NCBI GenBank assembly: GCA_014728085.1
Contig: WJMF01000179.1
Span: 1-64,000 of the forward strand
Direction of reading: 5' to 3'
Source of the DNA: Candidatus Zhuqueibacterota bacterium
Lineage (GTDB): Bacteria; Zhuqueibacterota; Zhuqueibacteria; Residuimicrobiales; Oceaniaggregativiventaceae
Length of the DNA: 64,000 nt
Part shown: in pieces, positions 1 through 64,000 of the stretch
How the letters are laid out: each line of letters begins with the position of its first letter
Numbering within the stretch: position 1 is the first letter of the stretch
Notes under the pieces: model-generated
The model's input: only the letters and a program-made list of their open reading frames with translations
What the model was told of the DNA's origin: nothing
Database searches by the model: none
Translations under genes and position numbers: made by a program

Positions 1-1289
1 CCGTTTACGAGCGGTATGGAATGGTCAATGAATAGCGGATTGAGTACGAGTTTGTAATCCTGATTGTGTACGGAGAGGGTTTGTCTGGAAAATTCAAGCG
101 CGGATGTATCGCTCTGCAGCACCGGTTCATACGTTTGCAGCAACCGTGTTGAATCGTGAGTAAATTGCCAGCTGGGTTCAGCATAATTAAAGACCAACTT
201 GTCGTCACGCCGGCTGGACTGTTTTTTTAAAACGGGTGTCAGGGTTTTGCCGTCCAGCAGAACGTTATTTTCCGCGGTTGAAATACCGGCAATGTCGCAC
301 AGGGTTGGGAATAGATCCGAGACATCTGCGAGCACCTGATTTTTTTCCGATGTAAAGACATTTTTATATCGTATATAGAACGGTGAACGAATACCATTCT
401 CCGCCAGCGTTCCCTTTGTGCCTTTCAGGTGTTTTCTCGCTGATGGCCTGGTGTTTTGGCGAGAGAGCAATGGGTCGTTCATGGCGGGTCCATTATTGCT
501 CATGAAAATGACCGTGGTATTATCATCCAGGTGCAATTGGTTTAGTGCTGAAAGCAGGCGTCCAATCTGCGTATCACAATGTTTGATGGCGGCATACCGT
601 TTTGCAACAGATTCGGGAATATCTTTTTCCGCGGCGATATCAAGCGGTATGTTCTCTACGACGCCGGGATCGTTCACATAGGCGATATAGGCAAAAAAGG
701 GCCGGTTTGACGCATTTTCTATAAAGCGAAGGGCATAGTCGGTAATGACCTCGTCAGTCACGCTGGTGTTTTCAATGCTTTCACCATTATAAAACGCGCC
801 TTTACCGTTAAGTTTTTGCCTGATGATAAATGCGTCATCAAATCCCCGATGCCAGGGGTAATACCCGGGGGAGTCTCCGAGTTGCCACAGCCCCCACATG
901 CCAGTGGTGTAGCCGGACTCTTTGAAAAATTTGGCAATGGTTTTTTCCTGCAGGCTGACAAAATTTCTACCGCCATTGTTATGCGAAACGCCGGTGCGTA
1001 AATAGTGACGACCGGTGAGTAATGAGGCCTGAGTCGGGGCACCGAGGGCGGCAACGTAAAATCGTTGAAAGCGTACGGATTCCCGCCCAAGCCGGTCCAG
1101 GTTAGTGAGGGCAATGCCATTCTTGGGGTAAAAAGCGATCTCTTCATAACCGAGATCATTCATCTGGATAATCAAAATGTTGGGTTTTGAGGTGTGAGAA
1201 GTATTTCCCTCTTTTTTTTCCTGACAACCAACATGAAGAATAAGTGTGATACAAAGTATAAAAAGGCTTGTTTTTGCGGAGGTTATCAT
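1..1289 (-). CDS. Sulfatase-fold lipoprotein lacking catalytic residues (C-terminus cut by window edge)
   Basis: The frame is open from an ATG at 1289 to the left edge of the window, so the C-terminus is missing. A hydrophobic N-terminus ends in LHVGC (Cys22), suggesting a lipoprotein. The body follows the alkaline-phosphatase/sulfatase superfamily order: KPNILII start, TQASLLTGR segment, a GLWQLG segment and an FMSNNGP segment. The usual active residues are replaced. The formylglycine motif CxPxR reads GAPTQ (residues 83-87), GKWHLG reads GLWQLG (133-138), the first metal Asp pair reads Asn44-Asp45, and the C-terminal DNG reads NNG (265-267). The fold assignment is secure. Sulfatase activity is very unlikely, and a binding or scaffold role is only inference. 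It lies downstream of a signalling operon on the same strand. Confidence 0.85.
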   Translation of the reverse strand, partial: MITSAKTSLFILCITLILHVGCQEKKEGNTSHTSKPNILIIQMNDLGYEEIAFYPKNGIALTNLDRLGRESVRFQRFYVAALGAPTQASLLTGRHYLRTGVSHNNGGRNFVSLQEKTIAKFFKESGYTTGMWGLWQLGDSPGYYPWHRGFDDAFIIRQKLNGKGAFYNGESIENTSVTDEVITDYALRFIENASNRPFFAYIAYVNDPGVVENIPLDIAAEKDIPESVAKRYAAIKHCDTQIGRLLSALNQLHLDDNTTVIFMSNNGPAMNDPLLSRQNTRPSARKHLKGTKGTLAENGIRSPFYIRYKNVFTSEKNQVLADVSDLFPTLCDIAGISTAENNVLLDGKTLTPVLKKQSSRRDDKLVFNYAEPSWQFTHDSTRLLQTYEPVLQSDTSALEFSRQTLSVHNQDYKLVLNPLFIDHSIPLVN

Positions 1290-1322
1290 ATTATGCCAAT
1301 GGTTAAAAAGAATGTATGTTTT

Positions 1323-1396
1323 TTCAAGCGCAGACTGGGGCGCCAGAAAAGTGAACAAACGGAGTATGGATCAGAAACCATAATTATGCGCTTGAA
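1323..1396. repeat. 10-bp perfect inverted repeat, 54-nt spacer
   Basis: TTCAAGCGCA at 1323-1332 is the exact reverse complement of TGCGCTTGAA at 1387-1396. It occupies the gap between the receiver gene and the sulfatase-like gene. No T-run follows in the direction of transcription, so it does not look like a simple terminator. It may be an RNA stem or processing site. Confidence 0.4.
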
Positions 1397-1428
1397 GAAT
1401 ATCCGTCCCGTTACCTGCAGGATAAAGT

Positions 1429-2028
1429 TCAATCTTTTTCCACCAGGTTGGCCAGTCTTTTACTACTGGTCAAGATGGCTTGTAAAAGCATTTGCTGTTC
1501 ATCAGAGAGGTTTTGATTTTTCTTGTATTGGAGTTCTTTTGACAGCGTAAAAATTGTTCTGGAGGCCATAGAAACATCTTCCAGCCATTCGGAATTCTCT
1601 CCATTTGAGCCGGCTTTTGGAGTCGGTTGTTTTGCATAGGCTTTTTGCTGTACTATATTGTCGATGACATTGACCAGTTCCCGATGTCCGAATGGCTTGT
1701 ATAAAAAGGCGCGTAATCCGAGAGCATAACAGGTTTCGATATCTTCAACGGCATCGGCTCTGGCTGTCAGAACCACGACCGGAATGCTTTGCATCTCCTG
1801 GTATTCCTTATCCTGATGTAGCGTTTTCATAAAATCGGTACCGGTTCCGTCCGGCAGGATGTAATCCAGAATAATAATATCCGGTTGTTCGAGTTTTAAT
1901 TTGTCCAATCCTTCCTGCATGGTCCTGGCAGAGGTGAATTCATAGCCGGCTCTGGTAAAAATTCGCTTACCGATAAGCAACATATCCAGATTATCGTCGA
2001 TAAATAAAATTTTTCCTTTGCTTGACAT
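1429..2028 (-). CDS. Single-domain response regulator with C-terminal extension
   Basis: This is a 199-residue protein. Residues 5-125 form a CheY-like receiver domain with the acidic pair Asp11-Asp12, the phosphoacceptor Asp55 (ILDYILPDG), a conserved Thr (VVLTAR) and the Lys of the YKPF motif. The last 70 residues are polar, probably helical, and match no output domain I know, so it probably signals by protein contact rather than DNA binding. It is downstream of the histidine kinase at 2066-3580 on the same strand, which is its likely phosphodonor. Confidence 0.88.
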   Translation of the reverse strand: MSSKGKILFIDDNLDMLLIGKRIFTRAGYEFTSARTMQEGLDKLKLEQPDIIILDYILPDGTGTDFMKTLHQDKEYQEMQSIPVVVLTARADAVEDIETCYALGLRAFLYKPFGHRELVNVIDNIVQQKAYAKQPTPKAGSNGENSEWLEDVSMASRTIFTLSKELQYKKNQNLSDEQQMLLQAILTSSKRLANLVEKD

Positions 2029-2065
2029 AGACTTGATTCCTTTTGTTAACCTCTGTCGCCGGTTT

Positions 2066-3580
2066 TTATTGAATAATGTCGTGCGATTGTTCTTTTTGGG
2101 TCATTTTTCGCCATTCACTGGAACGGATTTCAGGCAGATAAATGGTGAATACGGACCCTTTATCGACAACGCTCTCAATATCTATACGTCCGTTATGCAT
2201 ATCAACAATTTGTTTTACGAGAGCCAGCCCAAGTCCCGAGCCTTTTGCCGTGCGTTGCGGATCATTACTGCTGCTGACACGGTAGAATTTTTCGAATATT
2301 TTTTTAACAGCATGCCGGGGAATGCCGTATCCCTGGTCTTTTATTGTAACGGCAATTTGGTCTTCTGAAGGGGTGACGACGATATCGATGCGGGTGTTTT
2401 CCGGACTGTACTTGACCGCGTTCGAAAAGAGGTTTAATATGACCTGTTCCATCATACCGCTATCCGCCCATACTCTGCACGGTTCTGACGGGATATGAAC
2501 TTCGATCTGCATATTTTTTTTGTTGGCGAGATAGGAATTGCTGCCGACCACCATCTGGACAATTTCGCGTATGTCCAGATCGGATTTTTGCGGTTGAATA
2601 CGACCCGATTCGATACGCGAGATGTCGAGAAATTTGTTGATAAGCTCACTGAGGCGATTGGATTCCTTCAGGATGATATTGGCATACTCTTCAGCCTGGT
2701 CGCGGGGGATATCTTTGTCCAGTAACAGTTCGCTGAATCCGGATATGCTGGTCAGGGGTGATCTCAGTTCATGGGCGACCATGGAAACGAGTTCCGTTTT
2801 CATCTTGTCGATCTCTTTTTGCTGTGTAATGTCGCGGAGGATAGTAACGATACCGATCAATTCACCGTCTTCCTGCTGAACCCGGGCGGCCCGTGCCTGT
2901 AGTGTTTTTTCCCGCCAGTCGTTTTTGGGTTTGATGGAGATTTCGATGGAGGGCAGGATTGAGTGTTTTCTGCTTGTCGCCTCTGCGGTGAGTTGTAAAA
3001 GTTTGGGTTCCTTGATGATCTGGGAAAGCGGTTTGCTATAGACCTGTTTTTCATTGATTTCAAACCAGTTTTCGGCGCAGGAATTCAAGATGAGAATTCT
3101 CGATTTCGGGTCTGTCACGATGACGCCATCGGCGATATTGCGAATAATGGTTTGCGTTTTATTGCGTTCAGCAATGATCTGTGCCAGATTCATATTGTTG
3201 AGGCGGCGTAGTTCAGTGGTCATGTAATTAAACAGGCGCGCCAGACGCCCCAGTTCGTCATCTGAATAGATTTTGATTTGATGAGAGAAATTTCCCCTGC
3301 CGATCTCTATGGCGCTTTTTGTCATGATCGAAATCGGTGTCGTGATGACACGGGAGAGGTAGTAGCTCACCACAAACGCCAGACAGAGGGCTAGAATAAG
3401 AAAGAGAAAAATGTCCGGGAAAAACAAAATTTTTACATTCGGATTTTTGGAAAACCACCAAACACCGAGAAAAATGACCGGTATGATCATTGTGGTGAAG
3501 GTCAAACTGAGCAACTTGACGAACAATTTGTTCTTGATATGTTTGCGTATTTTTTCTGTGATATATCCACTAATCTTCAT
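2066..3580 (-). CDS. Membrane sensor histidine kinase (HAMP-PAS-HisKA-HATPase)
   Basis: A 504-residue kinase. Two hydrophobic segments near residues 20-42 and 53-75 flank a very short loop, so the periplasmic sensor is minimal. A HAMP domain follows, then a PAS domain (ADGVIVTDPKSRILILN), a HisKA domain with the His of AHELRSPLTS, and a HATPase_c domain with N box (NLFSNAVKYSP), G1 (DQGYGIP) and G2 (GSGLGLAL). I chose the ATG at 3580, where an AGGAAGG site precedes it and the frame overlaps the end of the upstream cyclase gene by 11 nt. An in-frame start at 3634 would overlap far more. The overlap suggests translational coupling with the GGDEF regulator. The input signal is probably read by the PAS domain or the membrane part; it cannot be named. 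Confidence 0.9.
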   Translation of the reverse strand: MKISGYITEKIRKHIKNKLFVKLLSLTFTTMIIPVIFLGVWWFSKNPNVKILFFPDIFLFLILALCLAFVVSYYLSRVITTPISIMTKSAIEIGRGNFSHQIKIYSDDELGRLARLFNYMTTELRRLNNMNLAQIIAERNKTQTIIRNIADGVIVTDPKSRILILNSCAENWFEINEKQVYSKPLSQIIKEPKLLQLTAEATSRKHSILPSIEISIKPKNDWREKTLQARAARVQQEDGELIGIVTILRDITQQKEIDKMKTELVSMVAHELRSPLTSISGFSELLLDKDIPRDQAEEYANIILKESNRLSELINKFLDISRIESGRIQPQKSDLDIREIVQMVVGSNSYLANKKNMQIEVHIPSEPCRVWADSGMMEQVILNLFSNAVKYSPENTRIDIVVTPSEDQIAVTIKDQGYGIPRHAVKKIFEKFYRVSSSNDPQRTAKGSGLGLALVKQIVDMHNGRIDIESVVDKGSVFTIYLPEIRSSEWRKMTQKEQSHDIIQ

Positions 3581-4529
3581 TGATGACGTTATTCCTTCCT
3601 TGTGCTTTTGCCTGGTATAATCTTCTGTCTGCACTGTGGATCAATTCATCCGTTGTTTTTCCGTCCCGGGGAAAAGTGGCAACGCCCATGCTGATGGTTA
3701 GATTGCCATTGGGTTGTTTTTCCTGGAATTCAAAGGGATGTTCTTCAACGAGCTTGCGGATTTTTTCAGCAACTATTCCTGCACCGGGTTTATCGGTTTG
3801 TGACAGAACGATGGTGAATTCTTCCCCGCCATAGCGGGCGGCAAAATCAATATCGCGAATATTTTTTTTCATCAGCGAAGCAATGGTTCGCAACACCTGA
3901 TCTCCGGCCAGGTGACCGTGTGTATCATTATAATGTTTAAAAAAATCGATATCCAGCATGATCAGAGAAACATCATTTTTATGGCGTTGCGCGCGCCGAA
4001 GTTCCCTGGTGATGTATTCTTTAAAATAGCGGTAATTGTGCAACTGAGTCAAGCCGTCCGTAACCGCCAACTCCCGCAAGCGCTCCTTTGCCTGTTCGAG
4101 TTGTTTTACTTTATCCTGCAGTTCATCATAGAGAAATTTGATGCGTAAAAGCGATTTTACCCGGGCGAGCAATTCCATCTTGTTAAACGGCTTTGTAATA
4201 AACTCATCAGCTCCGGATTCAATGCCCTTGATTTTGTCGGCGATTTCATTCAAAGCCGTAACCATGATCACCGGTATATGTCTGGTTTTCTGTGAGTTTT
4301 TCAGCTTTTTACAGGTTTCAAATCCATCCATTTTCGGCATCATCACATCGAGAAGAATGAGGTCCGGTTCGTCCTGCTTGACTTTTTCCAGAGCTTCTTC
4401 ACCATTATTTGCAACCATGGTATTGTATCCGGCGGAAATCAGGTGGGTCTCCAGTAATTGTACATTCACCGGAATATCATCGACGACGAGTATCTTTGCT
4501 TTTCTATCTATATCTAGGCCATTGAACAT
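3570..4529 (-). CDS. Receiver-GGDEF diguanylate cyclase response regulator
   Basis: A 319-residue PleD-like protein. The receiver domain (residues 10-125) has Asp17-Asp18, phosphoacceptor Asp61 (LLDVMMP) and the TKPF lysine. A coiled linker leads to a GGDEF domain whose active loop reads GGEEF at 234-238, compatible with GTP condensation to cyclic di-GMP. An RDID sequence lies five residues before it and fits the RxxD product-inhibition site. It therefore appears to be an active, feedback-inhibited cyclase controlled by phosphorylation, most likely by the adjacent kinase. The gene begins 6 nt after the end of gcvPB, so it is probably cotranscribed with that metabolic gene. Confidence 0.93.
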   Translation of the reverse strand: MFNGLDIDRKAKILVVDDIPVNVQLLETHLISAGYNTMVANNGEEALEKVKQDEPDLILLDVMMPKMDGFETCKKLKNSQKTRHIPVIMVTALNEIADKIKGIESGADEFITKPFNKMELLARVKSLLRIKFLYDELQDKVKQLEQAKERLRELAVTDGLTQLHNYRYFKEYITRELRRAQRHKNDVSLIMLDIDFFKHYNDTHGHLAGDQVLRTIASLMKKNIRDIDFAARYGGEEFTIVLSQTDKPGAGIVAEKIRKLVEEHPFEFQEKQPNGNLTISMGVATFPRDGKTTDELIHSADRRLYQAKAQGRNNVINED

Positions 4530-4535
4530 AGAGGT

Positions 4536-5993
4536 CTATTTTGCACCTTTAAAATTATATCTGATATTCAGCTCTTTTGCTGCCTGTGCTTCATCAAGTC
4601 GTTTTCGAGGTGTTTTCGTTGGTGCTTGTTTAACTTTTTCCGGATCCTCCTCAGCTTCACGGGCAATCTGCAAAAGATAGTCTGCGTAGGCGTCCAGAGT
4701 TTCCTTGTTTTCGGTTTCTGTCGGTTCAATCATGAGCGCTTCAGGAACGATAAGCGGAAAATATACAGTTGGTGCATGTACCCCAAAGTCGAGCAACCGT
4801 TTCGCAATATCAAGTGTTTTTACACCCTGTTGTTTTTGCCGGGTTCCCGCCAAAACAAATTCATGCATAGGGGTCATATCATATGGCTGATCGAATTTAT
4901 CCGCCAACCTCGACAAAAGATAATTTGCATTGAGGATGGCGTTTTGACTTGCCTTTTTTAAACCCTCCGCACCGAGCATGCGGATATAAGTATATGCTCT
5001 GACGATAATTGCAAAGTTACCATAAAACGTACTGACTTTACCGATGCTTTGCGGACGATCGCAGTCCAGAGTATATCCGGAAGCTGCTTTGGTGACACAG
5101 GGGGTGGGTAGAAAATCAACGAGTTTTTCGACAACACCCACAGGCCCGGATCCCGGGCCGCCTCCGCCATGCGGAGTGGAAAAGGTTTTATGCAGATTGA
5201 AATGCATAACATCGATTCCCAGTTCTGCCGGTCGAACCAAGCCGAGAAGGGCATTCATGTTTGCTCCGTCCATGTAAACCAGAGCGCCGGCGTTGTGACA
5301 GAGCTTACAAATCTCCTTAACCTGGGTTTCGAATATTCCCAAAGTGTTGGGATTGGTCAGCATCAATGCTGCTACCTCGGGGTTCAGAGCTTCCTCGAGC
5401 TCTTTCAGGTCGAGTAACCCTTTATCATTGGATTTCAGAGTGACGCTTTCATAACCCGAGATGATGACGCTGGCCGGATTGGTTCCATGAGCAGAGTCGG
5501 GTATCAGAACCGTCTTGCGGGGATTTCCTTTTGATTCGTGGAAGGCCCGAACCAGCATCAAACCGGTCAGTTCGCCGTGGGCTCCGGCTGCGGGTTGCAG
5601 GGTTACGGCTGAAAATCCTGCTATTTCGGCGAGCCAGGAAGAGATGTCGTACACAAGTTGCAGCGCACCCTGAACGGTATCAAGGGGTTGAAGCGGGTGC
5701 AGGCAACTGAATCCGGGTAACGCAGAGGTATTTTCATTGATTTTGGGATTGTATTTCATCGTGCATGAGCCGAGTGGATAAAATGCTTTATCGACATGGT
5801 GATTTTGGGTTGACAGGTTGACAAAGTGCCGCACAACATGGGGTTCGGCGATATCCGGAATACGGGGCTTGTCCCGGCGCAGCCAGGCTGCCGGAATGAG
5901 TTCTGCCGGTTTTTCCTCAGGGACATCAGATGGCGGCAGGTAAAAATCGTCGTTTTTTTTACTGGTATGTTCAAAAAGCAGTTTTTCGCTCAT
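4536..5993 (-). CDS. gcvPB: Glycine dehydrogenase (decarboxylating) subunit 2
   Basis: A 485-residue C-terminal half of the split P-protein of the glycine cleavage system. It carries the PLP lysine Lys269 in the NLHKTFSTPHGGGGPG segment. With GcvPA it decarboxylates glycine and passes the aminomethyl group to lipoylated GcvH. I prefer the ATG at 5993, which has GGAG about 8 nt upstream, over the TTG at 5999. Its partners gcvH and gcvPA are about 39 kb away at 44701-46433 on the opposite strand, so the system is split across two operons. It leads the signalling operon here, and a good promoter lies immediately upstream. Confidence 0.95.
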   Translation of the reverse strand: MSEKLLFEHTSKKNDDFYLPPSDVPEEKPAELIPAAWLRRDKPRIPDIAEPHVVRHFVNLSTQNHHVDKAFYPLGSCTMKYNPKINENTSALPGFSCLHPLQPLDTVQGALQLVYDISSWLAEIAGFSAVTLQPAAGAHGELTGLMLVRAFHESKGNPRKTVLIPDSAHGTNPASVIISGYESVTLKSNDKGLLDLKELEEALNPEVAALMLTNPNTLGIFETQVKEICKLCHNAGALVYMDGANMNALLGLVRPAELGIDVMHFNLHKTFSTPHGGGGPGSGPVGVVEKLVDFLPTPCVTKAASGYTLDCDRPQSIGKVSTFYGNFAIIVRAYTYIRMLGAEGLKKASQNAILNANYLLSRLADKFDQPYDMTPMHEFVLAGTRQKQQGVKTLDIAKRLLDFGVHAPTVYFPLIVPEALMIEPTETENKETLDAYADYLLQIAREAEEDPEKVKQAPTKTPRKRLDEAQAAKELNIRYNFKGAK

Positions 5994-6028
5994 ACTCAAC
6001 TCCAGGTTCTCGAAATAAAGTGTATCAA

Positions 6029-6057
6029 AACATACAATATCTTGAATTGTTTGTCAA
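6029..6057 (-). promoter_or_regulatory. Predicted sigma70-type promoter of the gcvPB operon
   Basis: On the minus strand TTGACA (6057-6052) is followed after exactly 17 nt by TATGTT (6034-6029). It lies about 35 nt upstream of the gcvPB start and points into that gene. The call rests on sequence match and position only. Confidence 0.55.
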
Positions 6058-6184
6058 GGTATTTTTGGTGTTCAAAATATCGTTAATTTCAATAAAAACA
6101 AGATATCAATAGCCGTCTTTGGGCCACAGAGCCGCTATAAGCCGGCTTTTTAAAAATGCCATCCGGTCATAGCCGAAAAATCTC

Positions 6185-6213
6185 TTGACATTTTCGATCT
6201 ACAAGCCTATTTT
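6185..6213 (+). promoter_or_regulatory. Predicted sigma70-type promoter for the 6323 gene
   Basis: TTGACA at 6185-6190 is followed after 17 nt by TATTTT at 6208-6213. The start codon is about 110 nt downstream, leaving a long AT-rich leader. It could drive both the acyl-CoA synthetase-like gene and the EF-G paralogue. Confidence 0.5.
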
Positions 6214-6322
6214 AACAAGTTTATATCCAGTTTGTTTTTCTGAGGTGAAGGGTATAATATAGGAATTATATGTAATAAAGAAAAATAAAAAGTTGATCTA
6301 AATAAATCAAAACGGATATGAT

Positions 6323-7852
6323 GTGCCGACACTGGTTTCACATTTTAATCAATCTATAAATAAATATTCAGATAAAACCGCTTTAATATTCGGAGACACA
6401 AGCATAAGCTATGAACGCCTTGGTGAAGCCGTAAAACGACTGGCCCGGGCTTTGCAGAATTTAGGCGTGGAAAAGGGAGATTGTGTGGCTGTTATGCTGC
6501 CCAATTTACCCCATTTTCCCATTAGTTATTATGCCATCCTCGAAATTGGTGCGGTGGTGGTACCCCTTAATTTTCTCTCTTCCACTGACCTGGACTATTT
6601 CCTGAAGGATTGTAATGCAAAGGCGATTATTGCCTGGTCCGGTTTTGCTGATGCCGTGCTGAGCGCAAAAGAACGGCTCAACAGTCCCCTTGAACTTATT
6701 TTCCTTGGTAGCGACATACCTCAAGATACTCGATCCCTAACGCAGTTGATGCAGGAAAACGAGCCCATTGAATATTTTGAAGCGGCAAAAGAGAATGAAC
6801 TGGCAGCGATTTTGTATACGGCCGGCATATCCGGCCAGCCCCATGGGGCGGAAATGGAACATATCGCGCTCGTGTCCAATGCGCTGCTCTGCAAGGAGAT
6901 GCTCAATATTACAGACAGAGATATTTCTCTGGGTATTTTACCGCTTTATCATCCGGTTGCACAGACCTTTTCCATGAATGCGACATTTTTCAGCGGGGGC
7001 ACTCTGGTTTTGCTTTCCCGGTATACGATCGTGCAACTCTCCCAAACCTTGCAGACACACGCTCCCACGGTTATGGTCGCTGTACCTTTTATTTTTCAGG
7101 AACTTTTAAAGGAGGCGGTGGCAAAAACAGACAGTTTTAAATTTTCTCTGTGCTATGGCGCAACGTTACCGGAAGAAGAGGCCCTTCGGTTTGAGCAAAA
7201 ATTCAATACACGAGTTTTGCCTGCATATGGATTTACCGAAGCCGGACCCTTTGTTTCCTTGCAACGCTATGGCGATGAGCCAAAGCCGGGTTCTGTCGGC
7301 CTGCCTATTATCGGTGTCGAGCTTCAGATCCGCGATGAAAAGGGCAATCAGCTTTTTCCCAACAAGATTGGCGAAATCTGGGTGAAAAGTCCGGGCATTA
7401 TGCGTGGGTATCATAATCGTCCCAAAGAGAGCGCGCTCTATTTAAAGGATGGATGGATGTTTAGCGGAGATATCGGATTTCTGGATATGGAATATAATTT
7501 ATATATTAAAGAGCGGCAGGAAGAAATTATTTCACGCGGGGGATTTTCGGTATATCCATCTGAAGTCGAAGCTTGTTTTTACCGGCATATCGGCGTCAGC
7601 GACGTCGCTGTTGTCGGGGTCATCAACTCGACCATGGGGTCTGAATTAAAGGCTTATGTCGTTCTGAAACCCGGCCAGCAGGTGAGCAAGGAGGAGCTGC
7701 TGAATCTGTGCGACGCTTTGCCTGCTTATATGGTTCCGAAGCATATTGAATTTGTTTCTTCCATTCCAAAAACCAAAACAGGCCGAAAACTAAAGCGGCT
7801 TTTGCGCTCTATTGCAGAAACGGCAATTTTACAGGATAAACGTAAAAAATAA
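6323..7852 (+). CDS. Acyl-CoA synthetase-like AMP-forming enzyme with altered motifs
   Basis: A 509-residue member of the ANL (acyl-CoA synthetase/NRPS adenylation/luciferase) superfamily. Recognisable parts are the N-terminal domain, the AYGFTEAGPF motif, the SGDIGFLD hinge Asp, and a C-terminal domain ending in PKTKTGRKLKR. Two key motifs deviate. The phosphate loop, usually YTSGTTGxPKG, reads YTAGISGQPHG at residues 165-175. The catalytic lysine position of the TGK motif is Arg488, although Lys489 follows. It may use an unusual substrate, work slowly, or be impaired. It starts with GTG and shares a short gap with the downstream EF-G gene. Confidence 0.85.
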   Translation: MPTLVSHFNQSINKYSDKTALIFGDTSISYERLGEAVKRLARALQNLGVEKGDCVAVMLPNLPHFPISYYAILEIGAVVVPLNFLSSTDLDYFLKDCNAKAIIAWSGFADAVLSAKERLNSPLELIFLGSDIPQDTRSLTQLMQENEPIEYFEAAKENELAAILYTAGISGQPHGAEMEHIALVSNALLCKEMLNITDRDISLGILPLYHPVAQTFSMNATFFSGGTLVLLSRYTIVQLSQTLQTHAPTVMVAVPFIFQELLKEAVAKTDSFKFSLCYGATLPEEEALRFEQKFNTRVLPAYGFTEAGPFVSLQRYGDEPKPGSVGLPIIGVELQIRDEKGNQLFPNKIGEIWVKSPGIMRGYHNRPKESALYLKDGWMFSGDIGFLDMEYNLYIKERQEEIISRGGFSVYPSEVEACFYRHIGVSDVAVVGVINSTMGSELKAYVVLKPGQQVSKEELLNLCDALPAYMVPKHIEFVSSIPKTKTGRKLKRLLRSIAETAILQDKRKK

Positions 7853-7895
7853 CCTATAAAAGCGCAATTTGCGCAAAACAGATAGGAGGATTGTT

Positions 7896-9974
7896 GTGAA
7901 AGAATATGCTGTGACAGATATTCGTAACCTTGCTCTGGTATCACACCAGTCGGTAGGAAAGACCACATTAGCTGAGGGCATGTTGTTTTCAGCCGGTGCG
8001 AGCAACCGTATGGGCACGATAGATGATGGAACCACCACATCCGATTACCGCAAAGATGAAATTGACCGGAAAATTTCCATCAGTGCGACTTTGATGCATT
8101 TTGAATGGGAAAAGAAGAAATTCAACCTTCTTGATCTGCCGGGCTATCAGGATTTTGTCGGCGAGGTCATTTCCGGGTTACGGGTTGCAGATATGGGCGT
8201 GCTTTTGCTCAACGCTGTCGCCGGTGTTGAGGTGGGGACGCAAAGTGCCTGGGAAATTTTAAATCAATATGAATGTCCACGGGTTTTCTATGTAAACCGC
8301 CAGGACAAGGAGCATGCAAATTTTGATAAAGCTGTCCAGCAGGCAAAGACAGCATACGGCAACGAAGTTATTGCCATTCAGTTTCCACTCCACGAGGGTG
8401 AGGCATTTGACAGTGTGGTCGATGTTCTGCGGATGAAGAAAATTTCTTTCAGCAAAGACGGATCGGGAAAATATTCGGCTGAGGACATTCCTGCTGACGT
8501 TGCTGACAAGGCGAAAGAAATGCGCAAGGAGTTGATTGAACAAATCGCCGAGAGTGATGACGAGTTGCTGGAAAAGTATTTTGAGGCCGGTGAACTCACA
8601 GCAGAGGAAATAGAGTCCGGTTTGAGAAAGGCCATTCTGGAACGAACCATTTTTCCGGTTCTTTGCGGTAATGCTGCCGGCAATATGGGCACTCAAACCC
8701 TGATGGATTTTCTCGCCGCTTACGGACCCTCTCCTCAGGATGGCAGAAACGTAAAGGCGAAAGACAAGGATGAAAATGAGATCGCACTTGAGCAAAAAGA
8801 AGATAATCCTTTTGCCGCCTTTGTGTTCAAGACCTTTTCGGAACTACACGTCGGTGAACTCTCTCTTATTCGGGTGTATTCGGGTGAGATAAAACCCGGT
8901 GAGGAAGCCTATAATATTTCCAAGGGTTCGGGCGAAAAAGTCGGTCAGATGTATTTGCTGAATGGTCGTAATCGAACGGAAACCAGTGTTCTTAAAGCGG
9001 GTGATATTGGTGCGCTGGTTAAATTGAAAGATACGCATACCAGCAACACGCTTTGCGACAAGAGTAATCCCGTTATTTTTAATCCTATTGACTTTCCCGA
9101 ACCGGTCGTTGATGTGGCTATAGAACCCCGCAGCAAAGGGGATGAGGAAAAGATTTCCAACGGTCTGCATACCTTGCATGAAATCGATCCCAGTTTTCAG
9201 GTTAGGTTTGATCCGGAGTTGCGGCAAACCGTTGTATCGGGACAGGGTGAATTGCATATCACTATTATCATACAGCGGCTTAAAGAGCGATTCGGCGTTG
9301 AGGTTGATCAGAAGAAACCGAAAATACCCTATCGCGAAACGATTGTCGGCAAGAGCAATGAAAAATACAGGCACAAGAAACAGAGTGGTGGTGCCGGTCA
9401 ATTTGCAGAAGTTTGGATGCGGCTTGAACCTCGGAAACGCGGAGAGGGATTCGAGTTTCAGAGCGAGGTCGTTGGCGGTGCTATCTCTCAGGTTTTTATC
9501 CCTTCCATTGAAAAGGGAATCAAGCAGGTTCTCGATGAGGGGGCACTTGCCGGTTATAAAATCGTCGATGTCAAAGCCATCGTTTATGACGGCAAAGAGC
9601 ATCCGGTCGACTCTAAGGATATTGCATTTCAAATTGCCGGTCGTGAAGTCTTTAAGATGTGTTTTAAAAGCGCTCAGCCGCTCATCCTCGAGCCGATTTA
9701 CAATATTCAGGTAAAGTGTCCGGAGGAATTTATGGGTGACGTCATGGGAGACCTTTCCAGCCGGCGGGGAAGAATTCTGGGAATGGAGTCGGAAGGCCAA
9801 TTCCAGGTGGTAAAGGCCAAAATTCCGCTGGCAGAATTGCACGGTTATGCAACGACGTTGAGGTCCATGACTCAGGGACGTGCGACATACAGCCGGCAGT
9901 TTTCTCACTATGATCCACTACCCAAGGAGCTGGAATCAAAGGTTATTCAAGAGTCAAAAGAGGACGAAGAATAA
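7896..9974 (+). CDS. Elongation factor G-like GTPase (EF-G paralogue)
   Basis: A 692-residue five-domain EF-G-type protein. I placed the start at the GTG at 7896, six nt after a strong AGGAGG site. The G1 loop is SHQSVGKT (16-23), G3 is DLPGYQDF (80-87) and G4 reads NRQD. The domain IV and V core is present. Canonical translocase EF-G has His after DTPG; this protein has Tyr84, and the switch I RGITI segment is RKISI. These features match the secondary EF-G-like family known beside the canonical fusA in several phyla rather than the main translocase. Its role (translocation, recycling or stress) is not settled by sequence. No ribosomal protein genes are nearby, also unlike canonical fusA. Confidence 0.87.
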   Translation: MKEYAVTDIRNLALVSHQSVGKTTLAEGMLFSAGASNRMGTIDDGTTTSDYRKDEIDRKISISATLMHFEWEKKKFNLLDLPGYQDFVGEVISGLRVADMGVLLLNAVAGVEVGTQSAWEILNQYECPRVFYVNRQDKEHANFDKAVQQAKTAYGNEVIAIQFPLHEGEAFDSVVDVLRMKKISFSKDGSGKYSAEDIPADVADKAKEMRKELIEQIAESDDELLEKYFEAGELTAEEIESGLRKAILERTIFPVLCGNAAGNMGTQTLMDFLAAYGPSPQDGRNVKAKDKDENEIALEQKEDNPFAAFVFKTFSELHVGELSLIRVYSGEIKPGEEAYNISKGSGEKVGQMYLLNGRNRTETSVLKAGDIGALVKLKDTHTSNTLCDKSNPVIFNPIDFPEPVVDVAIEPRSKGDEEKISNGLHTLHEIDPSFQVRFDPELRQTVVSGQGELHITIIIQRLKERFGVEVDQKKPKIPYRETIVGKSNEKYRHKKQSGGAGQFAEVWMRLEPRKRGEGFEFQSEVVGGAISQVFIPSIEKGIKQVLDEGALAGYKIVDVKAIVYDGKEHPVDSKDIAFQIAGREVFKMCFKSAQPLILEPIYNIQVKCPEEFMGDVMGDLSSRRGRILGMESEGQFQVVKAKIPLAELHGYATTLRSMTQGRATYSRQFSHYDPLPKELESKVIQESKEDEE

Positions 9975-9997
9975 CTATATTTTTCATAATGTTGTAT

Positions 9998-10038
9998 AAA
10001 ACGCGGATCATCTGCACGGCGGTATTAATCCGCGTTTT
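9998..10038. terminator. Bidirectional intrinsic terminator between convergent genes
   Basis: AAAACGCGGAT (9998-10008) pairs with ATCCGCGTTTT (10028-10038), giving an 11-bp stem with a T-run downstream on the plus strand and A residues at the other end. It lies between the EF-G-like gene and mazG and overlaps the last codons of mazG, so it can serve both. Confidence 0.75.
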
Positions 10039-10816
10039 TCTTTTCCTCTTTTTTGATATCGTCCCAGAGCGCATCCAGTTCTGCCAGGGTTGCCTGTTGC
10101 AGGGAGCGGTTTTGACGGGTGAATCTTTTTTCGATCAGCTGGAAACGCTTAATAAACTTGTTAATGGTTCTTCGCAGGGCATCCTCGGGGTTACAATTGA
10201 GAAATCTGGACAAATTTACAATTGAAAACAACACGTCTCCCAATTCCTCTTCTATCCATCCCTTGTCGTTTTTTTGAATGGCTTGTTTGAGCTCGGCAAT
10301 TTCTTCGTTGAGTTTTTCCCATACCGGATTGATGTCGGGCCAGTCAAAGCCCACAGTCGCGGCTTTATTCTGCAGGCGATAGGCACGGACAAGGGCCGGC
10401 AGCTGGCGGGGAACGCCGTCAATCGCCGATTTTTTCCCCTCTTTTTTCAGTTTCGTTTGTTCCCACAAAATGATTTGCTCCTCGGCGCTTTCGACGCGCT
10501 CATCGCCAAAGACATGCGGATGTCGCCTTATGAGTTTGTTGTTGATGTTTTCGATGATATCCTGCATCGAAAACAAATTTTCTTCCCCGGCCATCTGTGC
10601 GTGAAAAACAATCTGTAAGAGGAGGTCCCCCAGCTCTTCCTTGAGAGCGGGAAAATTCTGTTCATCCAGTGCCTCTAAAACCTCGTAGGTCTCTTCAAGC
10701 AAGTGTTGCCGCAGGGAAAGATGGGTCTGTTCCTGATCCCAGGGACAGCCTTCCTTGCCGCGCAGTTTTGACATGATTTCGATTAGCTTTATGAATTTTT
10801 CAGCGGTTGCCTCCAC
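10025..10816 (-). CDS. mazG: Nucleoside triphosphate pyrophosphohydrolase MazG
   Basis: A 263-residue tandem MazG protein, the usual length for the E. coli type. The first MazG domain has GCPWDQEQTH and the acidic EExxEVLEAL metal-binding helix; the second contains EELGDVLFSIVNL. It hydrolyses NTPs and dNTPs to NMP and PPi, which can remove aberrant nucleotides and lower alarmone synthesis. The GTG start at 10816 follows an AGAGGAG site. It stands alone, convergent with the EF-G-like gene and divergent from the carboxypeptidase gene. Confidence 0.95.
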   Translation of the reverse strand: MEATAEKFIKLIEIMSKLRGKEGCPWDQEQTHLSLRQHLLEETYEVLEALDEQNFPALKEELGDLLLQIVFHAQMAGEENLFSMQDIIENINNKLIRRHPHVFGDERVESAEEQIILWEQTKLKKEGKKSAIDGVPRQLPALVRAYRLQNKAATVGFDWPDINPVWEKLNEEIAELKQAIQKNDKGWIEEELGDVLFSIVNLSRFLNCNPEDALRRTINKFIKRFQLIEKRFTRQNRSLQQATLAELDALWDDIKKEEKKNAD

Positions 10817-11016
10817 CGTAGAACTCCTCTCCAGGTAAAAATTCAGTATTTTGCAAGACTCGGATTACACAAAGGATATGTTTATAGCAAATTGTGGTTA
10901 GAAAAGTAGAGGTTTTAAAATTGAATGTCAATCTTAAAAAAGCTGATGAAAAACCCTTGATTATTTAGCTCGATTTAGCTAATTTCAAAAACTATTCATT
11001 AAAAGGAGAGAGGGTC

Positions 11017-12519
11017 GTGAGCAAACGGGTTTGTTTTCTGCTTTTGTTTGCCTGGGGCGTTGGTGTCCTTTTTATTAGCTGTAGCAGGCACCCTTCAGCA
11101 ATCCACAGCTTTACAGCGACAGAGAGATTACAGTCAGAACTGGAAAGACTGTTTTCTGCACCGGAATTTGCCAATGCACATTGGGGGGTGGCAATACAAT
11201 CTCTTGAAACCGGCAATTTTTTGTATTTGAGGAACGCCGGCAAGGGCTTTATGCCGGCTTCGAACATGAAGCTTTTTACCACCAGTGCTGTCCTGGTTGG
11301 GTTGGGGCCGGATTATCACTATCATACAACCCTGTTTGCAACTACCGGGCCCGATAGCAATGGTGTTTTGGCCGGAGATTTGATTATCCGGGGCAGCGGT
11401 GATCCCAGCATCAGCGGGAGGTATTTCGATGGCGATATCACACATGTTCTGGATGAATGGGCCCGGGCTCTAAAGAAACTGGGAATTACCTCTATCGAGG
11501 GCAATATCATTGGTGATGATAATGTATTCGAAGACGAGATCATGGGACATGGCTGGGCCTGGGATTATCAGACCGATTATTATGCCGCTCAGATTAGCGC
11601 ATTGTCGTTAAATGACAATTGCGTGGATTTGATATTTTCTCCCGGCGACAGTGCCGGTTCGATTGCCAACCTGGAAATGATACCCTCGACCGATTATATT
11701 CTTCTGGAAAACCGGGTCGTTACCACAGACAACCCTGCCGGAACCCGAATAAGGGTGCATCGGGAACGCAACACCAATCATATTGTGTGTAGCGGAACGA
11801 TAGACATTGATGAACATAAAGTGGTGGAATGGGCAACTGTTGAAAATCCGACCAAATACACGGTCCGGGTATTCCGGGAAATTCTAATGAAACACGGCAT
11901 CGGGGTAAAAGGCGTGGCCGTTGATATCGATGAGTTGACCGGATATCATTACTCTGCGGATGCAGGGCGTGTTTTACACGACTATATATCACCCCCGATG
12001 GGCACAATAGTTGAAACCATCAATAAAAAAAGTCAGAATCTGTTTGCCGAATTGGTTTTGCGTACTCTGGGCAAGGAAATTTCAGGCAGGGGAAGCGCAA
12101 AGGGGGGTGTCAAAGCCTCAAAATCAATCTTCACAGAAATGGGAATTCATCCTGATTATCTGGTCATGGCTGATGGATCTGGTTTATCTCGAAAGAACCT
12201 TGTGACCCCTTTGAGCGTTATAACATTGTTGAGGTTCATGAGGCATCATCAATATGGTGAACTTTTTTATGACACATTGCCAATCGCAGGTGTGGATGGA
12301 ACGATTTACAAGCGTATGCGCCATACCGCGGCATTCCAAAATGTTCGTGCAAAAACCGGTACCATTGATCGGTGTCGAGCCCTTTCCGGTTATGTGAATA
12401 CCAGGGACGGTGAGGAACTGGTATTTTCCATGATCGTTAACAATCATACGGTACCGACGAGTCTGGCAGATCGAATCCAGGACCTTGTTTGCGAGCGGCT
12501 GGCCAATTTTTCGAGGTAA
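11017..12519 (+). CDS. dacB: D-alanyl-D-alanine carboxypeptidase/endopeptidase (PBP4 type, peptidase S13)
   Basis: A 500-residue class C penicillin-binding protein. The N-terminus is a signal sequence ending LFISCS, so it is probably a lipoprotein. The catalytic motifs are in order: SxxK as SNMK (in PASNMKLFTT), SxN as SQN in KKSQNLFAE, and KTG in RAKTGTIDR. It trims or opens peptide cross-links in periplasmic peptidoglycan. The GTG start follows an AAAAGGAGAG site. It opens a long plus-strand run of envelope and housekeeping genes. Confidence 0.93.
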   Translation: MSKRVCFLLLFAWGVGVLFISCSRHPSAIHSFTATERLQSELERLFSAPEFANAHWGVAIQSLETGNFLYLRNAGKGFMPASNMKLFTTSAVLVGLGPDYHYHTTLFATTGPDSNGVLAGDLIIRGSGDPSISGRYFDGDITHVLDEWARALKKLGITSIEGNIIGDDNVFEDEIMGHGWAWDYQTDYYAAQISALSLNDNCVDLIFSPGDSAGSIANLEMIPSTDYILLENRVVTTDNPAGTRIRVHRERNTNHIVCSGTIDIDEHKVVEWATVENPTKYTVRVFREILMKHGIGVKGVAVDIDELTGYHYSADAGRVLHDYISPPMGTIVETINKKSQNLFAELVLRTLGKEISGRGSAKGGVKASKSIFTEMGIHPDYLVMADGSGLSRKNLVTPLSVITLLRFMRHHQYGELFYDTLPIAGVDGTIYKRMRHTAAFQNVRAKTGTIDRCRALSGYVNTRDGEELVFSMIVNNHTVPTSLADRIQDLVCERLANFSR

Positions 12520-12539
12520 CGTTTTTATGAGGGTTTACA

Positions 12540-12803
12540 ATGTTGAATACAAAATTACCCCGGCCGCGGGGTTTTGAATATCAATATCGCTATTATACAC
12601 CGTCTGAAGAGGAAGAGAAGAGGATTCAATTCCGGCGTATCAGAAAGAGTAAGATCGGACCCCGCTCCTCTACGACTCGTTTGATCGTTTTGTTAATCGC
12701 GTTGATTCTGGCTTTTGTGTTTTTACAGAGAAACGCCGGATCCCTCGGTTCATCTCAAAATGTAGAGCAGATACAGGTTGATGACATTATTGTTGTAGAT
12801 TGA
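12540..12803 (+). CDS. Small single-pass membrane protein of unknown function
   Basis: An 87-residue protein with a basic and acidic N-terminal half rich in Tyr, Arg and Glu (YQYRYYTPSEEEEKR), one hydrophobic segment near residues 47-62 and a short acidic tail. By charge, the N-terminus should stay in the cytoplasm. It sits 20 nt after dacB and 60 nt before an adenylate cyclase gene. I do not recognise a named family. The compact layout and strong charge pattern suggest it is real. Confidence 0.65.
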   Translation: MLNTKLPRPRGFEYQYRYYTPSEEEEKRIQFRRIRKSKIGPRSSTTRLIVLLIALILAFVFLQRNAGSLGSSQNVEQIQVDDIIVVD

Positions 12804-12863
12804 TAAAAAAGTAAAAACTGATTAAAACTGGTTACTCTGTTTGACAAGCGGGAATGTATACGT

Positions 12864-14351
12864 TTGAAATTTTATGTGCAAAAATGTTTACAGTTGATCA
12901 AGAACCTCTATGGCAAATCGGCACAATGGTACGATTTACAGCAAATCCGGGTTAAATTGATCATCACGATTGGATTTATTTTCATCGTCTCCATGCTCGT
13001 GCTCAGTCTTTTGATCCTGGATCATGGACAACGTGTTTTACATCAGCGCCTGGAAGAAAGTTGCAGATTATCGCTTCGCCATGTCTCTGAATCGATCAAA
13101 GATGATCTATTGCTTTATTACCTTGCTGAAAAAGACGCCACAAATCTTACGGTTTATACCGGTCATATCCGCGAAGCGATACACGATACCTTTAATGAGG
13201 ATATCGAGGGCCTTAAATACGCCTGCATTGTTGACCGTTACGGCCAGATTGTGGCGCATACTGACAACAAAAAAATCAATCAAACCGTATCCGAGCAGGA
13301 GAGCCGGTTTTTTTCCGGTTTGGAAACCACCCGGACGCGTGAATTTAATCACATTATAGAATACATTCATCCGCTGTATGCCCTGCGGGAGAACACGTCC
13401 AATGAGAGGGTTTTTCTTGGTGTTACGGTTTTGGGGTTCTCTCAAAAGGAAATTTTCCAGCCGATTAGAAAAGCAAAGCGGACCATGATGACAACGTTTT
13501 TTATCATTACCGCACTTTCTGTGTTGGTTATTTTTTACGTCGCCCGCCGTATGACAGAGCAGATCGATGCGCTTTCTGATGGTGTTCGCAGGGTGGGTCG
13601 GGGCAATCTCAATGTTCAGATTCCTGTTCTGACCCGCGATGAAATCGGCAGGTTGGCAAAGGAATTCAATTCAATGATTGTTCATCTGCGGGAAAAGATG
13701 CAAATGCAGAAGTTTGTTTCAAAGTTGACCTTGCAGATGATAAGAAAGCGTTCGACCGACAGCGATCTGCTGCCCATCGGTGAACGCCGTACGGTTACTA
13801 TTTTATTTACCGATGTAAGAAATTTTTCTTCCCTGACCCAGGAGCTCGGAGCAGAGGAAATTGTCAAACTGATCAATATTTATTTTAACCTGCAGACGAG
13901 GATTGTAGAAGAAAACGGCGGCATCGTCGATAAATTCATGGGCGATCAACTTATGGCCATTTTTTTGGGGGAACGCACGGACGAGGCCGTGCATACGGCT
14001 GTGGAAATACAGCGTTCAATCCGTTTTTTGAACCAAACGCGGCGGCGCAAGCGTGAAATGATATTAACCATCGGCTGCGGTTTGCATACCGGCTCTGCCG
14101 TATTGGGTAATATGGGCTCGCGCAATCGTCTCGATTATACCTGTGTCGGGGATGTGGTCAACCTGGCATCACGTCTTTGTGCAGTTGCACAACCAGGGCA
14201 AATCATCATTCCTTATGACATGGTTTCTCAGCTCGGCGGAGAATATGAGACCATCCGCCTTAATCCGATCCAAGTGAAGGGCATCGCCCATGCTGTGGAA
14301 ATTTTTGAAGTTGAATATGAAACAGACCCAAGTGTCCATAATCTATTATGA
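12864..14351 (+). CDS. Membrane class III adenylate/guanylate cyclase
   Basis: A 495-residue receptor cyclase with a TTG start. A transmembrane segment near residues 33-53 is followed by a periplasmic sensor of about 150 residues, a second transmembrane segment near 208-228, a HAMP domain and a class III cyclase domain. The catalytic metal residues are Asp317 (FTDVRNFS) and Asp361 (KFMGDQL). Lys357 fits purine recognition, and Asn and Arg of the NLASRL motif fit transition-state contacts. The DYTCVGD segment agrees with bacterial adenylate cyclases. It should convert an extracytoplasmic signal to cAMP. Its stop overlaps the next start by 4 nt (ATGA). Confidence 0.92.
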   Translation: MKFYVQKCLQLIKNLYGKSAQWYDLQQIRVKLIITIGFIFIVSMLVLSLLILDHGQRVLHQRLEESCRLSLRHVSESIKDDLLLYYLAEKDATNLTVYTGHIREAIHDTFNEDIEGLKYACIVDRYGQIVAHTDNKKINQTVSEQESRFFSGLETTRTREFNHIIEYIHPLYALRENTSNERVFLGVTVLGFSQKEIFQPIRKAKRTMMTTFFIITALSVLVIFYVARRMTEQIDALSDGVRRVGRGNLNVQIPVLTRDEIGRLAKEFNSMIVHLREKMQMQKFVSKLTLQMIRKRSTDSDLLPIGERRTVTILFTDVRNFSSLTQELGAEEIVKLINIYFNLQTRIVEENGGIVDKFMGDQLMAIFLGERTDEAVHTAVEIQRSIRFLNQTRRRKREMILTIGCGLHTGSAVLGNMGSRNRLDYTCVGDVVNLASRLCAVAQPGQIIIPYDMVSQLGGEYETIRLNPIQVKGIAHAVEIFEVEYETDPSVHNLL

Positions 14352-16600
14352 AACGTCTGAATAAGTTATTGGTCCTGGGTGGAATATTTTTTTTTGTAAT
14401 CGGCAGCCATGCACAGGAGAGCCTGCTCCGTTTTTCACCCGGAGCAAAATCCCTTCTTCTTGGCAGATCCGGTGTGGTCGGAATTTATGATCCGTCGGCT
14501 CTGTATTGGAACCCCGCAGCCCTGAATGTACCGCGAATGCATCAGGCCATTCTTTCGGTTCAGGAAATGTACAGGTTGAATCACTCAGCCATTTCCGTCT
14601 TTTTTCCTCCTCATGGAACATTTGCTTTTGATCTGGGCCGTAGCGATATTGGTGAGAGCCCGGTTGAATTTGGCAGCCTGGGCTGGGGGGGCTCTGTCCA
14701 TCCGGATGTTCATCTGGGTTTCAGCCTCTCTGCCCTGCAAATCGAAAATGAAGGCTGGACAACCATGGGTTTTGGCCTTTTGTACAAACCTTCGATGTTT
14801 AAAAACCATTCTAAACTGTCCGAACCGTTTTATTCTTCTTATATTGCTGATCGTTTGACCGTGGGGCTGGCGGTACAGCATATTCCGCTAATCATTTCCG
14901 GCTATGAACACCAGATTCGCGCCGGAGTTCGTTATGCGTTTATGAGAAATCGTTTGCAAGTAATATCCGCCTTCCATTATGACCGGCTTGATGATATATT
15001 TCATTTCGGTGCTCGATATAAACTGACCCCTTCTTTTTTTCTTTACGCCGGCGTACAGGACTTTGATCATCATTATACGGCGCTTGGATTTTCGAGTATA
15101 TTTTCCAATTTTACCGCCAATGTCTCCTATGATATGAAAAGTGAGCGCCTGGCCGTGAGTGCTCTTTTTCGTATTGGTCAGATGCCGAAAGTCAATGGAG
15201 AAAAACATTACGAAAAGGCGAAAAATTGGTTACAAAAACAAAACAAACGGCAGGCTTTACAGAACGTGAGAAAGGCGGTTTCCTATCAACCGGGTCTTGA
15301 GCCGGCCTGGGATATGCTGGAAACGCTGAAATCGATGGTTAAACGGGAGGATCAGCACATCGATTCCCTGCTTTCGGTGGCGGAATATTTTCAGGAGAAA
15401 GAGTGGTACATTAGCGCTGCTGCACATTATTTACAGGTGCTCAAGCTCAACCCCAAAAACAAGCCGGCTGAGCGTGCGATAAGAGAAATTCGCCCTAAAG
15501 TTAATGTTCACACGGAAAAGTGGTTTCAAACCGGGGTAAGACAATACAGCCGGGGTGAATTTCACAAGGCTCGTGAAATATTCGAATCCATTTTACTGGT
15601 GCGCAAGGAGCACAAGGAGTCTCAAAAATATCTGGATAAAATTAATTCTATATTCGAAAAACAGGCAAAAGATCATTATTTTACCGGATTGGGGTATTAT
15701 AGCCAGCACAATTTAAATCGGGCAGAGGAAGAATTTAGAAAAGCGATTCGCTTGCTGCCTACTTTTGATGATGCTTTGAACTATCTTAACAAGGTTCGTG
15801 TCGAACAACGCCAAAACCGCCGGCAAATCGCTGACCTTATCGCCAGCGCGACCCGGCACGAGGAGAACAACAGGATACGGCAGGCCATTGGGGATTATAA
15901 GCAGATATTGGAGATCGATCCCGGCCATCGAACGGCCTTGAAGCGAAGGCGCAGTCTGGAACAGACGATCGAAAATGGAATCAGAGTGCAAATGCAAATC
16001 GCAAAGCAGGCCCATGAAAACGGAGAATTCAAGCGGGCAGAGAAAGCTTTCCGCAATGTTTTGTTAATAGATCCACAAAGAAAAGAGGCACAGGAATATC
16101 TCGACAAGATCAGCAGAAATGCACGGGGCAAGTCCATTTACTATCTGCAAAGAGCACAGGCCTTTTATGAGCGCAACGATTACAATCAGGCGCTTGCCGC
16201 TCTGGATAGTCTGAATGCTATACAGCCGGGGATTGAGGAAGCGTCTCTAATGCGGGATGAAATCATGTCTGCGATGAGTGTTGAACCTTTATATGAAAAA
16301 GGGAAACAGGAGTATAATCAGGGACACTATGTTGAGGCAATGGAACTGTTCAGTCAGGTACTTGAAAAAGATGGCAATCATAGCAGTGCGCTGGAGATGC
16401 GGGAACGGTGTCATGTGCGCTTGAATGAGCTGGTCGAAGAATATTATAATTTGGGAATCCAGCTTTATTCCACGGAAAGATACCAGTCTGCAATCGAGCA
16501 GTGGGAAAAAGCGCTTGCCATCAATCCGTATCACAAGGGTTCACTTGAGTATATAAGAAAAGCCCGTGAACGACTGAAAGCGTTGAACGGATTACCATAA
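14348..16600 (+). CDS. PorV/PorQ-like outer-membrane domain fused to TPR repeats
   Basis: A 750-residue protein with a signal peptide ending SHAQ. Residues about 25-275 resemble the PorV/UPF0164 family: the ARS-type start, the DPSALYWNPAAL motif and repeating beta strands typical of a membrane barrel. From about residue 285 to the end the sequence is a run of tetratricopeptide repeats. PorV proteins help T9SS cargo reach the surface, and TPRs bind partners, so a role in an outer-membrane secretion or assembly complex is likely but inferred. The start overlaps the cyclase stop (ATGA), implying coupled translation with a cAMP-producing receptor. Confidence 0.82.
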   Translation: MKRLNKLLVLGGIFFFVIGSHAQESLLRFSPGAKSLLLGRSGVVGIYDPSALYWNPAALNVPRMHQAILSVQEMYRLNHSAISVFFPPHGTFAFDLGRSDIGESPVEFGSLGWGGSVHPDVHLGFSLSALQIENEGWTTMGFGLLYKPSMFKNHSKLSEPFYSSYIADRLTVGLAVQHIPLIISGYEHQIRAGVRYAFMRNRLQVISAFHYDRLDDIFHFGARYKLTPSFFLYAGVQDFDHHYTALGFSSIFSNFTANVSYDMKSERLAVSALFRIGQMPKVNGEKHYEKAKNWLQKQNKRQALQNVRKAVSYQPGLEPAWDMLETLKSMVKREDQHIDSLLSVAEYFQEKEWYISAAAHYLQVLKLNPKNKPAERAIREIRPKVNVHTEKWFQTGVRQYSRGEFHKAREIFESILLVRKEHKESQKYLDKINSIFEKQAKDHYFTGLGYYSQHNLNRAEEEFRKAIRLLPTFDDALNYLNKVRVEQRQNRRQIADLIASATRHEENNRIRQAIGDYKQILEIDPGHRTALKRRRSLEQTIENGIRVQMQIAKQAHENGEFKRAEKAFRNVLLIDPQRKEAQEYLDKISRNARGKSIYYLQRAQAFYERNDYNQALAALDSLNAIQPGIEEASLMRDEIMSAMSVEPLYEKGKQEYNQGHYVEAMELFSQVLEKDGNHSSALEMRERCHVRLNELVEEYYNLGIQLYSTERYQSAIEQWEKALAINPYHKGSLEYIRKARERLKALNGLP

Positions 16601-16691
16601 ATTCCGTTTGCGAAAAAGCGATTAAATTTTTAGTTTATCCCGGAACATGTTATCGGTATCTTCGTGTAAAAACCGTGATCATTTGAGAGAA

Positions 16692-17447
16692 ATGGATGTG
16701 CAATTTTCAAAAGAGGTCATAGAGCGATTGGCGGCAGCGCAAAGCGTGGCGGTCTTAACCGGTGCCGGCATTTCGGCCGAGAGCGGTGTTCCCACTTTTC
16801 GCGGTGAGGATGGTATTTGGAACAAACTCAAGCCCGAAGAGCTGGCGAGCATGGATGCTTTCCTGAAAAATCCGGATCTGGTGTGGCAATGGTATCAGTA
16901 CAGGCGGGAGCTCATGAACGACATTGAACCGAACCCCGGTCATTATGTTTTGGCAGAAATGGAATCCGATTATGACGATTTTACCCTCTCCACTCAGAAT
17001 ATAGACGGTTTGCATATCCGGGCAAAAAGTCAACGGGTTTTGGAGTTGCACGGCAACATATTGCGTAATCGCTGCAATACCTGTGGCAAGTTAACAGATG
17101 AAAACTTTCCCGGTGACAACGTCGCCCGCTGCCAGTGTGGCGGACTGATACGGCCGGACGTTGTCTGGTTTGGTGAAATGCTACCGCAAGAGCCGCTTTA
17201 TGATTCTTTTGCTGCGGCTGAGCGGGCTGATGTCTATTTGTCCATCGGAACATCAGCGGTTGTTCAACCGGCGGCTTCGCTTCCCCTCGAAGCGAAACAT
17301 CAGGGTGCATATGTGGTTGAGATCAATCTTGAGCGAACGGAAATTTCCGCCATGGTTGATGAGAGTTATTTGGGAACCGCAGGAACGCTTTTGCCGGAAT
17401 TGTATAGATTGGTAAAAGAAGAAAGGACTCGTGAGAACAAAGATTAA
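16692..17447 (+). CDS. NAD-dependent protein deacylase, SIRT5-like sirtuin
   Basis: A sirtuin of about 251 residues. It shows the NAD-binding GAGIS motif (24-28), TQNID, the catalytic His of LELHGN, and a zinc site CNTC...CQC. Tyr68 and Arg71 in WYQYRR match the Tyr-x-x-Arg pair that recognises acidic acyl groups in class III sirtuins. Desuccinylation or demalonylation is therefore the likely main activity. An ATG at 16647 is an alternative start and would add 15 residues; GTG at 16698 is also possible, with GAGAGA upstream. It overlaps the next gene by 17 nt. Confidence 0.92.
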   Translation: MDVQFSKEVIERLAAAQSVAVLTGAGISAESGVPTFRGEDGIWNKLKPEELASMDAFLKNPDLVWQWYQYRRELMNDIEPNPGHYVLAEMESDYDDFTLSTQNIDGLHIRAKSQRVLELHGNILRNRCNTCGKLTDENFPGDNVARCQCGGLIRPDVVWFGEMLPQEPLYDSFAAAERADVYLSIGTSAVVQPAASLPLEAKHQGAYVVEINLERTEISAMVDESYLGTAGTLLPELYRLVKEERTRENKD

Positions 17448-19959
17448 AATATTTTCTCCGTATATACTGGTTCCATTGATTCTGGTCGTTTTATTCAGCG
17501 GCTGTGCATACTATAATACCTTTTACAATGCCAAAAAATTCTATGGTCTTGCAGAAAAGGAGCGGAAGAAACGAATGCGCAGCCAGATCGTTGAACTGTC
17601 TGCTGAAGAGAAGGAACAGCTCAAGCGGAGAGGTCAATACAACGCCCTGGATAACACCAGACCTGCGGGGACAGAGATGCAAAATTATCAAAAGGCGATC
17701 GAAAAAGCCTCCAAAATACTCGAATTTTACCCCGAAAGCCGCTGGGTGGATGATGCTCTGATGTTGTTGGGTGAATGTTTTTATTACCGGCGAGAATATC
17801 CAAAAGCGCAGCGAAAGTTTGAGGAATTGATCCAACTCTATCCGCAGAGTAATTTTGTACCTGAGGCAAGGCTTTTGCTGGCTAAAACGTATATAGGTTT
17901 ACAGAGTTTTGATCAAGCTGAACGCCGGTTCCGGGATCTCTCCATTGATAACCGCCTCAACAACCGGGTTCAGGAAGAAGCGGCTTATGAATTGGGTGGG
18001 CTTTATTATGAAAAAGAGAATTATGAGATGGCTGCTGACGAATACAAGAAAACGGCCAAAGAATCAGATGACAAGCTTATTCGTGCGATGTCCTATTACA
18101 GACTGGGACAATGTTTGATTCAGATGGAAGAGTATCGTCAGGCTCCTGAAGTTTTTAAAAAAGCTCTCGATTCGAGTCCAAATGAGGATTTTGCTTCTCA
18201 GGCCAAATATAAACTCGGTGAAGCCTATAGTTTAATCGCTGATTACCGGCGGGCCATTAAAACATTTTCAGATCTGTTGTCAAAGGAAATGGATGAAAAA
18301 CGCATTCCAATGATCAAATTTCAACTGGCAGAGAATTTAAAGTTAAATGGTGAATTGGAAGAAGCGGTTGAATGGTATAATGAGATTATCGACGAACATA
18401 AGCGAACCGACGCTTCTGCGCGCAGCTATTTTGCTTTGGCGGAGCTGGAAGAATATATAAACCGCGATTATAAAAAAGCCAAAGAATATTATGACATGGT
18501 GCGGGGAGAGTTTCAAAATTCGATCGTTACACCACGTTCCAAAGAACGATCAGCCGATATTGAATTATTGCTTGAATTGACCAACGACATTGCCAGGCTG
18601 GAGGGCCGCGAAGTGGCGGCGGATTCCAGTGATGAAAGCAAAGAAGAGGATGAAGTCAAGGCGGACGACGGTCCGATCAATCTTAGTCCGGATGGTATGT
18701 GGGTCAATTATAGCGGTCGTGATCGGCCTCCGCCCGCTTCGCTTCGAGAGTTAACCCAAATCGATATACAGCGAGCTGCACTGGCACAAACCCAGACGGC
18801 CAATGCAGGTGTCAATGCTGATTCGCTTTCGGGGCCGGGAGGTATGCAGGCTGCAGCATTGGATACGCTATCGGAAAAGGAGAAAGAACAAAAAAAGCTG
18901 GAAGACTTGGCTGAAAAGCGGCTCGCTTTGGCGGAGTTGATGCTGATCAAATTTAATAAACCCGATTCTGCTGTTAATCTCTATCTGAATGTTTTGGATG
19001 CTGCTGCTGATACGGTTACCTCTGCGAGAGCGCTCTATTCCCTGGCCTATACGTTTGAGGATTATCTGGATGACAAACAGGTCGCTGATTCGCTATATCA
19101 TAAATTGGTCGAGTTGTATCCGCACGCTCCTCAGGCTGAGGGAGGCCGCAAGATGTTGGGGTTGCCGCTTTTAACCGACCGGGTCGATTCGGCAGAGGTC
19201 TTGTTTAAAAAGGCTGAAACGCTGTATATGGATGATTACAATCTGGATAAAAGTCTGGATCTTTATGCCGCAGTCATTGAGAAATATCCCGATTCTCCGT
19301 GGGCGGAAAAAGCAACGTATGGGATCGGTTGGATATATGAGCATGAGCTCTACAGATATGATCAGGCGATATCCTATTACGAACAGCTGCTGCAGGAAAA
19401 TCCACAGTCTTCCTATGCAAAGATATTAAAACCAAAGATCGATGCTGTTGAAAAGTCCAGAGCGGATTCTGTAAAAGCGGCAGCGGATTCAACTCACCTG
19501 ACTGACTCGCAGGCCGATGTAGACTCTGCGGCTACAGATTCGTCTGCGATTACCATGACGTCTGACGTGCCGGCGGACAGTCTTTCCGAGCCACCGCAAG
19601 CACTCGCGACTGAATCACCTTCCGATAGCCTGAGAGAGGTCAATCGGCAGCGAATGATCGATGAGCCCAAAGTACAGGACAATATGCGAAATATAGAGGA
19701 ATCCACACCTCAGCAAACACTTTCGACTGAACCGCCTTCCGATAGCCTTAGAGAGGCCAATCGGCAGCGAATGATCAATGAACCCAAAGTACAGGATGAC
19801 AGGCGAAATGTAAACGAGCCTGTACCGCAAAAGGGTGTTGTTGAGCCTGAATTGTTGCCGGCCGGGAAAGAAAGCAATTCTGAACCGGATATCTCATCAA
19901 AGAGAAATACAGAACAGGAACCTTCGAATGAAAAAGTGTCTTCCAGGGAGCCGGATTAG
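17431..19959 (+). CDS. TPR-rich lipoprotein, SprE/PorW-like, with repeated C-terminal tail
   Basis: An 842-residue protein with a GTG start behind a GAAAGGA site. A signal sequence ends in the lipobox LFSGC, followed by the CAYYNTFYNAKKFY segment seen in FCB-group TPR lipoproteins. Residues 75-370 and 490-680 contain tetratricopeptide repeats. The tail after residue 680 is Ser, Asp and Glu rich and contains a 39-residue repeat twice. It resembles SprE/PorW, a lipoprotein needed for T9SS gliding and secretion in Bacteroidetes, but this match is from general layout only. It may link outer-membrane secretion with the cell envelope. Confidence 0.75.
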   Translation: MRTKIKIFSPYILVPLILVVLFSGCAYYNTFYNAKKFYGLAEKERKKRMRSQIVELSAEEKEQLKRRGQYNALDNTRPAGTEMQNYQKAIEKASKILEFYPESRWVDDALMLLGECFYYRREYPKAQRKFEELIQLYPQSNFVPEARLLLAKTYIGLQSFDQAERRFRDLSIDNRLNNRVQEEAAYELGGLYYEKENYEMAADEYKKTAKESDDKLIRAMSYYRLGQCLIQMEEYRQAPEVFKKALDSSPNEDFASQAKYKLGEAYSLIADYRRAIKTFSDLLSKEMDEKRIPMIKFQLAENLKLNGELEEAVEWYNEIIDEHKRTDASARSYFALAELEEYINRDYKKAKEYYDMVRGEFQNSIVTPRSKERSADIELLLELTNDIARLEGREVAADSSDESKEEDEVKADDGPINLSPDGMWVNYSGRDRPPPASLRELTQIDIQRAALAQTQTANAGVNADSLSGPGGMQAAALDTLSEKEKEQKKLEDLAEKRLALAELMLIKFNKPDSAVNLYLNVLDAAADTVTSARALYSLAYTFEDYLDDKQVADSLYHKLVELYPHAPQAEGGRKMLGLPLLTDRVDSAEVLFKKAETLYMDDYNLDKSLDLYAAVIEKYPDSPWAEKATYGIGWIYEHELYRYDQAISYYEQLLQENPQSSYAKILKPKIDAVEKSRADSVKAAADSTHLTDSQADVDSAATDSSAITMTSDVPADSLSEPPQALATESPSDSLREVNRQRMIDEPKVQDNMRNIEESTPQQTLSTEPPSDSLREANRQRMINEPKVQDDRRNVNEPVPQKGVVEPELLPAGKESNSEPDISSKRNTEQEPSNEKVSSREPD
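19621..19830 (+). repeat. 117-nt tandem repeat inside the TPR lipoprotein gene
   Basis: The segment starting TCCGATAGCC at 19621 recurs at 19738, a period of 117 nt or 39 residues. Both copies encode PSDSLREnNRQRMInEPKVQD with a few changes. The duplication keeps the reading frame and lies in the acidic tail outside the TPR domain. Confidence 0.85.
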
Positions 19960-20036
19960 TGCAGATGTTCGGGCCGTCACGCTCAATATGAAATCGTTCG
20001 AAAGCGTAGATATTTAGCACAATATCATATAGCGTG

Positions 20037-20073
20037 TTTTTCCAGGGGAAAAATAGGTTTTCCGCGTGGAAAA
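20037..20073. repeat. Two consecutive near-identical hairpins upstream of pyrK
   Basis: TTTTTCC-AGG-GGAAAAA (20037-20053) and TTTTCC-GCGT-GGAAAA (20058-20073) are two perfect short stems separated by four nt. They lie in the gap between the TPR lipoprotein gene and pyrK. Their role is unknown; an RNA processing or regulatory element is possible. Confidence 0.45.
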
Positions 20074-20135
20074 GACCGCTTTGTTTTTTGCCGGACCGGG
20101 TGGGGTAATACTATTGTTTATTGACGGGACAATGA

Positions 20136-20948
20136 ATGAATCAGAATTCAAAAAAAATGTTTGTTGCGCCGCTCTATTCAAAGCAAAAAGTGACAAAATC
20201 TGTTTACCGGCTTGATTTCTACGAGCCAGACCTGACGCCTCTTTTTCGTGCCGGCCAGTTTGTCAATGTATCCATACCGCGTTGTAAGGAGATTGTATGG
20301 CGCCGTCCTTTCAGCATTCATCGGGTGAATTCGGACAAGGGATGTTTTTCCGTCTTGTTCGATATTGTCGGGAGAGGGACGTTGGCGTTGAAAAATATAC
20401 AAAAAGGAGACAAAGTCAATATGCTCGGCCCGCTGGGGAATTCCTTCGAGTGCCCTGATGATACAGAACAAGTTATTTTGATAGCCGGCGGTTTGGGCAT
20501 AGCACCATTTTATCTCTTTTTACAGCAGCTTGAGCACAGAGACATCAAGAAAACGATTTTTTACGGCGCTGCATCGGCGGAGCGTTTTTGCTGTCTGAAT
20601 GAGTTTGAACAGCTGGATGCTACATTATATCTGACCACAGATGATGGGTCGGAAGGCGAGTCTGGTTTGATTACCGAACCGCTGTGGCGCTATCTGGAAA
20701 CAGCCGAGTTGAAACGCAAAACCGTTTTATACACCTGCGGTCCGACGTTGATGTTAAAAGAAGTGCAAAAGATATCAAAACAGTTTAAACTTCCGGCATT
20801 TGTATCGGTAGAAAATGTTATGGCATGCGGATTTGGGGCCTGTATGGGTTGTGCGGTACCTCTCGATCAACCCGGTGAAAAGCGGTACCTGCTCGCCTGC
20901 ACCGATGGACCGGTTTTTCCTATCAATGAGATTGTTATCGATGGTTGA
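20136..20948 (+). CDS. pyrK: Dihydroorotate dehydrogenase B electron transfer subunit
   Basis: A 270-residue flavin and iron-sulfur reductase. The FAD site RRPFSI, the NAD-binding GGLGIAPF loop and a C-terminal 2Fe-2S cluster site (CGFGACMGC followed by a final Cys in LLACTDG) are all visible. It passes electrons from dihydroorotate, oxidised by PyrD, to NAD. The pyrD start lies within the last codons, an 8-nt overlap, so the two subunits are translationally coupled. Confidence 0.94.
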   Translation: MNQNSKKMFVAPLYSKQKVTKSVYRLDFYEPDLTPLFRAGQFVNVSIPRCKEIVWRRPFSIHRVNSDKGCFSVLFDIVGRGTLALKNIQKGDKVNMLGPLGNSFECPDDTEQVILIAGGLGIAPFYLFLQQLEHRDIKKTIFYGAASAERFCCLNEFEQLDATLYLTTDDGSEGESGLITEPLWRYLETAELKRKTVLYTCGPTLMLKEVQKISKQFKLPAFVSVENVMACGFGACMGCAVPLDQPGEKRYLLACTDGPVFPINEIVIDG

Positions 20949-21852
20949 TCTAAACATTAAAATTGGAACGATTGAGTTTAAAAATCCGGTAATGGTTGCA
21001 AGCGGTACGTTTGGCTATGCCAGTGAATTTTGCGATTTTTTTGATCCGTCTGTCCTGGGGGCCGTAATCACCAAAACAGTTACTGAAGATTTTCGCCCTG
21101 GTAATCCGCCGTCACGAATCGTTGAAACCACCGGAGGAATGCTCAATTCAATCGGTTTACCGAACAGCGGTGTGGAGCCGTTTATTCGGGAAAAGATGCC
21201 TTTCCTGCGCAAAATAAAGACGCGACTGATCGTCAATATCGCCGGAAAAACGGGAGATGAATTCGCTCGGGTTGTCGAAAAACTGGAAGCGGTGGACGGT
21301 ATTGACGGATATGAGCTTAATTACTCCTGTCCCAATGTTAAGGAAGGGGGGCTCTCTTTCAGCGCCGATGCCGCTGTCGCGGAAAAAGTCACAGCAAATG
21401 CGCGAAAAAAAACCAGGCGCTTGCTCATTACCAAGTTAACGCCCAATGTTACCTCTATTGGCGATGTGGGGAAAGCGGTTGAAAATGGTGGTGCAGATGC
21501 TATTTCGGCGATTAATACGGTGGTGGGTATGGCCATCGACCTGCGTAAGAAAAAGCCCAGGCTTTCGACCATTACGGGTGGGCTCTCCGGAGCTGCGATA
21601 AAACCCATCGCTATGGCCAAAGTGTATGAGCTTTTAAAGCGGACGACGCTGCCCTTAATCGCTATTGGCGGGATCACAGATACAACGGATGCGCTTGAAT
21701 TTTTACTTCTGGGGGCCTGTGCCGTCCAGATCGGTACACAAAATTTTGTCAATCCTGCAATCGGCCGGGATGTGGTTGAAGGCATTGCCGATTATTGTCG
21801 TGAAAATCATATTCATCACATTTCGGATTTTACGGGATCACTTGTAATATGA
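20941..21852 (+). CDS. pyrD: Dihydroorotate dehydrogenase, catalytic subunit (class 1B)
   Basis: A 303-residue FMN enzyme of pyrimidine synthesis that oxidises dihydroorotate to orotate. I place the start at ATG 20941, because the family begins with the VDLNIKIG strand; upstream in-frame codons would run inside pyrK. It has the catalytic-base Cys in NYSCPNVKEGG and FMN-binding segments near the C-terminus. The cysteine base and the adjacent pyrK place it in class 1B, NAD-linked. Confidence 0.95.
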   Translation: MVDLNIKIGTIEFKNPVMVASGTFGYASEFCDFFDPSVLGAVITKTVTEDFRPGNPPSRIVETTGGMLNSIGLPNSGVEPFIREKMPFLRKIKTRLIVNIAGKTGDEFARVVEKLEAVDGIDGYELNYSCPNVKEGGLSFSADAAVAEKVTANARKKTRRLLITKLTPNVTSIGDVGKAVENGGADAISAINTVVGMAIDLRKKKPRLSTITGGLSGAAIKPIAMAKVYELLKRTTLPLIAIGGITDTTDALEFLLLGACAVQIGTQNFVNPAIGRDVVEGIADYCRENHIHHISDFTGSLVI

Positions 21853-22286
21853 TGAAAATATCGATACTGGTTTTTATATTTCTGGGGCTTGCCTGCTCCT
21901 GGAATTCCCAAAACAAAACAACCGATGGGAATGCCGAAATCCAATCCCGTTCTGCAGCCCGGCATCTGCCGGTGACGGCCTTTGTCTTCAAGCAAGTCGG
22001 GTTGGCCTCTTTTTCGGCTGATGATCAACACGGCAAGCCCACAGCCAGCGGTGTGATTTATGATATGCGCGATCTGGTCGCTGCTCACACGGAATTGCCA
22101 TTCGGGACTATTGTTAAGGTCACCAATCAGGTCAATAATCGCTCTGTGCGGGTGGAGATTGTCGACAGGGGGCCATTTGTTAAAGATCGCATCATTGATC
22201 TTTCCTTTGAAGCTGCCAAGCGTCTGGGATTCGTTGAAAAGGGTATCACTCCGGTGGAAATTTCAATTGTTAAGCTGCCCTACTGA
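21849..22286 (+). CDS. RlpA-like double-psi beta-barrel protein lacking the catalytic Glu
   Basis: A 145-residue exported protein with a hydrophobic N-terminus ending LACS (Cys16), a weak lipobox. Residues 50-143 form the RlpA double-psi beta-barrel, with TASG, AAHTELPFGT and VDRGPF motifs. In the Pseudomonas lytic transglycosylase RlpA, Glu120, Asp123 and His131 matter for activity. The same spacing here gives Val69, Asp72 and His80, so the glutamate is missing. It may bind denuded glycan without cutting it. It has no SPOR domain. The start overlaps the pyrD stop (ATGA). Confidence 0.88.
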   Translation: MMKISILVFIFLGLACSWNSQNKTTDGNAEIQSRSAARHLPVTAFVFKQVGLASFSADDQHGKPTASGVIYDMRDLVAAHTELPFGTIVKVTNQVNNRSVRVEIVDRGPFVKDRIIDLSFEAAKRLGFVEKGITPVEISIVKLPY

Positions 22287-22322
22287 ATCGAAAAATCGAA
22301 TTGCTTTTCTCAGGGAGGTAAC

Positions 22323-23147
22323 TTGAACTATAAATCATTCGCTATCCGTGCCCTTATCGCCTTTGTTTTCGGACCTCTTATTGTTTTAGCCGCACTTGAG
22401 GGTGGTCTGATATGGCTGGGATTCGTTTTGCTCGTCGTTTTGTTGTCAGTGAAAGAATTTTATGATTTGGGGGAGAAAAAATCCTCTCCTCACTATCCTT
22501 TCAGTCTGATGATATCGTTTTTCGTCGTTGTTTCCTTTTATTTTTACGGCGAACATGCGCTTTTGCCTTTTTTGATATTGTTTCTCATTGGCCTTTTATT
22601 TATCGAAATCTACCGTAAAAAAGAGTCTCCTTTATTAAACGTCTCCACCACAGTATATGGTTCTCTTTTGTACAGCATCCTGTTCGGAAGTTTTGTGTTG
22701 CTGCGGGAGATGCCGCTGACATATGGACTGGACCCGACTCCGGCGGGGAAATGGATCGTCATGATCATTTTGTCCACCTGGATTTGCGATACCGCTGCGT
22801 ATTTGATCGGTTCCTATTTCGGCAAGCACAAACTCATCGAACGTATCAGTCCCAATAAAACCATCGAAGGCACCATCGGCGGATTTGTTTTTTCAATTTT
22901 AACAGCGTATGGTTTTCATTTGTTTTTCATTAATGAATTAAGAGTTGCAGACTCGCTCATTATCGGGGCAATTGTAGGAAGTATTGGTCAGTATGGAGAT
23001 TTGTTTGAATCCATGTTCAAGCGAGATGTCGGCGTGAAGGATTCTTCCTCGATTATCCCGGAACATGGGGGGATTATGGATCGGTTTGACAGTTTGACGT
23101 TTTCTGCTCCGATCGTGTATCTGTACCTTCGTTTCTTCTATTTTTAA
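22323..23147 (+). CDS. cdsA: Phosphatidate cytidylyltransferase
   Basis: A 274-residue membrane enzyme with about seven to eight hydrophobic segments. The C-terminal CDP-alcohol signature is present: SMFKRDVGVKDSSSIIPEHGG then DRFDS. The family normally has PGHGG, here PEHGG. It makes CDP-diacylglycerol from phosphatidic acid and CTP, feeding the psd and pssA genes at 32.2-33.6 kb. It starts with TTG behind a GGGAGG site. Its end overlaps the convergent aminopeptidase gene by 4 nt. Confidence 0.94.
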   Translation: MNYKSFAIRALIAFVFGPLIVLAALEGGLIWLGFVLLVVLLSVKEFYDLGEKKSSPHYPFSLMISFFVVVSFYFYGEHALLPFLILFLIGLLFIEIYRKKESPLLNVSTTVYGSLLYSILFGSFVLLREMPLTYGLDPTPAGKWIVMIILSTWICDTAAYLIGSYFGKHKLIERISPNKTIEGTIGGFVFSILTAYGFHLFFINELRVADSLIIGAIVGSIGQYGDLFESMFKRDVGVKDSSSIIPEHGGIMDRFDSLTFSAPIVYLYLRFFYF

Positions 23148-24100
23148 CCGAGAACCCATTTTCCGTTTTTCAGAATATTCTTGCCATCGATCATTACGGT
23201 TGCTTTGTAGATGACCCCGTCAAGGTGAACAGGTACATCGTTACTGCCTCCAAAGGAAATATTGTTGCCGAGGGCGACATGAGCGGTTCCGAGTACTTTT
23301 TCATCTTCCAGGCTGTAGCCGCATAGCTTTGCCGAGCTGTTTGTGCCGATACCGAATTCAGCAACCAGACGACTGTTTTTGCCAAAGCGGCTCAAATGCC
23401 GGCTTAGGCGTTTGGCGGAATTTCCTCCGGCGATTCTGACAGCTCTGCCGTTTTTGATGGAAATATACAGAGGCTCGCGATCCTGCGGCAGAATTCCCAT
23501 GCCGCTGTCGACAACCAGTGTACCCTCGCATCCAAGCTCTTCAGGGGCGATCGCGGCTTCACCCGCCGGCAGGTTGGAAAATTTCCCGGACTCGTGAACC
23601 AAACCAATATCAGCGTATCCCTGTCGGTCTTTAATGGAAATATAAAGCTCGGTACCGTTGGGCGCACTGAGCCGGGCTTCTTTACCGATGGTGAGGATGT
23701 CTTTTATTTTTAAGGATAAACGGGAAATTTTTTGATAATCAGTGCGGGACAATCTGCTGAACGTCTGGTCGGTAATATCCGGCATGCTGATACAGCGGGC
23801 TCCTCTTTTACATGCAGCTCTGCGTCCGGCTGTGTGAGAAATAGACAAAGAGGTGATTGCAATAATGACGTCCATACGCTGCATGTATTCTTGCACAACA
23901 CCGGGCAGATCGCCTTTTTCGAGTTGCGAGCGGGGTATTTGTAACAGCTGGATATTTTTTGAACGCATATAGGCGGCTTTATACAAGAGCTCGGCTTTTT
24001 CCAGTTGCGGTTCATCACATATAACCAGAACCACTTCGTCCTTTTTTATCTGCAGGCATTCTTTGACTACCGTATGCGCAGATTTTTCCATATTGGTCAT
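23144..24100 (-). CDS. M29-like aminopeptidase family protein
   Basis: A 318-residue protein resembling the thermophilic aminopeptidase (M29, PepS/AmpS) group in its C-terminal half: NLPAGEAAIAPEE, VAEFGIGTN and TAHVALGNN followed by HLDGV. These segments contain the Glu and His residues that carry metals in that family. The N-terminal domain is a Rossmann-like half. It is shorter than the usual 400 residues. It should release N-terminal residues from peptides; substrate is unknown. It lies behind the PqqD-like gene and an OPT transporter on the same strand, suggesting peptide use. An AAAGGATC site precedes the ATG. Confidence 0.8.
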   Translation of the reverse strand: MTNMEKSAHTVVKECLQIKKDEVVLVICDEPQLEKAELLYKAAYMRSKNIQLLQIPRSQLEKGDLPGVVQEYMQRMDVIIAITSLSISHTAGRRAACKRGARCISMPDITDQTFSRLSRTDYQKISRLSLKIKDILTIGKEARLSAPNGTELYISIKDRQGYADIGLVHESGKFSNLPAGEAAIAPEELGCEGTLVVDSGMGILPQDREPLYISIKNGRAVRIAGGNSAKRLSRHLSRFGKNSRLVAEFGIGTNSSAKLCGYSLEDEKVLGTAHVALGNNISFGGSNDVPVHLDGVIYKATVMIDGKNILKNGKWVLG

Positions 24101-24163
24101 AGTGATCCTTTGATTTATAATTGGTCTTCGGAGAAAGCCCCCTGGCGGAATCGAATGATTTTG

Positions 24164-24532
24164 TTACCTGTTCTCTTTGAATAGAACCAGACAGTGCATA
24201 CTGACGAGTTGTCTTATATACATTCCCAATCGTTCGAAAACGGGTTCAACATTTTCTCCGAAATGATCATGTAATGCCGCGCCGATTTGATGTACACTTT
24301 TTTCACCGTCGATGTTTTTCCACACGAACGTGCCGAATTCATCAAGGGTAACCCGCATGTTTGGATTTTTCAGGCGCGGCAATACATGTTTAACAAGAAA
24401 AGGATTCTGAAATTTGGGTACCAGCAAAACAATACGGTTATCGTCATTTTTTTCCCAATCAACGCTGTGTCTGGGAATAAACTCCAAAAGATTTTCTTGT
24501 TTTTTGTTTTTAGAATCTTTATTTCTTCTCAT
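24164..24532 (-). CDS. PqqD-like peptide-binding protein
   Basis: A 122-residue protein. Its second half matches the PqqD fold, with the typical TLDEFGTFVWKNIDGEKSV segment. PqqD proteins are RiPP recognition elements that hold a precursor peptide for a radical-SAM or other modifying enzyme, but no such enzyme or precursor is nearby. Its first 14 nt overlap the end of the OPT transporter gene, so it is translationally coupled to it. The basic, Lys-rich N-terminal 15 residues are not part of the fold. It may be a general peptide or protein-binding adaptor. Confidence 0.82.
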   Translation of the reverse strand: MRRNKDSKNKKQENLLEFIPRHSVDWEKNDDNRIVLLVPKFQNPFLVKHVLPRLKNPNMRVTLDEFGTFVWKNIDGEKSVHQIGAALHDHFGENVEPVFERLGMYIRQLVSMHCLVLFKENR

Positions 24533-26543
24533 TCAGCATTCTTTGGATCGGATATTTGATGAGTACATAGCCGAGAATAAGGAATGTGATGATACCCAGC
24601 CACCAGAATCCGCCAAATCCTTCGGGCAAACCAAATATATTGCTTAAATTTACATTACTCACAACCAGAGCTGCCAGTAAAATACCGGTTAGGGCTTCAC
24701 CGGCAACGAGACCGGATGCCAATAACAGCCCGGTGTTTTCGACAACGTTTTTATCAGAAGGTTGTTTTGATTTTTTTTCTGCTTGTCTTTCAACGATATG
24801 TTTGATCAGGCCACCGACAAAAATGGCAAAAGTGGTTTGAAAGGGCAGATACATACCGACGGAAATCAGCATCGGTGATGGTGAGCCGATCAGAATAAGC
24901 GCAATTGCGAAGAACATTCCGGCTATCACCAGGGGCCAGGCCATTTCACCGCCGACGATTCCTTTACTCATCATTGCCATCAAGCCCGCCTGAGGTGCTG
25001 GCAGCGCCTCGCTACCGATTCCATTTGCCTGATGCAATAACATGATGGGGACGACCAAAACCAGGGATGCCGCCACAACGCCGATCATACCTCCGATCTG
25101 CATTTTCCAGGGGGTTCCGCCGAGGATATATCCGACTTTCCAGTCCTGCATCATGTCTCCTGCAACACCAGCTACACAGCAAACCACAGATGCAACAGCC
25201 AGAACCGCAGCAACCCCCGGGTCGCCTTTCATGCCGACGATGACCATGAGAAGAGCTGCGATCAATAGCGTCGATAGCGTTAAACCGGAAATCGGATTGG
25301 AAGAACTGCCGATAATACCGACAAGATAACCGGCTACCGCTGCAAAGATGAATCCTGCAATGGCCATCACCACGGCCGCAAGAACCGCGGATCCCCAGTT
25401 ATGACTGAAGGTCTGATAGAGAACAATCATACAAACAATTAAAACGCCGATGGAGAGGAGAACCATTCCGAAAGGTGCATCTTTATCGATTCGGCTCACT
25501 TTATTCTGGTCCGCACTGCCGGCGGCTTTGATGTCGGAAATGCCTTTTGATATTCCGCCGATGAGGTTATTGCGCATTTTGAACAGTGTATAAAAAGCAC
25601 CGACGAGCATACCGCCTACGGCGATGGGTTTTACGGTAGCACTATAGGCAGCCTTGGAGACCATGACCCACGATTGGGTTTCGGCAAAGGGTTCCAGTTG
25701 TCCAGTCATTAAAAAGAGAACAATGGGCATCAGGAATATCCAGCCGAAAACCCCGCCGGAAAAGGTAATCGCGGCGAGTTTAAATCCTATAATATAGCCC
25801 ACTCCCACAAAAGCAGGGGAGGAAGCCGGACTTTGCAGCAAAAAGCCCCCTTTAAAGCTAAAGGTGGCTTTGATTTGTTCGCCGGTATCTCTTATTGTCT
25901 GGATAATTTTGCTTTCACTGTTTAAAAGCATGACTTTGGAGGTTTGCAGCTGCACAAAACCGGTTACAGAATCTTTAATGACCCGGATACCGTTATCGTT
26001 TTTAAAGAGCTCCAGAAAGGCGGCCAGACCCATGGAACCAAAGACATACTTGGCACCGGATTGCCCGCCTTGTCCTGCTTTGACAATTTCCGCACAGGCC
26101 TTGCTTTCGGGGTAGGGAAGGGTCTGATCTTCGATGAGGGTTCGCCGCAAGATGATAACAAAGAGAACACCCAACACACCGCCGACCAGCATCAGGAGGG
26201 TACTGCGCATATAGTCGAAATTTTCCCATACGCCCGCCAGGACAAAGGCAGGAATGGTAAAAATTGCGCCTGCTGCCAGCGCTTCACCTACCGCACCGGT
26301 TGTACGGGCCAGGTTTTCTTCCAGAATCGTACCCTTGAATGGTCTTAAAACCGCCATGGCGATTACCGCCGCAGGAAAGGTGGCTGCAACCGTCATACCT
26401 GCTTTTAAGCCCAGGTAAGCATTTGCAGCTCCCAGCACCACAGCCAGTATGATACCGAGAAACAGTGCCTTGAATGATATTTCCCGCATGGATGTCGTGA
26501 CCGGTACAAAGGGAACAAACTTTTTCAGGTCGTCAGAGTTCAT
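24519..26543 (-). CDS. OPT family oligopeptide transporter
   Basis: A 674-residue integral membrane protein with about 14-16 hydrophobic segments and the OPT family N-terminal pattern (TLRAI-like opening, GLKAGMTVAATFPAAV, ARTTGAVGEALAAGAIF, YPESKACAEI). OPT transporters import small peptides or metal chelates. The ATG at 26543 follows an AGGAGG site. It heads an operon with the overlapping PqqD-like gene and the M29-like aminopeptidase, a sensible order for import then hydrolysis. Substrate is not determinable. Confidence 0.93.
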   Translation of the reverse strand: MNSDDLKKFVPFVPVTTSMREISFKALFLGIILAVVLGAANAYLGLKAGMTVAATFPAAVIAMAVLRPFKGTILEENLARTTGAVGEALAAGAIFTIPAFVLAGVWENFDYMRSTLLMLVGGVLGVLFVIILRRTLIEDQTLPYPESKACAEIVKAGQGGQSGAKYVFGSMGLAAFLELFKNDNGIRVIKDSVTGFVQLQTSKVMLLNSESKIIQTIRDTGEQIKATFSFKGGFLLQSPASSPAFVGVGYIIGFKLAAITFSGGVFGWIFLMPIVLFLMTGQLEPFAETQSWVMVSKAAYSATVKPIAVGGMLVGAFYTLFKMRNNLIGGISKGISDIKAAGSADQNKVSRIDKDAPFGMVLLSIGVLIVCMIVLYQTFSHNWGSAVLAAVVMAIAGFIFAAVAGYLVGIIGSSSNPISGLTLSTLLIAALLMVIVGMKGDPGVAAVLAVASVVCCVAGVAGDMMQDWKVGYILGGTPWKMQIGGMIGVVAASLVLVVPIMLLHQANGIGSEALPAPQAGLMAMMSKGIVGGEMAWPLVIAGMFFAIALILIGSPSPMLISVGMYLPFQTTFAIFVGGLIKHIVERQAEKKSKQPSDKNVVENTGLLLASGLVAGEALTGILLAALVVSNVNLSNIFGLPEGFGGFWWLGIITFLILGYVLIKYPIQRMLNEKK

Positions 26544-26713
26544 TACAAATTCCTCCTCTTTGGGGACTGTTGAGTTGCGAATTGCTGAACTTACGTTTTC
26601 TGCCAGTATACATAGAGGGGAAAGTAAAGAAAAGGATTCAAAAGTTCAAGAAAAAAGACAAAATAACTCTGGCGTTTTTGTTTGATTTTTTTTTTACAAT
26701 TAATTATATTAAA

Positions 26714-27541
26714 ATGTTTAAATTGGGACTTTTTATTTTGTTTAGCGATATCACGATTGGACAATATTTTCCGGGAGAGTCTTTTATTCACCGGCTTGAT
26801 CCCCGCACTAAACTTATCTCTCTCATGCTCTTCATGACCGGGTTGCTTTTTGCTTATCATTTTCTTTCACTGGCCATATATTTTTTGGTGACAATCGTGA
26901 TGCTGTTTGGGTCGCAATTGCCACCAAGGCTGGTTTTGGGCAACTTGAAACCCTTTGTTTGGTTGTTTATATTGACTTTGTTGATTCATATTTGGAGCAC
27001 ACCAGGGACGGTGGTATTTTCTTGCTCCGCGCTGCACCTCACCGTTAGCATAGAAGGTATTCGTTTGGGGTTGATTTTCGGTATTCGTCTTGCGTTACTC
27101 GTTCTCTTTGCCGCTTTTTTGACACTTACCGCTTCTCCCATAGAAATTACCGATGCCCTGGAAAAAATGTTATCACCGCTAAAACGGCTGGGTCTTCCTG
27201 TTCATGAGTTGGTCATGATGCTGACCTTGTCTTTGCGCTTTATCCCAACCCTGTTGGAAGAAGCGGAGCAGCTTAAAAATGCTCAGGTGTCGCGGGGTGC
27301 TCGCTTTGGTGGTAATTTACTTCAGCGGCTCAAAAGTACGATCCCGCTGGTGCTGCCCCTGTTCATCTCCGCTTTTCGTCGCGCCGATGATCTGGCCCTG
27401 GCGATGGACTCCAGATGTTACGGTAGCGGCGCCCAACGCAGCAGTTATAGGATATTGCATTATGCAAGAACAGATTACATGGTTTTATTCAGTTCTTTGA
27501 TAACCGTTATTTTTTTATTTTTCCTGGAAAGGAGTCTTTAA
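26714..27541 (+). CDS. ecfT: Energy-coupling factor transporter transmembrane protein
   Basis: A 275-residue EcfT/CbiQ-type membrane protein starting at ATG 26714; the longer frame from 26570 has no family support. Five to six hydrophobic segments lead to the cytoplasmic coupling helices with two Ala/Ser-Arg-Gly type motifs (SRGARF and DSRCYG), which dock the ATPases. The matching EcfA ATPases and the substrate-binding S component are not in the window, so the vitamin or metal imported cannot be named. Confidence 0.9.
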   Translation: MFKLGLFILFSDITIGQYFPGESFIHRLDPRTKLISLMLFMTGLLFAYHFLSLAIYFLVTIVMLFGSQLPPRLVLGNLKPFVWLFILTLLIHIWSTPGTVVFSCSALHLTVSIEGIRLGLIFGIRLALLVLFAAFLTLTASPIEITDALEKMLSPLKRLGLPVHELVMMLTLSLRFIPTLLEEAEQLKNAQVSRGARFGGNLLQRLKSTIPLVLPLFISAFRRADDLALAMDSRCYGSGAQRSSYRILHYARTDYMVLFSSLITVIFLFFLERSL

Positions 27542-27552
27542 CAGACCGATAC

Positions 27553-28299
27553 ATGTTTACACCTATGCGCAATATATTATTGACATTGGAATATGCCGGA
27601 ACCCATTTTTCCGGTTGGCAACGCCAGCCCAATGCGAGGACTGTTCAGCAGGTTGTTGAGGAGGCCCTTGCCCGGCTTTTACAGGAATCGGTTACGCTCT
27701 TTTCGGCAGGTCGAACAGACGCGGGTGTGCATGCGCTTGCCCAAAATGCGAATTTCAAAACAAAGAGCAAATTGGGCATGAAAACACTACACCGGGGAGC
27801 CAATGCGCTTTTGCCCGATGATGTCAGAGTCATTACCATCGAACGGGTTGATGAAGATTTTCATGCCCGTTTCAGCGCTTTGCAGCGTCATTATCGCTAT
27901 ATCATTAGCAAACGGCAACGGGCGATCGGCAGACAATATGCATGGTATTGTCCTTATGCTCTTGAAATCGAATACATGCGAAAGGCGTGTCAGTATTTGC
28001 CGGGTGAACAGGATTTCAAATCGTTTTGCAAGGCCAATTCGGATGTTAATCATCATAGGTGCCGGGTTTTTAGTGCAGAGTGGAAAGAATCCGAGGAAGA
28101 GCTGATCTTTTTTATTACTGCCAACCGGTTTCTGCACAACATGGTGCGGACACTGGTGGGCACATTTGTAAATATCGGCAGGCGAAAAAATTCCCCCGTC
28201 TCCTTGCTCAATGTGCTAAATGCCAGAGATCGTCGCCGCGCCGGTCCGACCGTACCGCCTTATGGTCTTTATTTGGAAAAAATAATTTATCCGTCGTGA
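27553..28299 (+). CDS. truA: tRNA pseudouridine(38-40) synthase
   Basis: A 248-residue TruA with the catalytic aspartate in GRTDAGVHA (near residue 57) and the Arg-containing MVRTLVGTF motif. It converts U38, U39 or U40 in the anticodon arm to pseudouridine. A GGAAAGGAG site lies about 18 nt upstream; a second ATG at 27565 is possible. It follows ecfT, an arrangement seen in several bacteria. Confidence 0.95.
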   Translation: MFTPMRNILLTLEYAGTHFSGWQRQPNARTVQQVVEEALARLLQESVTLFSAGRTDAGVHALAQNANFKTKSKLGMKTLHRGANALLPDDVRVITIERVDEDFHARFSALQRHYRYIISKRQRAIGRQYAWYCPYALEIEYMRKACQYLPGEQDFKSFCKANSDVNHHRCRVFSAEWKESEEELIFFITANRFLHNMVRTLVGTFVNIGRRKNSPVSLLNVLNARDRRRAGPTVPPYGLYLEKIIYPS

Positions 28300-28322
28300 A
28301 CAATTAAACCAATGGAGAGAAT

Positions 28323-28964
28323 ATGAAATTTTTTATCGATACTGCAAGTGTTGAAGAGGTCAGGCGAGCTGCTGCGCTGGGGGTAGCGGACGGCGTCACG
28401 ACGAATCCGACGCTTTTGGCAAAAGAATCCGGAAAGCCCGAAGAGATCTACAAAGAAATTTGTAAAGTCGTTGATGGCCCGGTCTGTGCGGAAGCGGTGA
28501 GTTTGGAATCAGGGGATATCGTTAAAGAAGGCCGCGAGCTGGCGGCAATTGATGAAAAGATCGTTATTAAAATACCGGCAACCCGGGAGGGAATTGTCGC
28601 GGTGAAAATTCTGGAAGCGGAAAGCATTCGAACCAATGTGACGCTGATTTTCAGTCCGATGCAGGCATTGCTGGCCGCCAGGGCCGGCGCCAGTTTTGTC
28701 TGTCCTTTTGTAGGCCGTCTGGATGATGCCAGCCACGAAGGTATGCAACTTATAGCCGAGATTTTACAGATGTATCAAAACTATGACCTAAAAACCGAGA
28801 TTATTGTGGCCAGCATTCGAAGCGTGTTGCATGTCAAGGAATGTGCCATGCTGGGTGCACATATTGCAACCATACCGCTCGGTGTTATTGAAAAACTGAT
28901 AAAGCACCCGCTTACGGATCGGGGTGTCGAGTCTTTTCTGAAGGATTGGCAAAAGATCGGGTAA
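28323..28964 (+). CDS. tal: Transaldolase (TalC/fructose-6-phosphate aldolase type)
   Basis: A 213-residue short-type transaldolase with the FFIDTA opening, GVTTNPTLL and the Schiff-base lysine in VIKIPATREG. It moves a dihydroxyacetone unit between sugar phosphates in the non-oxidative pentose phosphate pathway. The short family also contains fructose-6-phosphate aldolases, so the exact activity is open. GGAGAG precedes the ATG. Confidence 0.94.
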   Translation: MKFFIDTASVEEVRRAAALGVADGVTTNPTLLAKESGKPEEIYKEICKVVDGPVCAEAVSLESGDIVKEGRELAAIDEKIVIKIPATREGIVAVKILEAESIRTNVTLIFSPMQALLAARAGASFVCPFVGRLDDASHEGMQLIAEILQMYQNYDLKTEIIVASIRSVLHVKECAMLGAHIATIPLGVIEKLIKHPLTDRGVESFLKDWQKIG

Positions 28965-28972
28965 ATGATAAA

Positions 28973-30145
28973 ATGAAAATTATGTTTAAACAATCGTTTG
29001 TATTTTTGACGGGATTCGTCGCTGCTCTTCTCCTGGTCAGCGTATGTGGTGAGAACCAGCATATAGAGGTTCCGGAAGCCGATGCACAGATAAAGGAGAG
29101 TGTGGATCAGTCCCGTCATACCGCCATTACCAGGGCTGTTGAGATGGTAAGTCCGGCGGTGGTGGGAATCAATGTGACGCAGGTCAAGCGTTATGTCAGA
29201 AAAAGTCCGTTCGCCGATGATCCCTTTTTTCGCAATTTTTTCCCCGATATTCCCTTTGAAAAACAGGTAAAAAGTCTGGGCTCTGGTGTTCTCATTTCCA
29301 AGAAGGGATATATCCTTACCAACCAGCATGTTGTTGCCGATGCAGCGGAAATAATCGTTACCCTGGCCGGCGGTACTCAGTACAAAGGTCAGAAAATCGG
29401 CGAGGATTTTACCACAGATCTGGCTGTTCTAAAAATAGACGGCGATGATTTTGCCTACGTTAAATTGGGTGATTCCGATGACGTCATCATCGGCGAGTGG
29501 GTCATCGCCCTGGGGAACCCATTTGGTCTCTTTGATATCAGTTCGCGTCCGACGGTGACCGTCGGGGTGGTCAGCGCTATAGACCAGGATTTTGGCCGGC
29601 TCAATGACAGGGTTTTTGAAGACATGATTCAGACCGACTGCGCCATTAATGGCGGGAACAGCGGTGGCCCGCTGGTAAACTGCAACGGTGAGGTTATTGG
29701 AATTAATACCTGGATTATATCCGGAAGCGATTATATGAGCGCCAGCATCGGCTTGGGATTTGCCATTTCCGTAAATCGCATCAAGCGGATTCTCAATGAT
29801 TTGATCAATTATGGCCGGGTTGATCGGAATTTTTGGACAGGCATTACCTGTAGTGAATTGACGCCGCTGGTGGCGAGATATTTGGGATTGCGATCCACGC
29901 GGGGGGCAATCATTTCAGAATTGGCAAAAAACAGCCCCGCGGTCAAAGCCGGACTTGAAATCGGAGATGTTATCCTGGCGATCAACGGTAAAACCGTCAC
30001 AGAGTTGGCTGATATCGACAGAATCATCGATGAACTGGATTTTAAAAAAGGCGATGTGGTCACTTTCAGGATTTATAGAAACCGGCGTTATCTTGATGTT
30101 AAAGTAAAATTGGAAACAAATCCGAACGCATACAGAGGAAGATAA
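28973..30145 (+). CDS. HtrA/Do-type periplasmic serine protease with one PDZ domain
   Basis: A roughly 390-residue protease with an N-terminal signal segment ending LVSVCGE, possibly a lipoprotein. The trypsin-like triad is visible: His in TNQHVVAD, Asp in TTDLAVLKI and Ser in NGGNSGGPL. A single PDZ domain follows near residues 285-380. It should degrade or refold damaged envelope proteins. ATG 28973 is chosen; the frame also opens at 28946 but overlaps the transaldolase gene. A single PDZ resembles DegS or one-PDZ Do proteases. Confidence 0.9.
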   Translation: MKIMFKQSFVFLTGFVAALLLVSVCGENQHIEVPEADAQIKESVDQSRHTAITRAVEMVSPAVVGINVTQVKRYVRKSPFADDPFFRNFFPDIPFEKQVKSLGSGVLISKKGYILTNQHVVADAAEIIVTLAGGTQYKGQKIGEDFTTDLAVLKIDGDDFAYVKLGDSDDVIIGEWVIALGNPFGLFDISSRPTVTVGVVSAIDQDFGRLNDRVFEDMIQTDCAINGGNSGGPLVNCNGEVIGINTWIISGSDYMSASIGLGFAISVNRIKRILNDLINYGRVDRNFWTGITCSELTPLVARYLGLRSTRGAIISELAKNSPAVKAGLEIGDVILAINGKTVTELADIDRIIDELDFKKGDVVTFRIYRNRRYLDVKVKLETNPNAYRGR

Positions 30146-30147
30146 CA

Positions 30148-31446
30148 ATGATACCGCGATACACAAGAGCCCGAATGGGCGAGATTTGGAGCGAAGAGAA
30201 CAAGTACCAAAGCTGGCTTGCGGTGGAAATTGCAGTTTGTGAGGCACAGGCTGAACTCGGTTTTATTCCACAAGACGCTGTCAACCGGATCAAGGATAAA
30301 GCTGATTTTAATCTTCAACGAATCGAGGATATTGAAAAAGAGGTCAAGCACGATGTTATTGCTTTTCTGACCAGTGTTGCTGAATATGTGGGCCCGGAAG
30401 CCCGTTATATTCATTACGGCATGACCTCATCCGATCTGCTCGATACCGCTCTGGCGCTGGTCATTCGGCAAGCCACTCAAATACTTTTAGAGGATGTGAA
30501 AAAATTACTGACTGTGCTCGAGGAAAAAGCCATCCTTTATAAACAGACTGTTTGTATCGGCCGCAGCCACGGTATTCATGCCGAGCCGACCAGCTTTGGA
30601 CTCAAATTTGCCTTATGGTATGATGAAATGAGACGCAATCAAAAGCGTCTGGAGCAAGCCGGAAATGCAATTGCTGTAGGTATGATCTCCGGTGCAGTGG
30701 GTAACTATGCCCAGATCAATCCCGGAGTTGAAAAAATTGTTTGCGAAAAATTTAACCTGACCCCCGCTCCGGTTTCAACACAGGTCATTCAGCGCGACCT
30801 GCATGCACAGTATATTCAGACCCTGGCGTTGATTGGGACGACGATTGAAAAAATCGCGGTTGAAATTCGCCATCTCCAGCGCACCGAAGTCCTGGAGGCT
30901 GAAGAACCCTTCAGCAAAGGCCAAAAAGGCTCTTCCGCCATGCCGCACAAGCGCAACCCGATAGGGTCTGAAAATATTTCGGGCCTGGTCAGGCTGTTGC
31001 GAAGCAACTCTCTCGCTGCTTTGGAAAATGTTGCTCTCTGGCATGAGCGCGATATCAGTCATTCCTCGGTTGAGCGGGTAATTTTTCCCGATTCTTGTAT
31101 TTTACTCGATTTCATAATGGCCAGAATATTGCGTATATTGGATGGCTTGATCGTATACAAGGATAAAATGATAGAAAATTTAAATCTAACCCATGGTCTC
31201 GTTTTTTCCCAGGGCGTGCTGCTGGCCTTGATCCAAAAAGGCATGAGCCGCGAGGAGGCTTATGCACTGGTACAGAAAAACGCCATGCAATGCTGGCAGT
31301 CAAAAACCGATTTAAAAACGGCTCTGCAACAAGATGAAAAGGTAAACAGCACTCTGAATGAAAAAGAGCTTAAATCCTGTTTTGATCCCGATATCGCCCT
31401 GAAGCATATAAATTATATTTATGAGAATATAGGAATAGGGAGTTAA
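30148..31446 (+). CDS. purB: Adenylosuccinate lyase
   Basis: A 432-residue fumarase/aspartase-superfamily enzyme. It carries the SSAMPHKRNP signature with the catalytic Ser loop, and the His of SHGIHAEPTSFG. It splits adenylosuccinate to AMP and SAICAR to AICAR, each releasing fumarate. The start lies 3 nt after the protease stop behind AGAGGAAG, and the next gene follows at once. Confidence 0.96.
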   Translation: MIPRYTRARMGEIWSEENKYQSWLAVEIAVCEAQAELGFIPQDAVNRIKDKADFNLQRIEDIEKEVKHDVIAFLTSVAEYVGPEARYIHYGMTSSDLLDTALALVIRQATQILLEDVKKLLTVLEEKAILYKQTVCIGRSHGIHAEPTSFGLKFALWYDEMRRNQKRLEQAGNAIAVGMISGAVGNYAQINPGVEKIVCEKFNLTPAPVSTQVIQRDLHAQYIQTLALIGTTIEKIAVEIRHLQRTEVLEAEEPFSKGQKGSSAMPHKRNPIGSENISGLVRLLRSNSLAALENVALWHERDISHSSVERVIFPDSCILLDFIMARILRILDGLIVYKDKMIENLNLTHGLVFSQGVLLALIQKGMSREEAYALVQKNAMQCWQSKTDLKTALQQDEKVNSTLNEKELKSCFDPDIALKHINYIYENIGIGS

Positions 31447-31449
31447 CCA

Positions 31450-32157
31450 TTGAAAGAGAAAAAAATTTCTGAAGGCAAGACCAAGAAAATTTTTAGTACG
31501 ACCAAAGAAGAACAGTTGATCCTCTATTTCAAAGACGATTATGTATTAAAAAGCGGCAAAAAGCTTGCGATTACAAACAAGGGAAAAAGTAACGGGCTGG
31601 TGAGTGCATATCTGCTGAACTATTTAAAGAGTTACAACGTCGCTACTCATTTTATTGATCAGGTTTCAGAACGTGAAATCCTGGTTGCTAAACTGGATAT
31701 GTTGCCGCTTGAAGTGCTGGTAAGAAATTTTGCAGCCGGAATTCTTGCGGAAAGATATAAGGTTAAGGAGGGGACCGAACTTGAATGTCCGATTATCGAG
31801 TACTATCTCAAGCATGAGGAAAATGAGGATTCGATGATCAACGAAGATCATTTGATCTCCTTTGGTCATGCTTCCTCCGATGAGATTAAAGAAATTCACA
31901 GACTTTCATCCAAAATCAATGCCATTCTGCGTGATTTTTTCCGGCGCCGCAATTATCACCTGATTGATTTTAGAATCGAGTACGGACGCCAGAATGACCG
32001 CATTGTCCTCGGGGATGAAATCAGTATGGATACCTTCCGCTTGTGGGATTTAACCACAGACACCTATCTTGATTTAGAGCGGTTTAAAAGGAACCGTGAA
32101 AAGATGGCTGAAATCATTGATGACATCAAAAGCCGATTATTGATGGAGAGCAGTTGA
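31450..32157 (+). CDS. purC: Phosphoribosylaminoimidazole-succinocarboxamide synthase
   Basis: A 235-residue SAICAR synthetase with the KISEGKTKKIF start, the LPLEVLVRNFAAG motif and the LGDEISMDTFRLWD motif. It joins aspartate to CAIR using ATP. Its product is the substrate of PurB, encoded just upstream. It starts with TTG 3 nt after purB. Confidence 0.96.
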   Translation: MKEKKISEGKTKKIFSTTKEEQLILYFKDDYVLKSGKKLAITNKGKSNGLVSAYLLNYLKSYNVATHFIDQVSEREILVAKLDMLPLEVLVRNFAAGILAERYKVKEGTELECPIIEYYLKHEENEDSMINEDHLISFGHASSDEIKEIHRLSSKINAILRDFFRRRNYHLIDFRIEYGRQNDRIVLGDEISMDTFRLWDLTTDTYLDLERFKRNREKMAEIIDDIKSRLLMESS

Positions 32158-32810
32158 GAATAAGTAAAGAGGGATGGCCGCTTTTCGCAGGCCTGGTGCT
32201 ATTCGCACTGATGTTTGGATATTTCGGCTTTTCTCAAAACAATGCATTTATGATTGCTTTATTCGGCATTGATCTCTTGTTGCTGTTAACCGGATTGTAT
32301 TTTTTTCGGGATCCGGTCAGAGTACCACCGGCAACGGATAATGTCATTGTCTCTCCCGCTGATGGCAAGGTGATTGATATTAAAACCGTTGAGGAGACGG
32401 ATTATCTTCAGCAAAAAGTCACACGGATCGATATTTTCCTTTCTTTATTCGATGTGCATATGAACTATATTCCCTTTAAGGGCAAGATTGATTATATCCA
32501 TTATAAGAGAGGTAAAAATTTACCGGCATACCGGCCCGAGGCTTCTCATCAGAATCAACACGCGTTTTTTGGATTGCTGACTCGCTATGGAAAGATGGCT
32601 TTTAAGCAATCCGCCGGCATGGTGGCGCGCCGGGTCGTCTGGTATGTTAAGCTGGATCAGGCGGTGGAAACCGGTCAAAAATTCGGCATGATCAAGTTTG
32701 GATCCAGGTTGGAGGTCTATTTGCCCGAATGGGCAAAGGTCAGAACGAAATCAGGAGACCGCTTAAAAGGGGGGGAAAGTATAATTGCAGAAATAGATGA
32801 AACATCGTAG
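32154..32810 (+). CDS. psd: Phosphatidylserine decarboxylase proenzyme (short family)
   Basis: A 218-residue short phosphatidylserine decarboxylase. Hydrophobic segments at the N-terminus are followed by SPADGKV, FDVHMNYIPF and a C-terminal MIKFGSRLEVYLP motif. In this family the Ser of GS is the self-cleavage site that becomes the pyruvoyl group. It makes phosphatidylethanolamine from the product of PssA, whose gene overlaps its end. The TTG start overlaps the purC stop. Confidence 0.92.
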   Translation: MRISKEGWPLFAGLVLFALMFGYFGFSQNNAFMIALFGIDLLLLLTGLYFFRDPVRVPPATDNVIVSPADGKVIDIKTVEETDYLQQKVTRIDIFLSLFDVHMNYIPFKGKIDYIHYKRGKNLPAYRPEASHQNQHAFFGLLTRYGKMAFKQSAGMVARRVVWYVKLDQAVETGQKFGMIKFGSRLEVYLPEWAKVRTKSGDRLKGGESIIAEIDETS

Positions 32811-33555
32811 CTTAATAGTAGGCGTTCCGACGCTTTTCACATCGCTTAATCTATTTTGTGGATTTTTTTCCGTCATTCAATCAGCAACCGGGAATTTTAC
32901 AAGTGCTGCCTGGCTGATTTTTTTGGCCGGTATTTTCGATGCGCTTGACGGACGGATAGCACGGGCATCCGGATTGTCCAGCCCCTTCGGCCTGCAAATG
33001 GATTCTCTCAGTGACCTCATTTCCGCCGGCCTTGCACCGGCACTTTTGGTTTATCAATTCCATCTCCGCTTCCTCGATCCTATCGGACTGTTGCTGGCAT
33101 TTTTGCCTTTATTGTTTGCCGCTTTTCGATTGGCGCGCTTCAACCTTTATACATTGCATGACGGTAAGCGCAGGGACTATATCGGCCTTCCGGCACCTAT
33201 GGCTGGTGTGGCTCTGGCCAGTACCGTCTTGTTTTATCAGGTTACGGAATGGACCGTTCTACTGCGATTGCTTACCATCCTCGTACCCCTTGTCAGTATC
33301 CTTATGACCACCACAATAAAATTTTCAGGCTTTCCGAGATTTACCTTTCGGCAGAAAGGGGCCAATCTGTTCAGGCTGGTTTTTTTCATTACCGTTATTT
33401 TTTCTTCTTTTTTTGCGCCGGAACACACTTTTTTTATCGCAACAATGATTTATTTACTATCGGGCCCGGTTGGCGCTGTTTTGGCCTATTTTCGCAATGA
33501 GGATGATGAAATTACAATTTTTCTCACTGACGACAAAGCAAACAGCAAGGAGTGA
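32797..33555 (+). CDS. pssA: CDP-diacylglycerol-serine O-phosphatidyltransferase
   Basis: A 252-residue multi-pass membrane enzyme with the full CDP-alcohol phosphatidyltransferase motif: DG-x2-AR-x8-G-x3-D-x3-D in DALDGRIARASG through MDSLSD. It makes phosphatidylserine from CDP-diacylglycerol and serine. It overlaps psd by 14 nt, so the two steps are coupled. The CdsA substrate enzyme is encoded at 22323-23147. Confidence 0.94.
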   Translation: MKHRSLIVGVPTLFTSLNLFCGFFSVIQSATGNFTSAAWLIFLAGIFDALDGRIARASGLSSPFGLQMDSLSDLISAGLAPALLVYQFHLRFLDPIGLLLAFLPLLFAAFRLARFNLYTLHDGKRRDYIGLPAPMAGVALASTVLFYQVTEWTVLLRLLTILVPLVSILMTTTIKFSGFPRFTFRQKGANLFRLVFFITVIFSSFFAPEHTFFIATMIYLLSGPVGAVLAYFRNEDDEITIFLTDDKANSKE

Positions 33556-33576
33556 TTATTTAAATGAGGTCTCAAT

Positions 33577-33843
33577 ATGTGGCGTAAGCATACATTGGGG
33601 TGGATTATCCTGGCTATTTTGCTGGGGGCATTGATAGGATCTGTTTTTGGTCAGATTCTGGGTTTGATTCTTCCTGACGGAGTCGTAAAGGATTTTTTTC
33701 TTCGCTCTGTGGATTTTGGTTTCGGTCCGCTTGATATCGATTTTGTTATGATCAGTTTGACCCTTGGCCTGTACATAAAATTCAATATCACCGGTGTTTT
33801 GGGCATCGTGTTGGCTGCTTATATTCTGCGATGGTATGCCTGA
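33577..33843 (+). CDS. DUF4321 small membrane protein
   Basis: An 88-residue protein with hydrophobic segments near 8-30 and 56-85, matching the DUF4321 pattern (GWIILAILLGALIGS start, DFVMISLTLGLYIKFN end). Members are found near lipid and division genes in Firmicutes and FCB bacteria. Its function is unknown. Confidence 0.75.
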   Translation: MWRKHTLGWIILAILLGALIGSVFGQILGLILPDGVVKDFFLRSVDFGFGPLDIDFVMISLTLGLYIKFNITGVLGIVLAAYILRWYA

Positions 33844-33923
33844 TAGTCATATCCATCCTGTGACGCGATACCTGATTTGACATTATTTTCATTCAGATAT
33901 ATTTTTTCAACTCAACTTTTTTA

Positions 33924-33952
33924 TTGACTTTGTTGTCAGAAATTTGTTACTT
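33924..33952 (+). promoter_or_regulatory. Possible promoter ahead of the cobalamin riboswitch
   Basis: TTGACT at 33924-33929 with TTACTT 17 nt downstream (33947-33952) lies just before the riboswitch aptamer. The minus-10 match is weak, but the position is right. Confidence 0.35.
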
Positions 33953-33965
33953 GTAAATGATTAAC

Positions 33966-34137
33966 AGACATGGGTAATTCCGGCCGGTAATGGCCCGGAA
34001 TAAGGAAGCCGGTGAAACTCCGGCGCTGCCCCGCAACTGTAAGCAGCTACAAAAGTCGCTGTACGCCACTGTCAAACTCAAATTGATGGGAAGGCGCGAC
34101 GAGTAGGTTGGAAGCTGCAAGCCAGGAGACCTGCCTG
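33966..34137 (+). promoter_or_regulatory. Cobalamin (vitamin B12) riboswitch
   Basis: The aptamer is clear: GGAAGCCGGTGAAACTCCGG, then GCTGCCCCGCAACTGTAAGC, then GCCACTG and the B12 box AAGCCAGGAGACCTGCC at 34119-34135. It senses adenosyl- or methylcobalamin and switches off downstream genes when B12 is plentiful. The downstream TonB receptor and beta-propeller genes are thus predicted to be B12 import genes. Confidence 0.96.
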
Positions 34138-34184
34138 TGGAATCTTTCGAGGGAAAGGCGTCGTTTTTAATACCTTTTATTTCT

Positions 34185-34215
34185 CCCAGCTTTTTCCCGA
34201 GGTTGGGATTTTTTT
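34185..34215 (+). terminator. Riboswitch-linked intrinsic terminator
   Basis: CCCAGC (34185-34190) pairs with GTTGGG (34202-34207), one wobble pair, followed by a T7 run at 34209-34215. It lies after the aptamer and 61 nt before the receptor start, where a B12-controlled terminator is expected. GGGAAA at 34151-34156 could pair with the loop TTTCCC at 34193-34198 as an antiterminator. Confidence 0.65.
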
Positions 34216-34275
34216 ATTCTCCTCCATTTTCCGCTGTGCAGCTCCTGGAAACATATCAATTTCAGGTGTTTAACG

Positions 34276-36492
34276 ATGCGCTGTATCGCCAGAGTCATCA
34301 TTTTGCTTTTCATATTTTTCGGATTTTTTTCTCTCCATGCTCAATCTACGGTCAAGATTAAAGGAACCGTTTTTTCGACCGATGGAACGCCTCTGCATGG
34401 AGCCAATGTCATCGTGGTCGGAACGGGTGTGGGCGCAGCAACAGATGCGAATGGACATTTTGCCATCGAGAATATTTTTGCCGGTGGCTATGCTTTGGAA
34501 GCGAGTTTTGTCGGCTATAAGAGTCGAATACAAAAAAATGTATATGTACAAAAGGATTTGATTGCCACCGTACATTTCAGGTTGACGCCCGTTGTTATTG
34601 CTCTGGATGAAATTACGATTACAGCACAGCAGGGTTTCGCAGAAACCAGTGATTTTTTGCAACGGATCGATCTGGCACAGATTCAAAACAGCACGGCGCG
34701 AACGGTTGGTGAATTGCTGGGCAACCTGGCAGGTGTGGATATTATCAACGAAGGCGGAGGAAGCGGCCGGAAGCGTATTTCAATACGGGGTAGCAATACC
34801 AATCAGGTTTTGGTTTTACTCGACGGCGTTCCTATGAATGATCCCCTTAGCGGTGAAATGGATCTCAATCAAATTCCTCTCTCCGGAGTCGAAGAAATAA
34901 GAGTGCTGAAAGGCGGTAACAGCAGTTTATACGGCAATGGCGCTATCGGCGGTGTGGTGGAAATCATCTCCAGAAGGGACGCGGTGGATCAAGTCCGCCT
35001 GGCAGGCCAGACCGGTCAATACGGTGCGTTGGGTATCCATCCCTCTGTTGCAGGACATGCTGGAGACATTCAATATTTTTTCGGCTATCAGGATTTAAAG
35101 GAAGAAGGGAACTACCCATACCGTTACAAAGGTCCGGATGGCACCACCCTGTCAGAATCGCGTTTGAATGCTGATTTTTCATCGCAAAACCTGTTCGGTA
35201 AAATCGCATTCGGAAGCGACCATCATTCGTTTCAACTGCAAACACATCTGTATACTTGTCAACGCGGTCTTCCCGGACTGGTTTATTCCTGGACACCGTT
35301 TGCCGAGGCAAAGACAAACCGGAAACTCTTTTTAGGACAGTATGTATTTCAAAACCAAAAACAGAGCACACGACTGACCTTTTCGCGCTATTTTAATGAG
35401 GTGGAATTTAAAAACAGACCCCCGGCCGATACACCATTGCGCTACCGCACAGTCCCTTCCTATCATTCTCTGTACCGAATTCTTACCTATCGGGGTAACC
35501 TCGAAAGCACATATCATTTTGGCCGCCAGCAGTCCATGCTGTTTCAGACCACAGTGCAGGGGGACAATTTTGAGGACAAAAATCTACTCACTCATTTTTC
35601 CGGCCCGATAAACCGAACCGATAATTTCACATACAGCGCGATGCTGAGAAATAAATGGCATTTGCCGAAACCGGCTTTTTTATCCGATCTGGTTATTTAT
35701 CATGCCTTGCGTTATGATTTCTTCTCCCTGACACAATCGAACAGCAAGCGCGAGGAGAAGCAGTTCAGTCCGCGGATCGGTGTGCTGTTTTCCCATCATA
35801 ATGGCTGGTTTTTTAATGTACGTGCCAATTGGGGGCGGTCCTTTCGGGTGCCGACATTTGCCGATCTGTTCTACCAGGATTTTCGAGTGAAGGGTAACGC
35901 TGACCTGCTTCCGGAAGAAAGCACGGATACCGATATTGGCTTGCAGATCGGCGTCCCCTGGTTCGGCTGGCTGGAGATCGGAAGCAATTACTTTCACCAT
36001 GATATCAAAAATCTGATCGTTTGGGAATTGGGGTCCTTTGCCACCTGGCAGCCGGGAAATACAGATGCACGGTTGCAGGGCTGGGAATGGAATGGATCGT
36101 GGCAGTTTTGGGATGACAGAGTGGAATTAAACTTCAGCCATGTTATTTTGAGTGCCCTGGATAAGAGCGGTCAGCGTACCCGGCATGATAAACAACTGGT
36201 TTACAGACCCGACTATACAACCAAATTGTCACTAAATCTGAATTTTGATAAAGTCGCGGTACAATACCATGGTCACCTGGTGGGTGAGCGTTATATAACA
36301 GCCTCGAATACCGTAAAACAACCGCCCTATAGCGTTGATAATCTCTTTGTCATTTTCAACCATGCATTTGAGCGGTTCAGGGTGAACTGGAAATTTTCAT
36401 TATATAATATTTTTAACGAGCATTATGAAATTGTTGAACATGCTCCTCTGCCGGGCAGGCATTGGCGAATCGGAATGGAAGTTATTTTTTAA
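34276..36492 (+). CDS. TonB-dependent receptor, probably BtuB-type cobalamin importer
   Basis: A 738-residue outer-membrane receptor. A signal peptide ends SLHAQ. Residues 25-110 are a carboxypeptidase-regulatory-like domain (GTVFSTDGTPLHGANV), residues about 115-235 the plug domain (IRGSNTNQVLVLLDGVPMND, GNGAIGGVVEIIS), and the remainder the beta-barrel ending in an aromatic-rich strand. Being behind a cobalamin riboswitch, its substrate is most likely B12 or a relative. The N-terminal extra domain is typical of FCB receptors. The next gene encodes a secreted beta-propeller protein. Confidence 0.92.
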   Translation: MRCIARVIILLFIFFGFFSLHAQSTVKIKGTVFSTDGTPLHGANVIVVGTGVGAATDANGHFAIENIFAGGYALEASFVGYKSRIQKNVYVQKDLIATVHFRLTPVVIALDEITITAQQGFAETSDFLQRIDLAQIQNSTARTVGELLGNLAGVDIINEGGGSGRKRISIRGSNTNQVLVLLDGVPMNDPLSGEMDLNQIPLSGVEEIRVLKGGNSSLYGNGAIGGVVEIISRRDAVDQVRLAGQTGQYGALGIHPSVAGHAGDIQYFFGYQDLKEEGNYPYRYKGPDGTTLSESRLNADFSSQNLFGKIAFGSDHHSFQLQTHLYTCQRGLPGLVYSWTPFAEAKTNRKLFLGQYVFQNQKQSTRLTFSRYFNEVEFKNRPPADTPLRYRTVPSYHSLYRILTYRGNLESTYHFGRQQSMLFQTTVQGDNFEDKNLLTHFSGPINRTDNFTYSAMLRNKWHLPKPAFLSDLVIYHALRYDFFSLTQSNSKREEKQFSPRIGVLFSHHNGWFFNVRANWGRSFRVPTFADLFYQDFRVKGNADLLPEESTDTDIGLQIGVPWFGWLEIGSNYFHHDIKNLIVWELGSFATWQPGNTDARLQGWEWNGSWQFWDDRVELNFSHVILSALDKSGQRTRHDKQLVYRPDYTTKLSLNLNFDKVAVQYHGHLVGERYITASNTVKQPPYSVDNLFVIFNHAFERFRVNWKFSLYNIFNEHYEIVEHAPLPGRHWRIGMEVIF

Positions 36493-36541
36493 ACATACTA
36501 TTGCTTAATACACCGTTATTCAATTGGAAAGGAAAAACATC

Positions 36542-38443
36542 ATGCGGAAAGTGACTATAGCGATACTCCTGGTGATAACCGGAATAACGATCTCATTCGC
36601 ACGGGATATCCCCAGAACGCTTTATGTGCTTAACGGGTTGGGACGAACCCTGTCAAAAATGAATCTGGATAATAAGACAATTGAAAATGATATTGCAATT
36701 GTCGGCGATATCCCGAACCGGCTTTACACCAGGGAAGACAAAATTTATGTACTCAATTCAACGCCTGCCAGCATTACGGTAATAGATGCGCATACCGATG
36801 CTGTGGAAAAAACGATTGTCCTGTTGGAGGGGGGCAATCCTTATGAAATGGCATTTGTGAGTGAGAACAGAGTCTATGTAACCAATTTGTTGGCGAACAC
36901 CATCTCTATTGTGAATCTCGAAAGCGGCGACATCGTTTACAGCATAGATGTCGGTATTGGGCCGGAAGGCATTCTGGTGGTCAACAATACTGCCTACGTT
37001 GCCAACAGCGGCGGATATCCGGATTACAGTGCCTCTACGGTTTCTGTTATCGATATCCGCAGCGATAAGGTGACAAAAACCCTTAGAGTACCGGCCAATC
37101 CCCAGGCTCTGGCCCTGGCGCCGGACGGAAGTATTCATGTTATTTGTAGTGGAAACTATGCAGATGTGAGCGGTAACGTAGCGATAATCGATCCCTATGG
37201 TGCTGATGACTGGACCGCTGCGGTTGTGGATACAGTGGAAATCGGCGGCATGCCCGGTGATATCGCCATTACTGATGCGGGAAAGGCTTTTTTGTCCGCC
37301 TATGGCAACGGCAGCCATGGGTTTCTTTATGCCTATGATGCATTAACGCTTCGGGTGTCCAACAGTGTCGCGAATCCCCTGCAGGTGGGAAAAGGTGCCA
37401 TGACTCTCTTTTTCGACCGGTTTGAAAATGAGCTGTATGTGTCCAATTTTGCGGATGACGCGGTGCAAAAGCTGGATCCGAATTCCGGCGATATACTCGA
37501 TACGTTTGGATTTGGTGATGGTGTACAGGACATGGCCGTTCTGGGGCCCATCAGCAGTTCCGATCCCTGGGCTGATTCGGTAGTCGCATTTACCCCGGGC
37601 GCTAACGCCGGCTTTGGTCAAAATTTTTTCCCCAGCAATGTGCTGGGCCCTCCCGATCCTGACCCGGTTCTGAGTTCCGTCAATCCGAGCTCCAAACCCC
37701 AGGAGCTGCTCTCCCTGGGGCATGGGGGTGAAATCGTTTTGGCGTTCAGCGATAATTATGTTGTTGATGCAGAAGGCGCTGATTTTATAGTGTTCGAGAA
37801 CGCCTATTATATCGGTGGCGATACGACACAGCCCTTTATAGAAGCCGCCAGGGTTGCGGTAAGTCAGGATGGCGAGAACTGGGTAGAGTTCCCCTGGGAT
37901 ACCACCACCTTTGCCGGGTTTGCCGGTGTCACCCCGACCAAAGACAATCAAAATCCCACCGATCCGAATGTTTCCGGTGGTGATGTTTTTGATCTGGCGG
38001 ATGTTGGATTATCCTGGGCGGCGTATATCAAATTGACCGACATTGGTGACTTGAAATCCGAGGGCGCCTGGAATGGCGATTTTGACCTGGATGCTGTCGT
38101 CGCTGTGAATAGCCAATCCGGACAGCCATCCCTTGTTGCCGCACCATCAGCGGCCGACATGCCGAAGATGATGACGCTGGAACAAAACTATCCGAATCCG
38201 TTTAATCCGCAGACACGTATTGAATTCGTAATCGCCAAACAAGACTGGATTGAGATAAAGGTTTATAATCTCGATGGGCAATTGGTTAAAACGCTGTTAC
38301 GCGGCCGGTATCCCGCCGGCCGGCATCAGGTACGGTGGGATGGTAAAAATGAAGAGTCTCGGCCGGTGGCCAGCGGTATATATTTATACGAAGTAAAGGC
38401 CGGTGCACATCGTCGGGTGAGGCAAATGACTCTGTTGCGATAA
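36542..38443 (+). CDS. Secreted beta-propeller protein with T9SS sorting domain, BtuG-like
   Basis: A 633-residue exported protein, started at ATG 36542 behind a GGAAAGGA site. A signal peptide ends ISFA. Residues 20-335 form a YncE-type beta-propeller with repeats such as RVYVTNLLANTISIVNL. Residues 345-535 form a second domain with an LGHGGEIVLAF strand and DFIVFENAYYIGG. The last 85 residues begin NYPNPFNPQTRIEF and are a FlgD-like T9SS sorting domain. In Bacteroides, BtuG is a YncE-type propeller that caps BtuB and binds B12 tightly. Gene order here fits that role, but homology to BtuG itself is an inference. It has no lipobox, so surface attachment would use T9SS. Confidence 0.85.
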   Translation: MRKVTIAILLVITGITISFARDIPRTLYVLNGLGRTLSKMNLDNKTIENDIAIVGDIPNRLYTREDKIYVLNSTPASITVIDAHTDAVEKTIVLLEGGNPYEMAFVSENRVYVTNLLANTISIVNLESGDIVYSIDVGIGPEGILVVNNTAYVANSGGYPDYSASTVSVIDIRSDKVTKTLRVPANPQALALAPDGSIHVICSGNYADVSGNVAIIDPYGADDWTAAVVDTVEIGGMPGDIAITDAGKAFLSAYGNGSHGFLYAYDALTLRVSNSVANPLQVGKGAMTLFFDRFENELYVSNFADDAVQKLDPNSGDILDTFGFGDGVQDMAVLGPISSSDPWADSVVAFTPGANAGFGQNFFPSNVLGPPDPDPVLSSVNPSSKPQELLSLGHGGEIVLAFSDNYVVDAEGADFIVFENAYYIGGDTTQPFIEAARVAVSQDGENWVEFPWDTTTFAGFAGVTPTKDNQNPTDPNVSGGDVFDLADVGLSWAAYIKLTDIGDLKSEGAWNGDFDLDAVVAVNSQSGQPSLVAAPSAADMPKMMTLEQNYPNPFNPQTRIEFVIAKQDWIEIKVYNLDGQLVKTLLRGRYPAGRHQVRWDGKNEESRPVASGIYLYEVKAGAHRRVRQMTLLR

Positions 38444-38461
38444 GGTTAAGCAGAAATGCAA

Positions 38462-38512
38462 ATGGCGTTGTCAACCTGTTTTAAAATAGTAATGGCAGCG
38501 CCGTTTTTTTTT
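38462..38512 (+). terminator. Intrinsic terminator of the B12 operon
   Basis: ATGGCGTTGTCA (38462-38473) pairs fully, with G-U wobbles, with TGGCAGCGCCGT (38493-38504), and a T9 run follows. It lies 18 nt after the stop of the propeller gene. Confidence 0.85.
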
Positions 38513-38689
38513 GTGGGGGATCATTATCCGGTTTGTTTCGTTTATTGGTTGAATCGTATTATTGTTCTTCAGACTTTTTTTTTCAGCATGAAGGCAAGTT
38601 TTATGATATTACACCGGTAGAAAAACGGGTGTAATTATGATGAGCCCTGTGTCAGGGAATACGATCGGGAAATGAGATGAATATTATTC

Positions 38690-38718
38690 TTGCAAATACG
38701 GATAATCTGCAATATATT
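38690..38718 (+). promoter_or_regulatory. Predicted promoter for the tatA genes
   Basis: TTGCAA at 38690-38695 and TATATT at 38713-38718 are spaced by 17 nt and lie about 44 nt upstream of the first tatA start. Confidence 0.55.
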
Positions 38719-38761
38719 ATAGCTTAAATTCATCCCAAGGTTTTTCAAGGAGGTGATTGCC

Positions 38762-38935
38762 GTGTTTCCAGCGGTGGGAATGCCGGAAATGTTTATCATT
38801 CTGGTGGTGGTTCTTTTGCTTTTTGGTTCCAAGCGATTGCCCGAGTTGGCAAAAATAATCGGGAAAAGCATGCGGGAATTCAGAAAAGCAGCTGAGGAAG
38901 TCAAACGAGAGATTGATATTTCAGATGACCTGTAA
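38762..38935 (+). CDS. tatA: TatA/E-type Sec-independent translocase subunit, copy 1
   Basis: A 57-residue protein: one membrane helix (MFIILVVVLLLFG) followed by KRLPELAKIIGKSMREFRKAA, the amphipathic TatA helix. The start is set by a perfect AAGGAGGTGATT site just upstream, so GTG 38762 is used; an upstream GTG at 38753 overlaps the site. TatA oligomers form the channel for folded proteins. A second copy follows at once; no tatC is in view. Confidence 0.92.
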   Translation: MFPAVGMPEMFIILVVVLLLFGSKRLPELAKIIGKSMREFRKAAEEVKREIDISDDL

Positions 38936-38981
38936 TCTGTTGAAAATTTATTTCTAGTCCATAAATAGTGGAGGATTTAAC

Positions 38982-39179
38982 ATGATGTTACCAAGCGGTC
39001 CTGAACTGCTTATTGTCGTTTTTATTATTCTCTTGTTATTCGGTGCCAAGCGGTTACCGGAGCTGGCAAGTGGTTTGGGAAAAGGCATCAGAGAGTTCAA
39101 AAAAGCCACACATTCGGACCCGGAGCCGGAAGAGAAAAATTCCAAGTCGAGTGAAACAAAACCAGAAGAACAAGAATAG
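38982..39179 (+). CDS. tatA: TatA/B-type Sec-independent translocase subunit, copy 2
   Basis: A 65-residue protein with the [23 protein letters not shown] helix and an acidic Glu/Ser-rich tail. GGAGG precedes the ATG. It is a paralogue of the preceding gene, 46 nt upstream, and may act as TatB or as a second TatA. It leads into gatA. Confidence 0.92.
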
Positions 39180-39191
39180 AAGGACCGAGTT

Positions 39192-40625
39192 TTGCATTTA
39201 ACGGAATTGGCCTATACGCAACTCCGTCGTAAATTGGATCGTTCAGAACTCTCATGCGAAAAGCTGGTTGATCTCTATATTGAAAATATTCATGAACAGG
39301 AATCATTAAACGCATATATAACTGTATTTGAGGATAATGCCCGACAGAGGGCTATTGAGATCGATAACCGCATTGCAGGCGGGCAGGCGGGAATGTTGGC
39401 CGGAATGGTTGTAGCCATAAAGGACAACATCGTCATGAAAGGCGTTCCCACCACGTGTGGATCCAAGATTTTGTCGAATTTTGTGCCGCCTTATGATGCA
39501 ACGGTCATCAGGAAATTGCTGGAACAGGATGCCATCCTGATCGGAAAAACAAATCTCGACGAATTTGCGATGGGTTCATCGACAGAAACGTCGAATTTTG
39601 GTGCAACCAGGAATCCGCACGATGCTGATCGGGTTCCCGGGGGTTCGTCGGGGGGATCGGCTTCTGCAGTTGCTGCCGGTTTATGCTGTGGTGCGCTGGG
39701 CTCGGATACAGGCGGATCTATTCGCCAGCCGGCGAGTTTTTGCGGTGTGGTTGGATTGAAACCCACTTATGGACGCGTATCGCGGTTTGGATTGGTTGCT
39801 TTTGCTTCTTCTCTCGACCAAATTGGGCCGCTTTCGCAGACTGTTTCCGATAACGCTCTTTTATTAAAGTCAATTGCCGGTTATGACCCGAATGATTCGA
39901 CTTGTGCAAATGTTGCGGTGCCGGACTATGGCTCTTTTTTGCAGCAGGAGGTAAGGGGATTAAAAATCGGCAAGCCGGTGGAGTACTTTTCACAGGGTCT
40001 GGACCCTGAAATCAACCGAGCTATAGAAAATGTTCTGGAATCGCTGGCCCGGCGGGGTGCTGAAATCGTAGAGGTTTCTCTGCCCAATCTGGAATATGCT
40101 ATATCCGCCTATTATATTATCGCCACTGCTGAAGCATCGTCGAATCTGGAGCGATTTGATGGCGCGCGATATGGCTTTCGAAGCGCCGGAGCCAAAAATC
40201 TGGAAGAAATGTACGTCAAAAGCCGTAGTGAAGGCTTTGGCCCGGAAGTGAAAAGGCGTATCATGCTTGGAACTTTTGTGCTTTCATCCGGTTATTATGA
40301 TGCCTATTACCGCAAAGCGATGCAGGTGAGGACACTCATAAAAAATGATTTTGATCGCGTTCTCGAGCAAGTCGACTGCCTGATTACCCCCACCAGTCCA
40401 ACCACGGCATTCAAACTCGAAGAGAAATTAGATGACCCTTTGCAAATGTATCTCTCCGATATCTATACGGTTTCGGTGAATCTCGCCGGTTTGCCGGCGC
40501 TCTCTTTGCCTTGCGCCAAAGATCACCAGGGTCTACCTGTCGGAATTCAGTTTATTGCAAAACCTTTTGATGAGGGCATGCTTTTTCGCATTGCCGATCA
40601 TGTAGAGGGAAATCACACCTGCTGA
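39192..40625 (+). CDS. gatA: Aspartyl/glutamyl-tRNA amidotransferase subunit A
   Basis: A 477-residue amidase-signature protein. The Ser-cisSer-Lys triad is visible as Lys in VVAIKDNIV, cis-Ser in the GGSSGGSASAVAAG motif and the nucleophile in GSDTGGSIRQPA. It releases ammonia from glutamine to amidate misacylated Glu-tRNA(Gln) or Asp-tRNA(Asn). TTG start behind GAAGGA. gatC is not adjacent, unlike many bacteria. Confidence 0.95.
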   Translation: MHLTELAYTQLRRKLDRSELSCEKLVDLYIENIHEQESLNAYITVFEDNARQRAIEIDNRIAGGQAGMLAGMVVAIKDNIVMKGVPTTCGSKILSNFVPPYDATVIRKLLEQDAILIGKTNLDEFAMGSSTETSNFGATRNPHDADRVPGGSSGGSASAVAAGLCCGALGSDTGGSIRQPASFCGVVGLKPTYGRVSRFGLVAFASSLDQIGPLSQTVSDNALLLKSIAGYDPNDSTCANVAVPDYGSFLQQEVRGLKIGKPVEYFSQGLDPEINRAIENVLESLARRGAEIVEVSLPNLEYAISAYYIIATAEASSNLERFDGARYGFRSAGAKNLEEMYVKSRSEGFGPEVKRRIMLGTFVLSSGYYDAYYRKAMQVRTLIKNDFDRVLEQVDCLITPTSPTTAFKLEEKLDDPLQMYLSDIYTVSVNLAGLPALSLPCAKDHQGLPVGIQFIAKPFDEGMLFRIADHVEGNHTC

Positions 40626-40665
40626 TCATCCGGTCACAAGCAGACAATCACGGATGGAGAAAGCT

Positions 40666-42117
40666 ATGACGAACGTCAATTATGAGCCAATTATTGGATT
40701 GGAAATTCATATACAACTGTTAACCCGCTCAAAGATATTTTGTTCGTGCTCTGCTCAATTCGGGGGTGTACCCAATACACAAGTTTGTCCGGTTTGTCTC
40801 GGGATGCCGGGCGTTTTACCTGTCTTAAATCAGAATGTTGTGGAATATGCGTTAAAACTGGGGTTAGCCACGGACTGTGAAATCAATCCGAGGGCGCAAT
40901 TTGCCCGTAAGAACTATTTTTATCCCGATCTACCCAAGGGCTACCAGATTTCACAGTTTGAACAGCCATTTTGTCAAAATGGCAAGATTGACATTGAGAT
41001 GGGTGATTTTGTGCGCTCGGTGCGGTTGACCAGAATCCATGCGGAAGAGGATGCCGGTAAATCCATGCATGCAGAAGCTTATGTCGGAACGGATGAAACG
41101 CTGGTGGATGTCAATCGCTGTGGGGTTCCGCTTTTGGAGCTTGTTACTGAACCGGACATTCGTTCTCCTGAAGAGGCGGCTTTTTTTTTGATACATCTGC
41201 GACAACTGGTTCGCTATCTCGGGATTTGTGACGGTAATATGGAAGAGGCAAGTCTGCGCTGCGACGCAAACATTTCCCTGCGGCCGCGGGGAGAGACGGG
41301 GCTGGGGACGAAGACGGAACTGAAAAATATGAATTCCTTCAGTCACGTTGAGAGTGCGCTGAATTATGAAATTTCCCGGCAATATCAGATGCTTTCCAGT
41401 GGTGAAAAGATAGAACAGGAGACGCGAATGTGGAATGTGGATCGCGGCATCACCGAATCGATGCGCTCCAAGGAATTTTCGCACGATTATCGCTATTTTC
41501 CCGATCCTGATCTGGTGCCTGTTGTCGTTGATGATGACTGGATCGAACGGGTCCGGCGCGATCTGCCTGAACTGCCGCTGCAGCGAAAAAAACGCTTTAT
41601 CAAAGAATATGCTTTGCCCGAATATGACGCCAAAATTTTGACAGAAGACAGGGCGATTGCGGATTTTTTCGAGGCGGTTGCAATCAAGGTGAAGGACAAA
41701 AAAGCGGCGAGCAACTGGGTGATGGGGGAGGTCTTGCGCTGTTTGAAGGAGAAAAAATGCAATATCGATGAGTTGCGACTGGAAGCCGATTCTCTTGTCG
41801 AAATTATTCAACTGATAGAGTCCGGAACGATAAATTCCAAAATTGCCAAATCCGTGTTCAATGATGTTATCGAAAGCGGCGACTCTCCGAAAAAGATTGT
41901 CAAAGAAAAGGGCTTGATGCAGATAACGGATCACGATGCTATTGAAAAAGCAATCGATCAGGTTTTGCAGGCGCATCCGGACGAGGTGGATGCTTTTCGC
42001 GGCGGCAAGGATAAACTGATGGGCTTTTTCGTCGGCCAGGTTATGCGTGCAACCGATGGAAAAGCAAACCCAAAATCCGTAAACGTCCTCATTCGCAAAA
42101 AGCTATCAGGTTCCTAG
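40666..42117 (+). CDS. gatB: Aspartyl/glutamyl-tRNA amidotransferase subunit B
   Basis: A 483-residue GatB, using ATG 40666 behind GGAGAAAG; an ATG at 40654 lies in the same frame. It has the EIHIQL start, the C-x-C...C-x2-C zinc motif (CSCSAQFGG...CPVCLG), LPKGYQISQFEQP and the C-terminal helical YqeY-like tail. It binds tRNA and activates the side chain with ATP, taking ammonia from GatA. Confidence 0.96.
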   Translation: MTNVNYEPIIGLEIHIQLLTRSKIFCSCSAQFGGVPNTQVCPVCLGMPGVLPVLNQNVVEYALKLGLATDCEINPRAQFARKNYFYPDLPKGYQISQFEQPFCQNGKIDIEMGDFVRSVRLTRIHAEEDAGKSMHAEAYVGTDETLVDVNRCGVPLLELVTEPDIRSPEEAAFFLIHLRQLVRYLGICDGNMEEASLRCDANISLRPRGETGLGTKTELKNMNSFSHVESALNYEISRQYQMLSSGEKIEQETRMWNVDRGITESMRSKEFSHDYRYFPDPDLVPVVVDDDWIERVRRDLPELPLQRKKRFIKEYALPEYDAKILTEDRAIADFFEAVAIKVKDKKAASNWVMGEVLRCLKEKKCNIDELRLEADSLVEIIQLIESGTINSKIAKSVFNDVIESGDSPKKIVKEKGLMQITDHDAIEKAIDQVLQAHPDEVDAFRGGKDKLMGFFVGQVMRATDGKANPKSVNVLIRKKLSGS

Positions 42118-42157
42118 GCCATTGTCGGAGGTCTTTGTGGAATTAAGGACAAAAGTA

Positions 42158-42186
42158 TTGACTCTATATATTAATTTTTTTAGATT
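42158..42186 (+). promoter_or_regulatory. Predicted promoter of the efp-acc-gcv operon
   Basis: TTGACT (42158-42163) and TAGATT (42181-42186) are spaced by 17 nt and lie 40 nt upstream of efp in an AT-rich gap. Confidence 0.55.
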
Positions 42187-42226
42187 TTTACTGGTTTGAA
42201 CTGAAGAAAGGTGAAAAGAGAAACAA

Positions 42227-42787
42227 ATGGCTAGTACATCAGATTTTAGAACCGGGATGGTTCTCGTATTGGATGGTGAACTCTATGCAATCAACGAGTT
42301 CCAGCACGTTAAAATGGGGCGTGGCGGAGCTTTCGTTCGTACAAAATTAAAACACTTGCAGACCGGTAAAGCAATCGAAAAGACCTTTCGCTCCGGAGAA
42401 AAGGTAGAGGATGCCAGGGTGATTCGTCGGCAGATGCAGTATTTATACAGAGAAGGTGATCTACTGATGTTGATGGACCACGAAACCTATGACCAGATCG
42501 GTGCGCCATCCAGTTTGATCCAATCCGGGGGTGAGTTTTTAAAAGAGGGTGAAAACGTAGACGTCTTAACTTACAACGAGAATCCCATCGGTATCGAGGT
42601 TCCGACATTTGTTGAATTGGAAATAACGGAAACCGAACCGGGACTCAAGGGCGATACGGTTTCCGGGGCAACGAAAAAAGCCGTGGTGGAGACTGGCGGG
42701 ACTGTTCAGGTACCTCTTTTCCTGGAGGAGGGGGATAAAATCAAAATCGATACGCGTACAGGGGAATACATTGAACGTGTAACTTAA
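42227..42787 (+). CDS. efp: Elongation factor P
   Basis: A 186-residue EF-P that helps ribosomes form proline-proline bonds. The loop usually bearing the modified lysine (KPGKG) reads KMGRGGAF, with Arg32 at the tip. Arginine at this position occurs in EF-P proteins rhamnosylated by EarP, so lysyl modification by EpmA is not possible here. No modifying enzyme gene is in the window. It is the first gene of an operon with accB, accC, gcvH and gcvPA. Confidence 0.95.
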   Translation: MASTSDFRTGMVLVLDGELYAINEFQHVKMGRGGAFVRTKLKHLQTGKAIEKTFRSGEKVEDARVIRRQMQYLYREGDLLMLMDHETYDQIGAPSSLIQSGGEFLKEGENVDVLTYNENPIGIEVPTFVELEITETEPGLKGDTVSGATKKAVVETGGTVQVPLFLEEGDKIKIDTRTGEYIERVT

Positions 42788-42802
42788 TGCAAAGGAGTAT
42801 CT

Positions 42803-43288
42803 ATGCACGTGCAGAAAATCCGCGAACTCGTCAAACTTGTACATGAATTTGATATCGGTGAGATCCAGGTAAAGAGCTGGTGGGGCAAAAAGGTCACCAT
42901 CAAGAAAAATGGGTCTTTACGGGTTGATAAACGACCTGTCAGCGCCCCGAATACGGCTCCGGTTGTACTCGAGCCTGAACAGCCAAGCGTTGCCCCTGAA
43001 TCAAAACCGGTTCCGCCACCCGAAAAAGTACGGGAAGAGGATGAAAAACTGATCAAAATAAACTCTCCCATGGTAGGTACTTATTACTCCTCTCCGGCAC
43101 CGGATGCCGATCCCTATATCAATGAGGGGGACAAAATCTCGCCGGGAAAGGTATTATGTATTATTGAGGCGATGAAGCTCATGAATGAGATCGAGGCGGA
43201 GATTTCAGGCCGAATTGAAAAGATACTCGTTGAAAATTCCCAGCCTGTAGAATACAATCAGCCTCTATTTCTGGTAAAACCTGATTAA
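42803..43288 (+). CDS. accB: Biotin carboxyl carrier protein of acetyl-CoA carboxylase
   Basis: A 161-residue carrier. A helical N-terminus and a Pro-rich hinge (about residues 45-80) lead to the biotinyl domain with the [11 protein letters not shown] motif whose Lys carries biotin. It hands the carboxyl group to the carboxyltransferase. AAGGAG precedes the ATG, and accC follows. Confidence 0.95.
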
Positions 43289-43324
43289 ACAGGACTCGAA
43301 AATTTAAACTTATGGATAACAGGC

Positions 43325-44683
43325 GTGTTTAACAGAATTCTTATTGCCAATCGTGGTGAGATCGCATTACGAATTATACGTGCATGTAAAGAGCTCAACA
43401 TAGAGACTGTGGCTGTTTACAGTGAGGCAGATGCTGAGAGTTTGCATGTACGCTTTGCCGACCAGGCGGTTTGTATCGGCCCGGGGCCGAGCCACCAAAG
43501 TTATTTAAATATTCCGCAATTGATCAGCGCTGCAGAAATTACAAATGCTGATGCCGTTCATCCCGGCTATGGTTTTTTGGCCGAGAGCGCTCATTTCGCC
43601 GAGATCTGCGAGTCCTGTGATATCCAGTTTATCGGACCGACCCCTCAAACCATTTTGCGTATGGGAGACAAGGCGTTTGCCAAGGAAACCATGAAAAAGG
43701 CCGGAGTGCCGGTGATTCCGGGCTCGGATGGTATCATCAAAGATGTGCGGCAGGTTGAAAGACTGGCTCAGGGGATAGAGTTTCCTATTATATTCAAAGC
43801 ATCTGCCGGAGGCGGTGGCAGGGGAATGCGCGTGGTAAGATCAATCAGCGAAATCAGAAATGCGGCTGAAATGGCCATGGCCGAGGCTAAAGCGGCTTTT
43901 AATAACGCTGATATTTATATGGAAAAATACTTTGAAAATCCTCACCATATCGAAATTCAGATTTTGGGGGATAATCATGGTAATGTGCTCTCCCTGGGCG
44001 AACGGGATTGTTCCATACAGCGAAAACACCAAAAGCTGATCGAAGAATCGCCTTCTCCGGTGGTTACACCGGAATTACGCCAGGCAATGTGTGATGCGGC
44101 TATTCTCGGGGCTCAGAGCGTTCAGTATAACAGTGCCGGAACAATAGAGTTTTTGCTGGACAAGGATGGTCATTTCTATTTTATGGAGATGAATACCCGC
44201 ATCCAGGTGGAACATCCGGTAACCGAAAAAGTGCTCGGAATCGATCTGATCAAACATCAAATTTTATCCGCTGCCGGCGAAAAACTACCTAAAAAAATGA
44301 AAAAATATAAATTGCGGGGACATGCTATCGAATGTCGCATCAATGCAGAAGATCCTTTCCAGGGATTCCGGCCATCCCCCGGTGTGATTACCAGCTTTCA
44401 TAACCCGGGAGGACCGGGTGTGCGCGTCGATACACATGCATATGCTCAGTATAAAATACCACCCTATTATGACTCGTTGATTGCCAAAGTCATTACACAC
44501 GGCAAAGACCGAAACGAAGCGATCGTCCGTATGATCAGAGCTCTGGAAGAATTTGTCGTAGAGGGTGTTGCTACCACCATACCCCTGCACTTGAGAATCT
44601 TTCATGATGAAAATTTCCAAAACGGAATTTTTGATACCCGGTTCCTGGAATCTTTTGATCTGAAAGCTCAAGTTTACACTTAA
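43325..44683 (+). CDS. accC: Biotin carboxylase subunit of acetyl-CoA carboxylase
   Basis: A 452-residue ATP-grasp enzyme with the [13 protein letters not shown] start, the [12 protein letters not shown] glycine-rich loop and the [15 protein letters not shown] motif. It carboxylates biotin on AccB using ATP and bicarbonate. GTG start 36 nt after accB. The accA and accD carboxyltransferase genes are not in this window. Confidence 0.96.
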
Positions 44684-44700
44684 TAACAGGAGGAAATAAG

Positions 44701-45078
44701 ATGAACGTGCCAGAGAATTTACATTACACAGAGGAGCACGAATGGATCAGCGTTTCTGATAATATTATAACTGTGGGAATTACCGATTATGCTCAGGGTG
44801 AACTGGGAGATGTGGTTTATGTTGAACTCCCGGAAGAAGGAGAAGAGTTTGCTCAAATGGATACCTTCGGTACGATCGAGGCCGTCAAGGCGGTATCGGA
44901 TCTTTTCTCTCCTGTTTCCGGAAAGGTGGTCAAAATTAATTCTGCACTCGCTGATTCACCTGAAATCATTAATAAAGATCCTTACGGCGATGGCTGGATG
45001 ATTCAGATCGAACTGGAGAACAAATCCGAGCTCGATCAGCTTTTAAATGCAGAGCAGTATAAAGAAAAGATTAGCTGA
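44701..45078 (+). CDS. gcvH: Glycine cleavage system H protein
   Basis: A 125-residue lipoyl protein. The lipoyl Lys is in GTIEAVKAVSDLFSP, and the YTEEHEWI start is typical. It carries the aminomethyl group from the P-protein to the T-protein. AGGAGG precedes the ATG. gcvPA follows by 14 nt; gcvPB lies 39 kb away. Confidence 0.96.
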   Translation: MNVPENLHYTEEHEWISVSDNIITVGITDYAQGELGDVVYVELPEEGEEFAQMDTFGTIEAVKAVSDLFSPVSGKVVKINSALADSPEIINKDPYGDGWMIQIELENKSELDQLLNAEQYKEKIS

Positions 45079-45092
45079 GCAAGGAGAATATA

Positions 45093-46433
45093 ATGCCTTT
45101 TCTTTCCAATTCCCCGGAAGATCAAAAGGCAATGCTGAAAGCCATCGGAGCTGAAGATTTTCAGGCATTGTTAAACAATATTCCTTCCGATTTGTTGCTC
45201 GATAAAAAATTGGATTTACCCGCCCCGTTGTCGGAATTTGAAGCTTTTCAGCATCTTAGAAAGCTATCGCTTGAAAATAAAAATACACAAGATCTGGTTT
45301 GCTTTTTAGGGGCAGGCGCCTATGATCATTATGTGCCCGCTGCGGTGAATCATATTTTAGCCAGATCTGAATTTTATACGGCCTATACGCCTTATCAAGC
45401 CGAAGTCAGCCAGGGAACCCTGCAGGCCATTTATGAATTCCAGACCATGATCTGCGAATTAACCGGAATGGATGTTTCCAATGCTTCTCTGTATGACGCC
45501 GGATCTGCTCTGGCTGAAGCGGTTTTGCTGGCTCATTCCCAGAAAAAACGCAATAAAATTTTCGTATCTTCAACTGTACATCCCTACTATACCGATATTA
45601 TCCGGACCTATTGTCATGGCCAGGGGATAGAGATCAATTTGATTCCAGCGGAAAACGGAATAACGGATTTGAATCACCTGAAAGATCACATGGATGACCA
45701 GATTGCCGCTATGGTGATGCAACATCCCAATTTTTTTGGCTGTCTCGAAGATATGGAAAAGGCTTCGGAAATAGTGCATGAACAGGGTGGTTTGTTTGTC
45801 ACGTCGAATGATCCGATTTCTCTGGCATTGCTCAAGCCACCGGGCGCATACGGAGCAGACATTGCAACCGGTGAAGGACAGGTTCTGGGAAACGCATTGA
45901 ACTTTGGCGGTCCCTTTCTGGGTATTTTTACCGCTACCAGACAACTTGTGCGCAGAATTCCGGGCCGAATTGTCGGTGAAACCGTAGATCAGGACGGCAG
46001 ACGCGGCTTTGTCCTGACGCTGCAAACACGTGAACAACATATTCGCCGGGAAAAGGCGACCTCCAATATTTGTACCAATCAGGGGCTTAATGCTCTTGCC
46101 GCGACGCTTTATCTTTCGCTAATGGGAAAATCCGGTCTGGAACAGGCGGCAAATCACTGCCTGCAAAAGAGTCATTACCTCGCCAAAAAAATCGGGGCTT
46201 TGGACGGCTTTTCGCTTGAATTCGATCAACCGTTCTTTAAGGAATTTGTCGTTCATAGCGACATCCCGGTCAAAAAGATTTTACGTACCTGTGAGAAAAA
46301 TGGTATATTGGCGGGTATTGAGTTGGCACCGTTCTTTCCGCATATGGAGAATTGCTTTCTCTGTGCTGTTACGGAAAAACGAAACCGAAAGGAACTGGAT
46401 GCTCTGGTGGATATTTTGAAGACCATCCGGTAA
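45093..46433 (+). CDS. gcvPA: Glycine dehydrogenase (decarboxylating) subunit 1
   Basis: A 446-residue N-terminal half of the split P-protein, which pairs with GcvPB (4536-5993). It shows the PFLSNSPEDQKAMLKAIG start, FLGAGAYDHYVPA and TNQGLNALAATLYLS. The PLP lysine is in the other subunit. AAGGAG precedes the ATG. The T-protein gene is not in the window. Confidence 0.95.
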   Translation: MPFLSNSPEDQKAMLKAIGAEDFQALLNNIPSDLLLDKKLDLPAPLSEFEAFQHLRKLSLENKNTQDLVCFLGAGAYDHYVPAAVNHILARSEFYTAYTPYQAEVSQGTLQAIYEFQTMICELTGMDVSNASLYDAGSALAEAVLLAHSQKKRNKIFVSSTVHPYYTDIIRTYCHGQGIEINLIPAENGITDLNHLKDHMDDQIAAMVMQHPNFFGCLEDMEKASEIVHEQGGLFVTSNDPISLALLKPPGAYGADIATGEGQVLGNALNFGGPFLGIFTATRQLVRRIPGRIVGETVDQDGRRGFVLTLQTREQHIRREKATSNICTNQGLNALAATLYLSLMGKSGLEQAANHCLQKSHYLAKKIGALDGFSLEFDQPFFKEFVVHSDIPVKKILRTCEKNGILAGIELAPFFPHMENCFLCAVTEKRNRKELDALVDILKTIR

Positions 46434-46709
46434 CAGTGTGTTACTTGTGGGACACATAATGGGCGTTCATGCAAAAATCGACCGATTTATTCACATTTTA
46501 AACAACAAGTCCTTAAAAAACAACAACAAATTTTATGCGGTATTTTGTCCAGAGTGGTATAATAATTGTATCGTATTCCGTAATGGCAAATTGGAACTTT
46601 TTGTTTTATTTCAAGTAAAATAACTTGACTCTTATTTAAAGAATTTATATTTTTCCAAAACCAAATAGATAATTGAATTAATAAAGGTGAGCCGCTGGAC
46701 GAAAAGTTT

Positions 46710-46773
46710 GTTACAAATTGTTATAAAATATAAAGTAAACATTATCTGACAGACTGTTCAAACAATTTGTAAC
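46710..46773. repeat. 13-bp perfect inverted repeat
   Basis: GTTACAAATTGTT (46710-46722) and AACAATTTGTAAC (46761-46773) are exact reverse complements separated by 38 nt. It precedes the PorV-like gene and might bind a dimeric regulator or form an RNA stem; no T-run follows. Confidence 0.5.
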
Positions 46774-46814
46774 TGAGCTTTACATTCCAGCCAGGACTCG
46801 CTTTTTTTATTTGT

Positions 46815-46857
46815 AGCCGAATAAAATCAGAGAATGAGCTGGTATTCGGCTTTTTTT
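46815..46857 (+). terminator. Hairpin followed by T-run upstream of the PorV-like gene
   Basis: AGCCGAATA (46815-46823) pairs with TATTCGGCT (46843-46851), a perfect 9-bp stem, followed by a run of T. It lies only 50 nt before the PorV-like start, so it may end the gcvPA transcript or act as an attenuator. Confidence 0.65.
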
Positions 46858-46907
46858 ATTTTGGTTCATTTTAACTCTGGATTCAACAAATAAAGTGGAG
46901 GAATCAC

Positions 46908-48005
46908 ATGAAGAAATTAATTGTGTTATTCGTACTCGCTGCAGTTGCTTTTTTACCGGTTGCGGAATCATATGCTGTCAGCGAAGCTGCTGTACTGTTC
47001 CTGATGATATCGCCGGGTGCCCGTGCAGCGGGAATGGGTGAAGCCTTTGTGGCTTTGGCGGATGACGCAACTGCGGTTTTCTGGAATCCTGCCGGTCTCG
47101 CTTTTCAGCAGGGTCGCGAACTTACGCTTATGCATGCGAATTGGCTGCCTCAATTCGGTTCCGATCTCTTTTATGAATTTGGTGCTTACCGGCATTCAAT
47201 AGAAGGATTGGGTACGTTCGGATTGAATTTGACATTTCTTAACCTCGGCAAGCAGTATATCACCGGGGAAGACAGTCCGCTGATTCTTGGAGAATTCAGC
47301 AGTTATGAATTTGCTGTTTCAGCGACTTATGGAACCCGTATTCAGGAAAACTGGGCCGTTGGTCTCGGACTTCGGTATATTCGCTCCAATCTTTCCAGCG
47401 TCGGCGCCGGTGCGGAAAAAGGCGATGGCAGAGCCAATGCATTTGCCTTTGATCTTGCCACTCTTTATAAATTTCCGTTTATGCCGCGATTGAGTTTTGG
47501 ATTGAATCTGTCCAACCTGGGTCCCAAAATTACCTATGTCGATGCCTCACAGGCAGACCCCCTGCCCACCAATCTGAAAATGGGATTTGCATACAAAGCG
47601 GTAGAGAATCAATACAACAAACTGACGTTTGTCGCCGACATGAACAAGCTTATGGTTAACCGCCACGAAGATGGTACTTCTGATCCCTTTTATGAAGCCA
47701 TTTTTACTTCTCCCTGGACCATTGTGGAAAAAGAAAAACAGAATATCGGTTCGGAAGATGAAGAGGTGGTCAGCGAAACCAAGGTTTTTAATGGTATTAT
47801 CAGCGGTGGTGTTGAATATTGGTACAGCGATCTTATTTCATTGCGCGCTGGTTATTACTGGGATAAACCGGGTAAAGTCGAATTTACCTCTTTTGGTGCC
47901 GGTATCCAATATCATCTGTATCGATTTGATTTTGGTTATGTCTCCGCTGCAGAGGGTCACCCGTTGGCCAATACCATGCGTTTTTCTCTGACTATTGGTT
48001 TCTAA
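46908..48005 (+). CDS. PorV/PorQ family outer-membrane protein
   Basis: A 365-residue protein with a signal peptide ending SYA. The mature start SEAAVLFLMISPGARAAGMGEAFVALADD and DATAVFWNPAGLA are hallmarks of the PorV/UPF0164 family. Repeated amphipathic strands, ending in FSLTIGF with a terminal Phe, fit an outer-membrane barrel. PorV carries T9SS cargo from the secretion pore to the surface in Porphyromonas. GGAGG precedes the ATG. The next gene encodes a protein with a T9SS sorting tail, a likely client. Confidence 0.88.
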   Translation: MKKLIVLFVLAAVAFLPVAESYAVSEAAVLFLMISPGARAAGMGEAFVALADDATAVFWNPAGLAFQQGRELTLMHANWLPQFGSDLFYEFGAYRHSIEGLGTFGLNLTFLNLGKQYITGEDSPLILGEFSSYEFAVSATYGTRIQENWAVGLGLRYIRSNLSSVGAGAEKGDGRANAFAFDLATLYKFPFMPRLSFGLNLSNLGPKITYVDASQADPLPTNLKMGFAYKAVENQYNKLTFVADMNKLMVNRHEDGTSDPFYEAIFTSPWTIVEKEKQNIGSEDEEVVSETKVFNGIISGGVEYWYSDLISLRAGYYWDKPGKVEFTSFGAGIQYHLYRFDFGYVSAAEGHPLANTMRFSLTIGF

Positions 48006-48022
48006 CAGACTTGAGAGATCAA

Positions 48023-48060
48023 GCGGGATAAAGCTGTTTTTGCTTTATCCCGCCTTTTTT
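48023..48060 (+). terminator. Intrinsic terminator after the PorV-like gene
   Basis: GCGGGATAAAGC (48023-48034) pairs perfectly with GCTTTATCCCGC (48042-48053), and a T6 run follows. It separates the PorV-like gene from the next gene. Confidence 0.9.
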
Positions 48061-48097
48061 GAGGCAGTTAACCCCAAAACATGCACACAGGCTTGAC

Positions 48098-51000
48098 GTG
48101 AATTTGAAAAGTATATTTTATTTGACCGTCTTTTCGGCGTTTCTCTTGGGCATTATAACCATATCCCCATCGGCAACGCAATCGAGTTCCGCATTATCTG
48201 ATCAGGATTTGCTTGGCGTTCATCAACGCTTTTTTCTTGACAGAGAAATGGGGATAAAATCAACAGCGGATACGTTGCGTATTGCTGTTATTCGGGTGGA
48301 GTTTGTAGAAGACCAGGTGGAAACCACCACGGGAAATGGTCTCTTCGATCTGTCAAGCGAAAGCGATTACAGCATCGATCCCCCCCCCCATAATAAAAAT
48401 TATTTTGAGCATCAGCTGCTGGCGCTGCGCAACTATTTTAAAACGGCTTCAAATCACCATCTTGAGCTTTTTTTTGATGTTTATCCCGAAGAAGAGAATT
48501 CATCCTATTCGCTTCCGCATGATATGGTTTATTATAGCGGCGAAGAAGATGTAGAAAAACAAAAATTGCGCTGGGCTGAACTGATGCAGGATGCATTGCA
48601 GGCGGCGGATGACCAGATTGATTATGGTCAATATGACATTTATATGATCTTTCATGCCGGTGTCGGCAATGATTTTGCTTTTGATTTCGATGCCACGCCT
48701 TATGATATCCAGTCCGCATTTATCGATTATGAAACCCTGCAAGAGACGCTTGGTAACGGTTCTTCCGGCTTTGCAGGAATCGAGACGGCTGAACGGGCGA
48801 TCAGGGAAGCCATTATCCTTCCTGAAACTCAAAATCAGGAAGGTTATGATATCGGCCTGCTCGGATCCATGACGCTGTTGATGGCGAGCCAACTCGGTAT
48901 GCCAAGTCTCTTCGATACGGAAACAGGGCGTGCGGGAATCGGCCAATGGGGTCTGATGGATCAGGGGTCCAATAATTTTCAGGGTCTGATACCCAGCCAG
49001 CCATGTGCCTGGACGAAACTTTTTATGGGGTGGCAGCAACCCATTGAAATATCGATCGGTGAAAACATCCCGGTCGGTGCCCCGCAAAGCAGCGGACATC
49101 AAATATATAAAATTCCCATTACTCAAACAGAATACTATCTCGTCGAAAACCGGCAAAAGGATTTCAATGGCGACGGTTATGCGTTTGGTCGCGATGCCAA
49201 TGGAAATCGCGCTGAATTCGACACTACCGGTCAGGTCCTCCTTGAAGAAAATACAGGCGTTCTGGTGCGAATTGATGAATATGATTTTGGTATACCGGGA
49301 TCGGGTGTTCTGGTATGGCATATCGATGAAACGGTAATCGAACAAAACCTGGCTCAAAACACGATCAATAACAATCGTGAGCATCGCGGCGTCGATCTGG
49401 TCGAGTGTGACGGCGCTCAGGATATCGGTTACTATTATGACCTCTTTGATCCCGGATATGGAGCGGAAACAGGAGATTATTTCGACCCCTACTGGTCAGG
49501 AAATGAATCTCATAAAATCGTAAACGATACGGCAGTGGTCGAATTTTCCTCTTCCAGCATTCCCGCCAGCAAAACATCTGATGGCGCTTTTACCCATATA
49601 AAATTGTTCGATTTCAGCCGGCGCGACAGTGTTATGACATTCTCTCTGCAATCTGAACTGCGGGTGAATGGGTTTCCACAGGCGATTGGAAAAGGCCGCC
49701 GCGTTGGCTCTCTGCTGGCCATTCCACGACCAGAGGGTGCTCTAATCGCTGCCGCGAGCAGCTGCGGTGAGGTGATGATCTGGCAGCGCGACGGAGAAAA
49801 GCTGATCGAAAACGGGCGTACCGTGTCATATACAAACACGATGAAGGAAACAAATGTATATCCCTGGGCGGTTGCATTTGAGGTGGCTGACTCGGTGCAT
49901 TTGCCTCTGGCGGCAACCGAGTCCTGTAAACAATTGGTGCTCGCCGGTAACTCGGGTGTTGTCTGGATTCTCAATTTGGCTGACGAGAATCAGGACGGCT
50001 ATGCGGATATCCATTCTCAAATTGATTTGCAAAAAAAACCGACAGCAGGGCCGCTGGTCTTGCCGGCCTTCGGCAATGCACAGGGTTCTTTAATCGTCAT
50101 TGCTGCTGAAGACGGTACTCTTTTTTCTCTTGCGCTCAATCCGGAAAATCAGTATGAGATAAAAAATCAGAATCAGATCGATCAGCGTCGAATAACGGCT
50201 CTGGCCTATGGCGGCTCGGACCAAAACGCCATTATTGCTGCTTCGGAAACAGCGAATCTATATGCCCTGGACACAGACCTGAACATAACCTGGCAGCATA
50301 AATTGGCTGCAAGCTCGGGCGATTTTCAGCCCCTGGTGGCCGATTTTGACGGCAACCGTGGTTACGAGATTTTTGTGGTTTCCAACAGCGGTGAGATGTT
50401 CGCTTTATCGTCGGCTGGTGAGCCGGAGATCGGCAGTCAAGCCGGCCATAACCGGGATCGCCATAGCGCCCCGGCTCTCGCCGATATCGACCGGGACGGC
50501 TTGCCGGAAATTCTCTATCATTCCCACTATGGCCTGGTCGCTCTAAACTGGACCGGAAGTTCTGCAACCAATTACCCCTATTCCTATTTCCTCGAACCGG
50601 ATTCTCTCGGCTTTTTTCATTCATCGCCACTCTGGAGCGGCGGTCAAAATGGTCAACTCGTTACCATAACGCCTTCCGGAAGGTTGTATAGCCTTGATCA
50701 AACCGGACGCATGACAAGCGGTTTTCCTTTACCGGGGGGAATGGATGGTGATGCTTCGCCGGCCATGATCGATCTCGACGAAGATGGTGATGTTGAAGTT
50801 CTGAACATATCCGCTGACGGCTTTATCTATGCCTGGAATTTGTCGATCGAAAACACGCCCGCTTCATCATGGTATCAGGTCGGGCGGGATGCCTTTCGCC
50901 GCTTTTTTGTTCCCGGCGACCAGCAACCTGTTATCGAGCAGGACAATTTAATGCCGGCAAAAACCGTTTTTTGTTATCCCAATCCAACCTACGAAGCAGT

Positions 51001-51232
51001 GACCTATATACGTTATACCCTGTCGCAAACCACAGAGCGGGTTTCTATACGCATTTATGATCTGAGCGGCGAATTTGTTCAAGACCTGCAAGCCAATGGC
51101 ATAACACCGGGTGTACATGAGGTGCCCTGGACCGTGGAACGGCTGCAAAGCGGTGTATACCTTGCTAGGGTTGAGGCATTTACCGCACAAGAGAGCGCTT
51201 TTAAAATTATAAAAATTGCAGTGATAAAGTGA
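48098..51232 (+). CDS. M6-protease-like secreted protein without HExxH, with propeller and T9SS domain
   Basis: A roughly 1044-residue exported protein. The GTG at 48098 starts a hydrophobic signal sequence. Upstream in-frame codons begin inside the preceding terminator. Residues about 60-530 match the M6-like metalloprotease region, including the conserved LGMPSLFDTETGRAGIGQWGLMDQGS and GSGVLVWHIDE. The zinc motif HEFGH is replaced by LLMAS at residues 260-264, so it should not be an active protease. A repeat-rich beta-propeller follows (about 540-950), with ADIDRDGLPEILY-type FG-GAP motifs. The last 90 residues are a T9SS sorting domain (CYPNPTYEAVTY). A C10 tract lies at 48380-48389. Confidence 0.8.
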   Translation: MNLKSIFYLTVFSAFLLGIITISPSATQSSSALSDQDLLGVHQRFFLDREMGIKSTADTLRIAVIRVEFVEDQVETTTGNGLFDLSSESDYSIDPPPHNKNYFEHQLLALRNYFKTASNHHLELFFDVYPEEENSSYSLPHDMVYYSGEEDVEKQKLRWAELMQDALQAADDQIDYGQYDIYMIFHAGVGNDFAFDFDATPYDIQSAFIDYETLQETLGNGSSGFAGIETAERAIREAIILPETQNQEGYDIGLLGSMTLLMASQLGMPSLFDTETGRAGIGQWGLMDQGSNNFQGLIPSQPCAWTKLFMGWQQPIEISIGENIPVGAPQSSGHQIYKIPITQTEYYLVENRQKDFNGDGYAFGRDANGNRAEFDTTGQVLLEENTGVLVRIDEYDFGIPGSGVLVWHIDETVIEQNLAQNTINNNREHRGVDLVECDGAQDIGYYYDLFDPGYGAETGDYFDPYWSGNESHKIVNDTAVVEFSSSSIPASKTSDGAFTHIKLFDFSRRDSVMTFSLQSELRVNGFPQAIGKGRRVGSLLAIPRPEGALIAAASSCGEVMIWQRDGEKLIENGRTVSYTNTMKETNVYPWAVAFEVADSVHLPLAATESCKQLVLAGNSGVVWILNLADENQDGYADIHSQIDLQKKPTAGPLVLPAFGNAQGSLIVIAAEDGTLFSLALNPENQYEIKNQNQIDQRRITALAYGGSDQNAIIAASETANLYALDTDLNITWQHKLAASSGDFQPLVADFDGNRGYEIFVVSNSGEMFALSSAGEPEIGSQAGHNRDRHSAPALADIDRDGLPEILYHSHYGLVALNWTGSSATNYPYSYFLEPDSLGFFHSSPLWSGGQNGQLVTITPSGRLYSLDQTGRMTSGFPLPGGMDGDASPAMIDLDEDGDVEVLNISADGFIYAWNLSIENTPASSWYQVGRDAFRRFFVPGDQQPVIEQDNLMPAKTVFCYPNPTYEAVTYIRYTLSQTTERVSIRIYDLSGEFVQDLQANGITPGVHEVPWTVERLQSGVYLARVEAFTAQESAFKIIKIAVIK
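48380..48389 (+). repeat. C10 homopolymer tract in coding sequence
   Basis: A run of ten C encodes three prolines (DPPPH) early in the M6-like gene. Gain or loss of one base would shift the frame and end the protein early, a pattern used for phase variation in some surface genes. It could equally be a sequencing error site. Confidence 0.6.
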
Positions 51233-51238
51233 TAACCG

Positions 51239-54200
51239 ATGAAAAGATATCGTTTGAAAATTCTGTTACTCTTGCTTTTGTTTGCCGCCGGCTTGTGGGC
51301 GCAAACGGATTTGTATAATCATCCTGAACTGGATTGGTATACCCTGACCACCGAACATTTTGAGGTGCATTTTCACAATGGTGCCGAGCGTAGTGCCCGC
51401 ACCGTTGCTAAAATTGCGGAGGAGATATACGGTCCGATAACCCGTCTCTATCGCTGGCAACCCAACGGTAAAATCCACTTTATCATAAAGGATTATGAAG
51501 ACAATTCCAACGGTGCGGCGTTTTATTATGATAATAAAGTCGAAATCTGGGCACCACAAATGACATTTATTCTGCGGGGAACACACAACTGGTTACGAAA
51601 TGTGGTCACGCATGAATTTGCTCACATGGTCTCGCTGGGCGCGAGCAGAAAAATTAGCCGCAGGATTCCTTCCCTTTTCCTCCAGTATTTCAGTTATGAA
51701 CGCGAAAAGCGTCCCGATGTCTTGTATGGTTATCCCAATGCCATTGCGTCCTATCCTCTGCCCATGACGGTTATTCCCATGTGGCTGGCCGAAGGCATGG
51801 CACAGTATCAGGTGCAGGGTTTTGATTATGACCGCTGGGATAGTCATCGCGATATGCTGATCCGCACAGCCATAGAGGCGAACGAAGCGCTTTCCTTTGA
51901 TGAGATGGGCGTATTTGGCAAAAACAGTCTCGGCAATGAACGGACGTATAATTCCGGTTATGCTTTTGTGCGTTATATCGCCGAGAACTGGGGGCAGGAA
52001 ACGCTCTATCAAATGGCGGACAAGAGCAGTCATTTATTGACGGTTTCGATCAATAAAACCCTGAAGGAAATCACCGGTAAACCGGCAAAAAAATTGTATA
52101 ATAGCTGGACGGATCGTCTGGAAACATATTATGAGACGCGGCTGCAACAGATCAAGCAGCACCGGCTGGAAGGCAAAATTCTGACGCCTCGGGGTGTCGG
52201 CAACGTCTATCCCGTCTGGTCGCCTGACGGCAGCAAAATCGTTTATTGCGGCGGATCGTCGAATGACTATCTGGGTATGACCAGTCTTTGGCTCTATGAC
52301 CTGAAAACTGATCAAAAACGTCGCCTGAAAAGCGGTATAAACAGTCGTGTCGACTGGTCGAATGACGGCAACTGGTTGCTTTATGCCGAGAAAAAGCGGG
52401 GTTCGCACGGATCGCAATATTTTGATCTTTTTTCATTTTCCCTTAAAGACAAAAAAGAAAAGCGTCTGACGCGGGAGCTGCGTGCAGTCGATCCGGCCTG
52501 GGCTCCTGATGATTCGATGATCGTCTGTGTAATTCAGAAAGACGGAACCGATAATTTGTTGCTGACAGACCGCGAGGGCAAGACGGAACGCTATCTAACC
52601 AAATTCAATAACGGAGAAGGCGTCTATGCACCGGTGTGGATGCCGGACGGAAAAAGAATTGTTTTCTCCCAGGCGCGGCGCCACGGCCGGGATCTGAAGA
52701 TGCTCGATATCGAGACCTGCACGATCACGGGTATTATTACCGGTGAGGGAGATGCCCGTGATCCTGCGGTTTCACCAGACAGCGAGGCGCTCTATTTTGC
52801 CTGGGATAAAACCGGTATTTTTAATATCTATCGCTATACATTTGCCGATTCATCCGTATCGGCGGTAACCAATGTCGTGGGCGGTGCTTTTATGCCTTCG
52901 GTATCAGCGCGCCAGGAACTGGCTTTTTCCAACTTTAAATATGACGGATATAAAATCGCGTTGCTGCATAAAATTACCCCATTGTCCGAGAAAAAGGTGA
53001 ATTATCAAAAAGCAGCGGAATTCAGCGATCTCGCTCTTGAACCGTTTGAATTTAGCAATAGCGATTCGATATTGGTGGCGGCGCGGAATTATGATGATAC
53101 AAAATTACCGCAGATGGATGCAGAACCCTACCATATGACGTATGGCCAGCTTACGCTGCTTCCCCGCATCGCAATTGATTCCAACCGCGTCAAGCTCGGC
53201 ACCTATTTTTATGCCGGCGATGTTCTTAACCGGTATTCCGTTCTCGGCGGCGCAGCTATGGATGTGAGGACGGATCTGGATGCCTTTGCCATCTTTGAAT
53301 ACAGGGGAATGGCGCCAACCCTGTTCCTGGAACTCTATGCCTATACCCGTCACATGACCACCTCAATTGAAGTGATTCCCGATTATCCAAAGAAAATCCC
53401 GGTTGATCTCAGTTTTCAACTGCTGGAGGCGGATATCGGCGCCGGTTACCGTCTGGGAGACAGCCATCTTTTTCGCACCGCGTTTGTTCACAGCCGCTAT
53501 ACCAGTAAGATCAAGGATTTTTTCTTTCAGGGCATTACCTGGCAGTCGCCGCGGAACACTTATTTTGTCGGCAACCAGTTTCAGGTCAATTGGATGCTGA
53601 ATGGTATCGTTCCGGGCATTGACTCGAATATCAATCCTTCCAGAGGGCTGCGAATCGACTTGAATTATTCCTATGAGCTCAACAAATTTTTTGAAGATTT
53701 TTCCGTCGATAATGATTATGGAACGGTACAGGAAGTCTATACGGATTATAACTATCACCGAATCGATTTGAATTTGTATCACTATATGCCCAATCCCTTT
53801 TTTAAGCGGCATGCTCTGGGGTTGAATCTGCATGCCGGATGGATTGACCGGTCTGTTGACGGTTTTTTCAATTTTTATGCCGGCGGCTTGCCGGGATTGC
53901 GGGGATACCCGTTTTACAGTATCGGCGGCCGGAAACTGGCTGTTGCCCGCCTGAGCTACCGCTTTCCCTTTCTGTTTAACTGGCAAAAACGGTTTTTTAA
54001 TTTGACCACCAATCATATCTATGCGGGCGCATTTTTCGACTATGGTCATGCTTTTAATGAGGACAAAATCGATTTTTCCGCTTTTAAGAAAAGTGTGGGG
54101 ATGAGCCTTCGGTTTGAGGGATTTTCGTTTTACGGCTATCCCACCGCACTTTCTCTGGATGCAGCTTATGGATTGGATGAGGTTACTTATTTTGATGATG

Positions 54201-54274
54201 AGGTGAAAGCAAGTTATATCTATGGCAAGGAATGGCGTTTTTACGTCACGCTATTGTTTGATTTTCTCGATTAA
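51239..54274 (+). CDS. Zinc-peptidase / TolB-propeller / outer-membrane barrel fusion
   Basis: A 1011-residue exported protein with a signal peptide ending LWAQ. Residues 30-300 form a peptidase-MA-type gluzincin domain with H125-E126-F-A-H129 and a distal Glu185 (WLAEGMAQY), an intact zinc site. Residues 310-600 form a TolB-like PD40 propeller (VYPVWSPDGSKIVYCG repeats). Residues about 640-1011 form a beta-rich domain with GLPGLRGYPFYSIGG and FLFDFLD end, as in BamA/Omp85-like barrels. The gene follows the M6-like gene by 6 nt. A surface peptidase anchored by its own barrel is the likely picture; substrate unknown. Confidence 0.82.
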   Translation: MKRYRLKILLLLLLFAAGLWAQTDLYNHPELDWYTLTTEHFEVHFHNGAERSARTVAKIAEEIYGPITRLYRWQPNGKIHFIIKDYEDNSNGAAFYYDNKVEIWAPQMTFILRGTHNWLRNVVTHEFAHMVSLGASRKISRRIPSLFLQYFSYEREKRPDVLYGYPNAIASYPLPMTVIPMWLAEGMAQYQVQGFDYDRWDSHRDMLIRTAIEANEALSFDEMGVFGKNSLGNERTYNSGYAFVRYIAENWGQETLYQMADKSSHLLTVSINKTLKEITGKPAKKLYNSWTDRLETYYETRLQQIKQHRLEGKILTPRGVGNVYPVWSPDGSKIVYCGGSSNDYLGMTSLWLYDLKTDQKRRLKSGINSRVDWSNDGNWLLYAEKKRGSHGSQYFDLFSFSLKDKKEKRLTRELRAVDPAWAPDDSMIVCVIQKDGTDNLLLTDREGKTERYLTKFNNGEGVYAPVWMPDGKRIVFSQARRHGRDLKMLDIETCTITGIITGEGDARDPAVSPDSEALYFAWDKTGIFNIYRYTFADSSVSAVTNVVGGAFMPSVSARQELAFSNFKYDGYKIALLHKITPLSEKKVNYQKAAEFSDLALEPFEFSNSDSILVAARNYDDTKLPQMDAEPYHMTYGQLTLLPRIAIDSNRVKLGTYFYAGDVLNRYSVLGGAAMDVRTDLDAFAIFEYRGMAPTLFLELYAYTRHMTTSIEVIPDYPKKIPVDLSFQLLEADIGAGYRLGDSHLFRTAFVHSRYTSKIKDFFFQGITWQSPRNTYFVGNQFQVNWMLNGIVPGIDSNINPSRGLRIDLNYSYELNKFFEDFSVDNDYGTVQEVYTDYNYHRIDLNLYHYMPNPFFKRHALGLNLHAGWIDRSVDGFFNFYAGGLPGLRGYPFYSIGGRKLAVARLSYRFPFLFNWQKRFFNLTTNHIYAGAFFDYGHAFNEDKIDFSAFKKSVGMSLRFEGFSFYGYPTALSLDAAYGLDEVTYFDDEVKASYIYGKEWRFYVTLLFDFLD

Positions 54275-54288
54275 TGTGGAGGATTGTA

Positions 54289-55080
54289 ATGAAATCGGTT
54301 GTAATGGTAATCGTACTTATCTTTGGCATATCTGCCCATGCCTCTGACTTTCAGGAGCTGGCTTTGCAATCTCCGTTTGTACAATACCCCGTGAGTGTGG
54401 AAAACGATAACGTACCGCTGCACTTAAAATCCGCCGGCAGGGGTTTTATTTTCTCTGCGGTCGTTCCCGGAACCGGTCAACTCTATGCCGGTTCGTATAT
54501 CAAAGCGGCTTTATTCATCGCTGTTGAGGCTGCGTCCTGGTATATGTATGCCCATTATAATCAGGAAGGCAGTGACCTGGAAGATCAGTTTCACGTCTAT
54601 GCCGATGAGCACTGGAGTGAGCCCGATTACTGGAAATGGATTTCCCAGCACTCCGGCATTACCTATTCGGAAGAGAATATGGAAGCGCTGCGCACCTGGG
54701 AACACGAAAATTTCAGCCATGGTTTACACCGGCAAAAGGATCAACAGTATTATGAAATGATCGGCAAATACGACCAGTTCAACGCTGCCTGGGATGACGC
54801 CGGCATAGGATTGCTGGATCAAAACTGGGACACCAGTAATCCGGCACGGTCTGAAAACAGACTCTATTACGAAGACCTCAGGGATGAAAGCAACCAGGCG
54901 TTTAAACGCGCAACAACCGGTGCCACGATTGCGCTGATTAACCATATCGTTTCCGCTATGGATGCGTCTTATACCATCTATCGCCATAATCAAAAACAAA
55001 TTACAACCAGTATGTATCTGCAACAGAAACGTATAAACAATCAGGACTTTCCTCTATTAACTCTTGAACTTTGCTGGTGA
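54289..55080 (+). CDS. DUF5683-like membrane protein, copy 1
   Basis: A 263-residue protein with a signal peptide ending SAHA and a SAVVPGTGQLYAGSYIKAALF segment, the DUF5683 core, which holds paired hydrophobic helices. A second hydrophobic helix lies near residues 205-225 (ALINHIVSAMDASY). Starts at ATG 54289 behind GGAGGA. It overlaps the end of the next gene region and resembles the following protein in layout. Function unknown; members are frequent in FCB genomes next to envelope genes. Confidence 0.75.
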   Translation: MKSVVMVIVLIFGISAHASDFQELALQSPFVQYPVSVENDNVPLHLKSAGRGFIFSAVVPGTGQLYAGSYIKAALFIAVEAASWYMYAHYNQEGSDLEDQFHVYADEHWSEPDYWKWISQHSGITYSEENMEALRTWEHENFSHGLHRQKDQQYYEMIGKYDQFNAAWDDAGIGLLDQNWDTSNPARSENRLYYEDLRDESNQAFKRATTGATIALINHIVSAMDASYTIYRHNQKQITTSMYLQQKRINNQDFPLLTLELCW

Positions 55081-55084
55081 TCTC

Positions 55085-55810
55085 ATGATGAAACGTTTAT
55101 TTCTATTTTTTCTCTTGTTCGTTTTTACGGGTATATTACCCTGCAGTGGATCTGGTTTGGATTTATTTACCGCAGAGTCCTCCATGGCGCTGATTATCGA
55201 TGCGGACTCGTTGTCGAATGATGTCGCGCTTTCCAAAACAGTGTCCGGTAAATCAAAGGGAAAAGCGTTTCTCATGTCACTGATTATCCCGGGTCTGGGA
55301 CAACGCTATGCTGAATCGGATAAATCGAGGCTGTTTATGGTCGCAGAAGTGGGTTTGTGGCTGACCTATACCGGGTTGATTACCTACCGGGATTGGAAGA
55401 GGGAGGACTATAGAATCTACGCAGCAACGCATGCGAATGTCGTTTTACAAGGTAAATCGGATTCTTATTTTATCGATGTGGGCAACTATAACAGTATCGA
55501 TGACTATAACGCTGCCAAATTGCGTCAGCGCAATCTGCCGGATTATTATCACAATACCGGGAAATACTACTGGAAGTGGGCGAGTGAAGCCCATCGTCAA
55601 AAATTTGACGAGATGCGGGTGACTTCGGATCAGGCGGATAACCGCGCCCTTTTTGCCCTCGGCGCTATCTTTGCCAATCATATTTTCAGTGCGATTCATT
55701 CCATTTGGTCGGTAAAGGGGTATAACCAGGCGCAGGAAGAACAGGTAAGGCTGAATATGCACTACACCCCCGAACGCAGTGTCATGTTTTCATTGCAAAA
55801 GTCTTTTTAA
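55085..55810 (+). CDS. DUF5683-like membrane protein, copy 2
   Basis: A 241-residue protein with a signal peptide and SLIIPGLGQRYAESDKSRLF, the same core as the preceding protein. A repeat of the ANHIFSAIHSIWSV helix aligns with the ANHIVSAMDASYT-type helix of copy 1. The pair is probably a local duplication. It starts 5 nt after copy 1. No terminator was found after it. Confidence 0.75.
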   Translation: MMKRLFLFFLLFVFTGILPCSGSGLDLFTAESSMALIIDADSLSNDVALSKTVSGKSKGKAFLMSLIIPGLGQRYAESDKSRLFMVAEVGLWLTYTGLITYRDWKREDYRIYAATHANVVLQGKSDSYFIDVGNYNSIDDYNAAKLRQRNLPDYYHNTGKYYWKWASEAHRQKFDEMRVTSDQADNRALFALGAIFANHIFSAIHSIWSVKGYNQAQEEQVRLNMHYTPERSVMFSLQKSF

Positions 55811-55834
55811 TACCTCTGATTTGATTGTTGCTCT

Positions 55835-56075
55835 TTAGAATTTGATATAGGGTTTTTGTAGTTCTGGAATGAGGGAGCCTCGTTTCCAGCCAATGATACC
55901 AAGATAGATGTTTGAAAGCAGCAAAGCTTCTTCGACCTCCCGGTATGGAGGTTGGTGAGACGCCGGCCCTTTTACCATGGCGATATCATGCACCCGGGGC
56001 CTCGATCAGGTCACGGACCTCTTTTCTGTGCTCCTCGAGATCCACATACGTTGATGAAACGAATACATTTAGCAT
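55835..56075 (-). pseudogene. Decayed DUF4062 gene fragment
   Basis: Reading leftward from ATG 56075, the frame gives MLNVFVSSTYVDLEEHRKEV, the start of a DUF4062 domain, then a stop at residue 30. One frame over, the sequence continues as REVEEALLLSNIYLGIIGWKRGS up to a stop at 55835, matching the second half of the DUF4062 pattern. One frameshift and an internal loss explain it. DUF4062 domains occur at the N-terminus of NACHT or TIR-linked defence-type proteins. The effector part is gone. Confidence 0.75.
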
Positions 56076-56163
56076 GTGACACAATCCTGTGATTGTTGTC
56101 TCTTAATCCTGTGTGCCTCATGTAACCGTTTTACTCATCGTCAAAAGCTATAGTCGTTGATTT

Positions 56164-57198
56164 TTATTCTTCCGGTTTGAATTTTTTATAAAACTGCTCT
56201 TTAAAGAAATTCACACAGGGCAGAGAATTGGTTTCCAGGATGTAGATGTCCAGTTCATCCGCCAGATCTTCCAGGAGCTGATAGAGAATATTGGAGCGGA
56301 TGCGTATCTCACTCGGTCTGGTTTCGAGCTTGGTCAGCAATTCCAGTACTTTTTGCGGCAATGAGCCCAGCATATCCTCGCGAGTCGGTTCCTGGGTTAA
56401 AAGTTCATGGCCGATAACCTCGGCGCTTTTCGCATCCATGAGGATCAACATATAGGCATAGTAGGGTTGCGGGCCATCGTGTATCGGTGATAAAAAGAGG
56501 GAAAAATCGAGTTCGAGCATCTGATTGCTTTTTTTCTTTTTTTTGATCGATTCCATGGTCTTTTCGGAATAGTCGATCGGAATTCTCAGAGGCTCTGAAT
56601 CCGGAATTTTTATAAAGGTATTGGTCCATACCTCTTTGCGATCCTTTTTCTGTTTCACCCGAACCAGATATTTGTCATCATCATCATCAACGCTCAACAG
56701 GGAAGGATCGTGCTGAAAGGCAATGGCGACATCAATGCTCTGTTCGATGGCGATTTTAAAAAAATCAGCCTCTTTTGCGGTTAGAAACCAGGGGGCATAA
56801 CCGGGCTTGTAACTTCTGAACATCGGCCATTCATGCTCGCCGTTGAAGGTGTAGCCGAGATCCTCTATAATTTTTTTATCCTCATCCTTGAGTTCTTCCT
56901 CGTTTTCAAAAGAGAGTTGCAGTTGCGGAATTTCGAGAAAACTTTCCAACACTATTTCATTTTCTCCGTTTTGCAGCTCCCAGAAACCGTAAAATCCTTC
57001 TGAATTCAGATAAAGCGACAGAGCATAATGCTCGCCGAGTTGACCCATTATGCTGATATAGCCAATTTGATCGGATTTGGGGTCCTTGATACCAAAAATA
57101 TCGGTTTCCTGCATCCATTCCCAGGGGGCGAGTTCCTTGAGGCGGATGGCTGCATTATAAAGGGCTCTCCATTGAGAACGAGTCGGTTTTGATGACAT
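56164..57198 (-). CDS. DUF7309/DUF6930-like protein of unknown function
   Basis: A roughly 344-residue soluble, acidic protein with no signal peptide. The N-terminal part (PTRSQWRALYNAAIRLKELAPW) fits the DUF7309 pattern, and the C-terminal part (RPSEIRIRSNILYQLLEDLA, then LPCVNFFKEQF) fits DUF6930. An Asp run and a Lys run split the halves. An ATG at 57225 would add nine residues. It lies 146 nt after the helicase gene on the same strand. No enzymatic motif is visible. Confidence 0.72.
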   Translation of the reverse strand: MSSKPTRSQWRALYNAAIRLKELAPWEWMQETDIFGIKDPKSDQIGYISIMGQLGEHYALSLYLNSEGFYGFWELQNGENEIVLESFLEIPQLQLSFENEEELKDEDKKIIEDLGYTFNGEHEWPMFRSYKPGYAPWFLTAKEADFFKIAIEQSIDVAIAFQHDPSLLSVDDDDDKYLVRVKQKKDRKEVWTNTFIKIPDSEPLRIPIDYSEKTMESIKKKKKSNQMLELDFSLFLSPIHDGPQPYYAYMLILMDAKSAEVIGHELLTQEPTREDMLGSLPQKVLELLTKLETRPSEIRIRSNILYQLLEDLADELDIYILETNSLPCVNFFKEQFYKKFKPEE

Positions 57199-57343
57199 GT
57201 TCCACTCTTTTTTTTTGTTCAACACTACTCGATATAAAAAATCAAGCTATCTTATTGCCTGATGTGGTTCAATATACGCATTCGTTTTCAAATGGTCAAA
57301 ACTTTTATTGAGATTTTTGCAGCAAGGGTCGGGTTCTTTCCTG

Positions 57344-60300
57344 CTATAATGCAGATGGCCACAGGATCCATCGGGTTCCGCTTTGTATATACCCCTCGCG
57401 GGCAAAGGCGGTTTCAAGAGCCTTTTTGTTTTCCGCAACGGTGATCAGCTCTATGTCAAGCCTTTGTTTCGGACGAAGGGTTGTGTCGAATTTTAACCAC
57501 ACTTTTACTGCGCGGGCAATCAGCGAACTATCCTCTGGCTGAAAACGATCTGCTGTATACAATCGACGACCGAAATTTTCACTATAGACGAGGGGATACC
57601 CTTGTTTGAAAAAAATGTGGTTTGCCGCAGAGCGGCTGATAACCATTGGCTTGTTTTGGCTGTCTCTGATGTTCCAGTCAATCGCTTTGCCCAGCGGTAA
57701 TGCCGGATCCAGGGTCGATAGCATGATCGGCGTTCTTACTACCGCTTTTTCCTCCTTGCAATTCTGTATGAGCTGAACCGCCTGCGGATCTGCGAACTGT
57801 ATGCCGGAAAGATTCTCAATAAAGTAACCGCGGTGGATCCTCCCCTGCCATTCCAGACGTTTCAGGTTCTGGAAAATAGTGTACCAGCTCCAGGGCGGGG
57901 ATTCATTGCGGTGCCAGTTGCGGATCACCAAACCATAGCGGTTCAACAATCTCTGGCTGTACTCTGAGACGATGTCTTCTTCCGAACGTTGATTACCCGT
58001 CACTGCGAAAGATTCTGCGGTAAACCAGTGGCTGTGTTTGAGCACGAGCTGTCTGTGTACGTTTTCCTTCACGAAACGCCTGGCCGGAGCATTTTTTCTT
58101 CTGCCGACCTGTTTGTTGTGCCTCGGAATTTCGTTGTAAATCGATGAATCAAGGGCTTTGGTATGTTTTATCGGCTGTAACAGTTGCAGAAAAGAGGCAT
58201 AGTGGTCGGAACTGACCAATCCTGCTTTTACCAGGTTGGCGAGTGCGTCCATCAGAACCACAGAATTCAGGCCGGTGGCTTGCTCAATATCGTCATACAA
58301 ACTTGAGCCGTTCTGTTTGAGAAAATCATGTACCGTTTTCTCATCTCCGCCCAGCTTCGGGTTTTGAAAAGGTTCCCCGAACAAAGCATTTCCCTGACCG
58401 CGGGGGAAGAATGTGACGCGTGTAGTGTTGTTTTCATTCCGGGCCAGTACAATCACATCGCCGCGTGAAATCAGTTGCTCGAGTTCGGAGAGCGCATCAC
58501 TGAAAGAGGACGAATCATAGCGGCTGCAGCGGCTGCGAATCAGCTCGCGTTCGAAAAAGAATGGCGGGAAGTATTGTCCCTTATAACGTCCGACCAACGC
58601 CTGCACGGTTTGAGAACGGTCGAGTTGGTGCCAGAGCAGGGTAAAGGGATAAAAGGTATCAAACGGAGCCGTGGCCGCAGATTGCCGCCGGGCGGCAATG
58701 GCTCGGCGATAAAGCTCGGCAAAATTCTGTCGGTCACACCATTGTGTTTCGCCAATCCCTTTCACCAAATGGCCGCTGACAAGCGTTTTCTTTTGCAGAG
58801 ATAAAAGGGTTGTTTTCAATACTGATTCCGGAATCGGTAATTTAATCTCTTTCAGAGTCAGAGGGCCGGTGTGTGCCATATGGTGTTGCAGTATTTTTTC
58901 CCATTCAGAATTCTGATATTGCTTTGCCTTGTCAAGAGAGACCCAGCCGTTTTCGCCGAGTTTTGTTATCCTTTTTTCCTGTGCCAGATTTTCGACATGA
59001 TCCAGGGGATCGTAGATGCTGCGTTTGCGCAGCTCTGCTGTTGACAGGGGACCCAAATCATCTATGATAGCATAAAGATCGTTTTGATCACGGGCTTTGG
59101 TTTCCGGTGTCAGATGCTGCCAACGGGGCACAATCCGATGGATGAATTCCGGTTCGACGATAGGGGGGACCTCTTCCTGATCGAGTATTTCCGCCAGCAA
59201 ATCTGCGCTGAGATAGGCAGCCTCTCCCGGATAACTGCTTTTGTCATAATCGTACATGTGTTTGGCTTCAAAGCGGAAGAGCAAACCGGCTGCCATTGGC
59301 GACGGGGACGGGGTTTGAATGTGGTGCAAACGGATATGGTTTTCATTCAATTGACCGATGATCCATTTTAACCCCCGAATATCAAAAACGTCCTCCAGGC
59401 ACTCTCTGTAGGTTTCCAGAACGATGGGAAAGTCGGGATAATGGCGAACAGCCTGTAACAGATCTGCGGCGCGTAATCTCTGTAGCCACAGCGGAACGCG
59501 TTTTCCGATTTTTGACCGCTGCAACAACATCGATCGGGTGGCGTTGTAGCGGAAAAATATCGAGAACATGGGGGTGTTGATAAGATTTTCCCTGAGCTCT
59601 TTTTCCAATACCGTGGCGGAAAGGGTGAATAGAGTTTTGAGATCGTACGTTTTGCTGCTTTCCGTAATTCGGATGAGAAAGCCATCGTCATCATAATCGT
59701 ACTGGATCTTGAGGTGGTATTCTTTTTCCAGATAGGAGGCGAGTCCGATGCTCCAGGCACCGGTAATGCGGGCGCCGAATGGAGCGTGAACCATGAGCTG
59801 GTCTTGTCCGGCCGTGTCGGTAAACTGCTCGGCAACGATAAGGCGGTCCGTTGCTATCTGCCCGGTATGAAGGCGTTGCCGCTGAAAAAAGGATTTCAGA
59901 TTGCTGATCAGCCCGGCATCCACGATTTTTAGGAGATCGGACTGAAAAGCGTTTTCATTTTGTGACTGTTCTGCTGTAAAATATCTTCGAAAGGACCCGA
60001 CTTTGAGTTGGGTTGACAGATCGCGATAGAGAATATCACCTTTCCAGAACGGCGCGCGGGGTTTACTGGAACGGGCCGGCGTCACCACCAGGCGGTCCTT
60101 TTTGATCTGATCGATGCGCCATTCATTGTTGCCCAAATGAAAAACATCTCCGACCCGCGATTCGAAGACAAATTCTTCCTCAATTTCTCCCAACTTTAGG
60201 TTTTTTTCGAAGAGATAGATGCCATAATAGCCGCGATCCGGTATGGTGCCGGCATTCATTACCGACGAAAGACGGGTTCCCCGTAAGGGCAAAAGCAAAT

Positions 60301-61771
60301 CATTGTGTTTATCCCATTTGATTCTGGCTTTGAGTGCTCGCATGGCTGTGCCGGCATAGCCCCCGGCCAGCATGGCAAGCACCGCCTCATAGGCCTTGAT
60401 GCCGAGCTTGTGATAGCAAAAACTCTGTCTGACCAATGCATACAGCGCCGACGCCTGCCAGTTTTGCATGGAAACCTCGGCTGCAATATGCTGAGCCAGT
60501 ACATCGAGGCAGTTTTGCGGGATCGAAATTTCTTCAATATCGTTCTCCAGCATTGCTGTGGAAATGGCTATGGTATCATCGATATCCGCGGGATAGAGAG
60601 GAATAATCCTGCCTTTGCTGGACATGTCGAGAACATGACCGCTGCGGCCGATACGCTGCAGGGCGCTGCTGATGCTCCGCGGGGATTCCAGCTGCACGAC
60701 CAGATCGATGGAACCGATGTCAATGCCGAGCTCCAGAGAAGCGGTTGCCACAACGACCGGGATTTTGCCCGTTTTCAAGCCTTCCTCGATTTCATAGCGC
60801 CGTTCCCGTGAAATACTGCCATGATGAGCATAGGCGATCGCTTCCTGTTGTTTCGAGCGGCGCTGGTGCTCCTCGTTGAGCTGCCTCGCAACTTTTTCGG
60901 TCTGGGAGCGCATATTGACAAACACAAGGGTGTTTTTGTGTTGCTCTACCAGGTCGTAGACTTTTTCTATAACGGAGGGCCAAATGCTCGCCCGGGATCG
61001 GTTTTCAAAATTTTCGGCTGTGGCTGTGACGAATAGGTCCAGTGCTTTTCCACGACCGCAATCGACAATATTGACCGGCCTTTGCTGCCGGCCTTTTTCA
61101 GCATCATGATCGTATCCGCCCATAAAAGCGGCTATCTTGTTCAGCGGTTTTTGTGTGGCCGAGAGGCCGATTCGAACCGGTTCAGATCGACTGAGATGCA
61201 TCAGCCGTTCCAGGGAGAGGCTCAGATGAACGCCGCGTTTATTGTTGCTCAGGGCGTGAATTTCATCGAGGATGATGTATTTCACCTGGCTGAACATATC
61301 CCGGCCTTTGGAGGTCAGCAGAAGGAAAAGCGATTCCGGTGTTGTGATCAGCAATTGCGGCGGTTTTTTAATCATGCGTTGGCGCAGAGCCGGTGGTGTG
61401 TCTCCCGTACGTACCATAATTGAAAAATCCGGCAGGTCGATATGTTCTTTCTCGGCAATCTTTTGAATCCCCTTGAGCGGTATTTGCAGATTGCGGTGTA
61501 TATCATTATTCAGAGCCTTAAGAGGAGAAATATAAAGGGTGTGAACGCCGGGCCATTGCTGGTCCGGAGATTGCAGGGTCAGACGCGTGAGTTCATCCAG
61601 ACTCCAGAGAAAAGCGGACAGCGTTTTTCCGGAACCGGTGGGGGCGAGAATCAGTGTGTGTTTGCCGGAAGCTATCGACGGCCAGCCCTTTTCCTGTGGC
61701 AGACTGGGGGCCTGATAGTGCGACTCGAACCAGCGGGCGACGAGTGGATGAAATCGATCCAGTATGCTCAT
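57344..61771 (-). CDS. lhr: Lhr-type ATP-dependent DNA helicase
   Basis: A 1475-residue superfamily 2 helicase. The N-terminal core has Walker A (APTGSGKTLSA), the DEIH box (ILDEIHAL), GLSAT and the QRIGRSGH arginine motif. A winged-helix and a beta-sheet region follow, then an about 600-residue C-terminal region typical of full-length bacterial Lhr. In E. coli and mycobacteria Lhr unwinds RNA:DNA hybrids and takes part in DNA repair; the E. coli C-terminal part has uracil-DNA glycosylase activity. The total length and motif order support a full-length Lhr rather than an Lhr-core protein. Confidence 0.93.
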   Translation of the reverse strand: MSILDRFHPLVARWFESHYQAPSLPQEKGWPSIASGKHTLILAPTGSGKTLSAFLWSLDELTRLTLQSPDQQWPGVHTLYISPLKALNNDIHRNLQIPLKGIQKIAEKEHIDLPDFSIMVRTGDTPPALRQRMIKKPPQLLITTPESLFLLLTSKGRDMFSQVKYIILDEIHALSNNKRGVHLSLSLERLMHLSRSEPVRIGLSATQKPLNKIAAFMGGYDHDAEKGRQQRPVNIVDCGRGKALDLFVTATAENFENRSRASIWPSVIEKVYDLVEQHKNTLVFVNMRSQTEKVARQLNEEHQRRSKQQEAIAYAHHGSISRERRYEIEEGLKTGKIPVVVATASLELGIDIGSIDLVVQLESPRSISSALQRIGRSGHVLDMSSKGRIIPLYPADIDDTIAISTAMLENDIEEISIPQNCLDVLAQHIAAEVSMQNWQASALYALVRQSFCYHKLGIKAYEAVLAMLAGGYAGTAMRALKARIKWDKHNDLLLPLRGTRLSSVMNAGTIPDRGYYGIYLFEKNLKLGEIEEEFVFESRVGDVFHLGNNEWRIDQIKKDRLVVTPARSSKPRAPFWKGDILYRDLSTQLKVGSFRRYFTAEQSQNENAFQSDLLKIVDAGLISNLKSFFQRQRLHTGQIATDRLIVAEQFTDTAGQDQLMVHAPFGARITGAWSIGLASYLEKEYHLKIQYDYDDDGFLIRITESSKTYDLKTLFTLSATVLEKELRENLINTPMFSIFFRYNATRSMLLQRSKIGKRVPLWLQRLRAADLLQAVRHYPDFPIVLETYRECLEDVFDIRGLKWIIGQLNENHIRLHHIQTPSPSPMAAGLLFRFEAKHMYDYDKSSYPGEAAYLSADLLAEILDQEEVPPIVEPEFIHRIVPRWQHLTPETKARDQNDLYAIIDDLGPLSTAELRKRSIYDPLDHVENLAQEKRITKLGENGWVSLDKAKQYQNSEWEKILQHHMAHTGPLTLKEIKLPIPESVLKTTLLSLQKKTLVSGHLVKGIGETQWCDRQNFAELYRRAIAARRQSAATAPFDTFYPFTLLWHQLDRSQTVQALVGRYKGQYFPPFFFERELIRSRCSRYDSSSFSDALSELEQLISRGDVIVLARNENNTTRVTFFPRGQGNALFGEPFQNPKLGGDEKTVHDFLKQNGSSLYDDIEQATGLNSVVLMDALANLVKAGLVSSDHYASFLQLLQPIKHTKALDSSIYNEIPRHNKQVGRRKNAPARRFVKENVHRQLVLKHSHWFTAESFAVTGNQRSEEDIVSEYSQRLLNRYGLVIRNWHRNESPPWSWYTIFQNLKRLEWQGRIHRGYFIENLSGIQFADPQAVQLIQNCKEEKAVVRTPIMLSTLDPALPLGKAIDWNIRDSQNKPMVISRSAANHIFFKQGYPLVYSENFGRRLYTADRFQPEDSSLIARAVKVWLKFDTTLRPKQRLDIELITVAENKKALETAFAREGYIQSGTRWILWPSAL

Positions 61772-61851
61772 TTATTCCATCAAAGCTAGTCGGGTTTTTT
61801 GTGAATTCATCCTCAAAATAATATTGTTGATGTCAATATGCAATAATAACT

Positions 61852-64000
61852 TTATTCGTAGATTTCGTAATATTGGTCATTCATATAAAAACGCACATTT
61901 TTGCCCAGCGCCAGAATCGGTGCCTGTTCAGGATGGGCTTTTAAAAAACCAAAGTAATCATCAGTGCCGAATTGAAGCCGTATCTTTTTCTGGTGAGCCC
62001 GGGTTTGCAGGTATGAATCGATCCAAAATTTTTCGCTCTGATAGAATGCTCTGCCCGCTTTGTTCACAATCGCTTTGCGTTGGTTCAAGGCGTGTGATTG
62101 ACCCACTTGCAAGAGTCGATCCTTGCCCTGTTGGCTGGCACCGACCTGATCGGCCTTGTGCAGGTTGTAAAGCTCTTCGCTCTGTTCTACACTGCCTTTG
62201 CCGCTCTTTTGCTGCATCCGTTGTCGTTCTCCGTTGATTTGGGCGGGTGCACTTTTCCTGAACACCGGCATATTTCCATAGGTAAGTAATTCGTTTCGGG
62301 ACGGCGGCTGATTGACTTCATCCTCCAGTATCAGATAGCTGGTATAGGGGGTAACAATGCCATAGGTGCGGGAGAGATGTACGATCTCATCGATAATTTC
62401 TTTTTCTTCGCCGTTTGTCCTCACCAGGTCGAGCAGATACCCCACCCGTCTCGAGGCCCAGAGAACCGGTAAAAAATCGTGACGTGTATCCGTTTGTATA
62501 CTTTTTTCCAGCCGGAAGGTTTTTGGCTCGTCGACATAATCCCCGCTCATGGTTATTTCACATCGTCCCGTATTGCGAAACCGGCCCAAAAGCGTCAGGC
62601 TGGAGCCCTTGAAAAGATCGGGAACCGGCCAGGGATAATACTGATAGGCATCCATTTGGCCGAAATCGATATCGACATGGGTCAGGGCGGGAGATTTTAT
62701 CTTATCGTAAAAAGAGGCGATACGTTGCTGTAAATCTTCATCAGGCGATATATAGCGCCGGGTCGCTCTGGTTTTTTTTGCCAGATGGTCGAGCAGATGA
62801 GTGTTAACCTCATATCCTATACCGAGGGCGAATATCCTTGTGTTTTGATCCTTTATTGGGGCCAGTAATTTTGTTTCATCCCTTTCTCCGATTGTCGGTT
62901 TGCCGTCGGTCATAAAAAGAACAAGATGGGGCCGGTCTTTGCTTTTGTTCTGTAAAGCCCGGGAGAGCGCTGCTTCGATATTCGTTCCCCCCACGGTTTC
63001 AAGCTCGCGTACAAAGCGCCGGGCTTTATTCAGGGTTTGGCCATTTGCTTCAACACAGCGTCCAAATAAAGGATAAGCTTCAGTCGAAAAGCGGACAACC
63101 TCAAAACGATCTTCGGGATTCAGATGATCAATGCAGTAGAGCAATGCTTTTTTGGCCTGCTCAATTTTATCCCCTTCCATGGAGCCGGAGATATCCAGCA
63201 CAAAAGTGATGTCTTTGGGTATTATCTGCGTGCTCTGTAAAGTCGGACTGGCCGCCAGCATGAAAAAGCCTTCCTCCCCCTCTTCCCGATAGGTAAAAAG
63301 ACTCATCCCGAGTTCTGATTTTTCTACCTGAAAAAAACACCTGAGATCGCGATTCGGCTTTGTATTTTCAGTTTCGTAACTGAGTGTGGCGCTGGACTCG
63401 GTTTTCTGAACAATGTCTACGTTATGTGTGGGACAAATAATATTGGAAAGCTTGCTGCTGCTCTCTAACTCTATATAAATCGAGACCTGGTTAAGAGGCT
63501 CGAAGGAGAATTTTTCCGTGTTCAGGGGGTAAAGGTATTCGATGCGGTCGAAATCTTTGTTCAAAATTTCCCGATAGGTAATGGTGACCGTTTTGCGTTC
63601 GTTCGGTTGTATCGGAAAAATCCGCATCCGGTATAGTCCCTGGTTGCTATATTCCAAAAGAGCAGGATCGAGCAGTTTTCTGACAATGTTTTCATAATAT
63701 TGCCGGGCCTTGTCTGCCGGCAACAGCTCTGCCGTGGTCATTTTTCCGTTGATCCGGGCGGAAAAATGTTCGATAACCGCATTTTCCGGTATCGGGAAAA
63801 GGTAATAGCCCTCGAGCCGCCGCATAGTGGGGTTGTGGAATTCCTGTTCAATCCGGGTTGTAGCTGCCTGATCGGCTATTTTTACCTTGACGTTGTGATA
63901 GGTCACGGAGAGGGGAAACGGGTTCCCTGAAGGGGGCTGCGGGACCACGATCATACCGTCTGCCATCAGATTTCCCCAGCCAACGGTCATTAAACCGATC
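61852..64000 (-). CDS. VIT and vWA domain protein (N-terminus beyond window)
   Basis: At least 712 residues, running off the right edge. In-frame codons continue past the internal Met at 63990, and the IGLMTVGWGNLMADG segment looks like the end of a signal peptide, so the true start is outside. Residues about 25-150 are a VIT domain (YLFPIPENAVIEHF). A von Willebrand A domain follows with an intact MIDAS site (FVLDISGSMEGD, GGTNIEAAL, FMTDGKPTIG). The C-terminal 200 residues match inter-alpha-trypsin-inhibitor-like bacterial proteins. It probably forms metal-dependent contacts at the cell surface. The C-terminus shows no LPxTG motif. Confidence 0.9.
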   Translation of the reverse strand, partial: IGLMTVGWGNLMADGMIVVPQPPSGNPFPLSVTYHNVKVKIADQAATTRIEQEFHNPTMRRLEGYYLFPIPENAVIEHFSARINGKMTTAELLPADKARQYYENIVRKLLDPALLEYSNQGLYRMRIFPIQPNERKTVTITYREILNKDFDRIEYLYPLNTEKFSFEPLNQVSIYIELESSSKLSNIICPTHNVDIVQKTESSATLSYETENTKPNRDLRCFFQVEKSELGMSLFTYREEGEEGFFMLAASPTLQSTQIIPKDITFVLDISGSMEGDKIEQAKKALLYCIDHLNPEDRFEVVRFSTEAYPLFGRCVEANGQTLNKARRFVRELETVGGTNIEAALSRALQNKSKDRPHLVLFMTDGKPTIGERDETKLLAPIKDQNTRIFALGIGYEVNTHLLDHLAKKTRATRRYISPDEDLQQRIASFYDKIKSPALTHVDIDFGQMDAYQYYPWPVPDLFKGSSLTLLGRFRNTGRCEITMSGDYVDEPKTFRLEKSIQTDTRHDFLPVLWASRRVGYLLDLVRTNGEEKEIIDEIVHLSRTYGIVTPYTSYLILEDEVNQPPSRNELLTYGNMPVFRKSAPAQINGERQRMQQKSGKGSVEQSEELYNLHKADQVGASQQGKDRLLQVGQSHALNQRKAIVNKAGRAFYQSEKFWIDSYLQTRAHQKKIRLQFGTDDYFGFLKAHPEQAPILALGKNVRFYMNDQYYEIYE

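Follow-up and report, generated by a model that had tools for sequence, protein, structure and literature searches.

We describe an operon led by a cobalamin riboswitch that very probably encodes a system for the uptake of vitamin B12 (corrinoids) across the outer membrane, combining a BtuB-type receptor with a capture protein that resembles BtuG and BtuH and is predicted to be exported by the type IX secretion system (T9SS). The operon lies in the window, i.e., the whole stretch of 64,000 nucleotides that was analysed from a Candidatus Zhuqueibacterota genome, and its riboswitch, terminator, receptor gene and third gene are all on the same (+) strand, to which the window coordinates below refer. 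The best structural relatives of the receptor and of the accessory protein include both chains of one complex, BtuB1-BtuG1 of Bacteroides thetaiotaomicron (8blw).

The leader RNA contains a cobalamin riboswitch aptamer (RF00174, 33955-34152), detected by covariance model (cmscan) over the full model (positions 1-189) with 97.9 bits (E 3.2e-23, curated cut-off 31.5 bits). It is the sole RF00174 match in the 5.19-Mb assembly. The expression platform is an intrinsic terminator hairpin (34184-34208), a 10-pair stem followed by TTTTTTT, with an energy of -12.9 kcal/mol (z -3.2) that was equalled in none of 200 shuffles. A candidate anti-terminator (34145-34202, with arms at about 34145-34159 and 34189-34202) appears in the minimum-energy fold of positions 34142-34206 at -14.9 kcal/mol, an energy within the ordinary range (z only -0.9), and this pairing would exclude the terminator hairpin. 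Since the energy is not unusual, we only infer an off-switch mechanism, by which the operon would be off in the presence of B12. A terminator-like hairpin behind the third gene (38491-38505, a 6-pair stem and then a T run) may close the operon; its pattern alone is no rarer than among shuffles.

The receptor gene (34276-36492) encodes a BtuB-like TonB-dependent receptor of 738 amino acids. Residues 88-734 align with BtuB1 (8blw_A, E 4.7e-21), the top PDB relative, which is followed by BtuB of E. coli; in the alignment, the C-terminal stretch NEHYEIVEHAPLPGRHWRI pairs with NRNYEIVKNFPMPGRSVRV. The N-terminal part comprises a CarboxypepD_reg-like domain (CarbopepD_reg_2) and a TonB Plug. The best NCBIfam model is TIGR01779 (TonB-B12), and because its cut-off is missed (152.5 bits, cut-off 599.7) we name the receptor "BtuB-like"; cobalamin transport is its putative function. 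The original prediction had placed a TonB receptor behind a cobalamin riboswitch and a terminator, and the nearly full-length alignment with BtuB1, together with the RF00174 score and the stability of the hairpin, bears this out.

The third gene (36542-38443) encodes the putative B12-capture protein, a fusion of 633 amino acids composed of a signal peptide, a BtuG-like propeller, a BtuH-like domain and a T9SS tail. The ATG at 36542 is the likely start (the open reading frame list had a TTG at 36524) and the stop codon ends at 38443. Family matches to a YncE/DUF5074-type propeller and to a Por_Secre_tail/FlgD_ig-like tail agree with the expected joining of a YncE-type propeller, a second domain and a T9SS tail in one protein. 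The AlphaFold2 model of the full protein, built on an alignment of 27 sequences, has a mean pLDDT of 88.4, and disorder is restricted to the signal peptide and to residues 531-555, the linker ahead of the tail. The top PDB match of this full-length model is BtuG1 (8blw_B, E 4e-22), over 635 columns that cover both domains, and the identity across the structural match is 19%.

The propeller (residues 24-338, 36611-37555) is modelled with pLDDT mostly above 90. BtuG entries account for 16 of the 17 top PDB matches of the model (3dsm counted), and the best YncE match (1.2e-10) trails by four orders of magnitude or more; the BtuG likeness that had been anticipated is thus recovered by a structural comparison that ranks BtuG above every other propeller. 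The sequence profile of the propeller gives a different order, with an S-layer propeller of the YVTN type from an archaeon (1l0q, E 1e-43 over four repeat stretches) ahead of BtuG1 (E 6e-22). Because the sequence profile favours 1l0q, the BtuG assignment rests on fold, genomic context and fusion together. The propeller is BtuG-like without being a BtuG lipoprotein, with putative roles in B12 binding and in docking to BtuB.

The second domain (residues 343-530, 37568-38131), to which the original prediction gave no name, is a BtuH-like jelly roll. When its profile was compared with the whole PDB, a single chain was matched, BtuG1 (8blw_B, residues 427-499, E 0.0016, 68 positions), and the matched region falls in the C-terminal extension of BtuG1 that is homologous to BtuH2 (PMC10404256). 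Modelled alone (pLDDT 87.7), the domain retrieves 8blw_B as the second-ranked fold match and BtuH2 (7biz_B) with a probability of 1.00. The fold match to BtuH is moderate (TM 0.51 by query length), and carbohydrate-binding discoidin-like jelly rolls score about equally. Given the weak sequence link and these comparable discoidin matches, another ligand is possible. Pfam gave no convincing match for any of 33 second-domain sequences, and DUF4465, the domain of BtuJ, was absent from all 33 at E values up to 10, and this assignment was rejected. From sequence and model, we consider the second domain a distant BtuH homologue with putative B12 binding, which makes the fused protein analogous to BtuG1 of B. 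thetaiotaomicron specifically and not to a simple BtuG. All 33 second domains also match part of the NF033170 model (best 4e-10), which describes the Leptospira LIC_13355 lipoprotein family. The LIC_13355 lipoprotein has been examined as a laminin and plasminogen binder with B12 unmentioned (PMC11891782), and may be a BtuH-like domain protein.

The two ends of the fused protein set its predicted anchor. The signal peptide MRKVTIAILLVITGITISFA (36542-36607, read from the translation, with a predicted helix at residues 2-18) has no cysteine, and therefore no lipobox, and the first propeller strand of the model begins at residue 26, a few residues past the likely cleavage site. At the other end, residues 545-633 (38174-38440) form a T9SS type-A C-terminal sorting tail, which matches TIGR04183 with 28.5 bits (32.4 bits in the genome-wide search, cut-off 23). 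The genome encodes the T9SS core components SprA (657 bits), PorU (910 bits) and PorV (114 bits, within the window at 46977-47660), as expected under the T9SS route that had been proposed for this protein, and contains at least 150 T9SS tail matches. We therefore classify the fused protein as a T9SS type-A cargo, whose export and surface attachment are predicted. The genome's best PorV match (46908-48005 in the window) directly precedes an open reading frame for a T9SS-tailed protein of 1057 amino acids (48059-51232).

This anchor bears on how the ligand might be transferred. BtuG homologues are nearly all lipoproteins (PMC6143338), and the linker of BtuB2G2, which follows the barrel from the lipidated cysteine onwards, has been proposed as a hinge (PMC10404256). 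With a C-terminal anchor, any hinge would presumably differ from that of BtuB2G2. If the lipid-linked hinge of the 'pedal-bin' complex BtuBG is absent, transfer might be mechanically different; we tentatively raise the possibility, which we regard as doubtful, of a T9SS-displayed antenna with two sites whose attachment to BtuB is not permanent, or relies on protein contacts only.

Next we consider the 82 genomes of the phylum that were compared, the phylum being mostly candidate division KSB1. A query of propeller plus second domain was matched in 38 of the 82 genomes at E <= 1e-10, partial and propeller-only matches included. The order riboswitch, receptor, fused protein on the same strand is found in all 25 full-length relatives with enough upstream contig, with gaps (window included) of 109-500 bases between riboswitch and receptor (median 161) and of 27-947 bases between receptor and fusion gene (median 80). 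A chance arrangement is excluded by this retention of order and strand. Conservation of the trio had been named as a check of the original prediction and is seen in every assessable relative; the concern that related genomes might carry the gene away from B12 control found no case among the assessable full-length relatives. Two relatives (L046 and L065) contain a pattern resembling a lipobox that was dismissed: both proteins are T9SS-tailed, and the signal peptide of the former is an ordinary one with AIAQ at its end.

Other arrangements occur within the same phylum. In one family (f12, loci L032-L034), the riboswitch is followed by a T9SS-tailed second-domain protein, the receptor and a separate propeller, and the propeller open reading frames have a plausible lipobox cysteine (e.g., IASGCVRDP) and no tail. 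Two of these operons contain an extra T9SS-tailed protein of about 800 amino acids behind the lipoprotein propeller (L032:4886-7297 and L033:5530-7992), with long similarity to propellers. At a further locus (L038), riboswitch and receptor are followed by a lipoprotein propeller, and at another (L036) riboswitch and BtuB are followed by a T9SS-tailed propeller without the second domain. In many other genomes of the phylum, a riboswitch leads a receptor, and neither a propeller nor a second-domain match accompanies them. In this one phylum, BtuB therefore occurs by itself, next to a lipoprotein propeller or next to a T9SS-tagged fusion, which provides a natural series bearing on the role of the lid.

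Elsewhere in the phylum, according to our reading of the open reading frames, cobalamin riboswitches lead a receptor with BtuF/BtuC-like genes, class II ribonucleotide reductase or CobT, and these downstream genes support the riboswitch as a B12 sensor in the phylum. Class II ribonucleotide reductase-like open reading frames follow second cobalamin riboswitches at L180:473-3040 and L195:406-3099 (riboswitch strand). Overall, a cobalamin riboswitch was detected in 71 of the 82 genomes, mostly one in each, and CbiC in none of the 82. The genome of the window has six B12-binding-domain matches above cut-off. Dependence on imported corrinoids fits the absence of CbiC matches and the presence of these domains, and the operon points to a principal path by which corrinoids could enter cells of this phylum. 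BtuC was not found in the window's genome, where the two FecCD matches are both weak; the one inspected was rejected as BtuC, being a zinc-type permease that adjoins a zinc-type binding protein.

Relatives of the second domain are encoded at 360 places of the genome collection. The best 80 of these 360, which were examined, belong to KSB1, Zixibacteria, Gemmatimonadota, Fermentibacterota, Kapabacteria, Ignavibacteria, Myxococcota and others. A cobalamin riboswitch motif was found in 57 of the 80 loci, versus 2 matches in shuffled copies; these calls are based on the motif and not on the covariance model, and the motif search recovers 31 of 31 Rfam-confirmed sites. The motif-bearing loci mostly adjoin receptors and propellers. 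A Gemmatimonadota protein (L081:5855-7771) shares the fused core, but its C-terminus is dockerin-like and not a T9SS tail. Eight Fermentibacterota loci (L101, L104, L105, L109, L112, L113, L115 and L118) have the riboswitch motif with propeller and second-domain genes and no receptor match nearby, and could possibly represent a B12-capture pair without BtuB.

In a tree of 79 propellers, the T9SS-tagged fusions fall in one group (34 rows, support 100/99), which takes in Zixibacteria and Gemmatimonadota copies as well as a few unfused propellers and is distinct from lipoproteins of the Bacteroidota/Ignavibacteriota type. Near the base of this group, further lipoprotein propellers split off with moderate support (90/86 and 94/92). 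A switch of anchor is likely, and on this midpoint-rooted tree it could have gone either way.

We propose that, at low cellular cobalamin, the leader RNA would be read through the terminator and the receptor and the surface protein would be made. The signal peptide would direct the fused protein to the periplasm, and its C-terminal tail would route it to the type IX system (SprA/PorV) for passage through the outer membrane; PorU would then probably free it from the tail and fix it to the surface. At the surface it would catch corrinoids and deliver them to the receptor, which would import them with the help of TonB. The presumed steps are binding of corrinoids by either of the two domains, docking to the receptor, and cleavage and anchoring of the tail.

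The propeller could instead be a generic T9SS-exported surface protein of the YVTN/YncE type, perhaps structural or adhesive, that is co-transcribed by chance and has no role in B12 capture. Raw sequence scores favour such a YncE/S-layer propeller, the best profile match being the archaeal one; the abundance of T9SS tails in the genome and the many riboswitch-BtuB loci of the phylum without a propeller point the same way. However, fold, context and fusion partner speak against it: BtuG stands at least four orders of magnitude above YncE in the structural ranking, all 25 assessable relatives lie behind BtuB under the riboswitch, and the propeller is fused to a BtuH-like domain. We give this reading very little weight.

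A narrower alternative keeps B12 capture and assigns binding to the BtuH-like domain only, leaving the propeller as a scaffold or as a non-binding dock for BtuB. In the closest relatives, the second domain is indeed more conserved than the propeller (71-78% versus 57-63% identity), it forms a T9SS-tagged protein of its own in f12, and it recurs in riboswitch-led loci across many phyla. This division of labour is nevertheless rather unlikely, given that the propeller and the BtuH domain of B. thetaiotaomicron both bind B12 (PMC10404256; PMC8941943) and that a propeller without the second domain follows riboswitch and BtuB in L036 and L038. The second domain could also be a discoidin-type carbohydrate-binding module that serves as a glycan anchor and does not bind B12, as suggested by discoidin/CBM32 entries among the best fold matches. 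BtuH itself ranks among the same matches, so they are no argument for a sugar ligand; moreover, the sequence profile finds no PDB entry other than BtuG1, which it matches in the BtuH domain, and relatives of the domain cluster with cobalamin riboswitches, by motif, far beyond the shuffled expectation. A glycan anchor is in our view quite improbable, and we retain B12 capture by a BtuG/BtuH-like surface protein as the preferred reading.

Among known systems, BtuB1-BtuG1 of B. thetaiotaomicron (8blw, PMC10404256) is closest, as it likewise combines a B12 riboswitch locus, a BtuB receptor and a protein made of a propeller and a BtuH domain; BtuG1 carries two B12-binding sites (PMC10404256). The phylum differs and identity is low, and whereas BtuG1 is an N-terminal lipoprotein, the window protein has a signal peptide that lacks a lipobox, is followed by the propeller with hardly any linker between them, and ends in a T9SS tail. 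BtuG2 and BtuG3 (8bmx, 8okv, 8p97; PMC6143338) match the propeller in fold (TM 0.75-0.80 by target length) and likewise have a gene adjoining btuB under a B12 riboswitch, but they lack the BtuH domain and the T9SS tail present here, and their lipid-anchored N-terminal linker along BtuB has no counterpart in the window protein. BtuH2 (7biz; PMC8941943) is related in fold to the second domain, too dissimilar for a direct sequence match, and differs in being a surface lipoprotein with Ig-like domains. BtuJ1 and BtuJ2 (PMC13398666) also have jelly-roll B12-binding domains tied to TonB receptors and DUF5074-type propellers, but their domain is DUF4465, which matches none of the 33 second domains. 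The propeller-BtuH fusion of BtuG1, BtuH and DUF4465 are thus already known. BtuG has been reported as a surface lipoprotein exclusive to Bacteroidetes (PMC6143338), and we found no description of a T9SS-tagged BtuG/BtuH protein in the open-licence literature, in keeping with the original view of this layout as undescribed, although an account elsewhere is possible. A single paper of this literature contains both BtuG and T9SS terms, and there BtuG appears only among the cited references. What is new is the form predicted to be displayed by T9SS and the spread outside Bacteroidota. The BtuB-BtuG-BtuH layout extends through KSB1 and neighbouring phyla with another, predicted route of surface delivery, natural pairs with a lipoprotein, a T9SS-tagged protein or none allow tests of the lid role, and lipoprotein-assisted import becomes one case of a wider scheme of a surface protein plus a TonB receptor.
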